A DNA stretch of 64,000 bases from Apophysomyces variabilis (Eukaryota > Mucoromycota > Mucoromycetes > Mucorales > Mucoraceae). A program made the translations under genes and the position numbers. The notes beneath the pieces were generated by a model that was not told the DNA's origin, made no database searches, and worked only from the letters and a program-made list of their open reading frames with translations. Shown piece by piece: positions 1 through 64,000 of this stretch. Position 1 is the first letter of the stretch. Every line of letters starts with the position of its first letter. The stretch spans positions 73,913 through 137,912 of the forward strand of contig MZZL01000034.1 in NCBI GenBank assembly GCA_002749535.1, read 5' to 3'.

Positions 1-1560
1 ATGGTCTCAATACCTGCTTCTTTCTTTTCCGCCTGAATTATCTTTTGACGCAAAGGGGGAGCCAGTGTACGTATAGTACTCCCTTGTACTGCATCTGCGA
101 ATTTCATGTGGACTGTGGCTGCACCCATATGCGGCCGTAAACACTTGCGATCGGCCGGGTCCACTGCACACGGTTGGAAATAATTAGTTATCTCCTCTTC
201 TGTAAAATCGGTGACAGTGAGCTCTGCGTCCACCGTAGCTCGCTCTTCTCTTTGCCGATTTTCTGGCAAACTGGAAGTTGACTGCGAATTCGTCAGAGAG
301 AATTTTGATTAGTGAAGATAACGGCATGATCCACCGACGAGTTTTTCAGTTCTTCAACGCTAAGCATCCTGCAGTTAGAATTCTTTTTATCAACGACTTT
401 TCTCTATCTTACCTTCTGTATCCTAGTTTGGTAAAATCAAAGGCGGTATAAAATAAGGCAGTGTTTCGCTCAAAACCCCCTTCAGATGTGAATTCTGTTA
501 AGCATGATAAGGCTTTTGCATTGATTGTCGCAAATCGCCACTTTGTAGACGGCATGGGTGATAGGCTGAATCGCCGGCGGAGTTCCTCGTCATCAGAACC
601 TTTGCTGTTCTTATATTCTTCGTCATAGGTACTCAAGATATGACGTAGCGCCGGTACAAACCTCCATGGGGAAGCAGACATGGTCTCTCCCATTGCAGGG
701 AAGGGGATGACACTGGATAACTCCTCACAGAGAGAATTAACTGCGCTGGTTATACCCGTGGAGACCAAGGGAACTGCATCAGGCCATAAGGGATCCCCCG
801 CCACAGACGCGTTGTAGACATATTCCCTAGCGCGATCTTTTATACGACCATTAGGAAGTTCCTAGAAAAAGCAAGAACGAAGTTGGTTATGATTTCTCTA
901 TTAATTACAAACATATTTACCGGTACTGCTGCTTTCAACTTGTGGATTGAATACTGTACCACTCGGTTCTCAAAAGTTTCGACGATGTTATTGGTATAAC
1001 ATGTTGCCAAAGTCTTGCAGAACGCCAATAAGGCATTACTGTAGCCAGAAAAGCCCTGTGGAGAGAAGATTACGGAAGGATATACCGCACGAAATTGTGC
1101 CCAATAACCTAGTAGATCGGATGGCATGTTGGAGTTTTTGTTGGAGACCTTCTTATCGAGGACTAATTGACATACGGAATGCCAGAAAGACTGTGTGTGA
1201 ACGTATGCATTTATTTCCCGATCGGCGTTTGAGATAATGTAACCATTCACGAAGATTTGGGCTCGGAAGACTACTTCGCGCAACAAGCCGCACAGATTCG
1301 TAAGTTTCTTTTTGAGTTCCTCACGGTACTCTGGACAGATGATAGAAACAAGCGGTAGCTTTCTCCTGTATCTTTAATTGATCTTTTCGAAGTTCTTCAT
1401 TGACTTTTTCGTTTATAGTTTTTGCATGACCCGTGCAAGACCTGCTTCTTGCAGAGGCATGGTCAGTCGAACCTCAGGCTGGACATGGCATGGATGGGAC
1501 ATTTTTATTCCTTGTCTCTTCATCCTTCGAAGCCTTGTCGTGTTTCTTTTGCCTGGAATG
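1..1560 (-). pseudogene. Decayed Fanzor/TnpB-like protein gene (partial, runs off the left edge)
   Basis: Three minus-strand coding blocks read as one broken protein. The N-terminal part lies near 1560-1290, with a zinc-finger-like Cys pair interrupted by a TGA. A helical middle follows at 1286-840 and 804-409 (motif FENRVVQY, then PMPSTKWRF). A C-terminal block near 330-1 contains CAVDPADRKC at about 141-170. In TnpB/Fanzor nucleases the first RuvC motif is an Asp followed by Pro-Gly; here the Asp codon is at 159-161 and the Gly is Ala. The blocks sit in different frames and have in-frame stops, so the gene is dead or heavily mis-spliced. Assignment rests on recalled resemblance to large Mucorales families of this layout, not on a search. 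It could be another transposon-linked repeat protein. Confidence 0.4.
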
Positions 1561-4500
1561 CTCGGCTTCTTCCTCAGCTGTCAATTATCTTTTTTTTCCA
1601 ACTATAAAATGAGATTGAGCAAAGTTCTGGTGATGCATTGATGTATCTTGCCTTGATTTCTGCCGCGACTCTTATTTTGAGGACAAGCTCTGTATCGCTT
1701 GTTTGGATGCCCTTCTTCAGAGCAGTCTTTGCAAGTCACTGAGGAAATTGATTGTTTGTCAATGCCTGTTCTGAAACGCATATTCCAAATTACAGACCAG
1801 TTTTTCTTCTCTCTGCCTCTTGTGCCTGTTCAGCTAGTTTTACTGCTTTCTTATGGAAGATCAAAATCATAACTGCGTCAATGTAGACGCCGACACTTGC
1901 AAGAAATGCTTGTGTTATTTCGATATAGTCATAGGGCATTTGAAAACAAAAGAAACAAGACGAGATGAAGAGGATAAAAGAAAGAAGGAGGAAGACAACA
2001 CACAATAAAGAACTGATCAATAAGCGATGATTGAAAACGGAATGGCGCGACAACAAGTTTTTAATGCAAAATGATTGTTGTCTTTTTGCGTCTAGCACAA
2101 AGTTACATCATATCTTTATCCACTCATACCATGGGAAAAGAGATCATGAGAAATTCTTAGAACGGGGAACCCTGAGGAAACCCTTTAATAAGCTTAAGCG
2201 CCTTTTCACTTTTCTTCTGGCTGTGTGCCAACCAGGTTTTGCATTCGATAACATTTTGTTCCGCACCCAGTTCCCGCGTACCTAATAATCTGGACCCTAC
2301 ATGTTAGCCAAACTTCATCCCTTGTACAAATAATGGAAGTGTATCCAAACAAGACGATACAAAAAACAACAAAGCTAAAGAAAAAGAGAAAGAAGATGTG
2401 GTATGCACTGCCTGTTGCCGACAGCACTTGTTCTAGAATATAAAAAATTGACTATATAAAGAGAACGACTTGATTGTTTTGTTGGGTTACTGTCGACCAG
2501 GTTCCATTTGCTTGATTTAGAAGCATGTGCCAGTGTATATGCGATGAGAACGAATTCAGCTACACCTGAGTTAATAACGACATGCCATTATGAGCTCTTT
2601 TTTTCGGCAAAGGGTTCTTGATACTATACTATATGGACTTTACCGCTACAGTATGATATTTAATATTGTTTTCTGTAGCATGGAACTAACAAAATCTTCG
2701 TTAATATGCGCTCTGGATCCCGCTACATAAATAAAACAGCATCATATGAAATGGACTGTAAATATTTCATTCTTTATTTGACTTTTACTTCGTCCTTTTA
2801 TGGAATTACGGGCACGGTCAGCGCTCCTATATACGAAGTAATTCATCTAATTTGCTCCACACAACGAGTGGTGATGAATGGCACCTCATGTAATGCAAAA
2901 GCAGATATAGTGGAATAATCAAAGGCTCCATTATCTTGTTTGTGAGATGATCCACAGGACATTGAGAACGAGGATCAGCACGTTGAGAACCATGGCTTCA
3001 TTTAAGCAGCATGTAATCCTCCTCATATGTGTTAATACTCAGTACTCAAACTGTCAACGTTTATTATCGTCAATGATTTTCTTTTTATTGCTAGGGTAAA
3101 TGATATGTTTAATAAAGTTTAACCGTTACTTATTGTCTTTCCATACATCATACATAAATCTGGCGTTTTGAATGAAACAAACAGAATTGGCTACACTATT
3201 ATTGCTGATATTTTCCCGTATCCTCAACTGTTTTAAGCATTGGGTCGTTTAGAAATATCTTTTAATTAGTGGGATGGGTATCTATGTCTTCATGATGGAG
3301 TTACGCTTGCCCCTGAACGAGAACACCCTTTTAATTCAAGACGTTTTATTCGAATCATGGTTTCATTGGATGATTTTGCAAAATTTAACTCTTCTAAACT
3401 TCAAACAACTTTGGGTGGAATCTTCAAAAACTTTTGAAAAAACCTGTAGCGAGCGTCAATTACAGGCCCAACCAATACTGATTTGGATGCATCACCCTCT
3501 ATTATAGACAATGCTAATCATAAAACATCTGCATTTCTCACCGACGGTAAATGAGTCAAAGACATTGAAACGGCAAAATAGAAATCCAAAAATCAGATAG
3601 AGATAAATATCCGAGAAGATTGAGTAGATACGGAAACGGCTAAAAAGAACTAGGGCAGACCTAATTTGCGAATGGTATGTTAATGAAAGCTATTGCTATT
3701 GATGAAAGTTGTATTCTTGTTCCTGATAGAGGTCAATCCATTGTTTCCAACGCAAATAGTATTGCATCTATTACTGTGATTGCCCTTCTTGTTTGTTTTT
3801 GACATAGTCAAGCTTTGTAGGTGTGCTGTGCTTTGACCAAATGCGCTGCTGCGCTTCATGTTCATATGGAAAGCAGATTTATTAGAGAAGCCCTATTTTG
3901 TCCTAAATTTCATATTACTTGTGTCTTATCTATTTCAGTGATCCTTGCGTTGATGACTGATGTGCGTGTCCATAAAAAGCATTTTTTGGAACAAGTCCAA
4001 ATAGTTCTTGCAGAAATATTCAAAATATTTGTTGGAAGGTCTTATGCTATGGGCATATTCACAGACAGTTTGTATTACTTTTCATTGTTTTTATTACTGA
4101 TTCACACAAGCTCAAAGGCTTGATCCATATAAATCTCGCACGTATATAAGGGAGAAAAACGCGCTACTAACATAAACACAAAAAAAAGGGGGGAGGAGAA
4201 GAAAAGGAAAAAAAGGTAAAAACAGAAAATAGGCCAAAGAGATGACCTACAATAAAAAAAAAAGGATTCAAAAACTTACTATGTGCATTGGGAATTGCAA
4301 AAGTAAACAAAAATAAAATAAAAAAAAGGGAACAAGAAAGATACGGAAAAAGGGTTTTTGATCCGGAACGAGTTCCGAATAAAGAAGTAAAGAAATCTAC
4401 GTAGAAAGAAGAAAAAAAGGAAACAAAAGAATAAAAAAGGTGGTATCGCCAAAAGTATCGGTAACGTATATCTCTTCTTTTTTTTTTGGGTTCGAAGGGA

Positions 4501-4687
4501 AACAAAAGAAAATAGGGGTATGAAGAGAGAGAAATAAGGGGGAGAAAAAAAAAAAGGTAAAACGTTTGAGTTGGTGGTTGCTGCTGTTTTACGATATGTC
4601 CACAAGTTGAAATGCAAGAAAAGATAGTTGAAGATTTCCATTTTGTTCAGGTTTACGTTATCGAGCTTCTTCTTGTTTTGGTCTCAA
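1561..4687. other. No supported gene; A/T-rich spacer
   Basis: Short open frames occur on both strands but none shows a recognisable domain or consistent splice phase. The 4150-4650 part is almost pure purine on the plus strand, with long A runs, so its apparent hydrophobic minus-strand frames are composition artefacts. It may include 3' flank of the bHLH gene that starts at 4688. Confidence 0.5.
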
Positions 4688-5702
4688 TTACATTGCACCC
4701 ATTTGGTACATTCTTTGAAGAGCTTGTTTTTGAAGAACGGATTCTTGGAATCTAAACAAAGATTGGATCATAAGGCATAAAGATCATTTTCTAACTTATT
4801 TTGTTACTTACTTTCTCAGGTTTTCATTTTCCTTGGCTAATTTCTCTAATTCGCTAAGTAACGAAGCCTGAGTGCTCTTGAGATGTTTCAAATGTTGTAC
4901 AGCTACATCGTTTTTTTTTTCATTCATTGCGTTGAGTAAAGAAAGTTCTCCCATTTCTTTTACCGTCTATTGTCACTTACTGCGATGCAACAATGCTGCT
5001 TTGCTCATTTTCTTGGTCACACATCCAGGCAAGTGTTGACGGAGCTCATCAAAACCATCTTTGATTTGAGCACGACGTTTCTGTTCCGATTGGATATGGA
5101 TCTGACGACGCATTTCTGCGGCCGAGACACCGTCGACATCGTCCTCCTGTTCGGAATCATCATCCTGCTTACGTTGTTTTCTTTTTCTGCAAGCGCCGTT
5201 TTCATAGGTTTCCTTTGAATACTGGTGAAACTCAGGAAGGAACGACTCGGGGAGCTTGTTGACTTGCGCAATCTTTTCGGTGATGGCGTGGGTGGCTGGA
5301 GATGAACAAATTAACGGAGGAGTAGCCAAGGGAGGCGAGAACCGGGAACAGGCCGACTCGGGACTCGAGGGCTGATAAGCATCGAAGGGCTGCACCATCG
5401 ACACAGGCAAGGTGTTGTTAGGCATGGGCAAAGATTCGTAACTGACTATAAAGCATTATCATATAGGTTTGTATTGCGCATTATGTATTATGAATTGTTG
5501 TTGTTGTCGAATAATAAAGAAGAAAATAAATAAAAAGACAAGCCTTGAGGTTAGGATCCTTGTTTCTTTCTCTTTTTCTTCTTTTTTATATAATTTTACC
5601 AGAAGGATACAACTGATCGTAGCATTCCAACTTGCCGGTGTAAGTAGTAGGCATGATGTATTCATCAAAGCCAAAATCGGATTCAACAGTGTTTGTGTTC
5701 AT
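4688..5702 (-). CDS. bHLH-leucine-zipper transcription factor, MLX/Mondo-like
   Basis: Four exons: 5702-5600, 5445-4981, 4902-4812, 4751-4688; 240 residues, all phases agree. The basic-helix-loop-helix spans about residues 145-210. The basic part HIQSEQKRRAQIKDGFDELR (151-170) has the Glu-Arg-Arg core expected for E-box binding, and helix 2 starts SKAALLHR. Helix 2 continues across an intron into TVQHLKHLKSTQ, then a zipper-like heptad stretch to about residue 219. The His-Ile-Gln-Ser-Glu-Gln-Lys-Arg-Arg form is characteristic of the MLX/Mondo branch. The N-terminal 140 residues are Ser/Pro/acid-rich and probably disordered. Upstream (about 6050-6150) is a long pyrimidine tract typical of a fungal promoter or 5' leader. 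Nuclear, probably dimeric. The target pathway is unknown; in animals this branch senses sugar. Confidence 0.85.
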
Positions 5703-8700
5703 GGCGTGTTAATTTCAGGAGAGTGAGTGAGAATATCAAAGGGAGATGAAGTATAGAAGAGTAAGTAATCGGATGATAGGATTGTTTTCTGTGAGTGATG
5801 TAGGATCTTTTTCAAAAGGGAATGGCGAGTAAGTTTGGGAAACCAGAAGATTGGGTTGAGTTTTGACGGTGTGTACGGTTAGGGAGTGTGTGGGGTTCAA
5901 AAAGGATGGTAGAGAGAATAAAAGTGAAAGAGAGAATAAAGTGACCAAGAGATGTCTTGCCTTACCCTAATATAATCGTCCTACTTGGCTTGTTTCTTTA
6001 GGGAACACGAAACACAAAAAAAAATTTGCGGGAATTTGGGTCCTTTTTGCCCCCCTTTTCCTTTCTCCCATAACTTGCCGAATTAGAATACCATACTATC
6101 CTTCTTTCTTTCTCTCTCTTTTTCTCTTTCTTTTCTCTCTCTCAATCAAACTGTTGAACTTTGGTATCATTGAAAAAAGAAAGAATAAGCAAGAGATCCT
6201 TCCGTCTGTCTGCTTTGAGATGGAGGGGATGTGGCTCGCTCTGATTGAACTGAACTCTGGATCTCAGTGTAACACCATGGTGCCATCTGTTCCAACCGGT
6301 CCTGCAAGGACCTAATTAACAAATTGTATCTCAGCTGGAAGGATAAAAAAAGGAAAAAAAAAGAATATCTTCTTCCATTCACGTCGTCATCATCGTCTCA
6401 GAAATTGCGTCTTTTCAAGTAGTAAACATCAATGCATATGAACCGCGTAAAGGAATTGTTTGGTGTACAAGCGATCAAATGTTATGATCAATCCGTTTGC
6501 TGATTGTTTTAAGGTTTAGTTGCGGAGTCATAAAGGAGGTGCAAAATAACAAAAGCCCGTCCTGACGGATTAACCGACAAACCATACAACATTGCAAAAC
6601 CTCTATAAAATAAACCACTTTTTTAGGGCGAAAATAACCGCATTCTCACTAATCATTTACTCATCTAATAATCCTAGGCAAACATTTAGTCATCATTTAC
6701 CGATACATAGGAGAAACCAATGGATATCCTGACTTTAGCTCTTTGCTTTTTCTTTTCAGGCTAGTATCGAGCTTATTCGCCTTTTTTTTCCTACGTGGTA
6801 CCCTTGTTGGTTTCTGACAGAAATGGTCTGATATTGAAGGGCCGCTCCATCCGCTCAGTTCAACGCTTGTACAACTGATCGATCAAAAGCTTTTCTGTTT
6901 GTCGAACCGCATGTTCATGCTGAATGGCTGCTCCAAATAAAACATTACTACTAACCCTAACGGTTAGACCGTAAGCAGAAGGAAGCAATACACTATTTAA
7001 AATGCTTTCGCTTATTCTGGCCGTGATTCCATACGATGGATGTTCTGCGACAATGATAAGTTTTGGTCGCTATACCGAAAATGGTTGCCCAAAAGTGTTA
7101 TCTACGTTGACCGGTTAACTTTTTTCTCACTCATGCACCTTTAAGCCTGTGCTATGCTGACAATTATTAACCCACAGCTTTGTGCCCTATGTTATGGTCT
7201 TGCAGTTGATACTGTCTGCTCTAAACTCCATGCCTACTTAACTACCATTTATTGACGATGTATGACACTTCCGATTCGTTTGATACTCAGAAAAGGAATT
7301 TTACTTTGGTAGGTGCGAATGCTAGCAAAAAATAAAATAAAATAAAAAGGCAAGCGGACCAGTCGCGGAGAATGGACTGCCTGCACCTTTCACTCTCTGC
7401 ATAAGTTTAACATTTGCTATTTTCAAAGAGCACATACCGTAGATATGTGCATCAACTTAGATACCTGAAATGCAGTGTTTCTAATTTACAACACTACATG
7501 GTCATGCGAACGGAGAGAGGATATGTATGCTTACTAAAATATATATATATATGCACCGGCTCTTTAGGCTTAGTATTTGCCGTAATATATGCACTATGTT
7601 TAGGTCTTTACGTTTGAAATCTTATGCACGTTATTTGAGTGCATCCAAAACGAAGTACAACTGCATGGTGGTTCGGATGATCTTTAAGCCCATTCATGCC
7701 CATTGCCTGACATCCAGGACCTACCTCTCACAGAAAAAATAAATTAATGGCAGTTAAATTGACTGCTTTGCCACCTAATGTTGAGTATATGGTATGTTAT
7801 TCAATTGTACACTCACCATAGATTTCGATACCATCTATATGGTGAAAAATAATGGACCATAACAAGGAGAAAGTGTGGTTCTTCTTTATTGTTGCAATCA
7901 AAAAACTCAAGACAAGGGGAACATTCCGTTAAGTACCACCCATACGTCAATGTTGTTCTTGTGCACCAGTGCTTCGGATTTCTTCGGCTAACGACAAGTA
8001 ATCTGTGCACCTTTGCTTCCCTATGAAATACGTTTGACGTTTGTGTACAATGGGATATGGTTCTACAGATTCCGGTCCGCTGCAAACAGAAATGTGGACT
8101 GGAGATTGATGGCACGTTTATATGTATAGAATACATGACTTGATTTCACACTGTTGAAATCATGAGGGAGCTGCCAGAATGCCCAGGCATACACTGTAAA
8201 TAGACTCCTTCTGTTACGCAAGGAGGATTCTCATATTATGCATTGTAACAAAAGGTAGTAGTTCTTCAATGGATCTTGGAAATCATAAGTGGTCCATCTC
8301 AAACACGGTATAAATGCTATGTTGATCCAACTTTGTAATTTGGAAACCTACGAATTACAATACTGAGAAAAACATTAGAAATACTATTAACGCCTGCTAA
8401 TGAAGTGCACTTCACCGTGTATTGGAAAGTTAACTGTATTAACTAAAAGGAACACAATTGCAATCTGCGGCGGACCGGGAAACATCAGTTCTTGAAGTAC
8501 TATTTTTTACTAAATGATAGATATTACAACAGCAAACCATTTCCCATACTGTCAGACAGCAACAAACGCTTATTTATTCGGCTTTGACAGACTGTACAAA
8601 TGCATCCCCTTTTCTAGGTACAAGCTTCATCAATATTACGCAGGGCTCGGGCCAGATGCACATATTAATCAGCATCACCACGAACTGCCCGAGCTTTCTT

Positions 8701-9537
8701 CAATTGCTGGCATTCATTCCTTCAACTCTCTATGTCAGATACTTACAAGTAGAGCAGCATGCCGCGGAGAAGTGGATTATTAGGAATACTCCAGCCGACC
8801 AAAATCTGAGCGAAGTGGCCTATACTGGGGTGTCCCACGATGGAGTCTTCGGTGATGGAGTGCTCCGTATGATAGCTTCTTTCAAACGTACTTTCCTCCG
8901 CTATCTATAAGCATGTTATGTTCAATACAAAATACTGGGATATGTTGAAAAGACAAGAATTTTTTTTTGGTTGATCTTACTTTTCAAGTGATTTGGCCCC
9001 TCATCCTTACTCAACGAACAAGTGTGCTACTGTACGACAATAGGTAAAGTACCTTAAAAATTTCCTTCCAGCCTGAAGAAAACAATCGCAAGGTCATTGA
9101 TAGAAAAAGGACAGATTTATCGCCGCGATAAAGATATTGACCAAAAGAAAACACAATTGTTGTTGAAAAAAATTGTCTAGTCTTCCATACCTCTGCAGTA
9201 TGTCGACAATGACGTAACTTAGAAATCAGTTGATAGACAAAGATAGACGACCAAAACTTTTCCATAACACTTGTTAATTCTTCTTGGAGTAGATGGACTC
9301 TTTCTTTTGTATCTTTCATCCCGACCAATTGTACCAGCTTATACGTCCAATCAAAGCAAGAAAAACAGAACTCAATATATAACCAAATTGCCACTTATCT
9401 CATGAACTACGTGCATTATGCGTGCTTCACTCGTAGACGCAATTTTAAGCCAATGATGGCGTATCATGATCTCACATTGATAAAATCTTTCTGCCAAAGT
9501 TAGCAAAGACATGTCGAAATACATATGTGTTTCAGTT
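5703..9537. other. Gene-poor spacer
   Basis: From 5703 to about 6170 there is a pyrimidine-rich leader or promoter of the minus-strand bHLH gene. The rest holds only short open frames. Two of them (8584-8910 plus and 9011-9394 minus) are somewhat longer but show no domain or splice pattern I can support. Confidence 0.45.
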
Positions 9538-9995
9538 TTATTCAAAGTGTTGAGCATTTTTTGGTTCAATCGAGAAATATTGCGAGAACGCAGTGGATGC
9601 ATTTCCGTTGTCCGTTCGGGGATGGAAGGCAAGCTGGTAGGTCTTGCTTGGAAGAAGCCAATCCCATACATTAAATATCAATGTTTGTCTCTCGTCCAGT
9701 TCTACATCTTTGGCAATTAACCCAAGGTCGCGTGGAAAGAATCCCCCGTTCTCAATGAGCTGAACATCGGCTTTCTCCGCAAATCCCTCTGCAAGGCGAA
9801 TAGTCACCTTCTGACCTAACCATTCAAAAGAAAGAAAAGATCGACTTAAGTAAGCAAAATTTCATTGCACCATGCTTTCTCCCCTTTACCTGGTTTCCAG
9901 ACGGTCCACGTATCGGGTGTTACAAAATAGGTCTGCGAACTGGTAGAGATGCTAAGCGCAAGTAGCAAGAACGATATGAACTGGATGCGAACCAT
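9538..9995 (-). CDS. Small secreted protein with a Kre9/Knh1-type N-terminal domain
   Basis: Two exons, 9995-9890 and 9815-9538, intron 74 nt with GT-AG ends; 127 residues. Residues 1-20 (MVRIQFISFLLLALS...) form a signal peptide. The rest is one beta-sandwich-like unit: WTVWKPGQKVTIRL near the start, a DWLLPS.TYQL segment, and a closing FSQYFSIEP. This pattern (Trp-x-x-Gly, then Ile-x-Leu, then Pro-Ser-x-x-Tyr) is that of the Kre9/Knh1-like extracellular domain found in fungal cell-wall and Ser/Thr-rich matrix proteins. Unlike most relatives it stops right after the domain, with no Ser/Thr tail or GPI signal, so it is probably soluble in the wall or medium. A related extracellular immunoglobulin-like fold would be the alternative. 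Confidence 0.7.
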
Positions 9996-10747
9996 AAGTT
10001 ATGGATAAATTCTTTAGATTTTTCTCTTTTTATCTCTCCTCATTAACCGTATTTATAATTTGTACGAGATGAATGCATGCTGCGCATCCAGTCAATAACA
10101 GGATAAACAAAAGCAGACGTGTACATACTGTACATCCAATGACTTCTTTAGAATTCTCTTGTGTACATGTGTAGACCAACTGATATTTTTGCTATTTATA
10201 TCACACTGGAGATAAGGCAAGGCAAGAAGGAGAAAGTGTTTGTGAGGAGAATTATCTACGGTATGGTCGATCTCTGTAAGTTGACAGCGCTTTATCTTTT
10301 TACGGATAACCTCTAAATGCAATAAGTATTCACGCCTAGGAGTATAAGCCTTAATAGTAAGTTTAGTTACTTATTGTTTTACTGTAGTAGCCTCTACTCA
10401 TTGTAAAAATCATACCTTTCGTGCTCAGCTTTTTAAACCAACGTCTCTTAGTTGACTCTATCAAGAATACGGCCAAAAAGTCGTTTTTTTTATACCTCTT
10501 ATCCATATCGTCAACAAAAGACCAGTCGTTGTTGATAAACATATATACATCTCCTTTCAAGTTTACATAAAGTCATGATCTTGTATGCTTCTATTCTTGA
10601 CTTGCATTGTTGTCACCCATTGACCTTTTGGGCAAAGCGGGTGGCCGGATGCCCCTATTTGAATCGCCGCTTCATCGCCACGTCAGCTACATTAAAGAAG
10701 CGAGAGGGCATCGGGAACACTTTCAGCTTACATACGACCCGCACACC
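9996..10747. other. Intergenic, no gene seen
   Basis: Divergent interval between the Kre9-like gene and the Ubp6 gene. It contains short frames only and should hold both promoters; no clear motif was identified. Confidence 0.5.
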
Positions 10748-12943
10748 ATGCCCAAGATCAACGTCAGTGTGAAGTGGAGTGGCAAGAAGTTTGATATGGA
10801 ACTCGGTTTGTTCACTGAATCTATATCTTCTTCCATGTCGAGCTAACCGACAGCGCGCGTATAGACACCGATGAAACGCCTGAGCTTTTCAGGATGCAGA
10901 TCTACTCACAAACAGGCGTTCCTCCCGAACGCCAGAAGATCATGGTCAAAGGTGGCATGCTCAAGGTAGACTAAAACATAAATTGTCTCGATCTCTTAAT
11001 GAGACTAAAAAAACTGGTTGTTGACAGGATACAACTGACCTGAACACACTTGGCTTGAAAGACGTACGTTTTCCTGTTTTCTCGACCCATTAGGCTGTAT
11101 GCTGACTATCTGCAACTTCTGTGTGTTTAGGGCCACGTATTCATGATGATGGGTACTGCGGGTGAGCTTCCCCAACCTCCTTCTACGCCTGTTCAATTTA
11201 TCGAGGATATGACCGACGCCGAAATGGCGGAAGCTGTAAGTTGTAAGTTCAGGTTATTCAGATCGATTCATGCACTTCCCCTTTAGTTGGAAATCCCTGC
11301 TGGTTTGGAAAATCTGGGAAATACCTGTTATATGGTAAGAAAAAGTGCAGGCGGAATACGTTGAGGGCAGAATTAACCGAACTGTATGCAGAATTCCACG
11401 CTCCAGTGCCTTCGAGTCATGCCTGAACTCCAAGAATCCCTGGAAAAGTAAGGGTTTTCAACCCATTTTTTTGCGAAAGTCTTGAACTGACAGATGTTGA
11501 CAGGTATCACGGAGGTATAGGCGGTGTCGACAATCGTGGCAATTTGACAGCTAGTTTACGCGACCTCTACAAAAGCATGACCAAGGCATCAGAAGGTTTT
11601 CCGCCATTAGTATTCTGGCAGGTATGTTGGATTGTGCTTTTTGTGCAAAGCGGATCATATTCTGAGATATAAATATGATTGCAGATGCTTCGGCAAGTAT
11701 TCCCTCAGTTTTCGCAGACAGGTCAAGGCGGAGTGCCTATGCAGCAGGATGCGGAAGAATGCTGGAGTGAGCTGATTTCTGTGCTGAAAGCGAAGTTGCC
11801 GCAAGAGGAAGGTTTAGGAAAGAATTTCATTGAGAAATATATGACCGGCAGTATGCAGACAGAGTAAGTGAACTGTGCATTTTGCTTTTCTTTGTGCTGA
11901 GTGCATGATAGGATCAAGTGCATTGATGCACCTGAAGAAGAAGGATCTACTACGAATGAATCCTTTTCTAAGCTGACGTGCCATATCTCTATCAGTAAGT
12001 CAGGCAATCCAATTGCAACAGGGTCTAACCGGATTCTACGAAAGATACCAACTATATGATGAGCGGTATCGTTGAGGTAAGCGCTGTCTTCATTTAGGGA
12101 CACCGTTTATTAATAATGTTGCCGTAGTCATTGAAGGAGGAAATCGAAAAGAATTCGCCAACTTTGAACCGTACAGCCAAGTATGAACGTAAATCCCGTG
12201 TCAGTAGATTGCCTCAGTACCTCCCCATTCAATTCATGCGTTTCTATTGGAAGCCTGTAGAACGGGTAAAGGCGAAGATCTTGAGAAAAGTCAAGTTTCC
12301 ATTAGAATTTGATGCTACGGAACTTTGTACCCCTGAACTTCAGAAACAGTTCAGCAAAGCTAAGCTTAAGCTGAAAGAAATTGAAGATAAAAAAGAAGAA
12401 AAACGCCGCGAGGAAAAGAGGAGGAAGATCGACCAGGAAACCGGTAATACGACAACAACTGCTACCGAAAGCTCCGTAAAAGAAGAAGAAAAGGTCGACT
12501 GGTCGCAGTATATCGATCCTGAATTGGCCAAAGACGTCGGATGCAACACCACAGGAGTATACGAATTATGTGCAGTATTAACTCATGTTGGCCGATCTGC
12601 TGATTCTGGTAGGCTAACTATAACAAGTATGTTCGTCTAATTGACACCATATATTAGGCCATTATATTGCTTGGGTAAAGAAGAGCAATGGTAAGTTCAG
12701 TCAAGTATAACTGGATATGCGCACATAGAGAAAGAGGATATTGACCTGATTGAGTAGATGAATGGCATAAGTTTGATGATGACAAGGTGTCGATCGTAAA
12801 GGACGCCGACATCGAAAGATTGGACGGAGGAGGTAACGAGAATCGTTAGTGTGCCTTTTTGTGAAGACCCCTCACTTCTTCTTTTTATAGGTGATTGGCA
12901 CACTGCATACATTGTTCTGTATAGAGCCAAACGTTTGGAATAA
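10748..12943 (+). CDS. UBP6: Ubiquitin carboxyl-terminal hydrolase Ubp6/USP14
   Basis: Fourteen exons: 10748-10805, 10865-10965, 11028-11063, 11131-11235, 11287-11334, 11392-11447, 11504-11621, 11685-11863, 11912-11994, 12045-12076, 12128-12608, 12658-12690, 12758-12832, 12891-12943. They give 485 residues with consistent phase. Residues 2-75 are a ubiquitin-like domain, which in this family docks on proteasome subunit Rpn1. The peptidase domain follows: Cys box GLENLGNTCYMN with catalytic Cys114, His box DSGHYIAW with His434, and Asp450 in FDDDKVS. The enzyme trims ubiquitin from substrates at the 26S proteasome. Length and residue positions match USP14 closely. Residues 375-405 are a Lys/Arg/Glu-rich helix inside the catalytic domain. 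It is convergent with Gid2, another ubiquitin-pathway gene. Confidence 0.97.
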
Positions 12944-13336
12944 AAAGCAAGTCCATGACTGCATCTCTCTTTGTTACTACATCATTTTTCTTTCAATTGC
13001 ACAAGAATTCTCAAGCATTAAACCTTTCGATAACTTTTAATAGAGACAACTATTAATTGATGAAATGAATAAAAGAAAGGCTGATCAAATGGGTTCGAGA
13101 TTTGCACTGCTTAGTAGTGTATAGCTATACACCAGCGGATAGTTGAATTATTAGATAATGATCACAACGCAATGCTTCGAATACTTAGAGAGGCATATAC
13201 AAACTCGAGATATGGGATTTGCGATGAGGTAAAGGAAAAAAAAATTCGCGTTGGGTAACTGTGTTTTTTCTCTACCTCTACGAAAAATATAAAGAATTTA
13301 CAAGGAAGCTAGACGAAGAAAATAGACATTTGCCGT
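12944..13336. other. Convergent 3' intergenic region
   Basis: This 393-bp interval separates the ends of the Ubp6 and Gid2 genes. It is A/T-rich and should contain both polyadenylation regions; no gene is visible. Confidence 0.5.
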
Positions 13337-14934
13337 TCAAAAGTATATCTGCACAGCTTGGTCAACCGAAGATTCGGATGGACAATAGGGACATTTAAAC
13401 CGCATTGAGTTCCTATACAGTAGATTAATAAGAAAACAATTCTGCAGAGAAGTGCCCATAATCAAATTGGAAAGTCAAACCTGCCTTCCATACCTGCTGC
13501 TTCGGCTCAAGCGCATTAGACTCTCTTTGCAGATAGCATGACTACAGGGCATCATCATAGGTGGATTCTCTTCCGTGGCTTGTTCTTTGCTGACAGGACA
13601 AGCAAAGACAGAATGAAACCGAAGCTCTGGATCCAATGGTATTTCCACGGGCAACTCATCTTGCTGGCTCCATTCAGTCTTTTTGTTGCTCATGATCTTA
13701 TGTAGTTTGAGTATCACAGGAAGTGCTGTTGTCCCCACCAAAACGCTAGACATGATCATCTCGTCAGCATAACCCATTTGCCTACGACGCCCTTTATCCT
13801 CGTCACTGTCTTTTTCTTTCTTTTACCTAGTGTATAACGGACTTTGTGCGCTCATGGCATGTAAAGAACAAAAATCACGTTGGAACTCTAAGCGGATATC
13901 GGCCCATAGGGTCGGTGATCGTAAATCAGCATAAGGAGATCGTTCCATTTTGGACATGATAGTTGAGGTCATGAGCCTTTTGATTTCTATAGGATTTTCG
14001 AAAAAAAGAATCGGTTGGAAACGTTTCCTGTTTGTTTTTTTTCAAAGAAATCACCTGAGAAATGTTTGTCTGCAAATTGACCAAAGTATTGACGACTATA
14101 GGCGACAGCATCCATGTATCGGTTCTCTTCGGCCAATTGAATGAACCGAAGTCGATGCAAATTGAACTCCAAACTGCTTCCAAGTTTAATCAGTTCGTCA
14201 TGATGTGCCTGTGCCCATCTATTTTGTTTCCATGGGTTAATATCCCTTTCTTTCTAGTGAAAGTAAAGTCACCGTACTGAATTGCATGATGGAGCAAGTG
14301 GTCATCCAGTTCTTGTATAATGGAGTACATCTTCTCAAATTGTTGCTTTAATCGATCTGTGATTTCTCGAAGCTCTTGTTGTTCTTCTGGATCGGCTTCC
14401 TTAACGAATAGGTCGCATAATCCAAATTGTCCCTCCCGGATAAAGTGCATCGCAATAGCCCGTCGCAACAGCGGACCTTTATCTGCAAATGCTTCAGAAT
14501 GGTAAATCACTGACAAATCTTGTTTGAATCGCTGCATTATTTGTTAGAAAGATTGGCTTTTTCTGTTGCCTTTTCCCTTTTTTTTGATCCCCTTGCTGAC
14601 AAGGTATCTCTAATTTACCCGTTCTATTTCTTTGCCAAACTTAGATAGAGCGCCTTGATACTCTTTTTGTGTTTTGGTCAACTGAAATTTCTTTGTTTTT
14701 TCCTGCAATAACTTCATATGCGCCAAAGCTGCAGCAGGGTCTATGACGAGGCAAACGTGCAAACGGTTGATTATTGGAAAATGCCGTAAAGAACGTAGTA
14801 TCATTACCTTTCTCTACGTTGTCTTTTGTTGTCTGTAGCATCGCTTTCAATTCTTCTAATTTGCTGGCAATGACATTGTGCGTTGCGGCTTGGCGATTGC
14901 CTAACTCGTTGCAGGAAGCAATAAGTCCATCCAT
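13337..14934 (-). CDS. RMD5: GID/CTLH E3 ubiquitin ligase subunit Gid2/Rmd5 (RMND5)
   Basis: Seven exons: 14934-14808, 14740-14619, 14531-14278, 14218-14055, 13986-13827, 13781-13494, 13412-13337; 396 residues. The order is an N-terminal helical part, a LisH-like segment (about 95-130, [20 protein letters not shown]), a CTLH domain (about 150-210, [17 protein letters not shown]) and a C-terminal degenerate RING. The RING reads FACPVSKEQ, then [14 protein letters not shown], then RFKCPYCP, the Gid2-type zinc site. In yeast Gid2 and Gid9 form the catalytic pair that ubiquitinates gluconeogenic enzymes. The intron before the RING exon is only 45 nt (13782-13826); it restores the frame and gives [13 protein letters not shown]. 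Length is normal for the family. Confidence 0.95.
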
Positions 14935-15480
14935 GGCGTGAGTGTGTATAGAAAAAAAGGTGAATGACTAGCACTTGGCTTGCTAACGCTCCACCCAAAG
15001 CTCGTTCAAGCAGAGTGTTTAAACACCGATATGACGTCTCGGTCGTAGTTTTATCCGCGTTTTGGACGGAGGGACACACCAGCCTTGCAAGAACTTTGTC
15101 TCCAAAGCTTTTTTGGTCCTAATGACGTTTTCCCGCTGATTCAAGACATCCCGTATCCAACTCAGAAGAAAAGCACCCGTAGCGGTAAATTGGGACGAAT
15201 AAGTTCCTGTTCGGTCATTGGTTGACCCTTCCCAACGGATAAGTAAGCATTCCAATGCTCGATTTGTTCCTTGTTCTCTTCTTATAACATAAGATCGCGA
15301 TCTGTAAGTTACATTTTCTGACGGATGCTTGGGTTTAAAACATTCATTTTACTCTTTCTCTCTCTCTCTAGTCATCTATGTAAAATTTCTTTCCATAAGC
15401 CGTGCTGTCTCGTCCATATCCTTGTATCTCTACATGCTCTTTCACATCTAGACAAGTGCTCTTTTTCGTGCATTCCTAAA
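14935..15480. other. Intergenic; upstream flank of Gid2
   Basis: It holds the presumed promoter of the minus-strand Gid2 gene and a short CT repeat near 15357-15371. The minus-strand frame at 15019-15255 has coding-like composition but no start, domain or splice context I can defend. Confidence 0.4.
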
Positions 15481-16716
15481 CTTGGCCCGCCCACTTCAAG
15501 CCCTACTCCTGGGAACAACGATGTTCAATGCCCTGGTCACGTCGAACTTTAGACTGGAGACTGGATTAAGAAAGTCCTGCAAACTTGGCCCGACGACATC
15601 CACGTTGATCATTAACACCGAAGAGAAATCCAAGGACATCAAACTCTTCGTGAAGCAAACTTCTAGGATACAGCATGTCAGTCTATCACGGATTATCATC
15701 ACCTGTATCAACTACGACAAATTCGTTCAAAATTTCATCACGTCTCTACTTATTTTCGTTGCTGTGCGGCAAGTCGTGCTACGGATGACCCGGCTAAAAA
15801 CCCCTACGCGGTGTTCACCTTGGTGGATTGCCCAACGGGTGATAGCAATGCCGAATATCGTGTCGCTTTGACTTTGTTTTCAACAATTGCTCTAGCTGTC
15901 TTTGCCAACCCTGGACGACGTTTCCAGGCGAGGCAAACTGTGGATGCTTTGCATTCCCGGTTACAAAACAACCAAAGCGACATCAAACTCATATTTGCGG
16001 CTATTTTTGGATGTTTTTGAAGATGATATGATTGATATCCTTGGCAATACTGGGTTGAATTGATTGTTTCGTATATAGGCGCATTTACGAAGATTGGGTT
16101 TCATCTGCTATTCCTAGATAGGTCAGTTGGTGCAAGGTCTGTCGCAGCTACCGCAAGGGCTTGTGTGAACAGCTAGTACGGTCTTCCGGGTGGCCCCCAT
16201 CCTTGACAACACCAAGAAGCCATTGCCAATGCTGTGCTTGTTGCTCCTATCCAGGTTACAGATAGCTATGTTCAGCGTGTAGCTGCTGCTCGTAGGGCTG
16301 GACACTCTTTGCAGCCACCTGCTAGTTGGCGCGAGTTTGTTGTTGAGTCGGCCACTATTTGGTCAACTGTTTCTGTTCGGCCTCGCCGATCGGCTCGTCT
16401 TCAGCAGGCTTATGGCCGTAATGCTTGTCATTCTGCTACTCCTCCTCCTACCCTCGTAGCAAATCCATCCAGCTGGTCTGTTCCTTCTTATCACGACCCT
16501 ACCCCTTCATTCTATGAGGATACCGAGGAGGAAGTCGCAGATTGCGGTCGTTCCTCAGCAACATCAGTTCGTGCACCGCTGGTAAGTCTATCAATCGTTT
16601 CATCTTCTAGTCAATCGTTTCAATTGATTTTACCCTCTGGACTACTTTCATGTCCGATATCGTTGACTTCCCATAAGGACCACTTCTCACTCCGTCTATG
16701 TATAAAGCGCAGATAG
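15481..16716 (+). pseudogene. Unrecognised coding-like fragments
   Basis: Two stretches on the plus strand have coding-like composition. One is 15775-16017, where the frame through about 15811 reads FTLVDCPTGDSNAEYRVAL, ending in a stop. The other is 16234-16716, rich in Ser, Pro, Arg and Ala with RPRRSARLQQAYG. They are in different frames, lack clear starts and are separated by stops. They may be the remains of one retroelement or an old gene. I do not recognise a domain and assign no function. Confidence 0.25.
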
Positions 16717-16849
16717 TAGACTTGGAATGTATTTCCTTAACAATAAATTTCCACTCCTGTTTCTTTTTACATAGGTGCTTTCAAACATCAATAACTGGTT
16801 GTTCTGGTATCAGTTTCTATTGGCCAATATTTAGATTCCATCTCAAATA

Positions 16850-17700
16850 ACTGTTTGTCTTTTTAACTGTGAGACCCTCCGATATGTGTCAACATGCGGG
16901 ATATCCGGATACAACAATCTATCCCATATGTATGACCCTGTATCAGCAGCAATTCATTGTTCCCAAACCAATTATCATTTTCCAAGAGTCGCAAGTTTTT
17001 CTAGAGATTAATACTCACAGCCTTATCATGACGTTCTTACCGGGATCGTCAAAGAGACCACTGAGTATAGGGTCCACGAATCCCGTCGATAACTCTTGCT
17101 CTTTTTTACTCTGATAGCTGGCGATAGGGTAGCTTGACCAATCAACGTTGCGGTAAAAAGGACATAAATATGCAGGAAGTACTTTTTTACTTCCGTCAAT
17201 TTGATCCTCCAATGCACACAAAATTTCATTCGAGCAGCATAAACCTTACAGTGACGATTAGTAGACGGAAAGATATGGTTGATAGCTTTTTGCTTGCCTC
17301 TCCGCGAAAGTTGATCTTATCCATAAATAAGGGCTGGTTTTGATCGTAAGCCACTGCAACACCTACCGAATATCCAGAAAGTAGAAGAGAATGAATATCA
17401 CTGTTTGTGAAGTGACAACATTTCTTTTTCACTCACGCAGTGAAATCCAGAGAATCCACTCACGCAACGAAGGTGGTTCGGAACAGAAGTCTTATAGGCT
17501 AGAACATAAACATGGAGCCTAAGTTATCCTGCACATAGTATCAGTGCAAGTGCTTAACAGGATGATTGTAAGGAAGAGACCCAAGGAATCAAAAAGTTGT
17601 TGTCATTTCCTTTTAAATGGTTCGGATTATTGAAACCCAAAAATGCCAGTTAAATATCAGCAGAAAACTTGTTATATGCATTTCTCATAGTATCCGTTTC
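16850..17700 (-). repeat. Diverged dispersed repeat, copy 1 (transposon-linked)
   Basis: This stretch resembles 25690-26310 base by base in several blocks. Examples are ggacataaatatgc at about 17160, acacaaaatttcattc at about 17216, and a cacgcaacgaaggtggttcgg block near 17462. On the minus strand it reads as scraps of a protein (TGFVDPILSGLFDDPGKN) of a kind I recall as repeated in Mucorales genomes. Stops and frame changes show it is dead. A transposase scrap lies just downstream at 17917-18117. Confidence 0.45.
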
Positions 17701-17916
17701 ATTTTCTCTGACAGTTTCAACCATCTCGTCAATACTCTCCTCTCTAACTCTGATAGATCTGGTAGCACCCACAGTGAGTCGATACTCTGTAAATATACGA
17801 GACTTTGTGCTCGATTTCTCTAGTGACTTTTCAGCTCAACGCTTTCTCCATGTTGTTGTCCGAAACGCTCTTATATATTTCGCGGAGATTATATCGCTCC
17901 CGTTGTTCCACTGTAA

Positions 17917-18120
17917 TTGTTGGCGGTCATAAGCAGCAGCCAGAGCTTCATTATTAAAGACCATGTAGTTTCAGTCTTCTTAGTCGATATCTGGTTGCGT
18001 TTTCTTACTTACTCTCCTGAGATTAACGCAATAGAACGATTCTGGGCAGTGGCAAAGAGTAAGTTTAAGCGCCACAGGTTTAGGATGTTTTTGAGGACGT
18101 TTTTGAGGACGTTGAGCTGA
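17917..18120 (+). pseudogene. Transposase remnant, Tc1/mariner-IS630 type DDE C-terminus
   Basis: The open frame contains YSPEINAIERFWAVAKSKFK, the C-terminal signature of Tc1/mariner and IS630-like DDE transposases, in which the Glu of the INAIE-FW motif is the third catalytic acid. The preceding catalytic blocks are not readable in the same frame, and the end repeats a GAGGACGTTTTTGAGGACG duplication. It is a dead fragment, about 8.7 kb from a second fragment of the same superfamily. Confidence 0.6.
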
Positions 18121-18131
18121 TTTTTGTTTTC

Positions 18132-18135
<4 letters not shown>

Positions 18136-18166
<31 letters not shown>
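18136..18166. repeat. (TA)n microsatellite
   Basis: About 15 TA dinucleotides in a row, directly after the transposase remnant. Confidence 0.9.
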
Positions 18167-18167
<1 letters not shown>

Positions 18168-18204
18168 TCGCAATATATCAAATATGGATAAGGCTCGCAA
18201 CGGT

Positions 18205-18345
18205 CGGTATGGGCCGGTCCAAGGTAGGTGGACCGAGACCGTCGGTTATTATTACTCGGTCAGTATTCGGGACAGTCTATAATCGGGACGGTCCAAGCTC
18301 AGACACCGAGACCGCTGGAAGGAACGTTGGGAGGACCCGTCGGTC
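18205..18345. repeat. GC-rich imperfect direct repeat
   Basis: Two units share GGTCCAAG, a 6-nt spacer, then (GG)ACCGAGACCG. The first is at about 18214-18245 and the second at about 18288-18318, roughly 74 bp apart. CGGGAC also occurs twice (18268, 18285). The block is much richer in GC than its surroundings. It may be the end of a non-autonomous transposon; no gene is seen. Confidence 0.5.
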
Positions 18346-18655
18346 TATGCTATGCCTTTCACATGACATCACACACAATATTACTTACAGACATTCAAAG
18401 TAAACATTTCTCTTTACTTCAATAAGCGCGGTTATACAAGCATACAAAAGCTTCGTTGCTTGCAAGATTTTCAGTTTCAGTGTGATTTACATTACAGATT
18501 AAGAGAAGCAGTTCATGTAATAAGAAAGGTAAAACGCAATGCATCGTTTATTAACTTCTAATTCAACACTCGATCTATTTCAGAGAATACTGTATATCAA
18601 TTCTTTAGTTCTTGTCGTAGCCGGTATTTTGCGAGGATACAAGCACGAATGGTTT

Positions 18656-19588
18656 CTACAGGAAGTGAAGCCGATTTGGGCTTATAATAGCCTTGGGGAG
18701 TGATCGAATTAACGATTCGAAGGATTTAATGATCCGGTATTCCTCTTTGCTGACCTGCTTGCGAAGCAACAGGAGTTGAATGACTGCATCGTCACGGTCC
18801 ACCTTATGGGTGCGGAGATCCTAGATAAAGAGCTTTTTTTTTCTGTAAGCATTTTGCGAGATGCCATTCTTTTGCACGTACATTTACGACATCTAATAGT
18901 CGGCATATCACACCATTTTTCACTCTGAGCTGGCCAATGCTAAATCGGGTATTAAGATCGTTTACTATCTTGATTAATTTGTCATTCGGGATAAACTTCT
19001 TGAGGTCGTTGTGGAAGACTGGGTATCGCCAAGAAGATGGGTGATAACGATAACACATGGTATACATGGGATTCCTTGTGTAAGCTTTTGGGAATATTGG
19101 CCATTTTTGCGCCAGCAGTTGGAATTGATAGAATCCTTCGGAAACATCAAAGCCTTCAATGCTGTACCGGTCGTGTCAGTTGGACGGCAAAGATTCATTC
19201 CAAACTCAGATGACACAGGTGACGATGTTGCTGCCTCACTTTCTAGCGCGTCTGCTTCGAAATGTTCCTTGGCGGGAACATTTTCACATGTTGCTACTTG
19301 CATGCTTGATGATTTTGTTACCGTTTTGTCGCGCTTAATCAGGTGGACATCGACGTGTTCGGCCACTCGATCCAGCTTTTCAAAGTAAGACGAGCAATCA
19401 GGGCAACCGTAATACACAATGTCCACATTCGAGGGATTGCGAGTGGAAATTCTTGGTCGCCCACCACGAGAAGCACTGACTTCAAAGCCGTGCTCTTGCA
19501 AGTGACGTCTTAGATTGTCTTTTCTACTAAAGCTATTTCGGCATTCGAAGCATCACAAGACAATGCGTGGTCGTTTTGCCCTAGACAT
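18656..19588 (-). pseudogene. C2H2 zinc-finger protein gene with one early stop codon
   Basis: Predicted exons 19588-19206, 19161-18882, 18820-18656 give 276 codons with matching phase. Codon 12 is TGA (19555-19553), immediately before the first finger. The first finger is CFECRNSFSRKDNLRRHLQEH without the first Cys offset, with classic C-x2-C-x12-H-x3-H spacing. A second finger, CPDCSSYFEKLDRVAEH plus a further His, lies near residues 50-72. The C-terminal half is helical (NDLKKFIPNDKLIKIVNDL, then DDAVIQLLLLRKQVSKEEY). The rest of the frame is clean, so the stop is either a recent mutation, a sequencing error, or is bypassed by a start or exon I cannot see. If intact it would be a nuclear DNA-binding protein of unknown target. 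Confidence 0.6.
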
Positions 19589-20258
19589 AATCGTCTTCGT
19601 TGCCAAGATAACAAAATTCATAAAACAGCAACAAATAAAAAGTTTCGTCCAATCAATGGATATCTAATCAATAACTATAGTTTGGTAAGGTGAATGAGAG
19701 ATGTTTTGCATGAATCAATGGTTTAATGCAGTAAATATACAGAATGACATTTTTCAATTGACATGACGCGCAAATGCATCTTATGCACCAGCGCGAAATA
19801 GTTTCAAAAATCTGAACATACATTCACTGTACTTGATGCGCCTGAAATTTTTCACCAATGGCCGACGAGAGAACGCCGGGAACACTATTTAGGCTTGTGG
19901 AAGGTGACCATTTTCCCCTCAAACCCTGTTTTTGGGTATATTTCCTGTCAGTCATATTGTATGCACCAGCTGACCATTGAAAATAACCTTTAAAGCAAGA
20001 ATAAATAATGTAACTCCGCCTTTTACTAAGCTGATTTGTTCTTGGTTTGTTCGGGCGTTTACCCCTCATAGATGGAAACAACCACAACTGCGCAAAAGTG
20101 CATCTTTACTTTAGCACGTATTTTAAGCTCCGCAGTAATAGACTGGGAAACTAAAAAAATTTGGGGGGTTTTACTGCTGTGGCCAAAAGAAAGACTTAAA
20201 AAGAGCAGGAGTTCCTCTGTAATCCCCCCTTTTTCTGTTTCACATTGTACCCACACTT
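19589..20258. other. Divergent intergenic region
   Basis: Between the C2H2 gene (-) and the SDR gene (+); only short frames are present. It should hold both promoters. Confidence 0.5.
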
Positions 20259-21616
20259 ATGTTTTCCTTTGAATCGAAAGTAGCTATTGTTACAGGGGGC
20301 AGTCGCGGCATTGGCAAGGCTGTTTCGGAAGCGCTAATCGAACGAGGCAGCAAGGTTGTCATTGGTGATATACTGGATAAAGAAGGCCAATTGGTGGTGG
20401 AGGAAATCAATAGAAAGTATGAAAGCAAACTGTATAAAGGACAGAATATAATTTCTCAATCTTTCATCTAGAGCACAAGCCAAGGTCGCTATATATCAAC
20501 ATATGGATGCAACCAAATACAAGGATATCAAACATATATTTCAGGTTGCCAAGTCAGAATTTGGTGGTGTGGACGTATGTAGCAACAAAAAATATGCCTC
20601 GATCTTTCTTTGTTTTATTTTTCTGCTGCTAAAGCAAATCTCTAGATCGCAATTTTCAATGCCGGTGCTGGCATTAACGCGAACGCATTAGTTACGCCTT
20701 TGGATGGTATTGGAAAAACTAGGAGAATTAGCGTAGCATAGCATTGGCTCATGCATAGCCTTCCAGATGATGAAGAAATGGAGATTTTTCAGATCAATGT
20801 TGGCAGCGTTATCAAAGGCAACAAAGTCGCTTTGATGCATATGCTCAACCGCGGAGGTGTCATTGTCAACACGGCTTCTATTTCCGGTCTATATCCGGTT
20901 AAGTAAGTTAGAATGGGTGATTTGGGCCTGCTGAATAACGGAAAACTGTCTCTAGCTTTATTAATGCTTATGCTTCCACAAAACATGCTGTGGTTGGCTG
21001 GACGCGTTCACTAGGTCATCTGAAAGAAGTGTGTAATGTGAGAGTTTCTGCAGGTAACATAGCGTTGTCTCGGTGAAAGAAAAATATCAGTACTGATGTG
21101 CATATGAATAGTATGTCCTCATTGGGTGGGTAAGTCATAACAAAGATGCAGAGGTGTCCGGCAGAACTTTGTCTCATGCAATGGAAATGGAACAAAAAAA
21201 ATAGACACGGATTTGATTAGTACCAAAGGGATGGATGCAACAAGCGTTGCCTATAAGTTTATTAAGGTGACACCAAAGGTGGACATGAGTATGGTCGTAG
21301 AGGCGTTTATCAAATGCATTACAGATGAAGACATGGCCGGTAATATCGGTATCTCTGCATTGAACAGTACATAACGTCAACGTTCTGATTAGGTGAAGTT
21401 GTTATGGCTTTACCTGACGGGCTACACTATCCTAAAGTTCCTCCCATACCAGGTAAACATTGTGGCAGTACAACATGTCTGCGTTCTTACAAGCGTATTG
21501 TTATAGCGAGCTGTATAAACGAAGATATTTTGCAGCTAGTAACGACTCGTCATGCTGAAACAATAGCCGACGCCAGAGAAAAACTCAAGGAAAATTTAAG
21601 AGTCAACAAATTGTAA
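20259..21616 (+). CDS. Short-chain dehydrogenase/reductase (15-hydroxyprostaglandin dehydrogenase-like)
   Basis: Exons 20259-20416, 20472-20574, 20646-20706, 20767-20902, 20956-21053, 21112-21129, 21205-21339, 21393-21452 and 21507-21616 give 292 residues. The last intron (21453-21506) is 54 nt and in frame, so a retained form of 310 residues is possible. One exon is only 18 nt. Residues 12-19 (TGGSRGIG) are the dinucleotide-binding loop. FNAGAG is the NAG motif. The active site is Ser145 in NTASIS, Tyr158 and Lys162 in YASTK. Asp37 after the second strand (VVIGDI) favours NAD over NADP. It oxidises an alcohol or reduces a ketone on an unknown, perhaps lipid, substrate in the cytosol. It is the only intact-looking gene in the repeat-rich zone. 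Confidence 0.9.
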
Positions 21617-22052
21617 ATAAAAATACCTGAGTAGTTATGCGCTTGAAAAGAAATCTATCTATCCGAATAAGCTAGTTTGTTTTACGTATGAATCGCCTTC
21701 TGCATTGGATAGGTAGTCTGTGTAATATTTACTCAGCAATATTTGGTATTTCCTTAAATCTTGTAATTTGCTTTTGATTTCTTTGAGACCAGTGAAAATG
21801 CATCATTAAATGTCGTTGACATATTTCTTAAGCATCCATGATTATCCAGACCAGGATGCATGTGATACAAAGCAGTTGTATCTACCTGTAATTTTACTAT
21901 ATTTGGTATCATTTCAGGTTAGCCGGACCTTTCGTAGAACATCGCTTTCAATTTTTTTTTCTCTGACACAACAGTGCTTGAAATTATTTATCCATGCTGT
22001 ACTCCTTTATCTGCTCTACTTCACTGATTATGTCGCAAAATAAAGTATATAT
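21617..22052. other. Intergenic, no gene seen
   Basis: 3' flank of the SDR gene and 5' flank of the decayed MULE. Terminal inverted repeats of the MULE could lie here, but I could not identify them by eye. Confidence 0.4.
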
Positions 22053-24604
22053 ATGGCTGCTGAATATCAAATAAGATGCTGCAATTGTGGTACGATAAGA
22101 CCATAACTATGTTTCACGGCCGCCGCCGCAATTACAAGATTTGTTCTGCTTGTCGCGGACGGCAGAGTGACGTTGGAAAAGCACCTCCTCTTGAGAGCCT
22201 CATAACAATGACTGAATTGGAAGAAGCAATTGCACGACAGGAAATACCAGAAACTGGTACTGTTCTGTCAGGATACACCTTTCACGGATACATACAACTT
22301 GAAGCAGATCATATCAGTCTCAGTGACAATCAACTGTTAGTTCGAATTCGTAATACTATTGAAAGTTGTGATCATTTCAAGTATTACGAACGATTCTTGA
22401 CAGATCCAGAAAAGAAACGTTAAACGTTATTCCTGCTAGTTTGTTCCCAGGATGAAGAGGTGTAGAGGCAGCTTGATGAAATTAGCCGGCAACGACTTCA
22501 TAGACAAATGGAGACCTTCAGCTGTGGAGGCCAAGTCTCTGGATACGTTGATTGAGTGAACAATGTTATCAGCGTGAACATTGAGCATTCTATTGGTCAT
22601 CCACGTTCAGGTAGGGCTAACCATAGTGTTGCTGAATCAGTTTGTAAATTGGTTATTAATGGTGCGATTAATATGTATTCACGCGAATTATATCATCAAG
22701 CTCTCCAGAAATACCTAAATGAAACAGAAAATTTGACGCTTTGCCAAGCGTATTATTTATGGCATGATGGAATTGTGAGTTCCTACAGCCTACATTGTGA
22801 TGATATGGCATTATCATGGCTCTTAATTGGCAGAGCTTCTTTCAAAGGAGTTTGCATAGTTAGTAAAAATGATAGATTCTTACCATTCACAGTTAATTTG
22901 ACATTAGTTAACCTAGATTTTCAATCGGAATGAATGAGGAGTTTCTGCATTGGGATTTGAAACTTCTCTGTTCCACGTTTCTTCTGTGTCACCATTCGTT
23001 GAATAATTCCATGTGGATTCTACTTATAAGACAAATCGTATAGGTTGCGAACTGTCCGGATTATAGCGAACACAAATAGGTCTGGCTTTCTGATAGCCTA
23101 TATGATCTTACATCTTTGATCCGCGGTATACCGGAGAAAAAAACGCATAAAGTGATGTGTTGCATGCCTTTTTTACAACCCTTTGACAGGAAGGATTGCA
23201 ACCAAAGTTTATGTTCATCAATAAAGACATTGGACAAATTTTTTGCCATTGATAGCACTTTGGAATTTAACACTCTTCGTCTTTGCTTGTGGCACATGCA
23301 ACGGTCGATAAAGATCAAACTAGTGCAACAAAAACTGCTTTATTCTATATATAATAGTGAAAATGCAGTTCAAGAGTTCCCATTTATCGACCCTGCTTTT
23401 CAGCCAGACTTTATTGATAGATCCGACATCATCTGTCTACAAGGACATGAAGAACAAACAAACCTCCCAGATGCTTGGGTATATTTATATAGCAGGTGGT
23501 AAATTGGAGTATGGTGGACACGCTGGGCAAGAAGCGCCGTTGGGAATATTACTCCGAGCGCAAAAACAATAATAATGATAGAAGCGCACTGGAAATGCTT
23601 GAAGAGGAATCAGCTATACAGGTTCAGTCGTCCCAAGAACTTATTTCCTTGTATGGATAATCATTTATCGTCAGCTTTCAAAACCTATTGACAAGTTTCG
23701 ACAAGTCATAATAGAGAGTAGAAAACTGGCGCCATGAGAGATAAGTATTGTAGCAGAATGAAAAAAAAAAGCTCTGCAAGCTGCATTGAACTAGGACTAG
23801 CTCAGTACTACCAAACTTCAGTTACCAATTGGACGTGTGATGTCAAGCATTCGTCTCAAACAGGTTTCTCCTTTGTAAAAATCTAGTATGCTAAACGCAA
23901 ATTGGCAGAATATCTGCACTGCAGTACTATATACGACGTCAAGGCCAGTCTCCGTTTTTCACTCTTCTACCGGTACTGCCAATAATACGTGAATAATAGT
24001 ATTAATCGTAACCTTTTACGCTACTTCTCTAAATAACAGCCCGCATCCTACCTGTTCCGGCTCACTCGACTTCAATCAATATAGCACGCTGGAGCAAACT
24101 ACATCATCAACTCTTTCTCGCCCAAACACAACTTCACCTCGTTCTTCTTCTGCAACTGCCCTAGAGTCAGCTGAAAACCCAGCTGAACTTATTATCATTC
24201 AATACAATGAGCCTACTGGTTCGTCAGTAGGTGAAACTACTAATTAAAATATCAGTAGTATGTAAGCATCTGAACTAGACTATTATAAAGAAATCTGACT
24301 GAAAGTGGTTGTAAGAGCACACCCAACTTCACAAGAAGAGGATCTGGCTCTGGCACAAATAAGATTAGAGACGAACCTTGCAAGGATACGGGAAACTTTA
24401 CTCCAAGCTATGCAAGAGTTTGATGAAGTGTCTCAGTAGTATTCTCAGGTTATGAATGCTGGCCAAAGACGGATGTGGGAGGAAAGAGTTGCAGAGAATT
24501 CCGTAGATACCTATCTAGAGGAAGTCCAGCGAAATAGAAGAAGACGTCATTTAACTAGGACATGGTCTATTGGTATACGTCGCTGTCGTAGTGTGACTTC
24601 CTAG
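22053..24604 (+). mobile_element. Decayed MULE-type DNA transposon (transposase pseudogene)
   Basis: A broken plus-strand transposase starts at ATG 22053. It begins with a two-Cys zinc-ribbon-like start (IRCCNCGT then YKICSACRGRQ), interrupted by TAA and a frame change near 22104. Further in-frame stops fall near 22421, 22465 and 22555. MULE landmarks follow: a helical N-terminal region (ESVCKLVINGAINMYSRELY), then LRLCLWHMQRSIKIKL near 23276-23325, FIDPAFQPDF near 23386, and a C-terminal SAKTIIMIEAHWKCLKRN near 23553-23610. A trailing helical block near 24300-24600 reads ARIRETLLQAMQEFDEVSQ before another stop. Mutator-like elements carry a DDE transposase of this layout. At least five lesions make it inactive. 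Confidence 0.65.
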
Positions 24605-24903
24605 TACTTGTGTTTCATGAACAGGATGATCGGAATTAACGTGTTTCCATTTACAGTGAACTTCTCTAGTTTGGAACACCGACTGCATCTCTTCTCTAAA
24701 TCAGAGATCTATCACCGAGGATGAAGACAAGGTGACACTGCTCTACCGCAGTTATTACACTTAAGCTAAATCATACACCTATCGCCGAGAAGAACGTTCA
24801 CTAATTACAAATCCCGCATAAGATCAAATAATTATAAATAGGCAGACAAGTTGAATGAAATAAAGATATCCAACAGTCTCAAAGGATTCTATCCGTACCT
24901 TTT
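24605..24903. other. Spacer between MULE and RRM remnants
   Basis: No gene seen; it may include the right end of the MULE. Confidence 0.35.
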
Positions 24904-25579
24904 CTATCTGCATATAACACAGAGCGGGTCGGAGAATGCTCGCGACTTAGTTGTACTGATATCAGTTGTCATACACGTATTGCTACGTGCAGGAAGTTCA
25001 TTAGATGGCGCGCGTCCTCCTTCTGCAGCCATGGCTAGTTGATTCAACGAGATTGGCTGCATCGAAGAATGCTCACCAACGGCTACACTAGCGTGAGATG
25101 CCATGCTCTCCGCCGACGGGGCCATGTCACGGTACATTGTTCGTGCAGAGAAATTCGCAAGACGCGTCGGTTGTCCAGGGCAGGCCGGCAAGGGATTTGA
25201 CGCGATGTATTCATTGGGCATGGCCAAGGCGTCAGGATTTTTGTATCTGGCAACGGTTTGGTTTGATATTTGCATGGCTTGAGTCTCACGCCATCCGCGA
25301 TATACTTGTTGCCATACTTATGGAATGCATACCAGGCATTGGTGTGGTTCGCAAAGTGGATGAAACCAAAGGTTTAAAGCAAAAAATTGTGAAAGGGGTT
25401 CCATATAGCGTCATTTTTTCTGCCAATGCTTAGCCACGAGGATTTGCACAAGATTCAGAAGCTGAGAATCGAATGTCTGGAAGTGTATTTCGTAGCCACT
25501 GTTCGATGTCATCGGACGTAGTTGTCCGAGGCAACTCGACAATCAACAATCGTTTACGGGGATCGTCTGTATCGCTCAT
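24904..25579 (-). pseudogene. RRM-type RNA-binding protein gene, broken
   Basis: A minus-strand start at 25579 opens MSDTDDPRKRLLIVELPRTT, where KRLLIVELP fits the RNP2 strand of an RNA-recognition motif. About 250 nt further, another frame gives FGFIHFANHTNAWYAFHKYG, fitting RNP1, then IADGVRLKP, the typical RRM end. A Met/Ala/Ser/Pro-rich tail follows at 25275-24904 in yet another frame. No AG acceptor precedes the RNP1 block and a TAA lies just upstream of it. The frame also changes again after the RRM, so I call it a pseudogene. An unusual splice could rescue it. Confidence 0.45.
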
Positions 25580-25689
25580 AACAAAAAATAAGGAAGAAAT
25601 ATAATTAAGTAATAGAAAACAGAAATTAGTGGAAAAGAGAAAATGACGGCGCGCTTTATGCCGACCCGTCCATTTACAGTATTTCAAAC

Positions 25690-26310
25690 ATCAAGTTTGC
25701 GCTAAAAGGGATATAAATATGCGTCATTAGTAAATGGATTATGCGGGAAATATATTTTACTTACCTCAACTTGGTCCTTTCGTGGACACAAAATTCATTC
25801 AAGCAGCGTAAAAGAATGTTCATGGTTAGTAAATGGAAGGATAGCTTGACATCTTTTTTTTCTACTTACCCTGGAAGGGTAATCCTATCCAAAGGTAGGG
25901 GCCAGCCCCGCACCTGTATCGGTGGGGGCGACAAGAGAGAGACACGGCTTCCATGAGCGAGCGGTTGAAGGTAACGCACTGCAGAGGACTTGAAGCGATG
26001 CAACACCTGGCGAGGACTTGGAAGCAGAAGATAATGAATAACACTGTGCATAAACATACAAGATTTATTTTTCACTTACCTAGTGAAGAATAAATTTTGC
26101 TTACTCACACAACCAATGTTGTTCGGGACAGAGGTCATGCAGGCTAAATGATATAAAAAACGGACATCAGTCATTCTGTACATATAATCAATGTGAAGTA
26201 CATACCGGGGATGTTTTTGGAGAACAGAGCCAAAGAATTGAAAAGGTGTTGTCCCTTCGCGTTTATATTTCTCAGGTCACTGAAACCAAAAATCATAGTC
26301 ATGGATAAGA
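25690..26310 (-). repeat. Diverged dispersed repeat, copy 2 (transposon-linked)
   Basis: It shares ordered blocks with 16850-17700: ggatataaatatgc at about 25708, acacaaaattcattcaagca at about 25787, ttactcacacaaccaatg near 26100, and tgaaaccaaaaatcatag near 26282. As in copy 1, a DDE transposase scrap lies downstream on the plus strand (26665-26937). Minus-strand protein scraps are interrupted by stops. Confidence 0.45.
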
Positions 26311-26664
26311 AATCGATGGATGTCTTATGGATGACAACAATTCTCCCAAGAGTAAAAATGGACTCAGTCTGCTAGAAGGTCTTGAACAGAATGGAACATC
26401 TGTAATGGAACATCTGTAGAGGAAATATACCCTCTTCGTTTGTTTCTATACGTCCTTGATGCTATCATATCCGTCTCTGTCAGATATGGTATTAGAATCT
26501 GTCAGGGCAATGTGCCCCAATTCCGGTTCTTCTCAATTGTATTGCTTACCTTCCACTTTTATTATCCATGAATGTAGTTATGTTCTCCTTTTCTTCTATT
26601 TTATCTTAAACTTTGTGTATTAGTCAATCACAAAAGATTGGATTACCACGGAATGAACGCTTAG

Positions 26665-26937
26665 TATCTTGTCATAGATAATGTACCCATCCATACACCA
26701 GTCAAGCTTAAGCAGTTGGTCGAAAAAAGAGGATACAAAGGTCTCTATCTTCCTCTCTACTCTCCCTTTTTCAACCCAATAGTACAGTTTTGGGCTAAAG
26801 TGAAGGCTAGGGTAAGAAGGGAGCCCTTACGAGTTGACGATAACCTTCAAGAGCGTATTGTTCAAGCAGCGCAAAAAATAAAGCGCTCAGACTGTCAAGG
26901 ATGGATCAAACACTCTGAGAGCTTTTTCCTTAGATGA
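26665..26937 (+). pseudogene. Transposase remnant, Tc1/mariner-IS630 type DDE C-terminus
   Basis: From 26665, right after an in-frame TAG, the frame reads YLVIDNVPIHTP, the second catalytic Asp block. It continues GYKGLYLPLYSP and NPIVQFWAKVKARVRRE to a stop at 26937. In active relatives the motif is NPIEQFW; here the catalytic Glu is Val. No N-terminal half is readable upstream. This is a dead 90-codon fragment of an IS630-like Tc1/mariner transposase, better preserved than the one at 17917. Confidence 0.75.
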
Positions 26938-27133
26938 AAAAATAGAGAACCACTTCTTTAAATAAACTCGTCTTGCTGTGGTTTGAAATAAACTATTTCA
27001 GTAAATAGTGAACATGGACACGATTTTACGCAAAGAAGGGTAGGAAAAACACAGTAAATGTCCGTACAGGGGAAGTTCTGGCAGTCGTACAGTACTACAG
27101 GTTGAGGTGACATGCGCGTTTTCTTTTACAAGG

Positions 27134-28863
27134 ATGGCGTCTGGTAACGTTGCTGCACTACATGTAGAGATAGATCCTCTGAAATTTTTGAACCAAAGCC
27201 CTATACATAGATTGCCACATGAAGTATTGTTAGCCATTGCTACTCGGTTATCATGGAACAAACTCACAGTCCTGGTTTCTGTCTGTCGTTCCTGGAACGC
27301 TGTTTTCACGCCAGAGTTGTACAGCTCGGTAGTTTTGCATTCATATGAACAATTCCAATTACTCCTTGACAGTCTGATCACAGTGGCACCGCATAAACAG
27401 CTTGGCCGTCTTGTACAGGAATTGAGGATTACATACAACGTGAACTCCTGCGCCATCTCCATTCCTTCACAGCTTCGTTCTTACTTACTGAGCTCGCAAC
27501 GGATGGAAGGTGTAGATTTCTGGAATTGCTACCGGCTCTAAAGGCATGGATAAGCCCTAGTATAATATCAGTAGACAGGCCAGTCGAGGCGTCAATTTCC
27601 TTTCCATCAAGCTTTTTCGGACAATGGCTCACTCGCTTAACACTGAGACCAGAATCGCAAGAAATCCTTGATTTACTTCCGCAACTTTGGGCGCTAAAAG
27701 ATCTCTGGATAGATCTCTCATGGAATGTTCACGATATCGATATATCATACTCGTTTTTGGAAATGCTCCATAGTGGCCTCCCATATCTTTCATCACTTAG
27801 ACTCTCAGACTCGTGGGTTAGTGGTCCAACTACAACACATGTAGTTCCTTGTGAAACAGTACGGCAATTGAAACTGGACAGAGAGTCAGCTTATCTATGG
27901 AAACCGTATTTTATTCAAAAATACAAGAATTCGGATCTACTATACATTGATTCGTACCGAGATTCCCTTGATTTCGGTATAGAAACACCTTGGTTCGCCA
28001 GCTGGTGTCGGTACCTCAAAGATGTTATAATATTTGATGTACGGGACTACCAGCTGTTCTTGGACGCGTTACATAGAATAGGCGCTCCAGTAGCACGTCT
28101 AGAGTCCTGTTATAAAAACGAGACTTGGCCTCTGGAATGCATTCCTCTTTTTTACCAGACGTTGACCACAGTTACCCTTCGTATTTGCGCGCTCATCCCG
28201 CTCAGAGACGTTTTAGACTAGTTAAGAGCGTGCCAATCGCTGACAGACCTCACCCTGAGGTCTTTCGATGGTTCTGTGGAAGTGGATTCTGTCGTAGCTG
28301 TCTGTGACGGTCTGAAACATCTGTATGTTGAAGCAAATCGTGTTATTATCAACGGCAATTGCGCAGCAGCACATCGTCATCCGTTAAAGAAATTCGAAGT
28401 TCGTGCGTATGAAGTTAGTGTAAATGTATGGGTGTTTTTGTCACAATGGTGCCTTAGTCTTTCCTCCGTTGAATGTGATTATGAAAATTGCTTTATGGAA
28501 TCGACGATGTTATATTATCCACACCCAGGACTTAAATACCTAAAAGTCAACGCCAGCAGGGACTGTCTGTACAAGGTTATACAAATATCTGAGGAAGAAC
28601 GTATCAGCAAACGAGATGTAGGCTATGATGTGTTAAGAGATCTACACGAACCTATTGGTGAAATCCAATGGTTTCGACGTGAAAGAAGACTAGGTGTTAA
28701 CTATATTTCATATTTAGATGGTCCTGAGGTTGACAATATTCCCGACAATCCACATAGACATGAAAACAAAAGTTTCAGTAGCCAACGGCCATTGCCTATC
28801 ATATCCATTGTATGTCCATATGTGGACGTATTGCATATGCATATTCTGAAGATATACAACTAA
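27134..28863 (+). pseudogene. F-box/leucine-rich-repeat-like protein gene with two lesions
   Basis: From ATG 27134 the frame gives an F-box near residues 22-60 (LPHEVLLAIATRLSWNKL, then SVCRSWNAVF). It runs to a stop at 27541, while a second frame is open from about 27500 to 28221 (RFLELLPALKAW onward). A TAG at 28219-28221 then interrupts that frame, which continues cleanly to TAA at 28863. The middle and end have the Leu-rich, repeated-strand look of fungal F-box substrate-binding domains. F-box proteins recruit substrates to SCF ubiquitin ligases through Skp1. A missed intron could explain the first shift but not easily the in-frame TAG. About 575 residues if mended. Confidence 0.65.
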
Positions 28864-29179
28864 TCGATTTTTCAAAGTTGGCACCAATCCTAAATACTCA
28901 TTGTACTCCCCATCTACGCTGACTGACCAGCACATGCCAACGAAATTTTCCCACGATGATCTTTCATTGCCTTCCCCGCTAGTGTTATTCATTAAAAACG
29001 CAGTATAAAAGTATATAGCGATGTAAAATGCTGGTTTTGGTTATCATTTCACAGCGAGCTTTGTTTTGTCTGTTTGTCTATTTATTTTGGACGAGCAAAT
29101 TCAATCCCGGGTTTCTTGTCATTCTCTCTTAGAACTCAGTGGAGAATTCCAGAAAAGGCAATTTTCGACCAGCGAAACT
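28864..29179. other. Convergent intergenic region
   Basis: 316 bp between the F-box pseudogene and the end of the SET-domain gene; no gene seen. Confidence 0.5.
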
Positions 29180-29813
29180 TTATTGGCTATCACGTCGTGC
29201 GATCAATTCTTGGATATGCTTACTCAGAACGAACTGTTTAAGTGTCTCAGTGGGTAAGTGTTGTGCGCCCTTAACTGTTTTAATACACTATCAACACAGC
29301 AACGTTTAGTTAGATTGGTTACCCTTGACCAAATATACTGTGACAAACCTTTTCAGAACCACACCAGCATGCAAAAGGTTGTGCTTTTTTTTTTTTGGAG
29401 AATAGATACATTTTTAGCAAAACAAACACTTTTCAGCGATTCAAAGAAGCACACTTACCCATGTCCCATTCTGTTGAAGGATAGAAAAAGGTCAATTCAT
29501 CGCCCGCCTTGAGGTCTTGAAGTGCTACGATGGCTAAGTGATCGACATCCATATGTGTGGAAGGGTTACACGAATGGTTCATATACAGTAGATCACTGTT
29601 CAACTCGATATGTTCATTTTCTGAAATCTGTACTGAAGAGTAACGTTTAGGTCCAGGGGTTAAACCTTCGAGCTTGACGATCGTAGCGCCTTTTTCGTAA
29701 TCACGTTCTGCAACCAGTTTACTAGAGAATGCTTCAGGAGGGCCTTGACGAACGATTCGGAAAAGTCCAGGATGACTAGATTTCTCTTGGGCAGCAGCAA
29801 CTTCGACAGCCAT
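29180..29813 (-). CDS. Small SET-domain protein
   Basis: Three exons, 29813-29459, 29383-29349, 29287-29180; 165 residues, phases agree. It shows the C-terminal half of a SET domain: LLYMNHSCNPSTHMD (NHSCxPN-like motif that closes the active-site knot), then LKAGDELTFFYPSTEWDM (GEELTxxY-like). A post-SET-like Cys cluster follows, FACWCGSEKC. Such short single-domain SET proteins are found in plants and fungi. The expected activity is S-adenosylmethionine-dependent lysine methylation of an unknown protein, but the N-terminal SET strands are short, so activity is uncertain. The start chosen is MAVEVAAAQ; an upstream in-frame non-ATG extension exists but is not needed. Confidence 0.8.
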
Positions 29814-32800
29814 GATTTTGTTTTGCTCTAGGTTTTTGAGGGGAAAAGAAGAAGAGTGGGGCAAAAGAAAGAGAGGACGCGAATTAAATAACGGGGAGCC
29901 GCGAGCAACCTACGGATTGGATCGTGCAACCTCACACACACAGAGTTCATTGTTCCGATTTTTTAATGTCATCTTTTTTCCTTTGATCGAAAGCTGCAGC
30001 CCTATTTTGAGAGTTCTTGTAACAGCGCCCGTTCCAATGTTTACATCGCCACAATGTATAAGAACCAGTAGATTTCCTTGTCTTCCACGTTTCTTTGCCC
30101 ACTGAAAACGACTTCCCTAGAATTCCAGTCGGCGCTCTAACGTGATAATCTTGTCCCTTTTAACTCTGAATGTATGTTTGGGGACTTGCTGCCCAAAACC
30201 CGTCTACGCATTTCCTGTCAGGATGCATTCTTAGCACAAAAAAAGTAAAGGTATTGGACGAAATTTCTATCCTGCATATTAACACCTATGCAGAAGCCAA
30301 CGTGCGGTGCACAGAACATGATATTTAGTAAGCATTTTCCAATCCTGTTCCCACCACACAAAGTCATGGATAGCATCGTTTAATACCTTTTTTTTTACTC
30401 TCAAAATACATGATATAGAAGCATGATACAAAAACTAGTTTAACTGGAAAAGCTGATTCATAACGAAAGTATTGGAACGTCAATATTAAAATGAGAGCGG
30501 ATAATGCCTTGGCCGTTCCGATGCAAGGATGAACAGAACTATGCGGAGAAACAGCAGCCAATCAGTTGTATGTATTGACTATGGCGTGCTTGTTTCAAAC
30601 GGAGCCTCTGCATGCGTCAAAAGCTGTCAGGCAACTTCAGTCTTTGCTCTGACATAGCGAATTCTAACTAGCCGCTTAGCCGACATATCTCTTATTTGAC
30701 AATGTCATGCGAAATATCGTAATAAATATTGCATTATCAACTCACTCTTGCTCATTAAATGATTTGCTTGGGAGGTGGGCTGATCAAAGAATAACCAAGA
30801 ACTTGGTTCCGTTTAGCAGAAATCAAAAAAAAAAAAAAAAAAAAAGAAAGCCCGTGTCGGCTTCATGAGAATGGTCTCACTACAGCTTTATAAGCATTTA
30901 GATGTGTTAAACTAGCCTATGGAGACCATACATTTTATTACCGGTATTCGAACAATAATATCTGCTCCTTTCATACAACTTGCTAGGTTGCCTAAACTAC
31001 CCGACTTCTTTTATTACGAGATAGATATGTTGTTTAATATCAGATGCAGCGAGATCACTCTAGATGTGTTAGTAAATTACATGCTATATGTATTACCAAA
31101 GCGTATCTATACCAATAGGGGAAGGTAACAAGCAAACCTGAAAGAGCTTGTTTCAAACAGGACCAAAGTTCATACCAGCATTTGAAAACAATGGTTACAT
31201 ATCGTTGGCTGTTGTGGCATTTTCTGCCATTAACTGAAAACCTTGTTATAGTGCAAATATTTGGTAGTTATTGTGATGCCTGAACAAAGGCTGTACTATC
31301 GATTTTTATCGTACGTTTAACATGTGTACAGATCAAGTTGTGTCTCGGACATTCTGCAAAAGCAGTAGCACATCACGACATGTGGCGTTATTAAAACAAC
31401 GTCCCATAAGGTTGTGATGGGTTTTTTATGCCTATTTTCCATGCTGGCATAGGTACGTTAGTTTGATAGGATGAACTTTAGGCGAGGTATCCTTAACAAA
31501 ATTTTCCTTCCTATGTTCTCCTTCCCTTTCCCATCCAATAGCAAATTCGCATTCGGACATGGCTTGGAAAACTATAAGGATCATAGTTTATTGCCCAGTC
31601 GGCCAGGGAAGGGTTTCTTTCCTTCTATATATTTACAGTAGTGCTAGTTTTGTAATCGATGATGGCAAACGCCTTGAGAAGCAGGAGTCCCAATAAGTTT
31701 ACTTGCATCAAAGAAAAAAGAGGGATGCAATTTGCTGATCCTTCAGGAAGGTGTTTTATGTCCTTACTGCAAAATTCTATTTGTCCGAATTTGAAAACAT
31801 CAGTTCAACCCTGATATGCCTTTCCAAAATCAGGGACTTGCATAGTTGGCATTGCTATATGGAGAGCCATTCGTAACCAGTGGCCATACCCCTACGATGC
31901 GAATTACTCGACTTAGAGACATCAGCATCGAGAAAACCGAACGCAACAGAAGTTAGGATGCACCCACTGCAGTACCGTGATATAATAGAAGCATAACGTC
32001 TGACGACGCATGCTCCTTATCTTTAAAACGAAGACATGGTCTGTTTCTGTATGTATTAACCAGATGAGCAATATGGGAAGAAACCCGGCTGTCAGGAAGG
32101 ATCGGTGATATCCACCCCTTCAGGTTAAACTTCACTATTTCATTCCATTCACCCGTATGTCTTCATCTTTCTCGTTCTCTTTTTTGCTTCTAAACTGTAT
32201 TGCCAAAAGTAGGGGTTGCATCTAATCCAGGGGATCGGGATGGATACCCCACACGTGGCTTACGGTAGTAAATGAGTCATTGGAAGAACAAGTTGTTGAG
32301 AGAACCCGTTGTATAGGAACCAAAGCCAAGTCTTTCATCCAATTTTGTAACAGAGAGCAAGCTATCTAGAGACACCAATTGATAGCAGCTACAGTAAGTG
32401 ATTGATCATAATGCGCCGCGTACAAGTTATGTTTAAGTCAAGGCCACTATTAATTGAGAGTACTTTACATGAAACATACAGGACTTTTGAGCTGGAAAAA
32501 GAAAGAGGTGCAGGAGGATTTGACAACAACATAATAAACATTTTCTTTAAAACGACGAGTAACTTCCATAAGTCTTCTAATGTCGTCCCTGTTAATGCTG
32601 TTTCTCTGTTACTGCCATGTTGGTTTGTCCGCTTCAGGATATGACCACAAACTACTTTAAATCCCAACTGTGAGTGTTGTCCGTTTCTAAAGTAAATACC
32701 CTTGCCCCGGTTAGGGATTTATTTTAATTTTCTCTCTTCAGTGTCAAAGTCAGTGTAACTGAAAATGTGCTTAAAGGAAAGCGCACAAATGCACTTCTAC

Positions 32801-32988
32801 AAACATAGAGTGTAAAATAACGCAGGAGAGCAGTGTACTACACTACCCCTACTTACCAAAAACGGCTTTGCCTCTTTATAGCATGCTTGCATAAGTGTCC
32901 GCTGCACATATAAATAACTAACATGAGGAAGGAGAGTAGGTTTTTGTTTTAATTCTTTAGTAAAAAAAGCTCTTTACTTCTACTTATC
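29814..32988. other. Gene-poor spacer
   Basis: Contains a 21-nt A run at about 30825-30845 and several short open frames (for example 30919-31128 and 32402-32644) without domains or splice support. No transposon motif was recognised. Confidence 0.4.
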
Positions 32989-33595
32989 ATGACTCAAGGA
33001 TACCGTATTACCATCACCGCAGTTTTTGCAATTCTTGCTGCGTTTTCAGTATATAATGTCCATGCGGTAGATTGTGCAGCTGAAGCAAAGTAAGGAACTT
33101 CTCAATTAAGCTCTTAAAATGCATCAAGTCTTAACCATATGATGATAGTTTCCAGGGCTGTAAAACCATGGAACAGAACAGGCTAAAAGACTGCGGTTTA
33201 ACGGACTATGCTTGTCAGTGTGCGGCGCAGGTAAAGTGGATATAGTAAAAGGAGTAGACGGTTTGAACTAATCAAGACAATGGATTCTATAGAAACTGAT
33301 TCAGGAGTGCTTTAACTTATGTCCAGTCTACGCAAATGACGCTGCCATCCAAGCCGGCACTGTTGAGGCCATTTGTGCTGCGGTTCCCGTGACAACTTCG
33401 GCATCAGTTACCCCTCTGACTACAAGCGCCGCTGCTGTACAATCCACTACGCAATCCTCATCCAGTAGTACTACCGCCAAACCATCGGCTACGCAGACAA
33501 CTTCCTCAGCATCCTCATATTCACCTTTGCAACCAACCTATTTGCTTTTCTTCACTCTTGCAGCGTTGCTATTCAATATTATGGATTGTCAATAG
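32989..33595 (+). CDS. Probable GPI-anchored 8-cysteine surface protein (CFEM-like)
   Basis: Exons 32989-33089, 33149-33230 and 33293-33595; 161 residues. Residues 1-26 are a signal peptide. The mature start has eight Cys with spacing C-x8-C-x10-C-x6-C-x1-C-x8-C-x3-C-x15-C, similar in number and in the central CQC to CFEM domains but not an exact CFEM pattern. A Ser/Thr-rich stalk of about 55 residues follows (TTSASVTPLTTSAAAVQS), then a hydrophobic tail YLLFFTLAALLF, as in GPI-attached wall proteins. Expected on the plasma membrane or wall. CFEM proteins can bind haem or take part in adhesion; function here is not shown. Confidence 0.8.
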
Positions 33596-34273
33596 TCATT
33601 ATCTGAAAAATTTTGTTCATTTGCCAAAGAAAGAAAAGATAGCCCACGGTTCTGTAATTCCTCTCTTTTTGTTTAATCCTGTCTAATTGTTTGTGTTTTA
33701 ATTTTTTTCCAACCCTTACTGTAGAAACTGTGTGCTTTTTGTCGTCGTCAGGATTCTCGGCGAAAAAGAAGTGATGCAAAGTTTCTTTTTGCTTTGCTTG
33801 CAATAAACCTTAATGCATTCAAATTATCTCCTAGCAGACCCATAATAGCAATAGCACTAATAACAAGACTTACCTTAAGGTGGGTTGCGCTCTATGCGAA
33901 TGATCAAGACGGGCAAAGAGAGTGAAAGCGATTCCTACTGTAAGACCATCCTACTGATCTCAAAGCCGCGGCTTGGTTTGCGCTAGAGGACCTAACGAGC
34001 TTTCTACATGTCCTTTTCCTGTCGTACGTAAAATGCATTTAAATATATTTTCGGAGCCGTTCTCCCCAAACTAAAGAATGTTTAAGGTCAGGAAGGTTGG
34101 CAGCAGTTCCGCTTAAGCGGGAATGCAAACTGGTTTCAGCCGAGCATTACATGAACACAGAGCTTGTCCCGCATAAGCCATTTGACATTTTCGCGTTGTT
34201 CAATTCATAAAAAAATTGTATCACAAATAGAAAAGGCTCCGTTTATTCTTGTGTTCCTTTCATTTAGCTGACC
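33596..34273. other. Intergenic, no gene seen
   Basis: 678 bp between two plus-strand genes; the 3' part should hold the promoter of the START-repeat gene. Confidence 0.5.
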
Positions 34274-37200
34274 ATGGTGGATTCAATGGAAGCAACAGAT
34301 AGGTAGAATGGTTGGCCTGAGGGGAAAACCGGGCACTTACCCTTGCGTAGCATTCCTTTGACACAACAATACGCAAGCGCACTTGAATCAGCCATTGGAT
34401 ATTACCACCAACAATCTGCTACGACCGATGCCGCATGGACAATTCTTCAGTCAGATCTCGATTCAAGATCATCACAGATCCAGCTGTTGCAGATGGAGTC
34501 GTCTTTCAAGGTTGTAGCCCAGTGCAACGACAGTTGGCTTCCTCACGACTGGCAGAGTGTATTTACGACCGAAAGTGTTCGGAAACTATGTAATACCAAT
34601 TGCAAATGTCTACAAAGATACATACTGACTTGCCTCTTTTTTTTAGGGGATACAGAATTGGAAAGCTACAAGGTTCTTGATCGACCAGATAATAACCTAC
34701 GGATAACCCAGATAAAGATGAAGGATTCATGGGATATAGGGTAAAGGAAAAACTCTCAGCCAAGTTAAGACCTTTTCATGCTGACATGCCCCAGGCCCCG
34801 TGATCTTGTGCTCGTCGAGAAGACCACTCAAAAGAAGCACTCAATGATGTATGTCATTGCCTCACTCAGCACACCATTCAAGATGATTTATGATATCCAG
34901 CAACCGGATCCCATATCTGATGCACGTGTGACGCTCTACTACCAATTGGGTTGCTCTTCTCTGCCCACGCATCGGTACAGCTATCTTGTTTCGTTGGTAA
35001 CTGGGCCCCTGGAAGTGTTGCAGCTCCATGGCGTCGTTCCGTTTGTTAGCCACTCTGTACGATTCCAAATAGAGGCTACAGAATATGACAAGGATACACG
35101 CACATGGGAGTTGCAGTATGCACAACCACAGGAAGAGCCCTCGCTAGCTTCATCAGTAGGTAGCATCCATATACACCAGGACCGTCACCTGGGATCATGG
35201 GAACATCATCACTCCACGGGGTCCTTGCCGCTGGCATCTTCCCTGCGCAGAAATAGTTTCATGGCATCCTCTCTTTTCCTTCCTCAGCACGGACTTCAGC
35301 GGAGAAATCTATCAATGTCTTACCCCGATAAAGAACCCTTATTATGGTCAGATTCAGCCGTGTCCAAACTAGAAATCGAAGTAGATGGACACACTTGGGC
35401 AGAGGGATCAATAGTAGAGGTTTCCGTTGATACCGGCCACAGAGAATGGACAGATCAATATACGAAATCATGTATACAATGCTTCCGACGGCCCCAAGCA
35501 AATCGTTATCTTATCTGTGTTTTGCATCCCCCCGACATAGCTCGTTATCTTCGACAAGCTAATATTGACGACCTTGACGATATACATGACGAGTCATATG
35601 AAGAAACGTTCAGAGTGAAGCTTATATTGACAACCAAGCAATGCGACGACAAAGGATTCCGGTTTATACTGAATGGGAAAGAATGGCCACTCCATCTATG
35701 GATAGCGAGAAAGCTGATTACAGAAAATGGCAGCAACGACGAAAATAGCAGCGTTTCCAGCAGCAATGATGATGATGATCACAACAACGATGAGGGTGAT
35801 CATAGTGGCGTAGATAATGACATTTTTGTGGATGGTATGGAAGAAATCGGGGAGAGAACTGTTGAAGCAGAGGTTCAAATCACCGTTAATAACGAAAAAG
35901 AAGACAAGACACAAAATAAAGCAGCAGAAGAAGAAGACGAAGAGGAGGAGGAGAAACAAATTGAGAAGGACTTATAGTAAGCAATTAACGGTCAATATTA
36001 ACCAGAAATGACTGATGATCGCGAATTAGTGAATCGCACGAAGATATTGATCAAATACCGGATCTGTCGAGTAGCCAGTTACTTGATACCATCACTGTTC
36101 CGGAGACAGATCCAGCCACTATATTAAAAGCATATAATTACTTTGACGCACTTTTTCGTGACAATGTCGATTGGAAGATTTTGCAGGTGGCCGAGGCGGT
36201 AAATGGTTACGTGATGATAAAAAGAATGGAAGTTCCTGGTCACCCATTGGGCGTATTTATGAGCGAATCTGTCTGGAATGACTGCAGTGTATGGGACGTC
36301 AAAGCTACGATTGAATGCATAGGATCTCGAAAAATGTGTAAGCAAAAACGATGGTTATTAGCACGCACGTTCCGTAACAAGTCTATACAGGGGATCCGCT
36401 GTTGGAGGAAAGTACATTATTATATTCAGTGTCACCCACGTGTTCGATATGGCACAACAAACACAAAGGAACCTGGCCGTCCAGGTAATACAAGTTATCT
36501 ATGCTACTCTTTTTTTTTAATTTATCTATCTTAGTCCGCGAGATTATGTGGTCTTCGCATCTCAGTACACTTCAGCCAAAAGAATCGATCTGTGTTCCAC
36601 ATCCTGTACGACAGAATCTTTCAATCACCAGCCTCTACCAAAAGAGGCCCCAGGTTATGTTCGTGGCCATTTGGATGTTTCTGGCTGGCGGTTGGAGCGT
36701 GTGAATGCTTCCACAACAGCTGTTAAGCATATAGTGCAGAGCAATCCACAAGGATGGATACCATCTTATGTGCTTAACAAATTATCTAGTCAAACACCGA
36801 TCATTGTTCATACTGCGCGTAAATTTATGCTGAGACACGGAGTGCCACCGAATATGGAATCCTTAGAAAGGGGTCGGGTCATTGCCATGGACTACGACCA
36901 TGAAAGAAAGAACTGGCGTTGTGAATACACACGACCATCCGTCCAGACAAACTCCGAGAGCTCCAGCACTAAATCCGTCATTAGACTGGATCGCCGACAT
37001 GGCTGTAAGTACAACGTGGTTGTTGATCCTCCCCCATCAAGAATACGTGCAGTAGAGCGTGATTGTGACCTGTATGGTATTTGGCTGGATATCGAACATG
37101 ACGAGGAGTTTATTATACCACAACGTGGAAGAATATTAGTACTTATCAAACCACACAATAATTTCTTGGCTGTAAATGGCGCAGAAGTTGCCATCCAGCG

Positions 37201-39174
37201 AGACACGAACAGAATGCAGCAGTCGGATACAACTAGCAATGATGGAGAAGAGACCTCCGAGATGGTTTCGGATGAACTCGGATTGACCATTCAAGCGTTA
37301 CCAGTATCCCCGGCTGATCAGGCTCAAGCAGCGTTTGCGTTTATGAGAAGAGTGGATGATCAACAGTTCGGCTGGACACTTATTTCCGATAAAAACGGTT
37401 TACGTACCATCAAACGTCCTGGATCTAAACCGAGTGCAGATAGTACAACGGGCGATCATGATCTTAGAGTTCCTGAGCCATTTGTCATCTATAAGGCTTC
37501 GAAAGTGATAGAAGGCTTTTCACTGGAAGAGATTGCTTCTGTAGTGACCGACATAGGGAATCTACGGCAGTCCTATGACGAAACATTGGAGAAGATAGAA
37601 TCTGTTCGATGTATCAAACGAGGGTGTCATGTTGTTCATCAGATTATCAAAGCAATTTTTCCATTCAAGTAAGGTGAATCCTACTTAGTCACGGATGCTA
37701 AATGCATTAATATATTAGATCACGGGAATTGTATTTATGTGCTTGTACTGCATATGAAAAGATGCCATCCACCGAAAATGCATCTGGTGATCGTGTCTTC
37801 TATGTGGAAACATCCCTCCCGTTTCCATCGCAGCAAGCAAAATATCCACGAGGACATATGTTTGTTTCCGGTTGGATACTAGAATCTATAGATCCATATA
37901 CGACGACTACCAATTACCCAATTCCATCCATGCGAGCGACCTACATCGTTGCCTTGGACCTCGGAGACTCGGTGCCTTCCTATGTCAGTAACCTGGTTGC
38001 CTCAGGTTACCACAAAAAGATTTCTTGGATAGAATCTTTAATGAAAAAGCAAGGGCCGCCGCCTTTCCTTCGGCAGCCACTACCCGCTATGCGTTGGGAA
38101 AATCATAAACTGACACAGCTGGAAGATGAATCTGTCGAATGGAAAAGGGTTGAATCCGCCTACGATGAGGCTACACACCGATTCAGCTTGGCACTGAGCT
38201 TCCGATGTGCTCGCTTGAAAAAATTGGAACGTCGGGGCTCATTGAACAAAGACGTGGATACAGTACTTTCACACATTATTACGGATTTGCAATCTTATCC
38301 GCGTGGTTATGAACTCTCATGCCGTCTCACTCGCGAGCACAAGGATGTATCTAGGATTTTGTCAGTTCAGATATCAGAACTTGCACCACAGCCATCCCAT
38401 CTTATCAGCAGGAAACCTAAGAAGCATGCTATTTATGTAACAGCCAAGCTACGCAAAGGTGTAGATTATGATTTGGTGCTTACACTCTCACCTGCTGTAG
38501 AAGGAGACAAAGGGGAAGTCCGTAAGCAGCTCACAGTCAATGAGATCCTAGGCGAGGAGGAGGACGATCGATGGCGTGGTGTAGTTATTGTTAACGGTCA
38601 GGAAGTGAACGTAAATTCTGAGACAAAGATGGACGTTAACAAGGAAGATGCGACTGACGGTGAGGAAGCTTCAGACGATGCCGTAGATGAATCAGCACCA
38701 GCATTCACGACATCAACCCCTTTAGAAGGTGCTTCTACAAGTGGGAACGTAAGCAGGCTGTTACAGTTACAAAAAATAAGGTGAATAATGCTTTTTTTTT
38801 TTTTTTTGCAGACTCAAGATTTCAGGACTCGGATGCTTCTTCCTTTTACTCGGGTCAAATCTAATTCTTTTCTGGCCAAGGCAAATGACGACGCTACTTT
38901 AGGGCAGGAAACAAGGAAGGAAAACTTACAGGATGAGACAGCATTCCTACCAGTTATTGCTGCAGAGAGTTCAGACGAACCACGATGTAGCCGAACCAAG
39001 GTTGCAGTGATTATGCTGCTCTTATGTATTGGTCTTGCTATTATTCTTGCACTACTCATGCTACAACCACTGGAGACGCTGGACGTCTCTGATAATGTGA
39101 AACCATTATGGCGATTCTCTGCACTAGGAGGTTGGGAAATACAGGTGATAGCAATTCACCGAGCACATGTATAA
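34274..39174 (+). CDS. Triple START-like lipid-binding protein with C-terminal membrane anchor
   Basis: Nine exons: 34274-34302, 34351-34589, 34647-34740, 34795-35976, 36030-36337, 36391-36484, 36535-37668, 37719-38748, 38812-39174; 1490 residues. Three START-like units lie at about residues 12-210, 540-740 and 905-1120. Unit 1 has VRKLWDTELESYKVLDR, then PRDLVLVEKTTQ. Unit 2 has SRKMWDPLLEESTLL, then PRDYVVFASQ. Unit 3 has SRELYLCACTAYEK. These are the START pattern of a Trp-Asp strand, then Pro-Arg-Asp and a strand. Each is followed by a GWxLE strand (VSGWRLERV, VSGWILESI) and a helix. Between units are acidic linkers, including Asp and Glu runs near 435-515. Residues 1433-1456 (VAVIMLLLCIGLAIILALLML) are one membrane span near the C-terminus. 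START domains carry sterols or other lipids. A tail-anchored triple version suggests lipid transfer at a membrane; ligand unknown. Its stop is 38 bp from that of the STRA6-like gene. Confidence 0.88.
35760..35830 (+). repeat. GAT-rich low-complexity coding repeat
   Basis: Short GAT/AAC triplet runs encode an Asp/Asn-rich stretch in the linker after the first START unit. It is likely to vary in length between strains. Confidence 0.6.
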
Positions 39175-39212
39175 AATTTTTCTTTTCTTTTCAAAGTGTA
39201 TAATATAAAAGC

Positions 39213-42200
39213 TTATCGTTTGCGGGATTGGCGAAGCTAATATATAAAAAAGAATACATAAGTAAAAAAAAAAATAAGGACGGGACAATGATCCATGATG
39301 ACTTACTACAGGGTTATTGATCAATGTCAGTGCTAAGAACCAACGCGTACGAGCGCGTTGTCGATGAACACACCGTAACGATCGTGGATGAAGAAGGTAA
39401 TTTTCGTTTGAAAGGCCAGCCTGCAGTTCTTCTGACTGTCGCCGTACTGCATGTTTTCTGCACACACGTAACCGAGATAATGATTTTCCTAAACAGTGAT
39501 GCAGTACGCATTCGACGAAGACAAGCATGATCGGATTGTTGTATTCATGTTCGGCCAAAAGCTGAGGTGAAAAAATCATGGTGTATGTCACCAAGTTACT
39601 TTTATAAAAACAGCGAATAGCCCAGTTTACTTACCATTCCACAATAAGCCGCAAAACCTGATGAAAGATTCAGTGGAAAAGGAAAAACAAAGGTATATTA
39701 GGACACATTACCTCCATCTCCTCGACGGACACTCCAGGTTTCAGCGTTTCTATCTACTCTTAAACTGAACAGTGGATATCTCAGGATCAGTTTCAATGTA
39801 CGTAAGATGTACGAGGTCAAAGCACGTGTCATACTGGTGAACATCATAAAATACCAGTAATGAAGCAAGGGTGATCTATTTTGCAGTGTAAATTGAGACC
39901 GGTTCTGGATGAACAAGATTCTTGTCAATCGTTTCTGGATCATTTGGACAATCAAAGCCACAAAGAAGCTCGCGAAAAAGACACCTGTAAAGATAGATAG
40001 ATTGGTTTAATGAATACCGCCTCTTCGTGTCAGTCCTCCTAATTCTCATTACCATAGCCAGCTCGATGGAATGCAAAATCTCTCAATTTATCCAGCTGAA
40101 TCAACATAACAACAGCCGTGCCGATCAAAGCGACTTCCAGCATAAAATACAGTGTCCCTGTGAATCCTTAACAGTAAAGTGGATCCAATCCCTTTAGTAT
40201 CGCAGAAAGAAAAAAGCATTGGAGACCCCACTTCTCGACCTACCAAATCCGACGCATACACCTAAGAACCGTATAGCATCATCCAGATCGATCCTTTTAA
40301 TTCCAGGGTTATCATACAAGAAGGAGCTGTAGGCAGGCAAACTTACGAGTTATTCTTTTTTCCTTTGAACAAACCGTAATCTCCCCGTCGAATCCGAAGA
40401 ATATCCTTGGTAACGCGTCGCAAGATACCTAAAGCATAGATCATGCAAACTAGGAAACGAAGAAAAAGATGGAACATAAGTCCTTCCCAAACGAAAATGC
40501 GCAAGTAGTCCCTTACATCCTCCCGCTCCAAGGGTAGCAATGCAGACAGCAATCCGCATGAGCATGAACGTCCTTTCCGCAAACTGCATAGGGTTTGGGT
40601 GGTACTGAAACAGGGATAAGTAGCGCGACCATTCACATATCCGACTCGGCACGATTCCGCCAACACCCAACAATTGGGTTAATAAGACAGGTATCTGTAA
40701 TGTGTTTTTTTTTCTTAGTATGCGTGCAATAAGACGTCAAGCGTATCATTAAAAAGGAAGCAAAAAAAATGCCCTACTTACCAGTTGACCAAGACAATAG
40801 AGCAACAAACAGAGTGACACTTTGACAGGGTAAGGGATCCTTTTTTTTTGATAGATTAAGGGGCAAGGTTAACCGTGAACTGTTTTTCTTGTTCCCTACC
40901 TGACAAGGTCATGGATACCAAACATTTTCCTTATGCGACGGACCCATATCGAAGGTTTCCATGACAATTTTTTCGGAGAGCAGCAACAGCGAAGAAACGT
41001 GCCTATACGACGGAAAAACGGAGTAGGGCTCGTGCGCTATACCTTCCAAGTAAGTTCCTAATCTTTTCTCATGCAAACTCTGTGTTTGTGGAACTTACTT
41101 CAATTTGAAACTTTTTCCCAATCAAGGATTTAACATATTGTTCCTCTATATCATCGACTTCCAGAAATGCTAGGCGACAAAGATCGCAGGGTGAATACGT
41201 CAAACGGACCAGAAAATATAAAAAGACCCAGATGAATGCCACCGCTGTAGGAAGGGTAGTCAGCGTGTTGATCACCAAGAAGAGATGGTCGCGTGCATAA
41301 GTGATCACATAGGAAGGTAAATCGGTGACAACGCGTAAAGCACATAGAACCAATGTTACATAAATGCCCAGAAGATTGGCAATACGAGAGCAGTAGCTCG
41401 CATGATAACATAGAAAAAGCTAAAAAACAAAGAATGCCTCTGTTGAGAAAAAGAGGTGTCGATCATCTTTTTTCCTGCACGCTTTTTCCCCCTTTACCGG
41501 ATAGAAATAAACGGCGTACAAAAAGAAGGAAAGAAACAGTTCTTTAAAGCCAAGAGAAGATAAAAGGAAAGAAATATCAATACGTGAAAAGTCAAATATG
41601 CAATGCATTTACCGATCATTTTGGCCACGCGAGGAAGCCATGAGTCAAAGATACTGGATTGCGAATTGATCAGATTCCAAGCTTGACTAAAGATAAAAGA
41701 GCCTAATGCAGAACGTGGCCATCCTGTAAATCGGCAATTTTTTTTTGTTTTTCGCTTTTTCTTTACCTATGGTAGTAAATATACACAAGAGAACAGGATG
41801 GGAAGGCTGCCGACATAGAAACCGAAGAGGTCTGCAGATAAAGAAAGAAATGGAGAGATTGAGTAACAGAGCATAAGACAATAACATAGAAGAAACTTAC
41901 GGAGGAAAGCGAAAATTAGTGACAAACGTGAGAATGGCGAGTAAGGAAGGGATCAAGACAAAGTTGAATAATGCCAAGTATTGCAAAATACTGCTCACTA
42001 TAAAAGAAATTGGAAAAGAAAGAAAAAGATTTGTTAGGACTAAGTATCGATCTATCCTTCTTTCTTTTCTTTTGTTCCATTAACTAGTGCTGCAGAGTTG
42101 TGTCAAGGTGGCTGCTGGATAATTCACGTAAAGACCGGCATAGATATAGGTGAAACACATGGGATTGGCTCTTGATCCATAGAAAGCAAGTATCTGCAAA

Positions 42201-43213
42201 TATGGAGATTATCCTAGGTTCAGATCCAAAGAAAACATTCATACGAGAGAAAACAAACGTTAGTGACATACAATGGATCGAGTGCCTCGAGGAAGGGTGA
42301 CATCTGGAATAGCGGCCAATTGACGCAGCACAGGGCTAGTGTAATTTCGGATCAAGACATTGTTCTTGTCAAGGAATTGATAATTCACCAGCATAGCACG
42401 ATTAATAGCGACACTATACAGAATGGATTGTTTGTCGGGTATGTTGATGGAGGCCAGTAAGGTAAGGTTCTGTATAAGTAAGTTGTTGTTTAATAGATAG
42501 TCTTGGCTAGTTAGCCAGCATGTTCTTTCATTTTCTATTTCACGGACCATGGCATGATCATCCACAAACTGTTTCATATACCATCCTTCGACTGTTATTC
42601 GTTGTATCAAAGGTTCATCTGCGATGCGAACAATTCGAGTATCATTCGGTTGACCATGTTCTTCCTCATAAACGAATCCACTCGGCTTATGTCGATTCGG
42701 TGCACAACATCCTCCCACTACGGAAAAAGAACAATAAGTAAAAATGTAGCACACTCTGTCTCTTCACTTTTGCTACCCGTAGATATGGTGACATTCATTT
42801 CGCTTAGATAGACCTCGACTGAGAAAGAGTGAAACAAGGGTACTGATTAATAAAAGGCTACCCACAGATTCTTGCTGATTCTACCATATTGTTGGCGGTA
42901 ATACACCCAGTCGTCGGATTCTCTCGTCTGCCAGCCGTCTTGCAATTGATTGATTTGACGACACTGGCCATCTCGAAGCAAGTTTTGTTTGCTGTTAGGC
43001 TTAATCAGAAACTGCTTGCTCTTTCTTTCTTTCTTTCTATTAGCATTGGTTTTGCTTTCTCCCTTTACCCATTTAATCTTTCCCAACATTGTGTGGTAAA
43101 CGCTTAAAAAAATAATAAGGAAGTGTTCATCATCAATTCTTCTTAAAGTCTCTTTCGATTTTACCTGCGACCACCATTGGATAAGCTATCAAGATCCAGA
43201 AAATGCGATGCAT
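39213..43213 (-). CDS. STRA6-like multi-pass membrane receptor (retinol-uptake receptor family)
   Basis: Twenty-one exons: 43213-43165, 43102-43069, 42991-42885, 42818-42777, 42717-42272, 42193-42085, 41997-41901, 41831-41767, 41723-41613, 41541-41498, 41419-41099, 41036-40900, 40839-40782, 40694-40517, 40449-40347, 40326-40244, 40157-40053, 39984-39712, 39657-39635, 39561-39307, 39236-39213. Every phase joins; 887 residues. A signal peptide and a Cys-containing outside part (GGCCAPNRHKP, several NxT/S sites) of about 240 residues precede roughly nine hydrophobic segments. STRA6 landmarks are in the last third: IDLDDAIRFLGVCVGF, NRSPLLHYWYFMMF, SLRVDRNAETW, FAAYCGMLLAEHEYNNPIML and near the end RTRWFLALTLINNPV. 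In animals STRA6 moves retinol between carrier protein and cell. The ligand here is unknown. Confidence 0.85.
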
Positions 43214-43403
43214 GAAATCCTCCTTTGTATTTCTTTTTAGGTTATAGTTTATTAACAGCTATAGAAAGGACAGGCTGTCTTCTTATAAATCATCAGAAAA
43301 TATGAAAAAGAAAGCATGCTGAGATGCAAAATAACAACAACAACACAAAAAGGAGTTTCTTTCTGCTATCCTGTCTCTCCTTTAGAGATTGAATCTGGTC
43401 TTA

Positions 43404-44595
43404 TCAAAAGGCCGTGTTAAATAGACGATCACCCGAATCACCAAGACCTGGAATGATATAACTACAAAGAGGAACGGGGCAAACAAAAGTCAAAAACATA
43501 CAGAAGAGACTATATATACATGCAACAGAGAAAAAACCCTTACCCTTTGTCATCTAAATTTTCATCTACAGCGCCGACGAAGATATGGATATCAGGATGT
43601 TCCTCTTGTAAATGGGCAACACCCCGCTGCGACTAGAGTAAAACATACAGAGAGAGACGCTATGTTATGTATCCTATGCTGTTCCTCTCTCTCCCTCTCT
43701 TTCCTTCGTTTTCTGGATAATCAAGAACTTACGCCAAGTATGCTCACAAATTTAATTTGCGGACCAGGTATACCCCATTCCTTCAGAATGTTAACGGTGG
43801 CTACGGATGTATTACCTAACAATTCCCTTCCGTAAGGACAAGGATCAAAGTCTTCTTTCTTCTTCAATTCCGAACCCTCACCTGTTGCAATAATGGAATC
43901 CAATACAAAGCAGATATCGACATTCGGATTGTGTGGTAACTTATTATAGTATTCCACTGGTTGCAGCGTGACCTAGATAGAGAGGGTGAAAAAAAAAAAG
44001 GAAAGTTAAAAATGAATGAACGGAGGCCTGTCAAAAGGGATAGGTAGGGGTGGGAGCGAAAGGGGGTTGTTGTTGTTGTTGTGTTATATAATGTGGCGAA
44101 CCAAACCTTCTCACGATAAAGACCTAGATGCAGTACAGGTGCATCCGGGAATAACGCCAAAAACCCTGAATGATTTCATAGCAGCATGATTAATACCTTG
44201 TTCTTTTTCCGGGGTTGCCCTTTTTTGTGAATTTTTTATTTTTCTTTTTTCTTACCATCGACTAATCCAAGACCTGAACGTAAGACAGGAACCAAGGCCA
44301 CACGATCTTTTAACTCAGCCGCTTGATAAGGCGCATAAGGACTTTGAAGCTAAAAAAGAAACAGTAGAAGCCGTTATCCATTTGTTGTTCGTATTTTTTG
44401 AGTAGAAAATTGATAGCTTACTGTTTTTTCATGAGAGAGTTTTAAATCGGTGGATGATTCATAAGCCAAAAGGGATGTCAAATCTCTCATAAGTTCCCGA
44501 ACGGCTTTCGGAGGTTGATTGGCCTCTCGTAACTGAGATAGCTTGGTGGCTACAATGGGATGTTGACTAATGTGCAAAGTGGCAGAGGAAGACAT
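43404..44595 (-). CDS. FUR1: Uracil phosphoribosyltransferase
   Basis: Six exons: 44595-44422, 44349-44256, 44165-44107, 43972-43733, 43632-43544, 43461-43404; 237 residues. It makes UMP from uracil and PRPP. The PRPP loop is [12 protein letters not shown]. The uracil-site end is [15 protein letters not shown]. The core [17 protein letters not shown] is diagnostic of the UPRT family. An insertion after the PRPP loop ([20 protein letters not shown]) is unusual: most UPRTs read GGS-A at this point. This copy might therefore be a Urc6-type paralogue rather than the main salvage enzyme. It is head to head with the Urc1-like gene across 317 bp, as expected of a shared pyrimidine regulon. Confidence 0.93.
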
Positions 44596-44912
44596 GACGC
44601 AATGAACCGTTCAAAGAACCCAAACGGAATAAAATAAGAAGAAGAAGAAGAAAAAAGAAAGAGTAAGAAAGAAAGGGCGACTTTTCCCTTCCGGGTTTAT
44701 CTTTCTTTTTTAGACTTTGTAACGCTTTATGCAAACGAGACAAAGCTGATAAGTGTGAAGTCAAGGTCACATGCACACAAACTTGATCAACATTTGACCT
44801 TCTTTCAATCCGTATATCTTTGCCCTCTTTTTTTACTCTTGTTTTTCTTTCTCTCTCTCTCACTCTCTCTATTTTTTTTTCTTTCCAACTTATTATTGAG
44901 AACTGATATATC
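44596..44912. promoter_or_regulatory. Shared divergent promoter of the UPRT and Urc1-like genes
   Basis: The 317 bp between the two start codons has CT-rich tracts near both ends (about 44640-44700 as GA on the plus strand, and 44820-44890 as CT). No specific factor site was recognised. Coregulation is inferred from the head-to-head layout and shared pathway. Confidence 0.5.
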
Positions 44913-47271
44913 ATGACTGTATCCAATGAAGAGACATTGCAGCGTATGGAAAAGGCATTGGAGCTGTTACGTCAAGATCAACTTCGATTAACGGAACAGG
45001 TAAATTGGAAAAGCACCGAAACTTGCTTTTGTTCCCGCAAGTCATTGGACTCAAACGGGCTCTATCCTTTTAGGTGGAGAAATTGACCGCGCAAAAATCT
45101 CAACCTTCTGCTCCTGAGGAACATCGACGTTCATCCACTTCCTCCATGACCACTTCCTCTAAATATCCCCAACGAGTCATCCTCACGAGTAAGTTTCGTT
45201 CCGAAAAGGAAAGAAAGAACACAATCGGAGTTTTGTTGCTTATGCAGCCGTCTGTTGGGCGCACTTCGTTTCAGCTTACCCAGGCCAACATGGTATTTTA
45301 CCCATTCCATTGAATTGGGGTGCAAAGGATCCAAAAGAAAGAGGTCCTGTTATTGCATCTCGCCATGCTGAAAGCATAAAAAAGAGGTAAAAAAAAAGAA
45401 AGGAAAGACCTCCCCTTTTTCATTCTATCATGCTTTGACAAACCTGCCATCCTTTCCTCCTTTCCTCTTCATCCCGGTATCTCATTCTTTGCTTCTTTTG
45501 GGGCAACCCTAGGAATGCAATTGGCGCCTATGGTGGATCTTACTGTGTTTATCGTGCTGTGGCCGTGGCCATTGGCGATTTGCCATCCAATCATCGACCC
45601 AACTTTGCATTGACCGAACCGACATTTAAAGTCGGACCTCACCCTACTTGGTATGATCCAACCAAGATCGTTTCGTTGGATCCATGGGGCCATGTAGCGC
45701 CAACGGTCTTCAAAGAAGAATATGAAGCCGGCTTGGATGTTAGGTATTAAAAAAAGAAAAGATAGGCTATTTTCCTCTTTTTAATTGATCGGTACACAAA
45801 CGCTATTTTTCTCACCCTATTAGACCTACCATTGCTATCACCAAAGCTCATATGACCATGGCAGAAATGGAAATGAGTGTCAAAAATGGCACACTCCAAG
45901 TGGATGGGAAGATTGTGGTGAACAACAAGGGAGATTTGTCGGTATCGAAAGCTGCTGTTGAACCTGTGTGGTACTTACCTGGTGTGGCTGCTCGATTTGG
46001 TATCGAGGAAGGGTTACTTCGACGCGCTTTATTGTAAGTTCAATAACCCTGCGTGGATATGAGGGGAAGGAAGGGTAACGGGGGAAGAAGAAGATGGTGG
46101 AAGGGTTTGCATGCATCGGGCATTTATCCAACCTTCTTTCTTTGTTATTAGCGAGGATACTGGAGGAATGTACCCTGAATTGATTACACGACCGGATTTA
46201 AAGGTGTATCTACCACCTATTGGCGGTATCAGTATCTATATCTTTGGTAACCCAGCGCTTATCTCGGGTAAGTTCCTTATCTCGTCTTGCTCCCATGGGA
46301 AAACAAAACAGCGAGATGTTAGAAATGCGCTTATCATAACGTAACTTCTTTCTTCCCTTAGATCCCTCCAAGAAATTGACCCTCCGAGTGCATGATGAAT
46401 GTAACGGTTCGGACGTATTTGGTAAATTTGCTTTTGTTTCAAATGCAAGTTTTGTAACGTTATTTGATTCGTTAACTTTGGCAAAACTTTAATTTCAGGA
46501 AGTGACATTTGTACCTGTCGACCTTACCTCATCTATGGTATCGAAGAATGTGTCAAACAAGCACAGCAAGGCGGCGTGGGTGTCATTGTTTACTGTATGG
46601 GAAAAATCAACGTTCGAAAAGCAAGCATAGAAGGCTCACCTTGTTTTTTTTTCTTTCTTTTTTTTCTCTATAGTCCGGAAAGAAGGTCGTGCACTGGGTG
46701 AAGTGACCAAATATTTGGTGTACAATGCACGGAAACGACAGGAAGGAGGCGACACGGCGTCCAACTACTTTTTACGAACAGAGTGTGTTGCCGGTGTACG
46801 AGACATGCGATTCCAAGCGTTGATGCCCGATGTATTGCATTGGCTGGGTATTCAAAAGATTGATCGAATGATGGTAAAGTGTGAAAACATGCGCTTTTTG
46901 CCAGAGGCTTAGGGAAAAATCTGACGCCTTATTCTTCTTCTTTCTATGTTACCCATCAGTCGATGTCGGATATGGTAGGAACGGAGTTGACATGATTGGT
47001 CAGTGTTAATTCTAGGTTTAGAAACATGACGCCATTGTGGCTGCTGGTATTCCGATCCTGGAGCGTGTGCCTATTCCTGAGCATATGATTCCGGCCGATT
47101 CAAGGTAAAAAGAAGAAAATCGAACTCTTTGGAGACTTAACTTTTATCTGTTGAAATAGAGTTGAAATTGACGCCAAGATTGCCTCGGGTTATTTTACGG
47201 AAGGGCACGTTATGGATGAGAAGGAGTTGGCTAATGTGAAGGGTAGAAACTGGGAAGACATTGAACATTGA
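44913..47271 (+). CDS. URC1: Urc1-like uracil-catabolism protein (GTP cyclohydrolase II-like)
   Basis: Twelve exons: 44913-44999, 45074-45188, 45275-45386, 45513-45743, 45824-46033, 46152-46267, 46362-46421, 46499-46594, 46674-46873, 46960-46974, 47022-47104, 47160-47271; 478 residues. One exon is 15 nt. The C-terminal half is a GTP cyclohydrolase II fold. Zinc ligands Cys304, Cys315 and Cys317 (HDECNGSDVFGSDICTC) have the exact C-x10-C-x1-C spacing of RibA. YFRKEGRALGE matches the family's Arg/Glu-rich site. The long N-terminal part (GILPIPLNWGAKDP and others) is typical of Urc1 rather than of riboflavin RibA. In Lachancea kluyveri URC1 is needed to use uracil as nitrogen source. A coiled coil occupies residues 1-40. 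Confidence 0.9.
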
Positions 47272-47429
47272 AAGCAAAAGTGAATAAAACAGAGTGGGAT
47301 GATTTGTGAAACTTCTTTCCTGTATATATAGGCACAGCTTGTTGCATTTCAACATTCCTCATCTTTTTGAACCCCACACTTTTTTTTATATAACTCTATT
47401 CTATTTACTGTTCCTGAACTCTATATATC

Positions 47430-47714
47430 ATGAGCAATACAGCGACCGTCCTGAAAACAGATGCCAAGTCATTAGTTGACGACATCGACAATACATTGAC
47501 CCACCCAATGATGTATCGACAAGCCATCAATGAAACTGATACGGCCACTTACAATTATGCCGCCCCCATGGGCCCGTCCAAGGCTGTATGCAATCCAGAA
47601 GAACCCAACTGGGATTGTTATCCTGGCTTGGTAAGAGAAATCGAAAATGAAGGTTCACCCGAGCAAGTCGCACGTCTTCATCAAATGGAACATACATCTC
47701 CTTCCTCTTGTTAA
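47430..47714 (+). CDS. Small hypothetical protein
   Basis: A single exon of 94 residues, ATG to TAA, 158 bp after the Urc1-like gene, with a TATA-like stretch (ttttttatataac) 40 bp upstream of the start. It is hydrophilic and acidic, with two Cys close together (CNPEEPNWDCYPG). No signal peptide or membrane span. I do not recognise the family. The clean frame, own promoter-like sequence and composition favour a real gene. A link to pyrimidine use is only positional. Confidence 0.6.
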   Translation: MSNTATVLKTDAKSLVDDIDNTLTHPMMYRQAINETDTATYNYAAPMGPSKAVCNPEEPNWDCYPGLVREIENEGSPEQVARLHQMEHTSPSSC

Positions 47715-48023
47715 AAGCATCCGAGCAAAGAAAAAAAGTTTCATTTCACCCAATCCATTGTCACCATTATTTTTCCTTTTGTGCATTGGTCATCCGTCAT
47801 CCCTTTCAATAATAATAAAAAAATCGAAATAAAGAGCATCACTGAAAACAACCCTCGTTTATCTTTTTTTTTTTTTTCGCTTGTCTTTTTTTTTATTATT
47901 TTATGTATTCTATGGGTAATACAATGGACGATGCTGAATCTGGAATAGGAAAACTAAGACATAGAGATAGAGATGTAAACCTTAGGTTGGGGTGATGTAT
48001 TTTTCTATGAGGGAAATCTTTTT
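47715..48023. other. Convergent 3' intergenic region
   Basis: T-rich 309-bp gap between a plus-strand and a minus-strand gene; no gene seen. Confidence 0.5.
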
Positions 48024-48745
48024 CTATAGGCGTTGTAGATCGAACACCAATTCGCCAGCTTTCTTCACTAAACTATACCGTTCCAAATCATAGGTATCGT
48101 ACATTTCACTTGCTAATTGTGCGGCAATACGATGCAGCGGCTTCTTCGTTGCCTTACGCGCATCTTCCTGACTGCGCCAAACGCACATGGCCATACATTC
48201 ACGATGTTGATTCAAATCACCGTACCAATACTAAAAAAAAAGAAATATATTTTTCAGAAATCTTACCAACGGAAAAGAAACAGAAGAAAGATAGCCGTTG
48301 AGGCTATGCTTTGATTGATTTATTCTATTTTATTTTTTCTTACCTTGAGTAACCCACCGCTATGGGCAGCTTCTCGTTGGGCTCGTTCGTCGGCTTCATA
48401 GAGCAACTTGCTATTGGCTGTCGCTTTACGGACACTGCGGAAGACAACAATAAACCAATCTCCTTCCGCTTCTGGACCTAGCAATGCAGCCACTTCGTTC
48501 CAATTAAAGGCTTCTTGTACAGGTATTTGGGTATATTCATCGGTAATTTCATGAAGTTGAGGCAATACTTTGAGGAATTCTTGATCGATCGGTCGTAGAT
48601 TCCGGATAAAGGCCTCTAAATCTTTGGGAGATTCACCTAGCCAGCCATCAGGTCCCACAGTATTGCTGCGGATGCTTCGTTCCGTATCCACTCTGGTCGT
48701 AGTGCTCTCACGAATTGGGATGGGGGTACTAGAAGAGACAAGCAT
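48024..48745 (-). CDS. UPF0643-family protein, paralogue A
   Basis: Two exons, 48745-48344 and 48230-48024; 202 residues. It carries an N-terminal Ser/Thr/Arg-rich extension of about 45 residues, then the family body. Landmarks are VQEAFNWNEVAALLG, GDWFIVVFRSVRK, SGGLLKYWYGDLNQHRECMA, ending in DTYDLERYSLVKKAGEL. This body belongs to the uncharacterised fungal UPF0643 group, which resembles a dimeric alpha/beta-barrel. Function unknown. It shares intron position (after LLK) and exon-2 length (207 nt) with the next gene, so the two arose by tandem duplication. Confidence 0.8.
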
Positions 48746-49184
48746 ACTTGAACTATAGATAGAATAAACTAGAGGAGGAGGAAAAAGGGCAGGCTAAAGC
48801 GATGGAGAGAAAAAAAGGGTAGAAAGAACTAATTGAATTTGTTTGAGGTGGAAAACCCTTTCTTATAAGGCCATCCCAATCCTCTATTTCATTTGAAAAC
48901 AATTTCTCTGGTTGGTACGTGAATGACGTGATCGAGTCCTTGAGTGAGCCAATGCATAGACACACTTAAGTTGTTGCGCAATGCTGGTTATTTCACCATC
49001 ATCAAATCGGAGCCCCATTTGCCCTGACTGGCAACTGAGCATTCATTTATTTCAATGGTTCTGTTTCCAATGGTTTCTCCTCGACGACAGCTTCTATTCG
49101 CTTTTTTAGGTAATTTTTTTGATTTCCGACAAGTGACACAGTAACCGTCCTTTCTCTGGAAACTTCATGGATCAAAGTATTTTA
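48746..49184. other. Intergenic between the two UPF0643 genes
   Basis: 439 bp, no gene; it should hold the promoter of paralogue A. Confidence 0.5.
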
Positions 49185-49756
49185 TTAAAATTCTTCAAAA
49201 TGAAATCCTAATTCACCAGTCTTTTTAACTAGATGGTATCGTTTAATCTTGTACTGATCATAGAATTGGCCATGGTGTTTGTACGCACGAGCATGGATAG
49301 GGCTTCGAATGATCTTCTTGGCTGCTTCGTGGCTAATCCAAAATGACAGAGCTAGGCCAACCCTTTCATGATCTTTATCGCCATACCAGAACTATAGAGA
49401 GAGTCAGTCAATCCATTCCTAAATTTTAGAAAAAAAAAGGTGGAGGGTATCTATGGTTTTACCTTGAGTAATCCTTGGCTATCTTTGGCAGCACCGTAGA
49501 CAGCGCCATGGATATCGTCCATCAAGGCTGCATCAATCTCTGGTTTCTGTTGGCTTTGGAACCAAGCAATATACCAAGTGCCTTCTAAATCTGAACCCAG
49601 TTGCTGTGCCAGTTCGGCCCAGTTAAAGGCCTCTTCGATGGGTGCACGCGCATGATCCTCTCTGGTTGGTTTGAGATTGGACAAAACCTCTGCGAAGGCC
49701 TTATCCGCTTCACTTTGGGTAAATTGAGGAATGGGATAGGTTTCGATTTGAGCCAT
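49185..49756 (-). CDS. UPF0643-family protein, paralogue B
   Basis: Two exons, 49756-49463 and 49391-49185; 166 residues. The same body as paralogue A: IEEAFNWAELAQQLG, GTWYIAWFQSQQK, SQGLLKFWYGDKDHERVGLA, YDQYKIKRYHLVKKTGEL. It lacks the N-terminal extension of A. The intron lies at the same codon. The two have diverged greatly, so the duplication is old or they differ in role. Confidence 0.8.
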
Positions 49757-50995
49757 TATCTTTTGGGAATAAAGAAGAAGTGATATAGTAATAGATGAAA
49801 GAGAAAGACGAGGATATGAGCTTTTTTTTGCGTGTGAGAAAAGAGGTTATAAATACAAGATCCTTTTTGCTTCGCCTCATTTAATATTTTATTTTCCTTT
49901 CTGCTTTTTCATTCGCTTCATATTCGCCGATCCAAAAACCCGCTCCATCGCGCGAAACGATTCCATGCACTAAAAGTCTTATACCGTATAGGGGACGGGT
50001 CTTTGCGTTAGCTGAAGATGAATTTCTTGGAATTTCCCCCTGGACAGATCGAATGAGTCACCCACATGCTTTCCTGATTTGGTACGCTGATTTTTGCCAT
50101 AGTGACCAGAATCAAACAATGAGGTCCTCTGCATGTATGCATAGATGCAACATTGAGACAAAGCAAGTGCTGGGGCCATTTAACATTTTTATAAGCAAGC
50201 TTAGAATCGCATGGAATTGCTTTTCTCGGCAATGGGGGTCATCCAGCATGTCACCACGATGTCCCACGACCATGATCCAGATCTGTGGATCACATGCTCA
50301 ATAGAACAATGCATTCCAAAGGAATGGATTTCGGTAGACAAGTTGGCTTGCAGCTTTCTCAGCCAACGGGTTGTGGTGCGAAAGCAAGACCACTCCAGAT
50401 TTCCACCCGAGATAAATCCATGCTATACGCAATGGCTTTCCGAGAGATCGTTTTTAAATAAGCAAAAGTAAATACTGTATTGCTTTTTGCTTGTTTCTCC
50501 CGGTATTATGATCGTTTTGAGGTGCTGGAAGGATTCTTTCTGCTGCAGATTTATGTCTCTTTCTATCTTATTTTCTTCTACCATTTTGTAGTTAGAATAA
50601 GGTTTCCAGACCAACATGGGGATTACAGTCGGTCCTTCCGCCGATCTTCCAACCTAAATTAGCTGAACTTTATGCCATCGCACTGGTTTAAGTTTATGGC
50701 ATACATGTCCGTCTTGCCAAAAACATCATCTCTTTTGATAAATGGCTTCCTCGCTATCTGATGCTTCGTTGTCCTCTAATCACACATACTACACGTCTCA
50801 TGCAGCAGTCTTTCTACGAGACGTATCATTCACGCCATCTTGTTTGTTTTCAGTTTCACCGTCCTTTCCTTTCCCTTTCAAAGCTCTTTCGGTTCGATTT
50901 TATTATTTTTTCCCGTCTTTTTTTACGTGCCTTTATTCGTGCCTAAAACGCAAAAGAAAGGAAAAAAAAAAGAGATTGGGTTCCGACCACAAGGC
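49757..50995. other. Intergenic, no gene seen
   Basis: 1.2 kb with short frames only. Plus-strand frames near 50750-50950 are T/C-rich and probably reflect composition. It includes the 3' flank of the eL20 gene. Confidence 0.5.
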
Positions 50996-52085
50996 TTAGT
51001 AGAAAGTGGAGGGTCTGTGAGCCTGGTAGAGAGTGCGGCGACCCTTCTGAGCACGCTGGACGCGGTGGGGCAAGGGGAAGGACAACTTTGGAGCCAAGAG
51101 CTGCTTGATGTACTGGCGGCGAACATCTTCGGTCTTGATCTCGGCAACACGGATGATCTGAATGGATCCGAAGCGGGCACGGTGACGGGCAGCCATGTCC
51201 TGGTAGCAGGTCTCCACAACCTCAACACGGGACAAACCACGGTACTCCTTGTACATGTTGTGGGTACCGGAGCGGGAGTCGTAACGAAGCCAGATACCGA
51301 AGTTCTTGATCTGCTCAGGGCGCTTTTCAGAGATCTACAACCAGACAAGCAATAATATAAGTCCTTCCATTCTAGTATGACAAAACTCTTTTTTTTTGTC
51401 TTTTTACCTTGTTGAGGGAAACGATCTCACCAGCAGCCTTCTTGACCTTGCGGAGCTTCTTCAAGAAGTACCAGAAGCGGGACTTGGCAACGACATCGTT
51501 GGGAGCAAAGATGCGCATGCGGTACAACTTGGGAGCAGTCTCCTTGTCGGAAGGAAGCTTGCGACCAACCACCTAAGAAAGAATTCGAAGACCATGTTTA
51601 GTCCCATTTGAATCAATGTAGAACATGAATTAAGCATTTTTACCTGATACTCGTGGAACTAAAATTAGAATTGCAAAGAGAAAGAAAGAAAAAGAAAATT
51701 GGAAAGTTAATTGTTAGAGTTCAAACGAGCCATGGCATTCATTCTCTTTTTGGGCAGTTTCCATCCATTGCCTGCCATTCGAAATGACACCTCTCCCCTT
51801 TCCCTCATCGCAGTCGTTTGCAGTCATCGATAAAGTCAACCATCCATTCGTTTTTATCGCGTATCGGTAGCATATTGCTGCTGTATTCTCTTTTTCTTTC
51901 ATCGTTTCTCTGATTGCTTTATAGGGTGATGGATTGATACGCTAAGCGAAAGATTTTCGCAAACAAAGTTGATGCTGAAGGCACGGTTGAAATCCAATAG
52001 ATGATCACATCCAGGGAAAGGGGATTTGGTTATGGCAGCTTTATGGATGTTTGGAATTTAGATAATGGATACCTACTCTAGCCAT
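50996..52085 (-). CDS. RPL20: 60S ribosomal protein eL20 (L18a/L20)
   Basis: Four exons: 52085-52077 (9 nt), 51658-51644, 51572-51408, 51334-50996; 175 residues. It begins [19 protein letters not shown] and contains [40 protein letters not shown] and ends [25 protein letters not shown], all diagnostic of eL20, a structural protein of the large subunit. The 418-nt first intron after only three codons is typical of ribosomal protein genes. Codon use is strongly biased to C-ending codons, as expected for high expression. A closer ATG (GCC ATG GCT) at about 51730 was not chosen because it does not splice in phase. Confidence 0.95.
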
Positions 52086-52396
52086 CTGTGCGTTGAGAGG
52101 AAAGAGAGAGAGCGCGAGGGTGGCACCTACATTTCCCTATCATTAGACCCGCTGCACCCAAAAACCGGCTTCTGATTAGAACGAACGAGCATGGCTCCCG
52201 GTCCGGAACATTTTTAATATCCGACCTATAGTTCGCCATTGTCGACTTGCTTTTAGTGGAGAAGAAAAGCGTCTGCTGGTCATATCCAGTTTATTACAAG
52301 TGTTTATGGATAGGGATAACTGAACATTTACGGTAGTTATATTAACTGTATTGCCACACCAAACATGTGTACATTTGCACTGTATGAAGAACAACT
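52086..52396. other. Intergenic; upstream of eL20
   Basis: 311 bp, with GA-rich sequence just upstream of the eL20 start; no gene seen. Confidence 0.5.
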
Positions 52397-54685
52397 TCAA
52401 GGCGCACCATATTGCCAGCGGAAGATCTCCAAGTACGAACTATCAACATAACCACCGGTATCACTTAAGCTAGCTGTGTTTTGGTCCCAACTATGAGCCC
52501 ACCATAACCCATTTGGGTTAAAGTCAGTAATCGCTAACCAAGTGCCTTTTCTAAATTGAAGTTCTTCTGACCCAGCGGTCGTACTATCGTAAAGTGCCCG
52601 TGCTTTGTCAAAAACATATCGGATCTTTGTATTAGCAACAAAATTGACCTTGTCTATTGTTTCTTCTTACCCCAAGCCAAAATTTTCCCGACCTTTTGCT
52701 TGTCGGACGACACTGGTTGCTTCGGTTGCAAATGCTTTTTCGCCTTGTTTCCCCGTTCATCAAAGTCCATATCCAACCGATCCAGTAAATCTCGTATGGA
52801 TATATCACATGCTTTTTCAATATGGTCCTTGCGAATCGTGGCTGATCGTGAAGGCTTTGGGTTCTCTGGTATGACTTGGAATATGTTGTTACCGATGGAA
52901 AACATGACTTGTGCCCTAGGATCAATAGGTTCATCTGGTGTTATGGTATCAGATGCATTAGGGAAGGTCATGTTTTGAAATTGGCCGTTAGAATATGGTT
53001 CCGATTGCCGGCCCGATAGTCGACGAGTTACTTTCTGGTCCACATGAGCCGCCGATTTCGGACGAGTCATCGAAGGCTGTCGTTGCGGCGTCTTTGGTAA
53101 GGTTTTCTCATATGGTGTGCGCTGTGTAGTTACTCGTGTAAGTTTAGCGCCTTCCCTGCTCTTTGGCTTTTGAACAATGGTATCTGTGGGGTCTTCGTCT
53201 GAAAACTGCGCGATTTGGTAGGTTGGCAATGTTTTGGCTGGATCATCCAAATAATGCACGTACTGAGGTGGCTCTTTTCTCCATGCGTCAGTAACGGATC
53301 AGCCTCCTGTTTCTTCAGGCAGTAAACAATGTCCTACCTGGTATCATGGGTCCAGTTCCTTTTTCGTTGATAAAGGTCTCGATATCCTTTTCTGGGTCAC
53401 ATTGGTCTAGCGCCTTCCAAAAGCGTTCATACGACTTCCCAATGTGAATTTACATAATGAACCAAAAAAAAAAGCGTCCATCTTCCTTATACGATTTCAA
53501 CTTACTTCTTGATCTTGACCCGATGCCGTAGAGAGGATGTTAACATAGACACTTAGGCTATGATGGATAAATTCAACCCGTTTTGTTTCCATTTCTTGAT
53601 ATTTCTGTATGTTTTCTTATTTCAGTACTACAATTCTATAAACAGGGCAAAGGGTTAAGCTGTCAACGTACATCACAGGCAACTTTCCATCCATTGTTCC
53701 AAATAGTGGTAGCTTCTGCTAGTTTTAGACAAGCATTTTTGTATTCCTGATCTACAAACCTGAGTTAAATACGGAGATTTCTCAAGGTGTGTTTTCTGTG
53801 ACTTTATGAATTATTCGTTTTCTTACCCAAGGTTACGATTTCTTGTTGTGTTCGGTCAATTTTTTGTCGTAGGCGTTCTGCTTCCCGTGTTCCTGCTGAA
53901 CATCGTTGATTCTCCAGTGTCAGCTGCTTTGCACACTCCGTCTCGTATTTTTCTTTGGCCTGCCCTTACTGCATTTAGTAATCTAATAACATTTTCGTCA
54001 CTGAGTTCCACCTTGGCCACATAGCTTTCGTGGAGTTTTTTGTTTCGATGAGCTTTATCCACATTTGTCTGTATCTGTTTTCCTTGCTCCAATTTAGAAT
54101 CAAAGACAAGACAGAGTCCTTTTGATCACTTGCCAGCTTTCGTTTGTCTTTTTGTTCCAAAATGAAATTATCCAGCGTCAATTCTAAATTCGTTCGTATT
54201 TTCTGCGCCAGTTCAATATTGGCGAAAGCGGTGAACTCCAATTCTTTATGAGCTGCAGCAAGTAGCGAGCGTAACGTTCTATGATTTGATCGTTACAACT
54301 TACATTATCATTCCTGGCCTGAAGAAAGAAATAAAAAGCAAACATTTACAAAGAATTACCCTGTCTCTTCACGACCGAGCTCGGTTTTCACATGCTTCAA
54401 CAGTTTCTTGCCAAACTCCTCATGAAGAGACGCCCTATTTTTTGTCTTCTTTGATAAGATATCCGGTTGGAATAATGCTATGCTACCTCAGGCTATAAAA
54501 TGCCTTTAGTTCTTCAAAAGTCTTTTTGGCATAATTTATTTTGGCTGTCAACACTTCGTAGCCAACATCCTCCTTTCCCTACAAAAAAACATATCAATCA
54601 AACAAGAACACATACTTAATCTTCGATAGCTTACCCAAAAATTGTTAGCAAACTTGTGTTTTACTGGGTGCATAATTGCTGTCAT
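52397..54685 (-). CDS. F-BAR/SH3 protein of the Cdc15/Imp2/Hof1/PSTPIP type
   Basis: Eleven exons: 54685-54635, 54578-54487, 54434-54360, 54278-54130, 54082-54002, 53952-53827, 53751-53672, 53604-53506, 53434-53338, 53273-52671, 52602-52397; 552 residues, phases agree. The F-BAR domain covers about residues 10-285: FANNFWGKEDVGYEVL, EEFGKKLLKHVKTEL, then coiled helices to WKVACDKYQEMET. A linker of about 200 residues is rich in Ser, Thr, Pro, Lys and Arg, likely disordered and phosphorylated. The C-terminal SH3 (about 483-548) has ARALYDSTTAGSEELQFRKG and GYVDSSYLEIF. Such proteins bind curved membrane at the division site and recruit actin-ring factors. The N-terminal helix boundaries near 54002-54130 are least certain. 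Confidence 0.9.
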
Positions 54686-54922
54686 TGTTTATATCCAGTT
54701 TGAAAGAGAAAGGGAGAAAAGAGAGAAAGAGCATGAAAGTGGGTCCATCAAAAATACCCTAAAAAGGCCGACCTGAAAAAGGAAAATGATTATGCTCCGC
54801 CCTCCCAGCTCGCGTCCTTTTACGAGACAAAAAAGAAAAGGGGAAAGTCGTGACCGTGTTCTTCAAGGCACGCGTTTCTTTTCCGTTGCTTTCTCGCTTC
54901 ACGTTCTCCTCTCTTTCTTACT
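54686..54922. promoter_or_regulatory. Divergent promoter of F-BAR and SMC4 genes
   Basis: Only 237 bp separate the start codons of two cell-division genes. A sequence tacgagac and GA/CT-rich tracts are seen but no factor site was recognised. An MluI-like ACGCGT-containing element (cacgcgtttc at about 54868-54877) could serve G1/S control. Confidence 0.4.
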
Positions 54923-57900
54923 ATGGCAGCCAAACCTCCTCCTCGTAAACGAAGGCATATCGAAGGATCGCCCGATCCTGCTGAAATTGCAGACACAACT
55001 ACCAAGCCTATAGTATCCGATGCCGAAGAAAACACAACCTCCGACCGGTCTAACAACGTAGGATCACCTCATGCCGATAATACTCGAACAGACGAGCCAC
55101 AGTCCTCTGAGCAAGAGGATCCAGTCAATGCAAAGAATGAACCGCCGCATTTAATACCTCCTATCAAAGAATCACCTACACAAAAGACGTCCGCAACTCA
55201 GGATCGGAGAGTCTCCTTCGCTCCACCGCCAACATCGCAGGTACCTGAAGATTCTTTCCAACAAGCATCCGAGAAAGAACGAAAACCTCGACTTGTCATT
55301 ACCAAAATGGTCCTTAATAATTTCAAATCTTATGCTGGTCGTCAAGTCATTGGCCCTTTTCACAAGGTTTGTCCTCTTTCCTCCCTGATCTCTTTAAACT
55401 TATAGATTTTCTACCTTGCTTGTCTTCCTTTTTGATATAGTCCTTTAGTGCGAGTGCGTATTGACTATAGAGCACGAGAATTTTTGGTTGCTAATCTATT
55501 AGCTTAGTTGTCGGACCGAACGGATCTGGGAAATCAAACGTGATCGATGCTCTATTGTTCGTATTTGGATACAGAGCGAACAAAATGCGTCAGGGAAAAC
55601 TTTCAGAGCTGATCCATAATTCTGCCAAATTTCCAAATTGCGAATCCTGCTCGGTCGAAGTCCATTTTCAGGAAATCATTGACGGAGTATGTGGGCAGTG
55701 GAAGGCGTGCGAAATGCTATAACGTCAGTTTTGTCTATAGGACGGACCTAACAGCTTCGAACCTGTACCCAACTCCACCTTAAAAATAGCACGCCAAGCT
55801 TACCGAGGGAACAGTAGCCGATACTATATCAATAACAAAACGAGCTCATTCGCCGAAGTAACGACTCTGCTGAGGGATAGAGGAATCGATTTGGATCATA
55901 AACGTTTCCTTATCCTACAGGTATATAGGGTATTATCAGAAGGGTTGTATTTTAATCATGATGCAGGGTGAAGTCGAGTCGATTGCCTTGATGAAGGCGA
56001 AAGCAAAAGACGAAAATGATGACGGATTGCTAGAGTATCTGGAAGACATTATTGGGACTTCTAAATATAAAGAACCAATTGAATCGGCAAATGGAAGGCT
56101 GGAGACATTAAACGAAGAGAGACTTGAAAAATTGAATCGGGTGAAATACGTCAAAAAGGAAAGAGACAGCTTGGAGGTAGATTTCGATCGCATACGGGAA
56201 GAACAAGATGACTTAATAAATATATCCAGGGTAAAAAAAGGGAAGCAGAAACTTATCTTGAGAACGAGAATGATTTGGCGAGAAGAAAAAATGAGCTCTA
56301 TCAGATCTATATATCCGAAGCAAATGCAAACATCGAAATCGCCGACAAAGCAGTGGTACGTTACTCGTAAATTGCCACACATCCGTTGTTGATAGCACTA
56401 CCATTTTAGGAAGAACTCAAGATAAAACTTAAAGATGACGCAGAGAAGCAGGTTGATCTCGAAAAGGAGATAGCAGTAATGGATAAGGATCATCAAAGTA
56501 CTGTGAAAGAGTACGAGGTAAAGCATTATATAATGCATGTAGCAAAGCGTGATATAACTCGAGTCTGTGATAGGCTATCGAAGCTGAAACAGACAAGTTA
56601 ATGAAGCAATACACCAAATATGAAAGAGCAGATGTCGAATTACGCGAAAGGAAACAACATTTGAGCAATAAATTGGAAAAAGCAAAGAGGAACATTGAAA
56701 CGGTAATAAAACAGTTAACCAATGAGTTTCGCCGCTGTGGACGTCTAACGTGGACAAATCAGGATCGAAACGCTAAGCAAGAAGCTCTAGAAGCGATTAA
56801 GACGAGCCAAGAAGAATTGACTTCTCGAAAAAAGGAGTTAGAGGGCGTTGAAAAACAGTTGAAACAAGAAGAGAAGAAACTAGATGAGATTAACCAAGAA
56901 CTAAAAGGCAAAACGGACGGATATCTTGCGCAAATAGAAGTCCATCAAAAGGAATTAGCACCATGGACCGAAAAGATCAATGGCAAGAAAAAAGACATTG
57001 ATGTGAAACAATCCGAAAGTGAAATTCTGGCGGAGCGGATATCATCAGGACAGAGGGCTGTAGAAGAAGCGGAAAAGCGGCTGGCTGCTATCCAAGAAAC
57101 GCACAAGAAAAAGGTTTGTCCTTAGGCTAAATGATGTACACGCGGACCAACATTTGCATGGTTATTAGGTTGCTGAAAGTGAACCTCTTCCTGCTGAAAT
57201 TGAAAAGCTAAAATCAGAGCTTGCAGAAATAGAGGGAAAAATCAAGGTAAACAAGGAAACTATACACTCTGTATTACAGCTTTTCTAATGGAGAGTCTAA
57301 TAGAATGTAGAAGAAGCCGAATCTAGTCATCGTACCCAGTTAAATATAGCGCGTCAGAAAGCAGACGAAGCTAAAATATCTATGCAACAGTCTCAAAACC
57401 GAGGAAAAGTCCTTGCCAGCCTTTTGCGTATGCGTGATTCTGGGAGAATTAAAGGAATCTATGTAAGTTGTTTAAAAAGAGCGTTTTGTTTTCTGACCTT
57501 ATGCGACAGGATCGCTTGGGAAACCTTGGTGTCATTGATGATAAGTATGATGTGGCTATTTCTACGGCTTGCCCAGCTCTTGATAATATCGTCGTGGACA
57601 CCGTTGAAGCTGGACAAGCTTGTATTGAATACCTCCGTAAAAATAATCTTGGCAGAGGTGTTTTCACGATCCTAAATCAACAAAATCATCAGGACATGCG
57701 ACCTATTGAAACGCCTGAGAACGTGCCTCGCCTTTTCGACCTTGTGAAACCTAAAGACAAGAGATTTTTGCCAGCGTTCTACAGCGTTTTGAAAGATACC
57801 GTTGTTGCTGACAATATGAAGCAAGCCAATAGAATTGCATTTGGGGAGAAGCGATGGCGAGTAGTTACATTGGATGGAAAGCTCATCGAAAAATCCGGTG

Positions 57901-59978
57901 CCATGACTGGAGGTGGAAACCGGCCGATTCGTGGCGCTATGGATTCACGGTTTAAAGGAGAAGAAGTTAGCGCAGAAACAGTAGCTAGATTGGAAAAAGA
58001 ACGTGATAAACTGGAAGCTGGACTTCAAGATATCATTCAAGAAAGACGTGCTGCTGAATTGGCCCTCCGTTCGACAAAAGATATGCTACCAAGAAAAGAA
58101 GTGACGTTAGAGAAGCTTCAGATGGATATTCGCAGTTTGGAGAAACAGGTCGGAGATGAAAACAAACGTCTGGAAGAGCTCAAGTAAGTAGGATGCATCA
58201 TCTCAGTACCTCCATTGACGGTTTCGATCGATAGTGCTCAGACAAAGCCTCGTCCGGAGGATATCCAACGACATGAGGAGATCAAGAAAGAAATTGAGCG
58301 ATTGAGTGCAGAAATGCAAGAGCTTAAAGAAAAAACTGGAGAAATTGAGGAAAAGATACGATCCTTACATGAAGATATTATGAATGCCGGTGGTATGGAT
58401 TTAAGGTTGCAGAAAATCGTAGTCGACGACATGCGAAAGAAAATTGACAACTTGAACAAGAAGATCACTAAATGCATGGTTGCTAAAGCCAAGGCGGAAA
58501 AAGACGTGACAAAGCTCGAAACTTCAGTGAAAAAAAATGAAAAGGAGATAGAGAAGATTGAAGCAGATCTAAAAGAAGTAGAGCAAGAATTTAATACAAA
58601 ATCCAAAGAAGCAGCTCAGATCATGCAAGAAGCAGACAAGTTAAAAGAAGTAAGATCAATACGAAGGGAAGTCCAGGAGGCGCAACTTACTGAACCTTAG
58701 TTTTTATCAAATAGAACATGAAAGCGAAAAAGCAAGCCATGGAGGAACTCACAAAAGAATTGGATGAAAAGCGAGCGAATATAAACAAACTCAGGACATC
58801 CAAAGTAAGCCATGAAGGTATTATAGCATCTAATTCATAGGTAATCATTCATAGGTTAATATCGGGAATCAACTCACTGACTATCAACGTAATCTGGTCG
58901 ACAATCAAAAGAAAGTCAGTCACTGGAAAGAGCAGCGATCCAGACTATTCCTTCAAAAGATTAAGTAGGGTGAATAGTAAAGATGAATTGAAGGGAAACT
59001 TACTATGACGATAGAGATGAGAGTCCTGAAGAACTGGAGCTTCCGAATTTTGACGACGAGGCTTTAGACGAATTACAAGCCTCCAAACAGATAATTAAGG
59101 GAGAAATTGCCGAGCTTGAAGGTAAGAAAAAGTGATGCGGCCATATCATGCTGACAGGGACATTGGATACAAAGCCTATGTTCAAACTGCGAAACCGAAT
59201 TTATCCGTATTGGAGGAATATCGACGACGTGAAATAGAATATAAAGAACGTTATAAGGACCTTGAAGAAGTGACAGCGAAACGTGACGAAGTGAAGATCG
59301 AAGTTGAAACACTTCGTAAACAAAGATTAGACGAGTTCATGTACGGTTTCAACATCATTTCGCAGAAGCTTAAAGAAATGTATCAGGTAAAGCACGGCAT
59401 TATCTATGGATAACATGGAGTTTATGAGTGTCCTCGTTAGATGATCACCATGGGTGGCAATGCTGAACTTGAGTTAGTGGATAGTCTGGATCCATTCTCA
59501 GAGGGCATTGTATTTAGCGTTATGCCTCCAAAGAAAAGTTGGAAGAATATTTCGAATCTTTCTGGCGGAGAGAAGGTAAAATCATGTTGAAGATGATTAC
59601 CAACTAATTTCTGTTTAGACTCTTAGCTCTTTAGCTCTTGTTTTCGCTTTACATCATTTCAAGCCAACGCCATTATATGTCATGGATGAAATCGACGCTG
59701 CTCTTGATTTCCGTAACGTTTCGATTGTGGCCAACTATATTGCAGAGCGAACAAAAGATGCGCAATTTGTTATCATCTCCTTACGTAACAATATGTTCGA
59801 ACTAGCCGACCGACTTGTCGGTATCTACAAAACGATGGATTGCACTAAAAGTATTGCAATTAATCCAGCCATGATTGCAATGCTTAGTCTCTCTACCACT
59901 GAAGATACGACTACTGCAACCGAACCTGAACCTGAACAAGAATCGAAACGTGAAACTGAACCATCATCCACTCACTAA
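54923..59978 (+). CDS. SMC4: Condensin subunit SMC4
   Basis: Exons 54923-55366, 55441-55453, 55508-55686, 55741-55920, 55967-56176, 56230-56355, 56410-56517, 56574-56702, 56763-57113, 57169-57246, 57304-57462, 57510-58183, 58235-58649, 58715-58804, 58855-58964, 59015-59121, 59175-59386, 59441-59575, 59619-59978; 1359 residues. After a disordered 125-residue head come Walker A (VGPNGSGKSNVIDALL) and the SMC4 mark LILQGEVESIALMK. Two long coiled coils flank a hinge encoded near 57510-57930 (ending GAMTGGGNRPIRG). The end carries the signature LSGGEKTLSSLALVF and Walker B (MDEIDAALDF). It compacts chromosomes with SMC2 and non-SMC subunits. The 60-nt segment 56703-56762 is in frame and could be exon or intron. 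Confidence 0.95.
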
Positions 59979-60757
59979 AATTTCCTATCTGTAAATAAAG
60001 CTTTGCAAACCCTACCGAGCTGTTTTCATTCCATAATCATGACATAAACGCCTTTAAACATATTCTTGATGATATAGCCCACTGAAGCACGAGAAGTTTT
60101 TTCAAGACTATGCGTTTATACCTAACAGGTTGAGATATTGGTTAAAGTCAGGTTGAATAAATGGATAAGTTAATTTAATATTACTCTGCACCCTTTCTCA
60201 GATTATTTTTCATTCATGGATAGGATTAATTTATCTCGGCTGAATACTCAGCTTTGCGCATTCAATAGTCGTGGATACGCTGGATGATGATAAGCCATAG
60301 TTAGGTTTCTTTCTCAGTATCCCCCTTTCTAGCAAAGCATGACTTGTTTCTCGCAATAACAATGTCAATAAAGTCTATAGCGGGATGATGTCTTCCTGGT
60401 CTGAACAATTTGTATTCAACTCTTCCAATCAAAGAAAAGGCTGGAGACACATCCTTTTCTGTAAATATCTTTTAGTGGCCCCTGCGTCAATGCCTCATTA
60501 GCGTGTCTCCAGTAATTCCTCTTTACGGATATCTCTCCATTAGTGACAAACACAGGCAGATGGTCAGAAAATATTGGAACCGGGTCACTTATGGCCCAAA
60601 TTATTATGTCATATAAGAGAGCTGAAAAATTTTTGGGGCTATTGTAAATGAAAATAACTGAAAGATTATAGGTATGAATGAATAAAAGAAACAGAAAAAG
60701 AGAATGAAAGAAGGTCAAGTCAAGGAATAATAAATAGGAAATAAAAAAAAGATTCGA
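59979..60757. other. Convergent 3' intergenic region
   Basis: 779 bp between SMC4 and the ZIP transporter gene; A/T-rich, no gene seen. Confidence 0.5.
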
Positions 60758-61121
60758 TTAAGCCCAGGTACCTAGAACGGACATCAAGCCAGCACCAATG
60801 TACATGGAAAGGAAACAAACAACTTTTCGGCCAAGGGGAGACTTGCGGAATCCGGCATTATGATTGATTTCGATGCTCATGAGTGAAACGTAGGCATTGT
60901 AAAGCAGGATACCAGCAGAGAGGGAATCGAGGATAGCTTGTGCCAAAACGGAAGAGCTGGACAATGGGTTGAAGGACTGACGGATGCCAACACCAATGGC
61001 AACGCCAATAGGAGTCATGATGATAAACAGGATACCCATCACGAAAGGTTTGAGCCAAGTCTTGCAGTTCAGGTCATTGATTCGCGTACCCAAGGCAATA
61101 CCTTCGAAGAACTAGAAAGGG

Positions 61122-61156
<35 letters not shown>

Positions 61157-62215
61157 AGTATTTTCGTTTGCGAAATAGTTCTTCATTTTTTTACCTGATG
61201 GAAGACAAGAGCAATCAACAAGGTAGTGAATTCATCTGTGCCAATGGTTCCCAGGGTAATACCAATGATAATGGAATGCATGACAATACCCAACTCAAGG
61301 ATCAAAGTACCAATGTTTCGGATAGATTGGTCTTCTTCAAGTAGACCAGCAGTGTGGACATGACCGTCTTCAGAGAAACCCTTATGGTTGTGTCCGCTGG
61401 CGTGCTCAGGACCATGGGTAGCAGCATCCCCATGTTCTGCCATGGCTTTTTGGTCCACGCCTGCTTCGAGGGTACCTTGTCGTTGTTGACGACGTTGGAT
61501 AATTCGATCCAGATTTGTAAGAGCAGCGAGTTCGAGGATCTGAAGAGCAAAGGATGCAATCATACAGAAAACACCCGCAAAAGCATGGTACGATTGCCAA
61601 CCTTCGGAAAGACAAGGGCTTCCGAAACGTTCCAGTGCTTCAGGTAACATGTGGATAAATGCCGTAGATAAGATAACACCGGTACCAACTGTGAAAAGTA
61701 GAACGGAACCGAGTAAGCATAACAGGGGATAAGGTATGTTTTGATAAACTTACAAAATTTGCCAACAGTAAGGATCCAGTCGCGAATACCACCTCGGCTA
61801 TAGGGACGAATACGGTGCAGAATAATGGGAGCAAAAATACCTAGCCAGAGACGAAGAAAAAATAAGAAGATACTAATGTTAGTTCATTTTGTTTCTTTTT
61901 CATCTGGTCACTCAAACTTACCGAGAGCACTTGTTGACAAGATAATGAAGATGGAACCAATACGCATAGAAAGGTTGTATTCAGTATCTTCTTCGGCTTG
62001 ACAAGCAGCTTCTGCTCCTTCTGCTGCAAGCTCATGTGCATGTCCATGATCATGGCCTGCGTGTGAATCTAATAAGTGGGGAAAAGAAAATCAATAACCA
62101 AATGTTATTCATCCAAATGTTTTTTTTCTCTTTCGGTTCTTTGTTGCTTACGTTGAGCTTGAGCCAGATAGACAAGGGTCGACAATGCAAACAAGAGATT
62201 ATATGATTTCTGCAT
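60758..62215 (-). CDS. ZIP-family zinc transporter (Zrt1/Zrt2-like)
   Basis: Five exons: 62215-62152, 62068-61922, 61840-61754, 61688-61195, 61111-60758; 381 residues. A signal-like first segment precedes a His-rich stretch (HAGHDHGHAHE). About eight membrane spans follow. Span 4 has STAFIHMLPEAL, span 5 HSIIIGITLG and FHQFFEGIALG, which carry the conserved His and Glu metal ligands of ZIP proteins. The cytoplasmic loop between spans 3 and 4 is His-rich (HGPEHASGHNHKG). It imports Zn2+, possibly other divalent ions, at the plasma membrane; vacuolar location cannot be excluded. Order and length fit fungal Zrt1/Zrt2. Confidence 0.95.
61133..61154. repeat. (GA)n microsatellite in a ZIP gene intron
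   Basis: About 11 GA units directly after a short TA run, inside the last intron of the ZIP transporter gene (61112-61194), so likely variable but harmless to coding. Confidence 0.9.
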
Positions 62216-64000
62216 TGTTTGGTATATGTCTTTTTCTTTCTGTTCGTTTTGAAACCAAAAGCAAAACGCAAAAAGTTTAAAAAAGCAGCCTTGTCCTTTT
62301 ATAATGACCGGAAAGGTCCTCGTTTTGAGTACCCTGTCGGCCATCTTGATGGACCACCATTGGCCAATCATCGTCAAAAATTTCCAGTAAACGTGGTCAC
62401 GATAACTGGCAAGGTACATCCAAATTTCGTTCTCGATCTTCCAAAAGAACTCTATGCCGCTAAAAATTTTTGTAGCTTTTTTTTTCTGCTTTCGCCATTT
62501 CCCGATCTATCGCTTTACTTTTTTTCTTTTTATTTCTCGTCGCAATTCTATTTCTTATTTCATAAATAGGCTTATTTGGGTATTCTATGCTGTAAAAAGT
62601 GAAAAGTAAGATGAGAAAAGAAAAGTTTGCTTTTTCATACCAAAACGCTTTAGTTTCGCTGGGGTTGAAGCATCTTTGTGCGACAAAAAACCGATCTTCT
62701 GATCCGTGATAACCCAAATTAGGCATTTTGCCTATCCCGGGAAACTCACTTTTCCAGATTTGAAACAGCCCCGTTTTGCAAAAGAGAGAACTGTACCTTG
62801 TCTTGTTTTTTGAATCATGATCACAAACTAAAAGAGCAAAGATTTCATCTAGCCCTTCGGTTAGCATTCGTCGTTTGATCCTTTGCCGTTTTTCTCATTC
62901 AGTCCAGCACAGCCATTCAATCCGGGCAGCAATCCCACATAGGATATAGAAATTTGAGTTATTGATCATCTTCGCCCGCAGAAAAGAAAAGACGAAAAAT
63001 TTTCTGATCCATCGTGAGCCAGTCGTAGTCCTGTGTGACGAACCCTTGATTTTCACGTTTTCCCATTACTGGATACATATGCGAACATGCGCCGTATGAA
63101 CTACACAAGGATCGTTTCGTTTTGTTGTTTTCAACCTTTCCCGGACATCAAGCATACAATTCTCGTAATTGGATAGTAATCAGAGAAGGCGACAAGGAAA
63201 TTTAAATAGGTATAATTTGTCTGCTGTGATCAAGCCATATCGTGTTCGAAACAAATAAACTTATGATACGCTTGCTTTATAACTAAAAGAACTTTTAAGG
63301 TTTGTTGAACAGACACTAAGTTTAGAGTTTAGCCAAAACAATCGCTTTCCCTTTGTAATCAAGTTAAATACATTAAGCGAGACATATTTTTTTCTCTACT
63401 AATCATTTTATACGCATGTTGCATGATAAAAGAAAAATGGGCGGCATAAAACCATTAAGCGAAAATTCTCACCTGACCATGAAAAGAGAGAACATGCTTC
63501 TAGCCAGAACTAGAAGACACGCTCCGAGAGACTCAAGTGCGCTGAAATGCCTAGCGGTCTTTTTTATACTGAATTACTATCGCGTCATGGAGCCTTAATA
63601 AAAAAATTTATGTTATTCATAAAACTGCCAGATATTCGTTTTTTCTTCTCTTTTCTTTTTTTTTCTTTGAAAAAGGTTCCACTCCTCTTCAAAGGGCTTT
63701 ATACTCAGTAAATCCAATAAAGTCAGCTTACTACGGCGTCCGGCTAACTAAGCATGGAAACAAAGAATGCTCCACACCATTTTCGTCTGTCTGTCCGGCT
63801 TAGTCGTAGACAGAGTCATGGATATGCACCGTAATCGCTGCAAGTCCGGTTTTCTGCCTACTGGTGTTTGGATCCGACAGGAGCGAGCGGTAGCAACTAT
63901 GCCAGCAAAGAATTTGAGCTAAATTCGTGTCCACTACTCTGTGGAGAGCGCTTCTCATGCCAGTTTTCTTAGCTAAACGATAGTACACCTGTCATCAACG
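62216..64000. other. Right-end spacer, no gene seen
   Basis: The first part holds the ZIP promoter. Short frames on both strands (for example 62460-62867 minus and 63416-63598 plus) have no domain, no splice support and biased composition. A gene continuing beyond the right edge cannot be excluded. Confidence 0.45.

Follow-up and report, generated by a model that had tools for sequence, protein, structure and literature searches.

Does a mucoralean fungus carry a genuine relative of STRA6, the retinol-uptake receptor of vertebrates, and, if so, what would such a protein do there? The question is raised by a gene in a 64,000-nucleotide stretch of Apophysomyces variabilis DNA (the window), which a first-pass annotation had read as a STRA6-like retinoid receptor. 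The animal-only view of STRA6 in papers, which call it animal-specific (PMC5977736) or absent from invertebrates (PMC5133064), contrasts with the names of fungal database entries and with the rotifer STRA6-like gene bearing PF14752 that is reported in PMC12220480. Judged on titles and abstract openings, the best matches of literature searches include no dedicated study of a fungal STRA6, which is a weak negative.

The predicted gene (39213..43213, minus strand) runs from an ATG at 43213 to a stop codon ending at 39213, and its model, built from the DNA with exon boundaries set with the aid of aligned relatives, has 22 exons in consistent phase that encode 846 amino acids (aa): 43213-43165, 43102-43069, 42991-42885, 42818-42777, 42717-42548, 42469-42272, 42193-42085, 41997-41901, 41831-41767, 41702-41613, 41541-41498, 41419-41099, 41036-40900, 40839-40782, 40694-40517, 40449-40347, 40293-40244, 40166-40053, 39984-39712, 39657-39635, 39561-39307, and 39236-39213. 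Its 21 introns are 53 to 87 nt each, all GT..AG. The extent and strand given by the first-pass annotation stand, whereas its count of 21 exons rises to 22 in the predicted model; both sequence blocks that it had quoted, FAAYCGMLLAEHEYNNPIML and RTRWFLALTLINNPV, are present in the predicted protein, the former arising at the junction of exons 20 and 21 and the latter forming the end of exon 21. Among the alignment columns with 95% conservation or more across 55 relatives (residues 18 to 846, at least 20 rows filled), the window protein keeps 168 of 172, and the gene therefore looks intact.

Membership in the family was assessed in several ways. With the Pfam model RBP_receptor (PF14752), the search that the first-pass annotation had proposed, the window protein scores 81.5 bits (E 7.5e-23), above the cut-off of 25, which all five relatives given to the search also pass (63.6 to 93.8 bits); two relatives searched against NCBIfam gave no match. 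Aligned with each other, the fungal and fish profiles reach an hhalign probability of 97.2 (E 3.1e-11) over 462 columns, and a profile of 22 fungal relatives retrieves from the PDB zebrafish STRA6 in its full length (5sy1_A, E 2.3e-6) as well as the calmodulin-binding peptide of the same protein (E 0.043). The STRA6 likeness claimed from the sequence is borne out by the HMM, the profile-profile comparison, and the predicted fold, but its restriction to the last third of the protein is not: similarity covers the whole membrane part (fungal profile columns 329 to 870; model residues 231 to 797 on positions 27 to 574 of the 5sy1 chain).

A spurious family match or a broken gene might be suspected from the low identity to fish STRA6 (only about 20%), from the exons missing from several gene calls of relatives, and from a single-sequence PDB search in which a preliminary version of the protein (880 aa, 20 exons) found STRA6 only as a weak match to a 29-residue calmodulin-binding peptide from zebrafish (5k8q_B, E 0.77). 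However, HMM, profile-profile comparison, and fold are concordant, and the 22 in-phase exons, the PF14752 score, and the 168 conserved columns rule the suspicion out, so that its probability is negligible. The gene truly belongs to the STRA6/RBP_receptor family, as a divergent member, and that its product is homologous to STRA6 is close to certain.

Nine membrane segments are predicted between residues ~234 and 681 (39908..42092, minus strand), from hydropathy peaks after residue 233 that partly overlap and were merged by judgement; a weak additional peak lies at residues 765 to 783. In predicted models, the nine segments and their three-dimensional arrangement match the STRA6 fold (5sy1), and the comparison with zebrafish STRA6 that had been suggested from the sequence thus yields a modelled membrane part resembling that receptor. 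Both models are monomers of a relative from Mucor (P0002), not of the window protein, and are of middling quality (mean pLDDT 52.4 and 68.3, low in the C-terminal third), the better one (68.3) having had fish STRA6 among its aligned sequences. Their Foldseek superpositions on 5sy1_A are loose, with TM-scores of 0.43 and 0.47 when scaled to the target length and of 0.31 and 0.34 when scaled to the query length, and with rmsd values of 21.8 and 17.4. The first-pass annotation had named the lack of a significant HMM hit together with an unlike fold as evidence against its reading; the analysis returned a significant hit and a STRA6-like prediction. The most conserved block among the fungi, RVDRNAETWSVRRGDGGFAAYCGMLLAEHEYNNP (residues 731 to 764; 39532..39760, minus strand, two introns inside), aligns with RLDISLLNRNVEAFDPGYRCYSHYLKIEVSQSHP of zebrafish STRA6. 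Farther upstream, after membrane segment 5, a CxxC pair (residues 413 and 416, minus-strand exon 41419-41099) is conserved in 45/46 and 45/45 fungal rows; none of the columns common to fungi and fish corresponds to it, and it is possibly a metal or disulphide site.

The protein ends in a calmodulin-docking-like segment, RARTRWFLALTLINNPVLRQSR (residues 823 to 844; 39222..39357, minus strand, with the last intron inside), which is picked out by the PDB peptide match, the profile, and the shared columns alike. It corresponds to CaMBP2, described in PMC7154012 as the STRA6 region with the most extensive calmodulin contacts. The C-terminus of the window protein is identical to the zebrafish CaMBP2 stretch at 14 of 28 positions. 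Within the segment, which was first flagged by the PDB peptide match and whose exact limits were drawn after the shared-column list, 8 of 18 columns show the same conservation in fungi as in fish, versus 54 of the 509 comparable columns counted from residue 237 on (p 1.8e-4), and the best 16-column window of shared conservation falls inside it. A second motif, EEQYVKSLIGKKF (residues 427 to 439; 41108..41146, minus strand), lies in the linker after membrane segment 5 and aligns with YVKKILKKK of fish STRA6; its Tyr and Val are shared by 36/38 and 34/38 fungal rows and by 34/34 and 33/34 fish rows, respectively. In animal STRA6, this stretch (CaMBP1) is touched by calmodulin. The genome also has a calmodulin-like locus, found in three pieces that are 77, 88, and 92% identical to vertebrate calmodulin. 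Conservation of the segment is computed here, and from it we infer, with somewhat better than even confidence, that the fungal protein docks calmodulin.

The other end of the protein differs from that of animal STRA6. Exon 1 (43165..43213, minus strand) encodes a putative signal-peptide-like start, MHRIFWILIAYPMVVA, with a hydropathy peak at residues 4 to 22, and is followed by an ectodomain of residues ~17 to 232 (42098..43102, minus strand). Residues 1 to 232 contain five Cys (22, 38, 81, 82, and 213) and four NxS/T sites (72, 102, 135, and 176), and at least 150 of these 232 residues are covered by 49 of the 56 fungal rows, the window included. In the P0002 models, the ectodomain is predicted to form a sugar-binding-type beta-sandwich, as in carbohydrate-binding modules (CBM) or the FBA domain. 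The earlier description of a Cys- and NxT/S-containing outer region unlike the animal one is borne out by these features. Identity to the sugar-binding domain of Fbs1/FBA and to CBM4/16/22/61 is ~5 to 13%, and neither Pfam CBM nor FBA models match the window protein or five relatives at E ≤ 1; sugar binding by the fungal ectodomain is putative. We also considered whether the ectodomain could be a fused lipocalin-like carrier: the fold matches shown are other beta-sandwiches, none of them a lipocalin, which does not exclude one. Five columns before residue 237, where MAFFT had aligned the fungal ectodomain to fish N-termini, were not counted as evidence. A further explanation, which we consider quite improbable, is that of a signalling protein or a sensor of the cell wall or of glycans: the ectodomain would recognise a glycoprotein or glycans, and the membrane part would signal to calmodulin with no movement of ligand.

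How widely is the gene distributed, and where did it come from? The searches, which reach only proteins sharing short words with the query, recovered 55 fungal relatives in 32 genera (54 proteins, plus one from a second search), all named Mucorales or Umbelopsis. Best local identities in the first set of 54 are 38 to 61%, except for an 86% match to Apophysomyces ossiformis (P0030), the closest relative (86 to 90% over the covered part). Many relatives are named retinol-binding-protein receptor or STRA6, as the first-pass annotation had stated for Mucoromycota; because the family is already annotated automatically in Mucorales and Umbelopsis, the gene does not amount to the discovery of a new family. 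A further protein search returned 663 matches, and among the 120 listed all named ones are from fish, nine being without a name.

In the phylogenetic tree, which covers fungal and fish sequences, the window protein pairs with that of A. ossiformis (support, 100), fish lie ~10 changes per site from the fungi, and the larger groups among the fungi resemble Mucorales families. The Umbelopsis rows are not an outgroup; they sit within a fork whose support is 81. Of the 57 inner branches, 12 are open. A recent acquisition from fish or another animal is not favoured, because of the distance to fish and the family-like fungal groups, although the placement of Umbelopsis and the open branches temper this conclusion. 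Two paralogous clades, corresponding to entries of ~690 and ~850 aa, were likewise considered and rejected: the short entries resemble gene calls that have lost exons, no second clade of short entries appears, and the A. variabilis genome yielded a single locus of the family. We read the members in Mucorales and Umbelopsis as a single orthologous gene; vertical descent within the group, though unproven, accounts for it most simply.

Several observations concern neighbouring genes. Directly upstream on the same strand lies a uracil phosphoribosyltransferase gene (window ~43400-45000, minus strand; PF14681 in one ORF). The A. ossiformis record joins this neighbour to a partial receptor, probably through a gene-calling error, which suggests that the adjacency is kept in that species; a 1,083-aa protein of Dichotomocladium elegans (P0021), containing PF14752 and PF03909, is probably another fused gene call. 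On the other side, one or more START-domain genes (34307-39171, plus strand; PF01852, E 3.2e-11, in the ORF at 36521-37669, and a membrane-like segment in the last ORF) appear convergent with the 3′ end of the STRA6-like gene, ~40 bases away. An ORF of a further gene (57453-58184, plus strand) contains an SMC hinge domain (PF06470, E 5.1e-24).

Homology to STRA6 leaves the ligand to be considered. Contact between STRA6 and RBP4 involves Tyr336, Gly340, and Gly342 (as given in PMC9992173). This motif is absent from all four fungal rows shown and only partly kept in four fish rows, in a loose alignment that separates the two weakly. The fish equivalents of the three residues were placed through human STRA6, and their positions are presumptive. 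In the A. variabilis genome (38.7 Mb, 126 contigs), a six-frame search, from which exon-split domains can escape, gave no match to lipocalin PF00061 (control found in 2 of 14 genomes) or to LRAT (control found in 1 of 14); the lack of a match to microbial rhodopsin says little, as that control was found in no genome. With the contact motif not kept and no lipocalin match in the genome, the label "retinoid receptor" is only putative. In vertebrates, STRA6 accepts retinol from RBP, and PMC4584289 reports that it does not aid uptake of free retinol, so a carrier-free fungal version would need a different outer step; with neither the RBP4 motif nor a lipocalin donor turned up by the comparison and the search, the role of the soluble carrier is probably taken over by the beta-sandwich. 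Three carotenoid-cleavage (RPE65-type) loci, with two adjacent hits on one contig counted as one, and phytoene/squalene-synthase-type hits in the same genome favour the idea of an apocarotenoid ligand, and Mucorales make trisporoids from beta-carotene via CarS and AcaA (PMC5133782).

Our best reading, held tentatively and at a little short of even confidence, is that of a calmodulin-docked passage for a hydrophobic ligand. The protein would sit most likely in the surface or a secretory membrane, with the N-terminal beta-sandwich outside and the C-terminus inside; calmodulin would dock on the C-terminal segment, as in STRA6, and the ligand would pass, without energy input, along a cleft between the membrane helices. 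The built-in sandwich, probably standing in for the soluble carrier, would meet a donor, a partner, or a cell-wall glycan, and the likeliest class of ligand would be a beta-carotene cleavage product (a trisporoid or related apocarotenoid). Membrane, passive transport, and ligand are all inferred, and their strengths differ: we lean slightly towards the passage of some hydrophobic ligand, whereas its being an apocarotenoid is possible but doubtful. Moreover, at ~18 to 22% identity and ~10 changes per site to fish, the function may have drifted.

About as doubtful is the alternative of a STRA6-like fold and calmodulin docking with an everyday membrane lipid as ligand (a sterol, an isoprenoid, or a fatty-acid derivative) and no involvement of trisporoids. 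Presence in 32 genera of Mucorales and Umbelopsis would fit a housekeeping lipid role too, the convergent neighbour has a lipid-binding START domain, and the genome returned none of the three retinoid-related matches sought (lipocalin, LRAT, and rhodopsin, the last with its control found nowhere). Characterised STRA6 relatives, however, handle retinoids. Mucorales, too, are known for apocarotenoid hormones (PMC5133782). Somewhat more plausible, but still below an even chance, is that perception of trisporoids falls to class C GPCRs, with the STRA6-like protein having no part in mating: PMC5705715 proposes three such GPCRs, up-regulated in mating, as candidate receptors for trisporic acid, and the A. 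variabilis genome has hits to this GPCR class at three places. Functional tests of those candidates are, however, described in PMC5705715 as still required, and a separate transport step is compatible with a GPCR.

The STRA6-like gene offers a single-gene, testable candidate for how trisporoids pass or act at the hyphal membrane, a step for which the GPCR candidates of PMC5705715 are proposals. The boldest version of the calmodulin-docked passage is unlikely: that STRA6 was not originally an animal vitamin A receptor, and that a mucoralean, RBP-independent, calmodulin-docked apocarotenoid gate with its own capture domain transports the trisporoid signals used in mating through the hyphal membrane, supplying the missing transport or perception step. 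What appears new is that a predicted STRA6 fold and a retained calmodulin segment are combined with the lack of an RBP4 motif and with a conserved, putatively sugar-binding-type ectodomain in hosts with apocarotenoid mating signals. That a fungal orthologue has kept the calmodulin segment and lacks the RBP4 motif suggests that docking of calmodulin came before the RBP-dependent uptake of vitamin A.

Among known systems, the closest comparison is vertebrate STRA6 (zebrafish 5sy1), with which the fungal protein has in common PF14752, nine predicted membrane segments in a matching arrangement, the C-terminal CaMBP2 segment, and the YVK motif of the linker; it differs in being ~20% identical, in not keeping the RBP4-contact residues, in having no RBP-like lipocalin found in its genome, and in carrying a predicted beta-sandwich of ~215 residues where STRA6 has a short N-terminus. 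RBPR2 (STRA6-like), the second vertebrate RBP4 receptor and a STRA6 relative according to PMC9992173, is set beside the fungal protein by description only. The proteins of Mucorales and Umbelopsis named "retinol binding protein receptor-domain-containing" are orthologues under purely automatic names, many others being called "hypothetical protein." The class C GPCR candidates for the trisporic acid receptor (TAR), to which PMC5705715 assigns a proposed role in the same signalling, belong to a different protein family.
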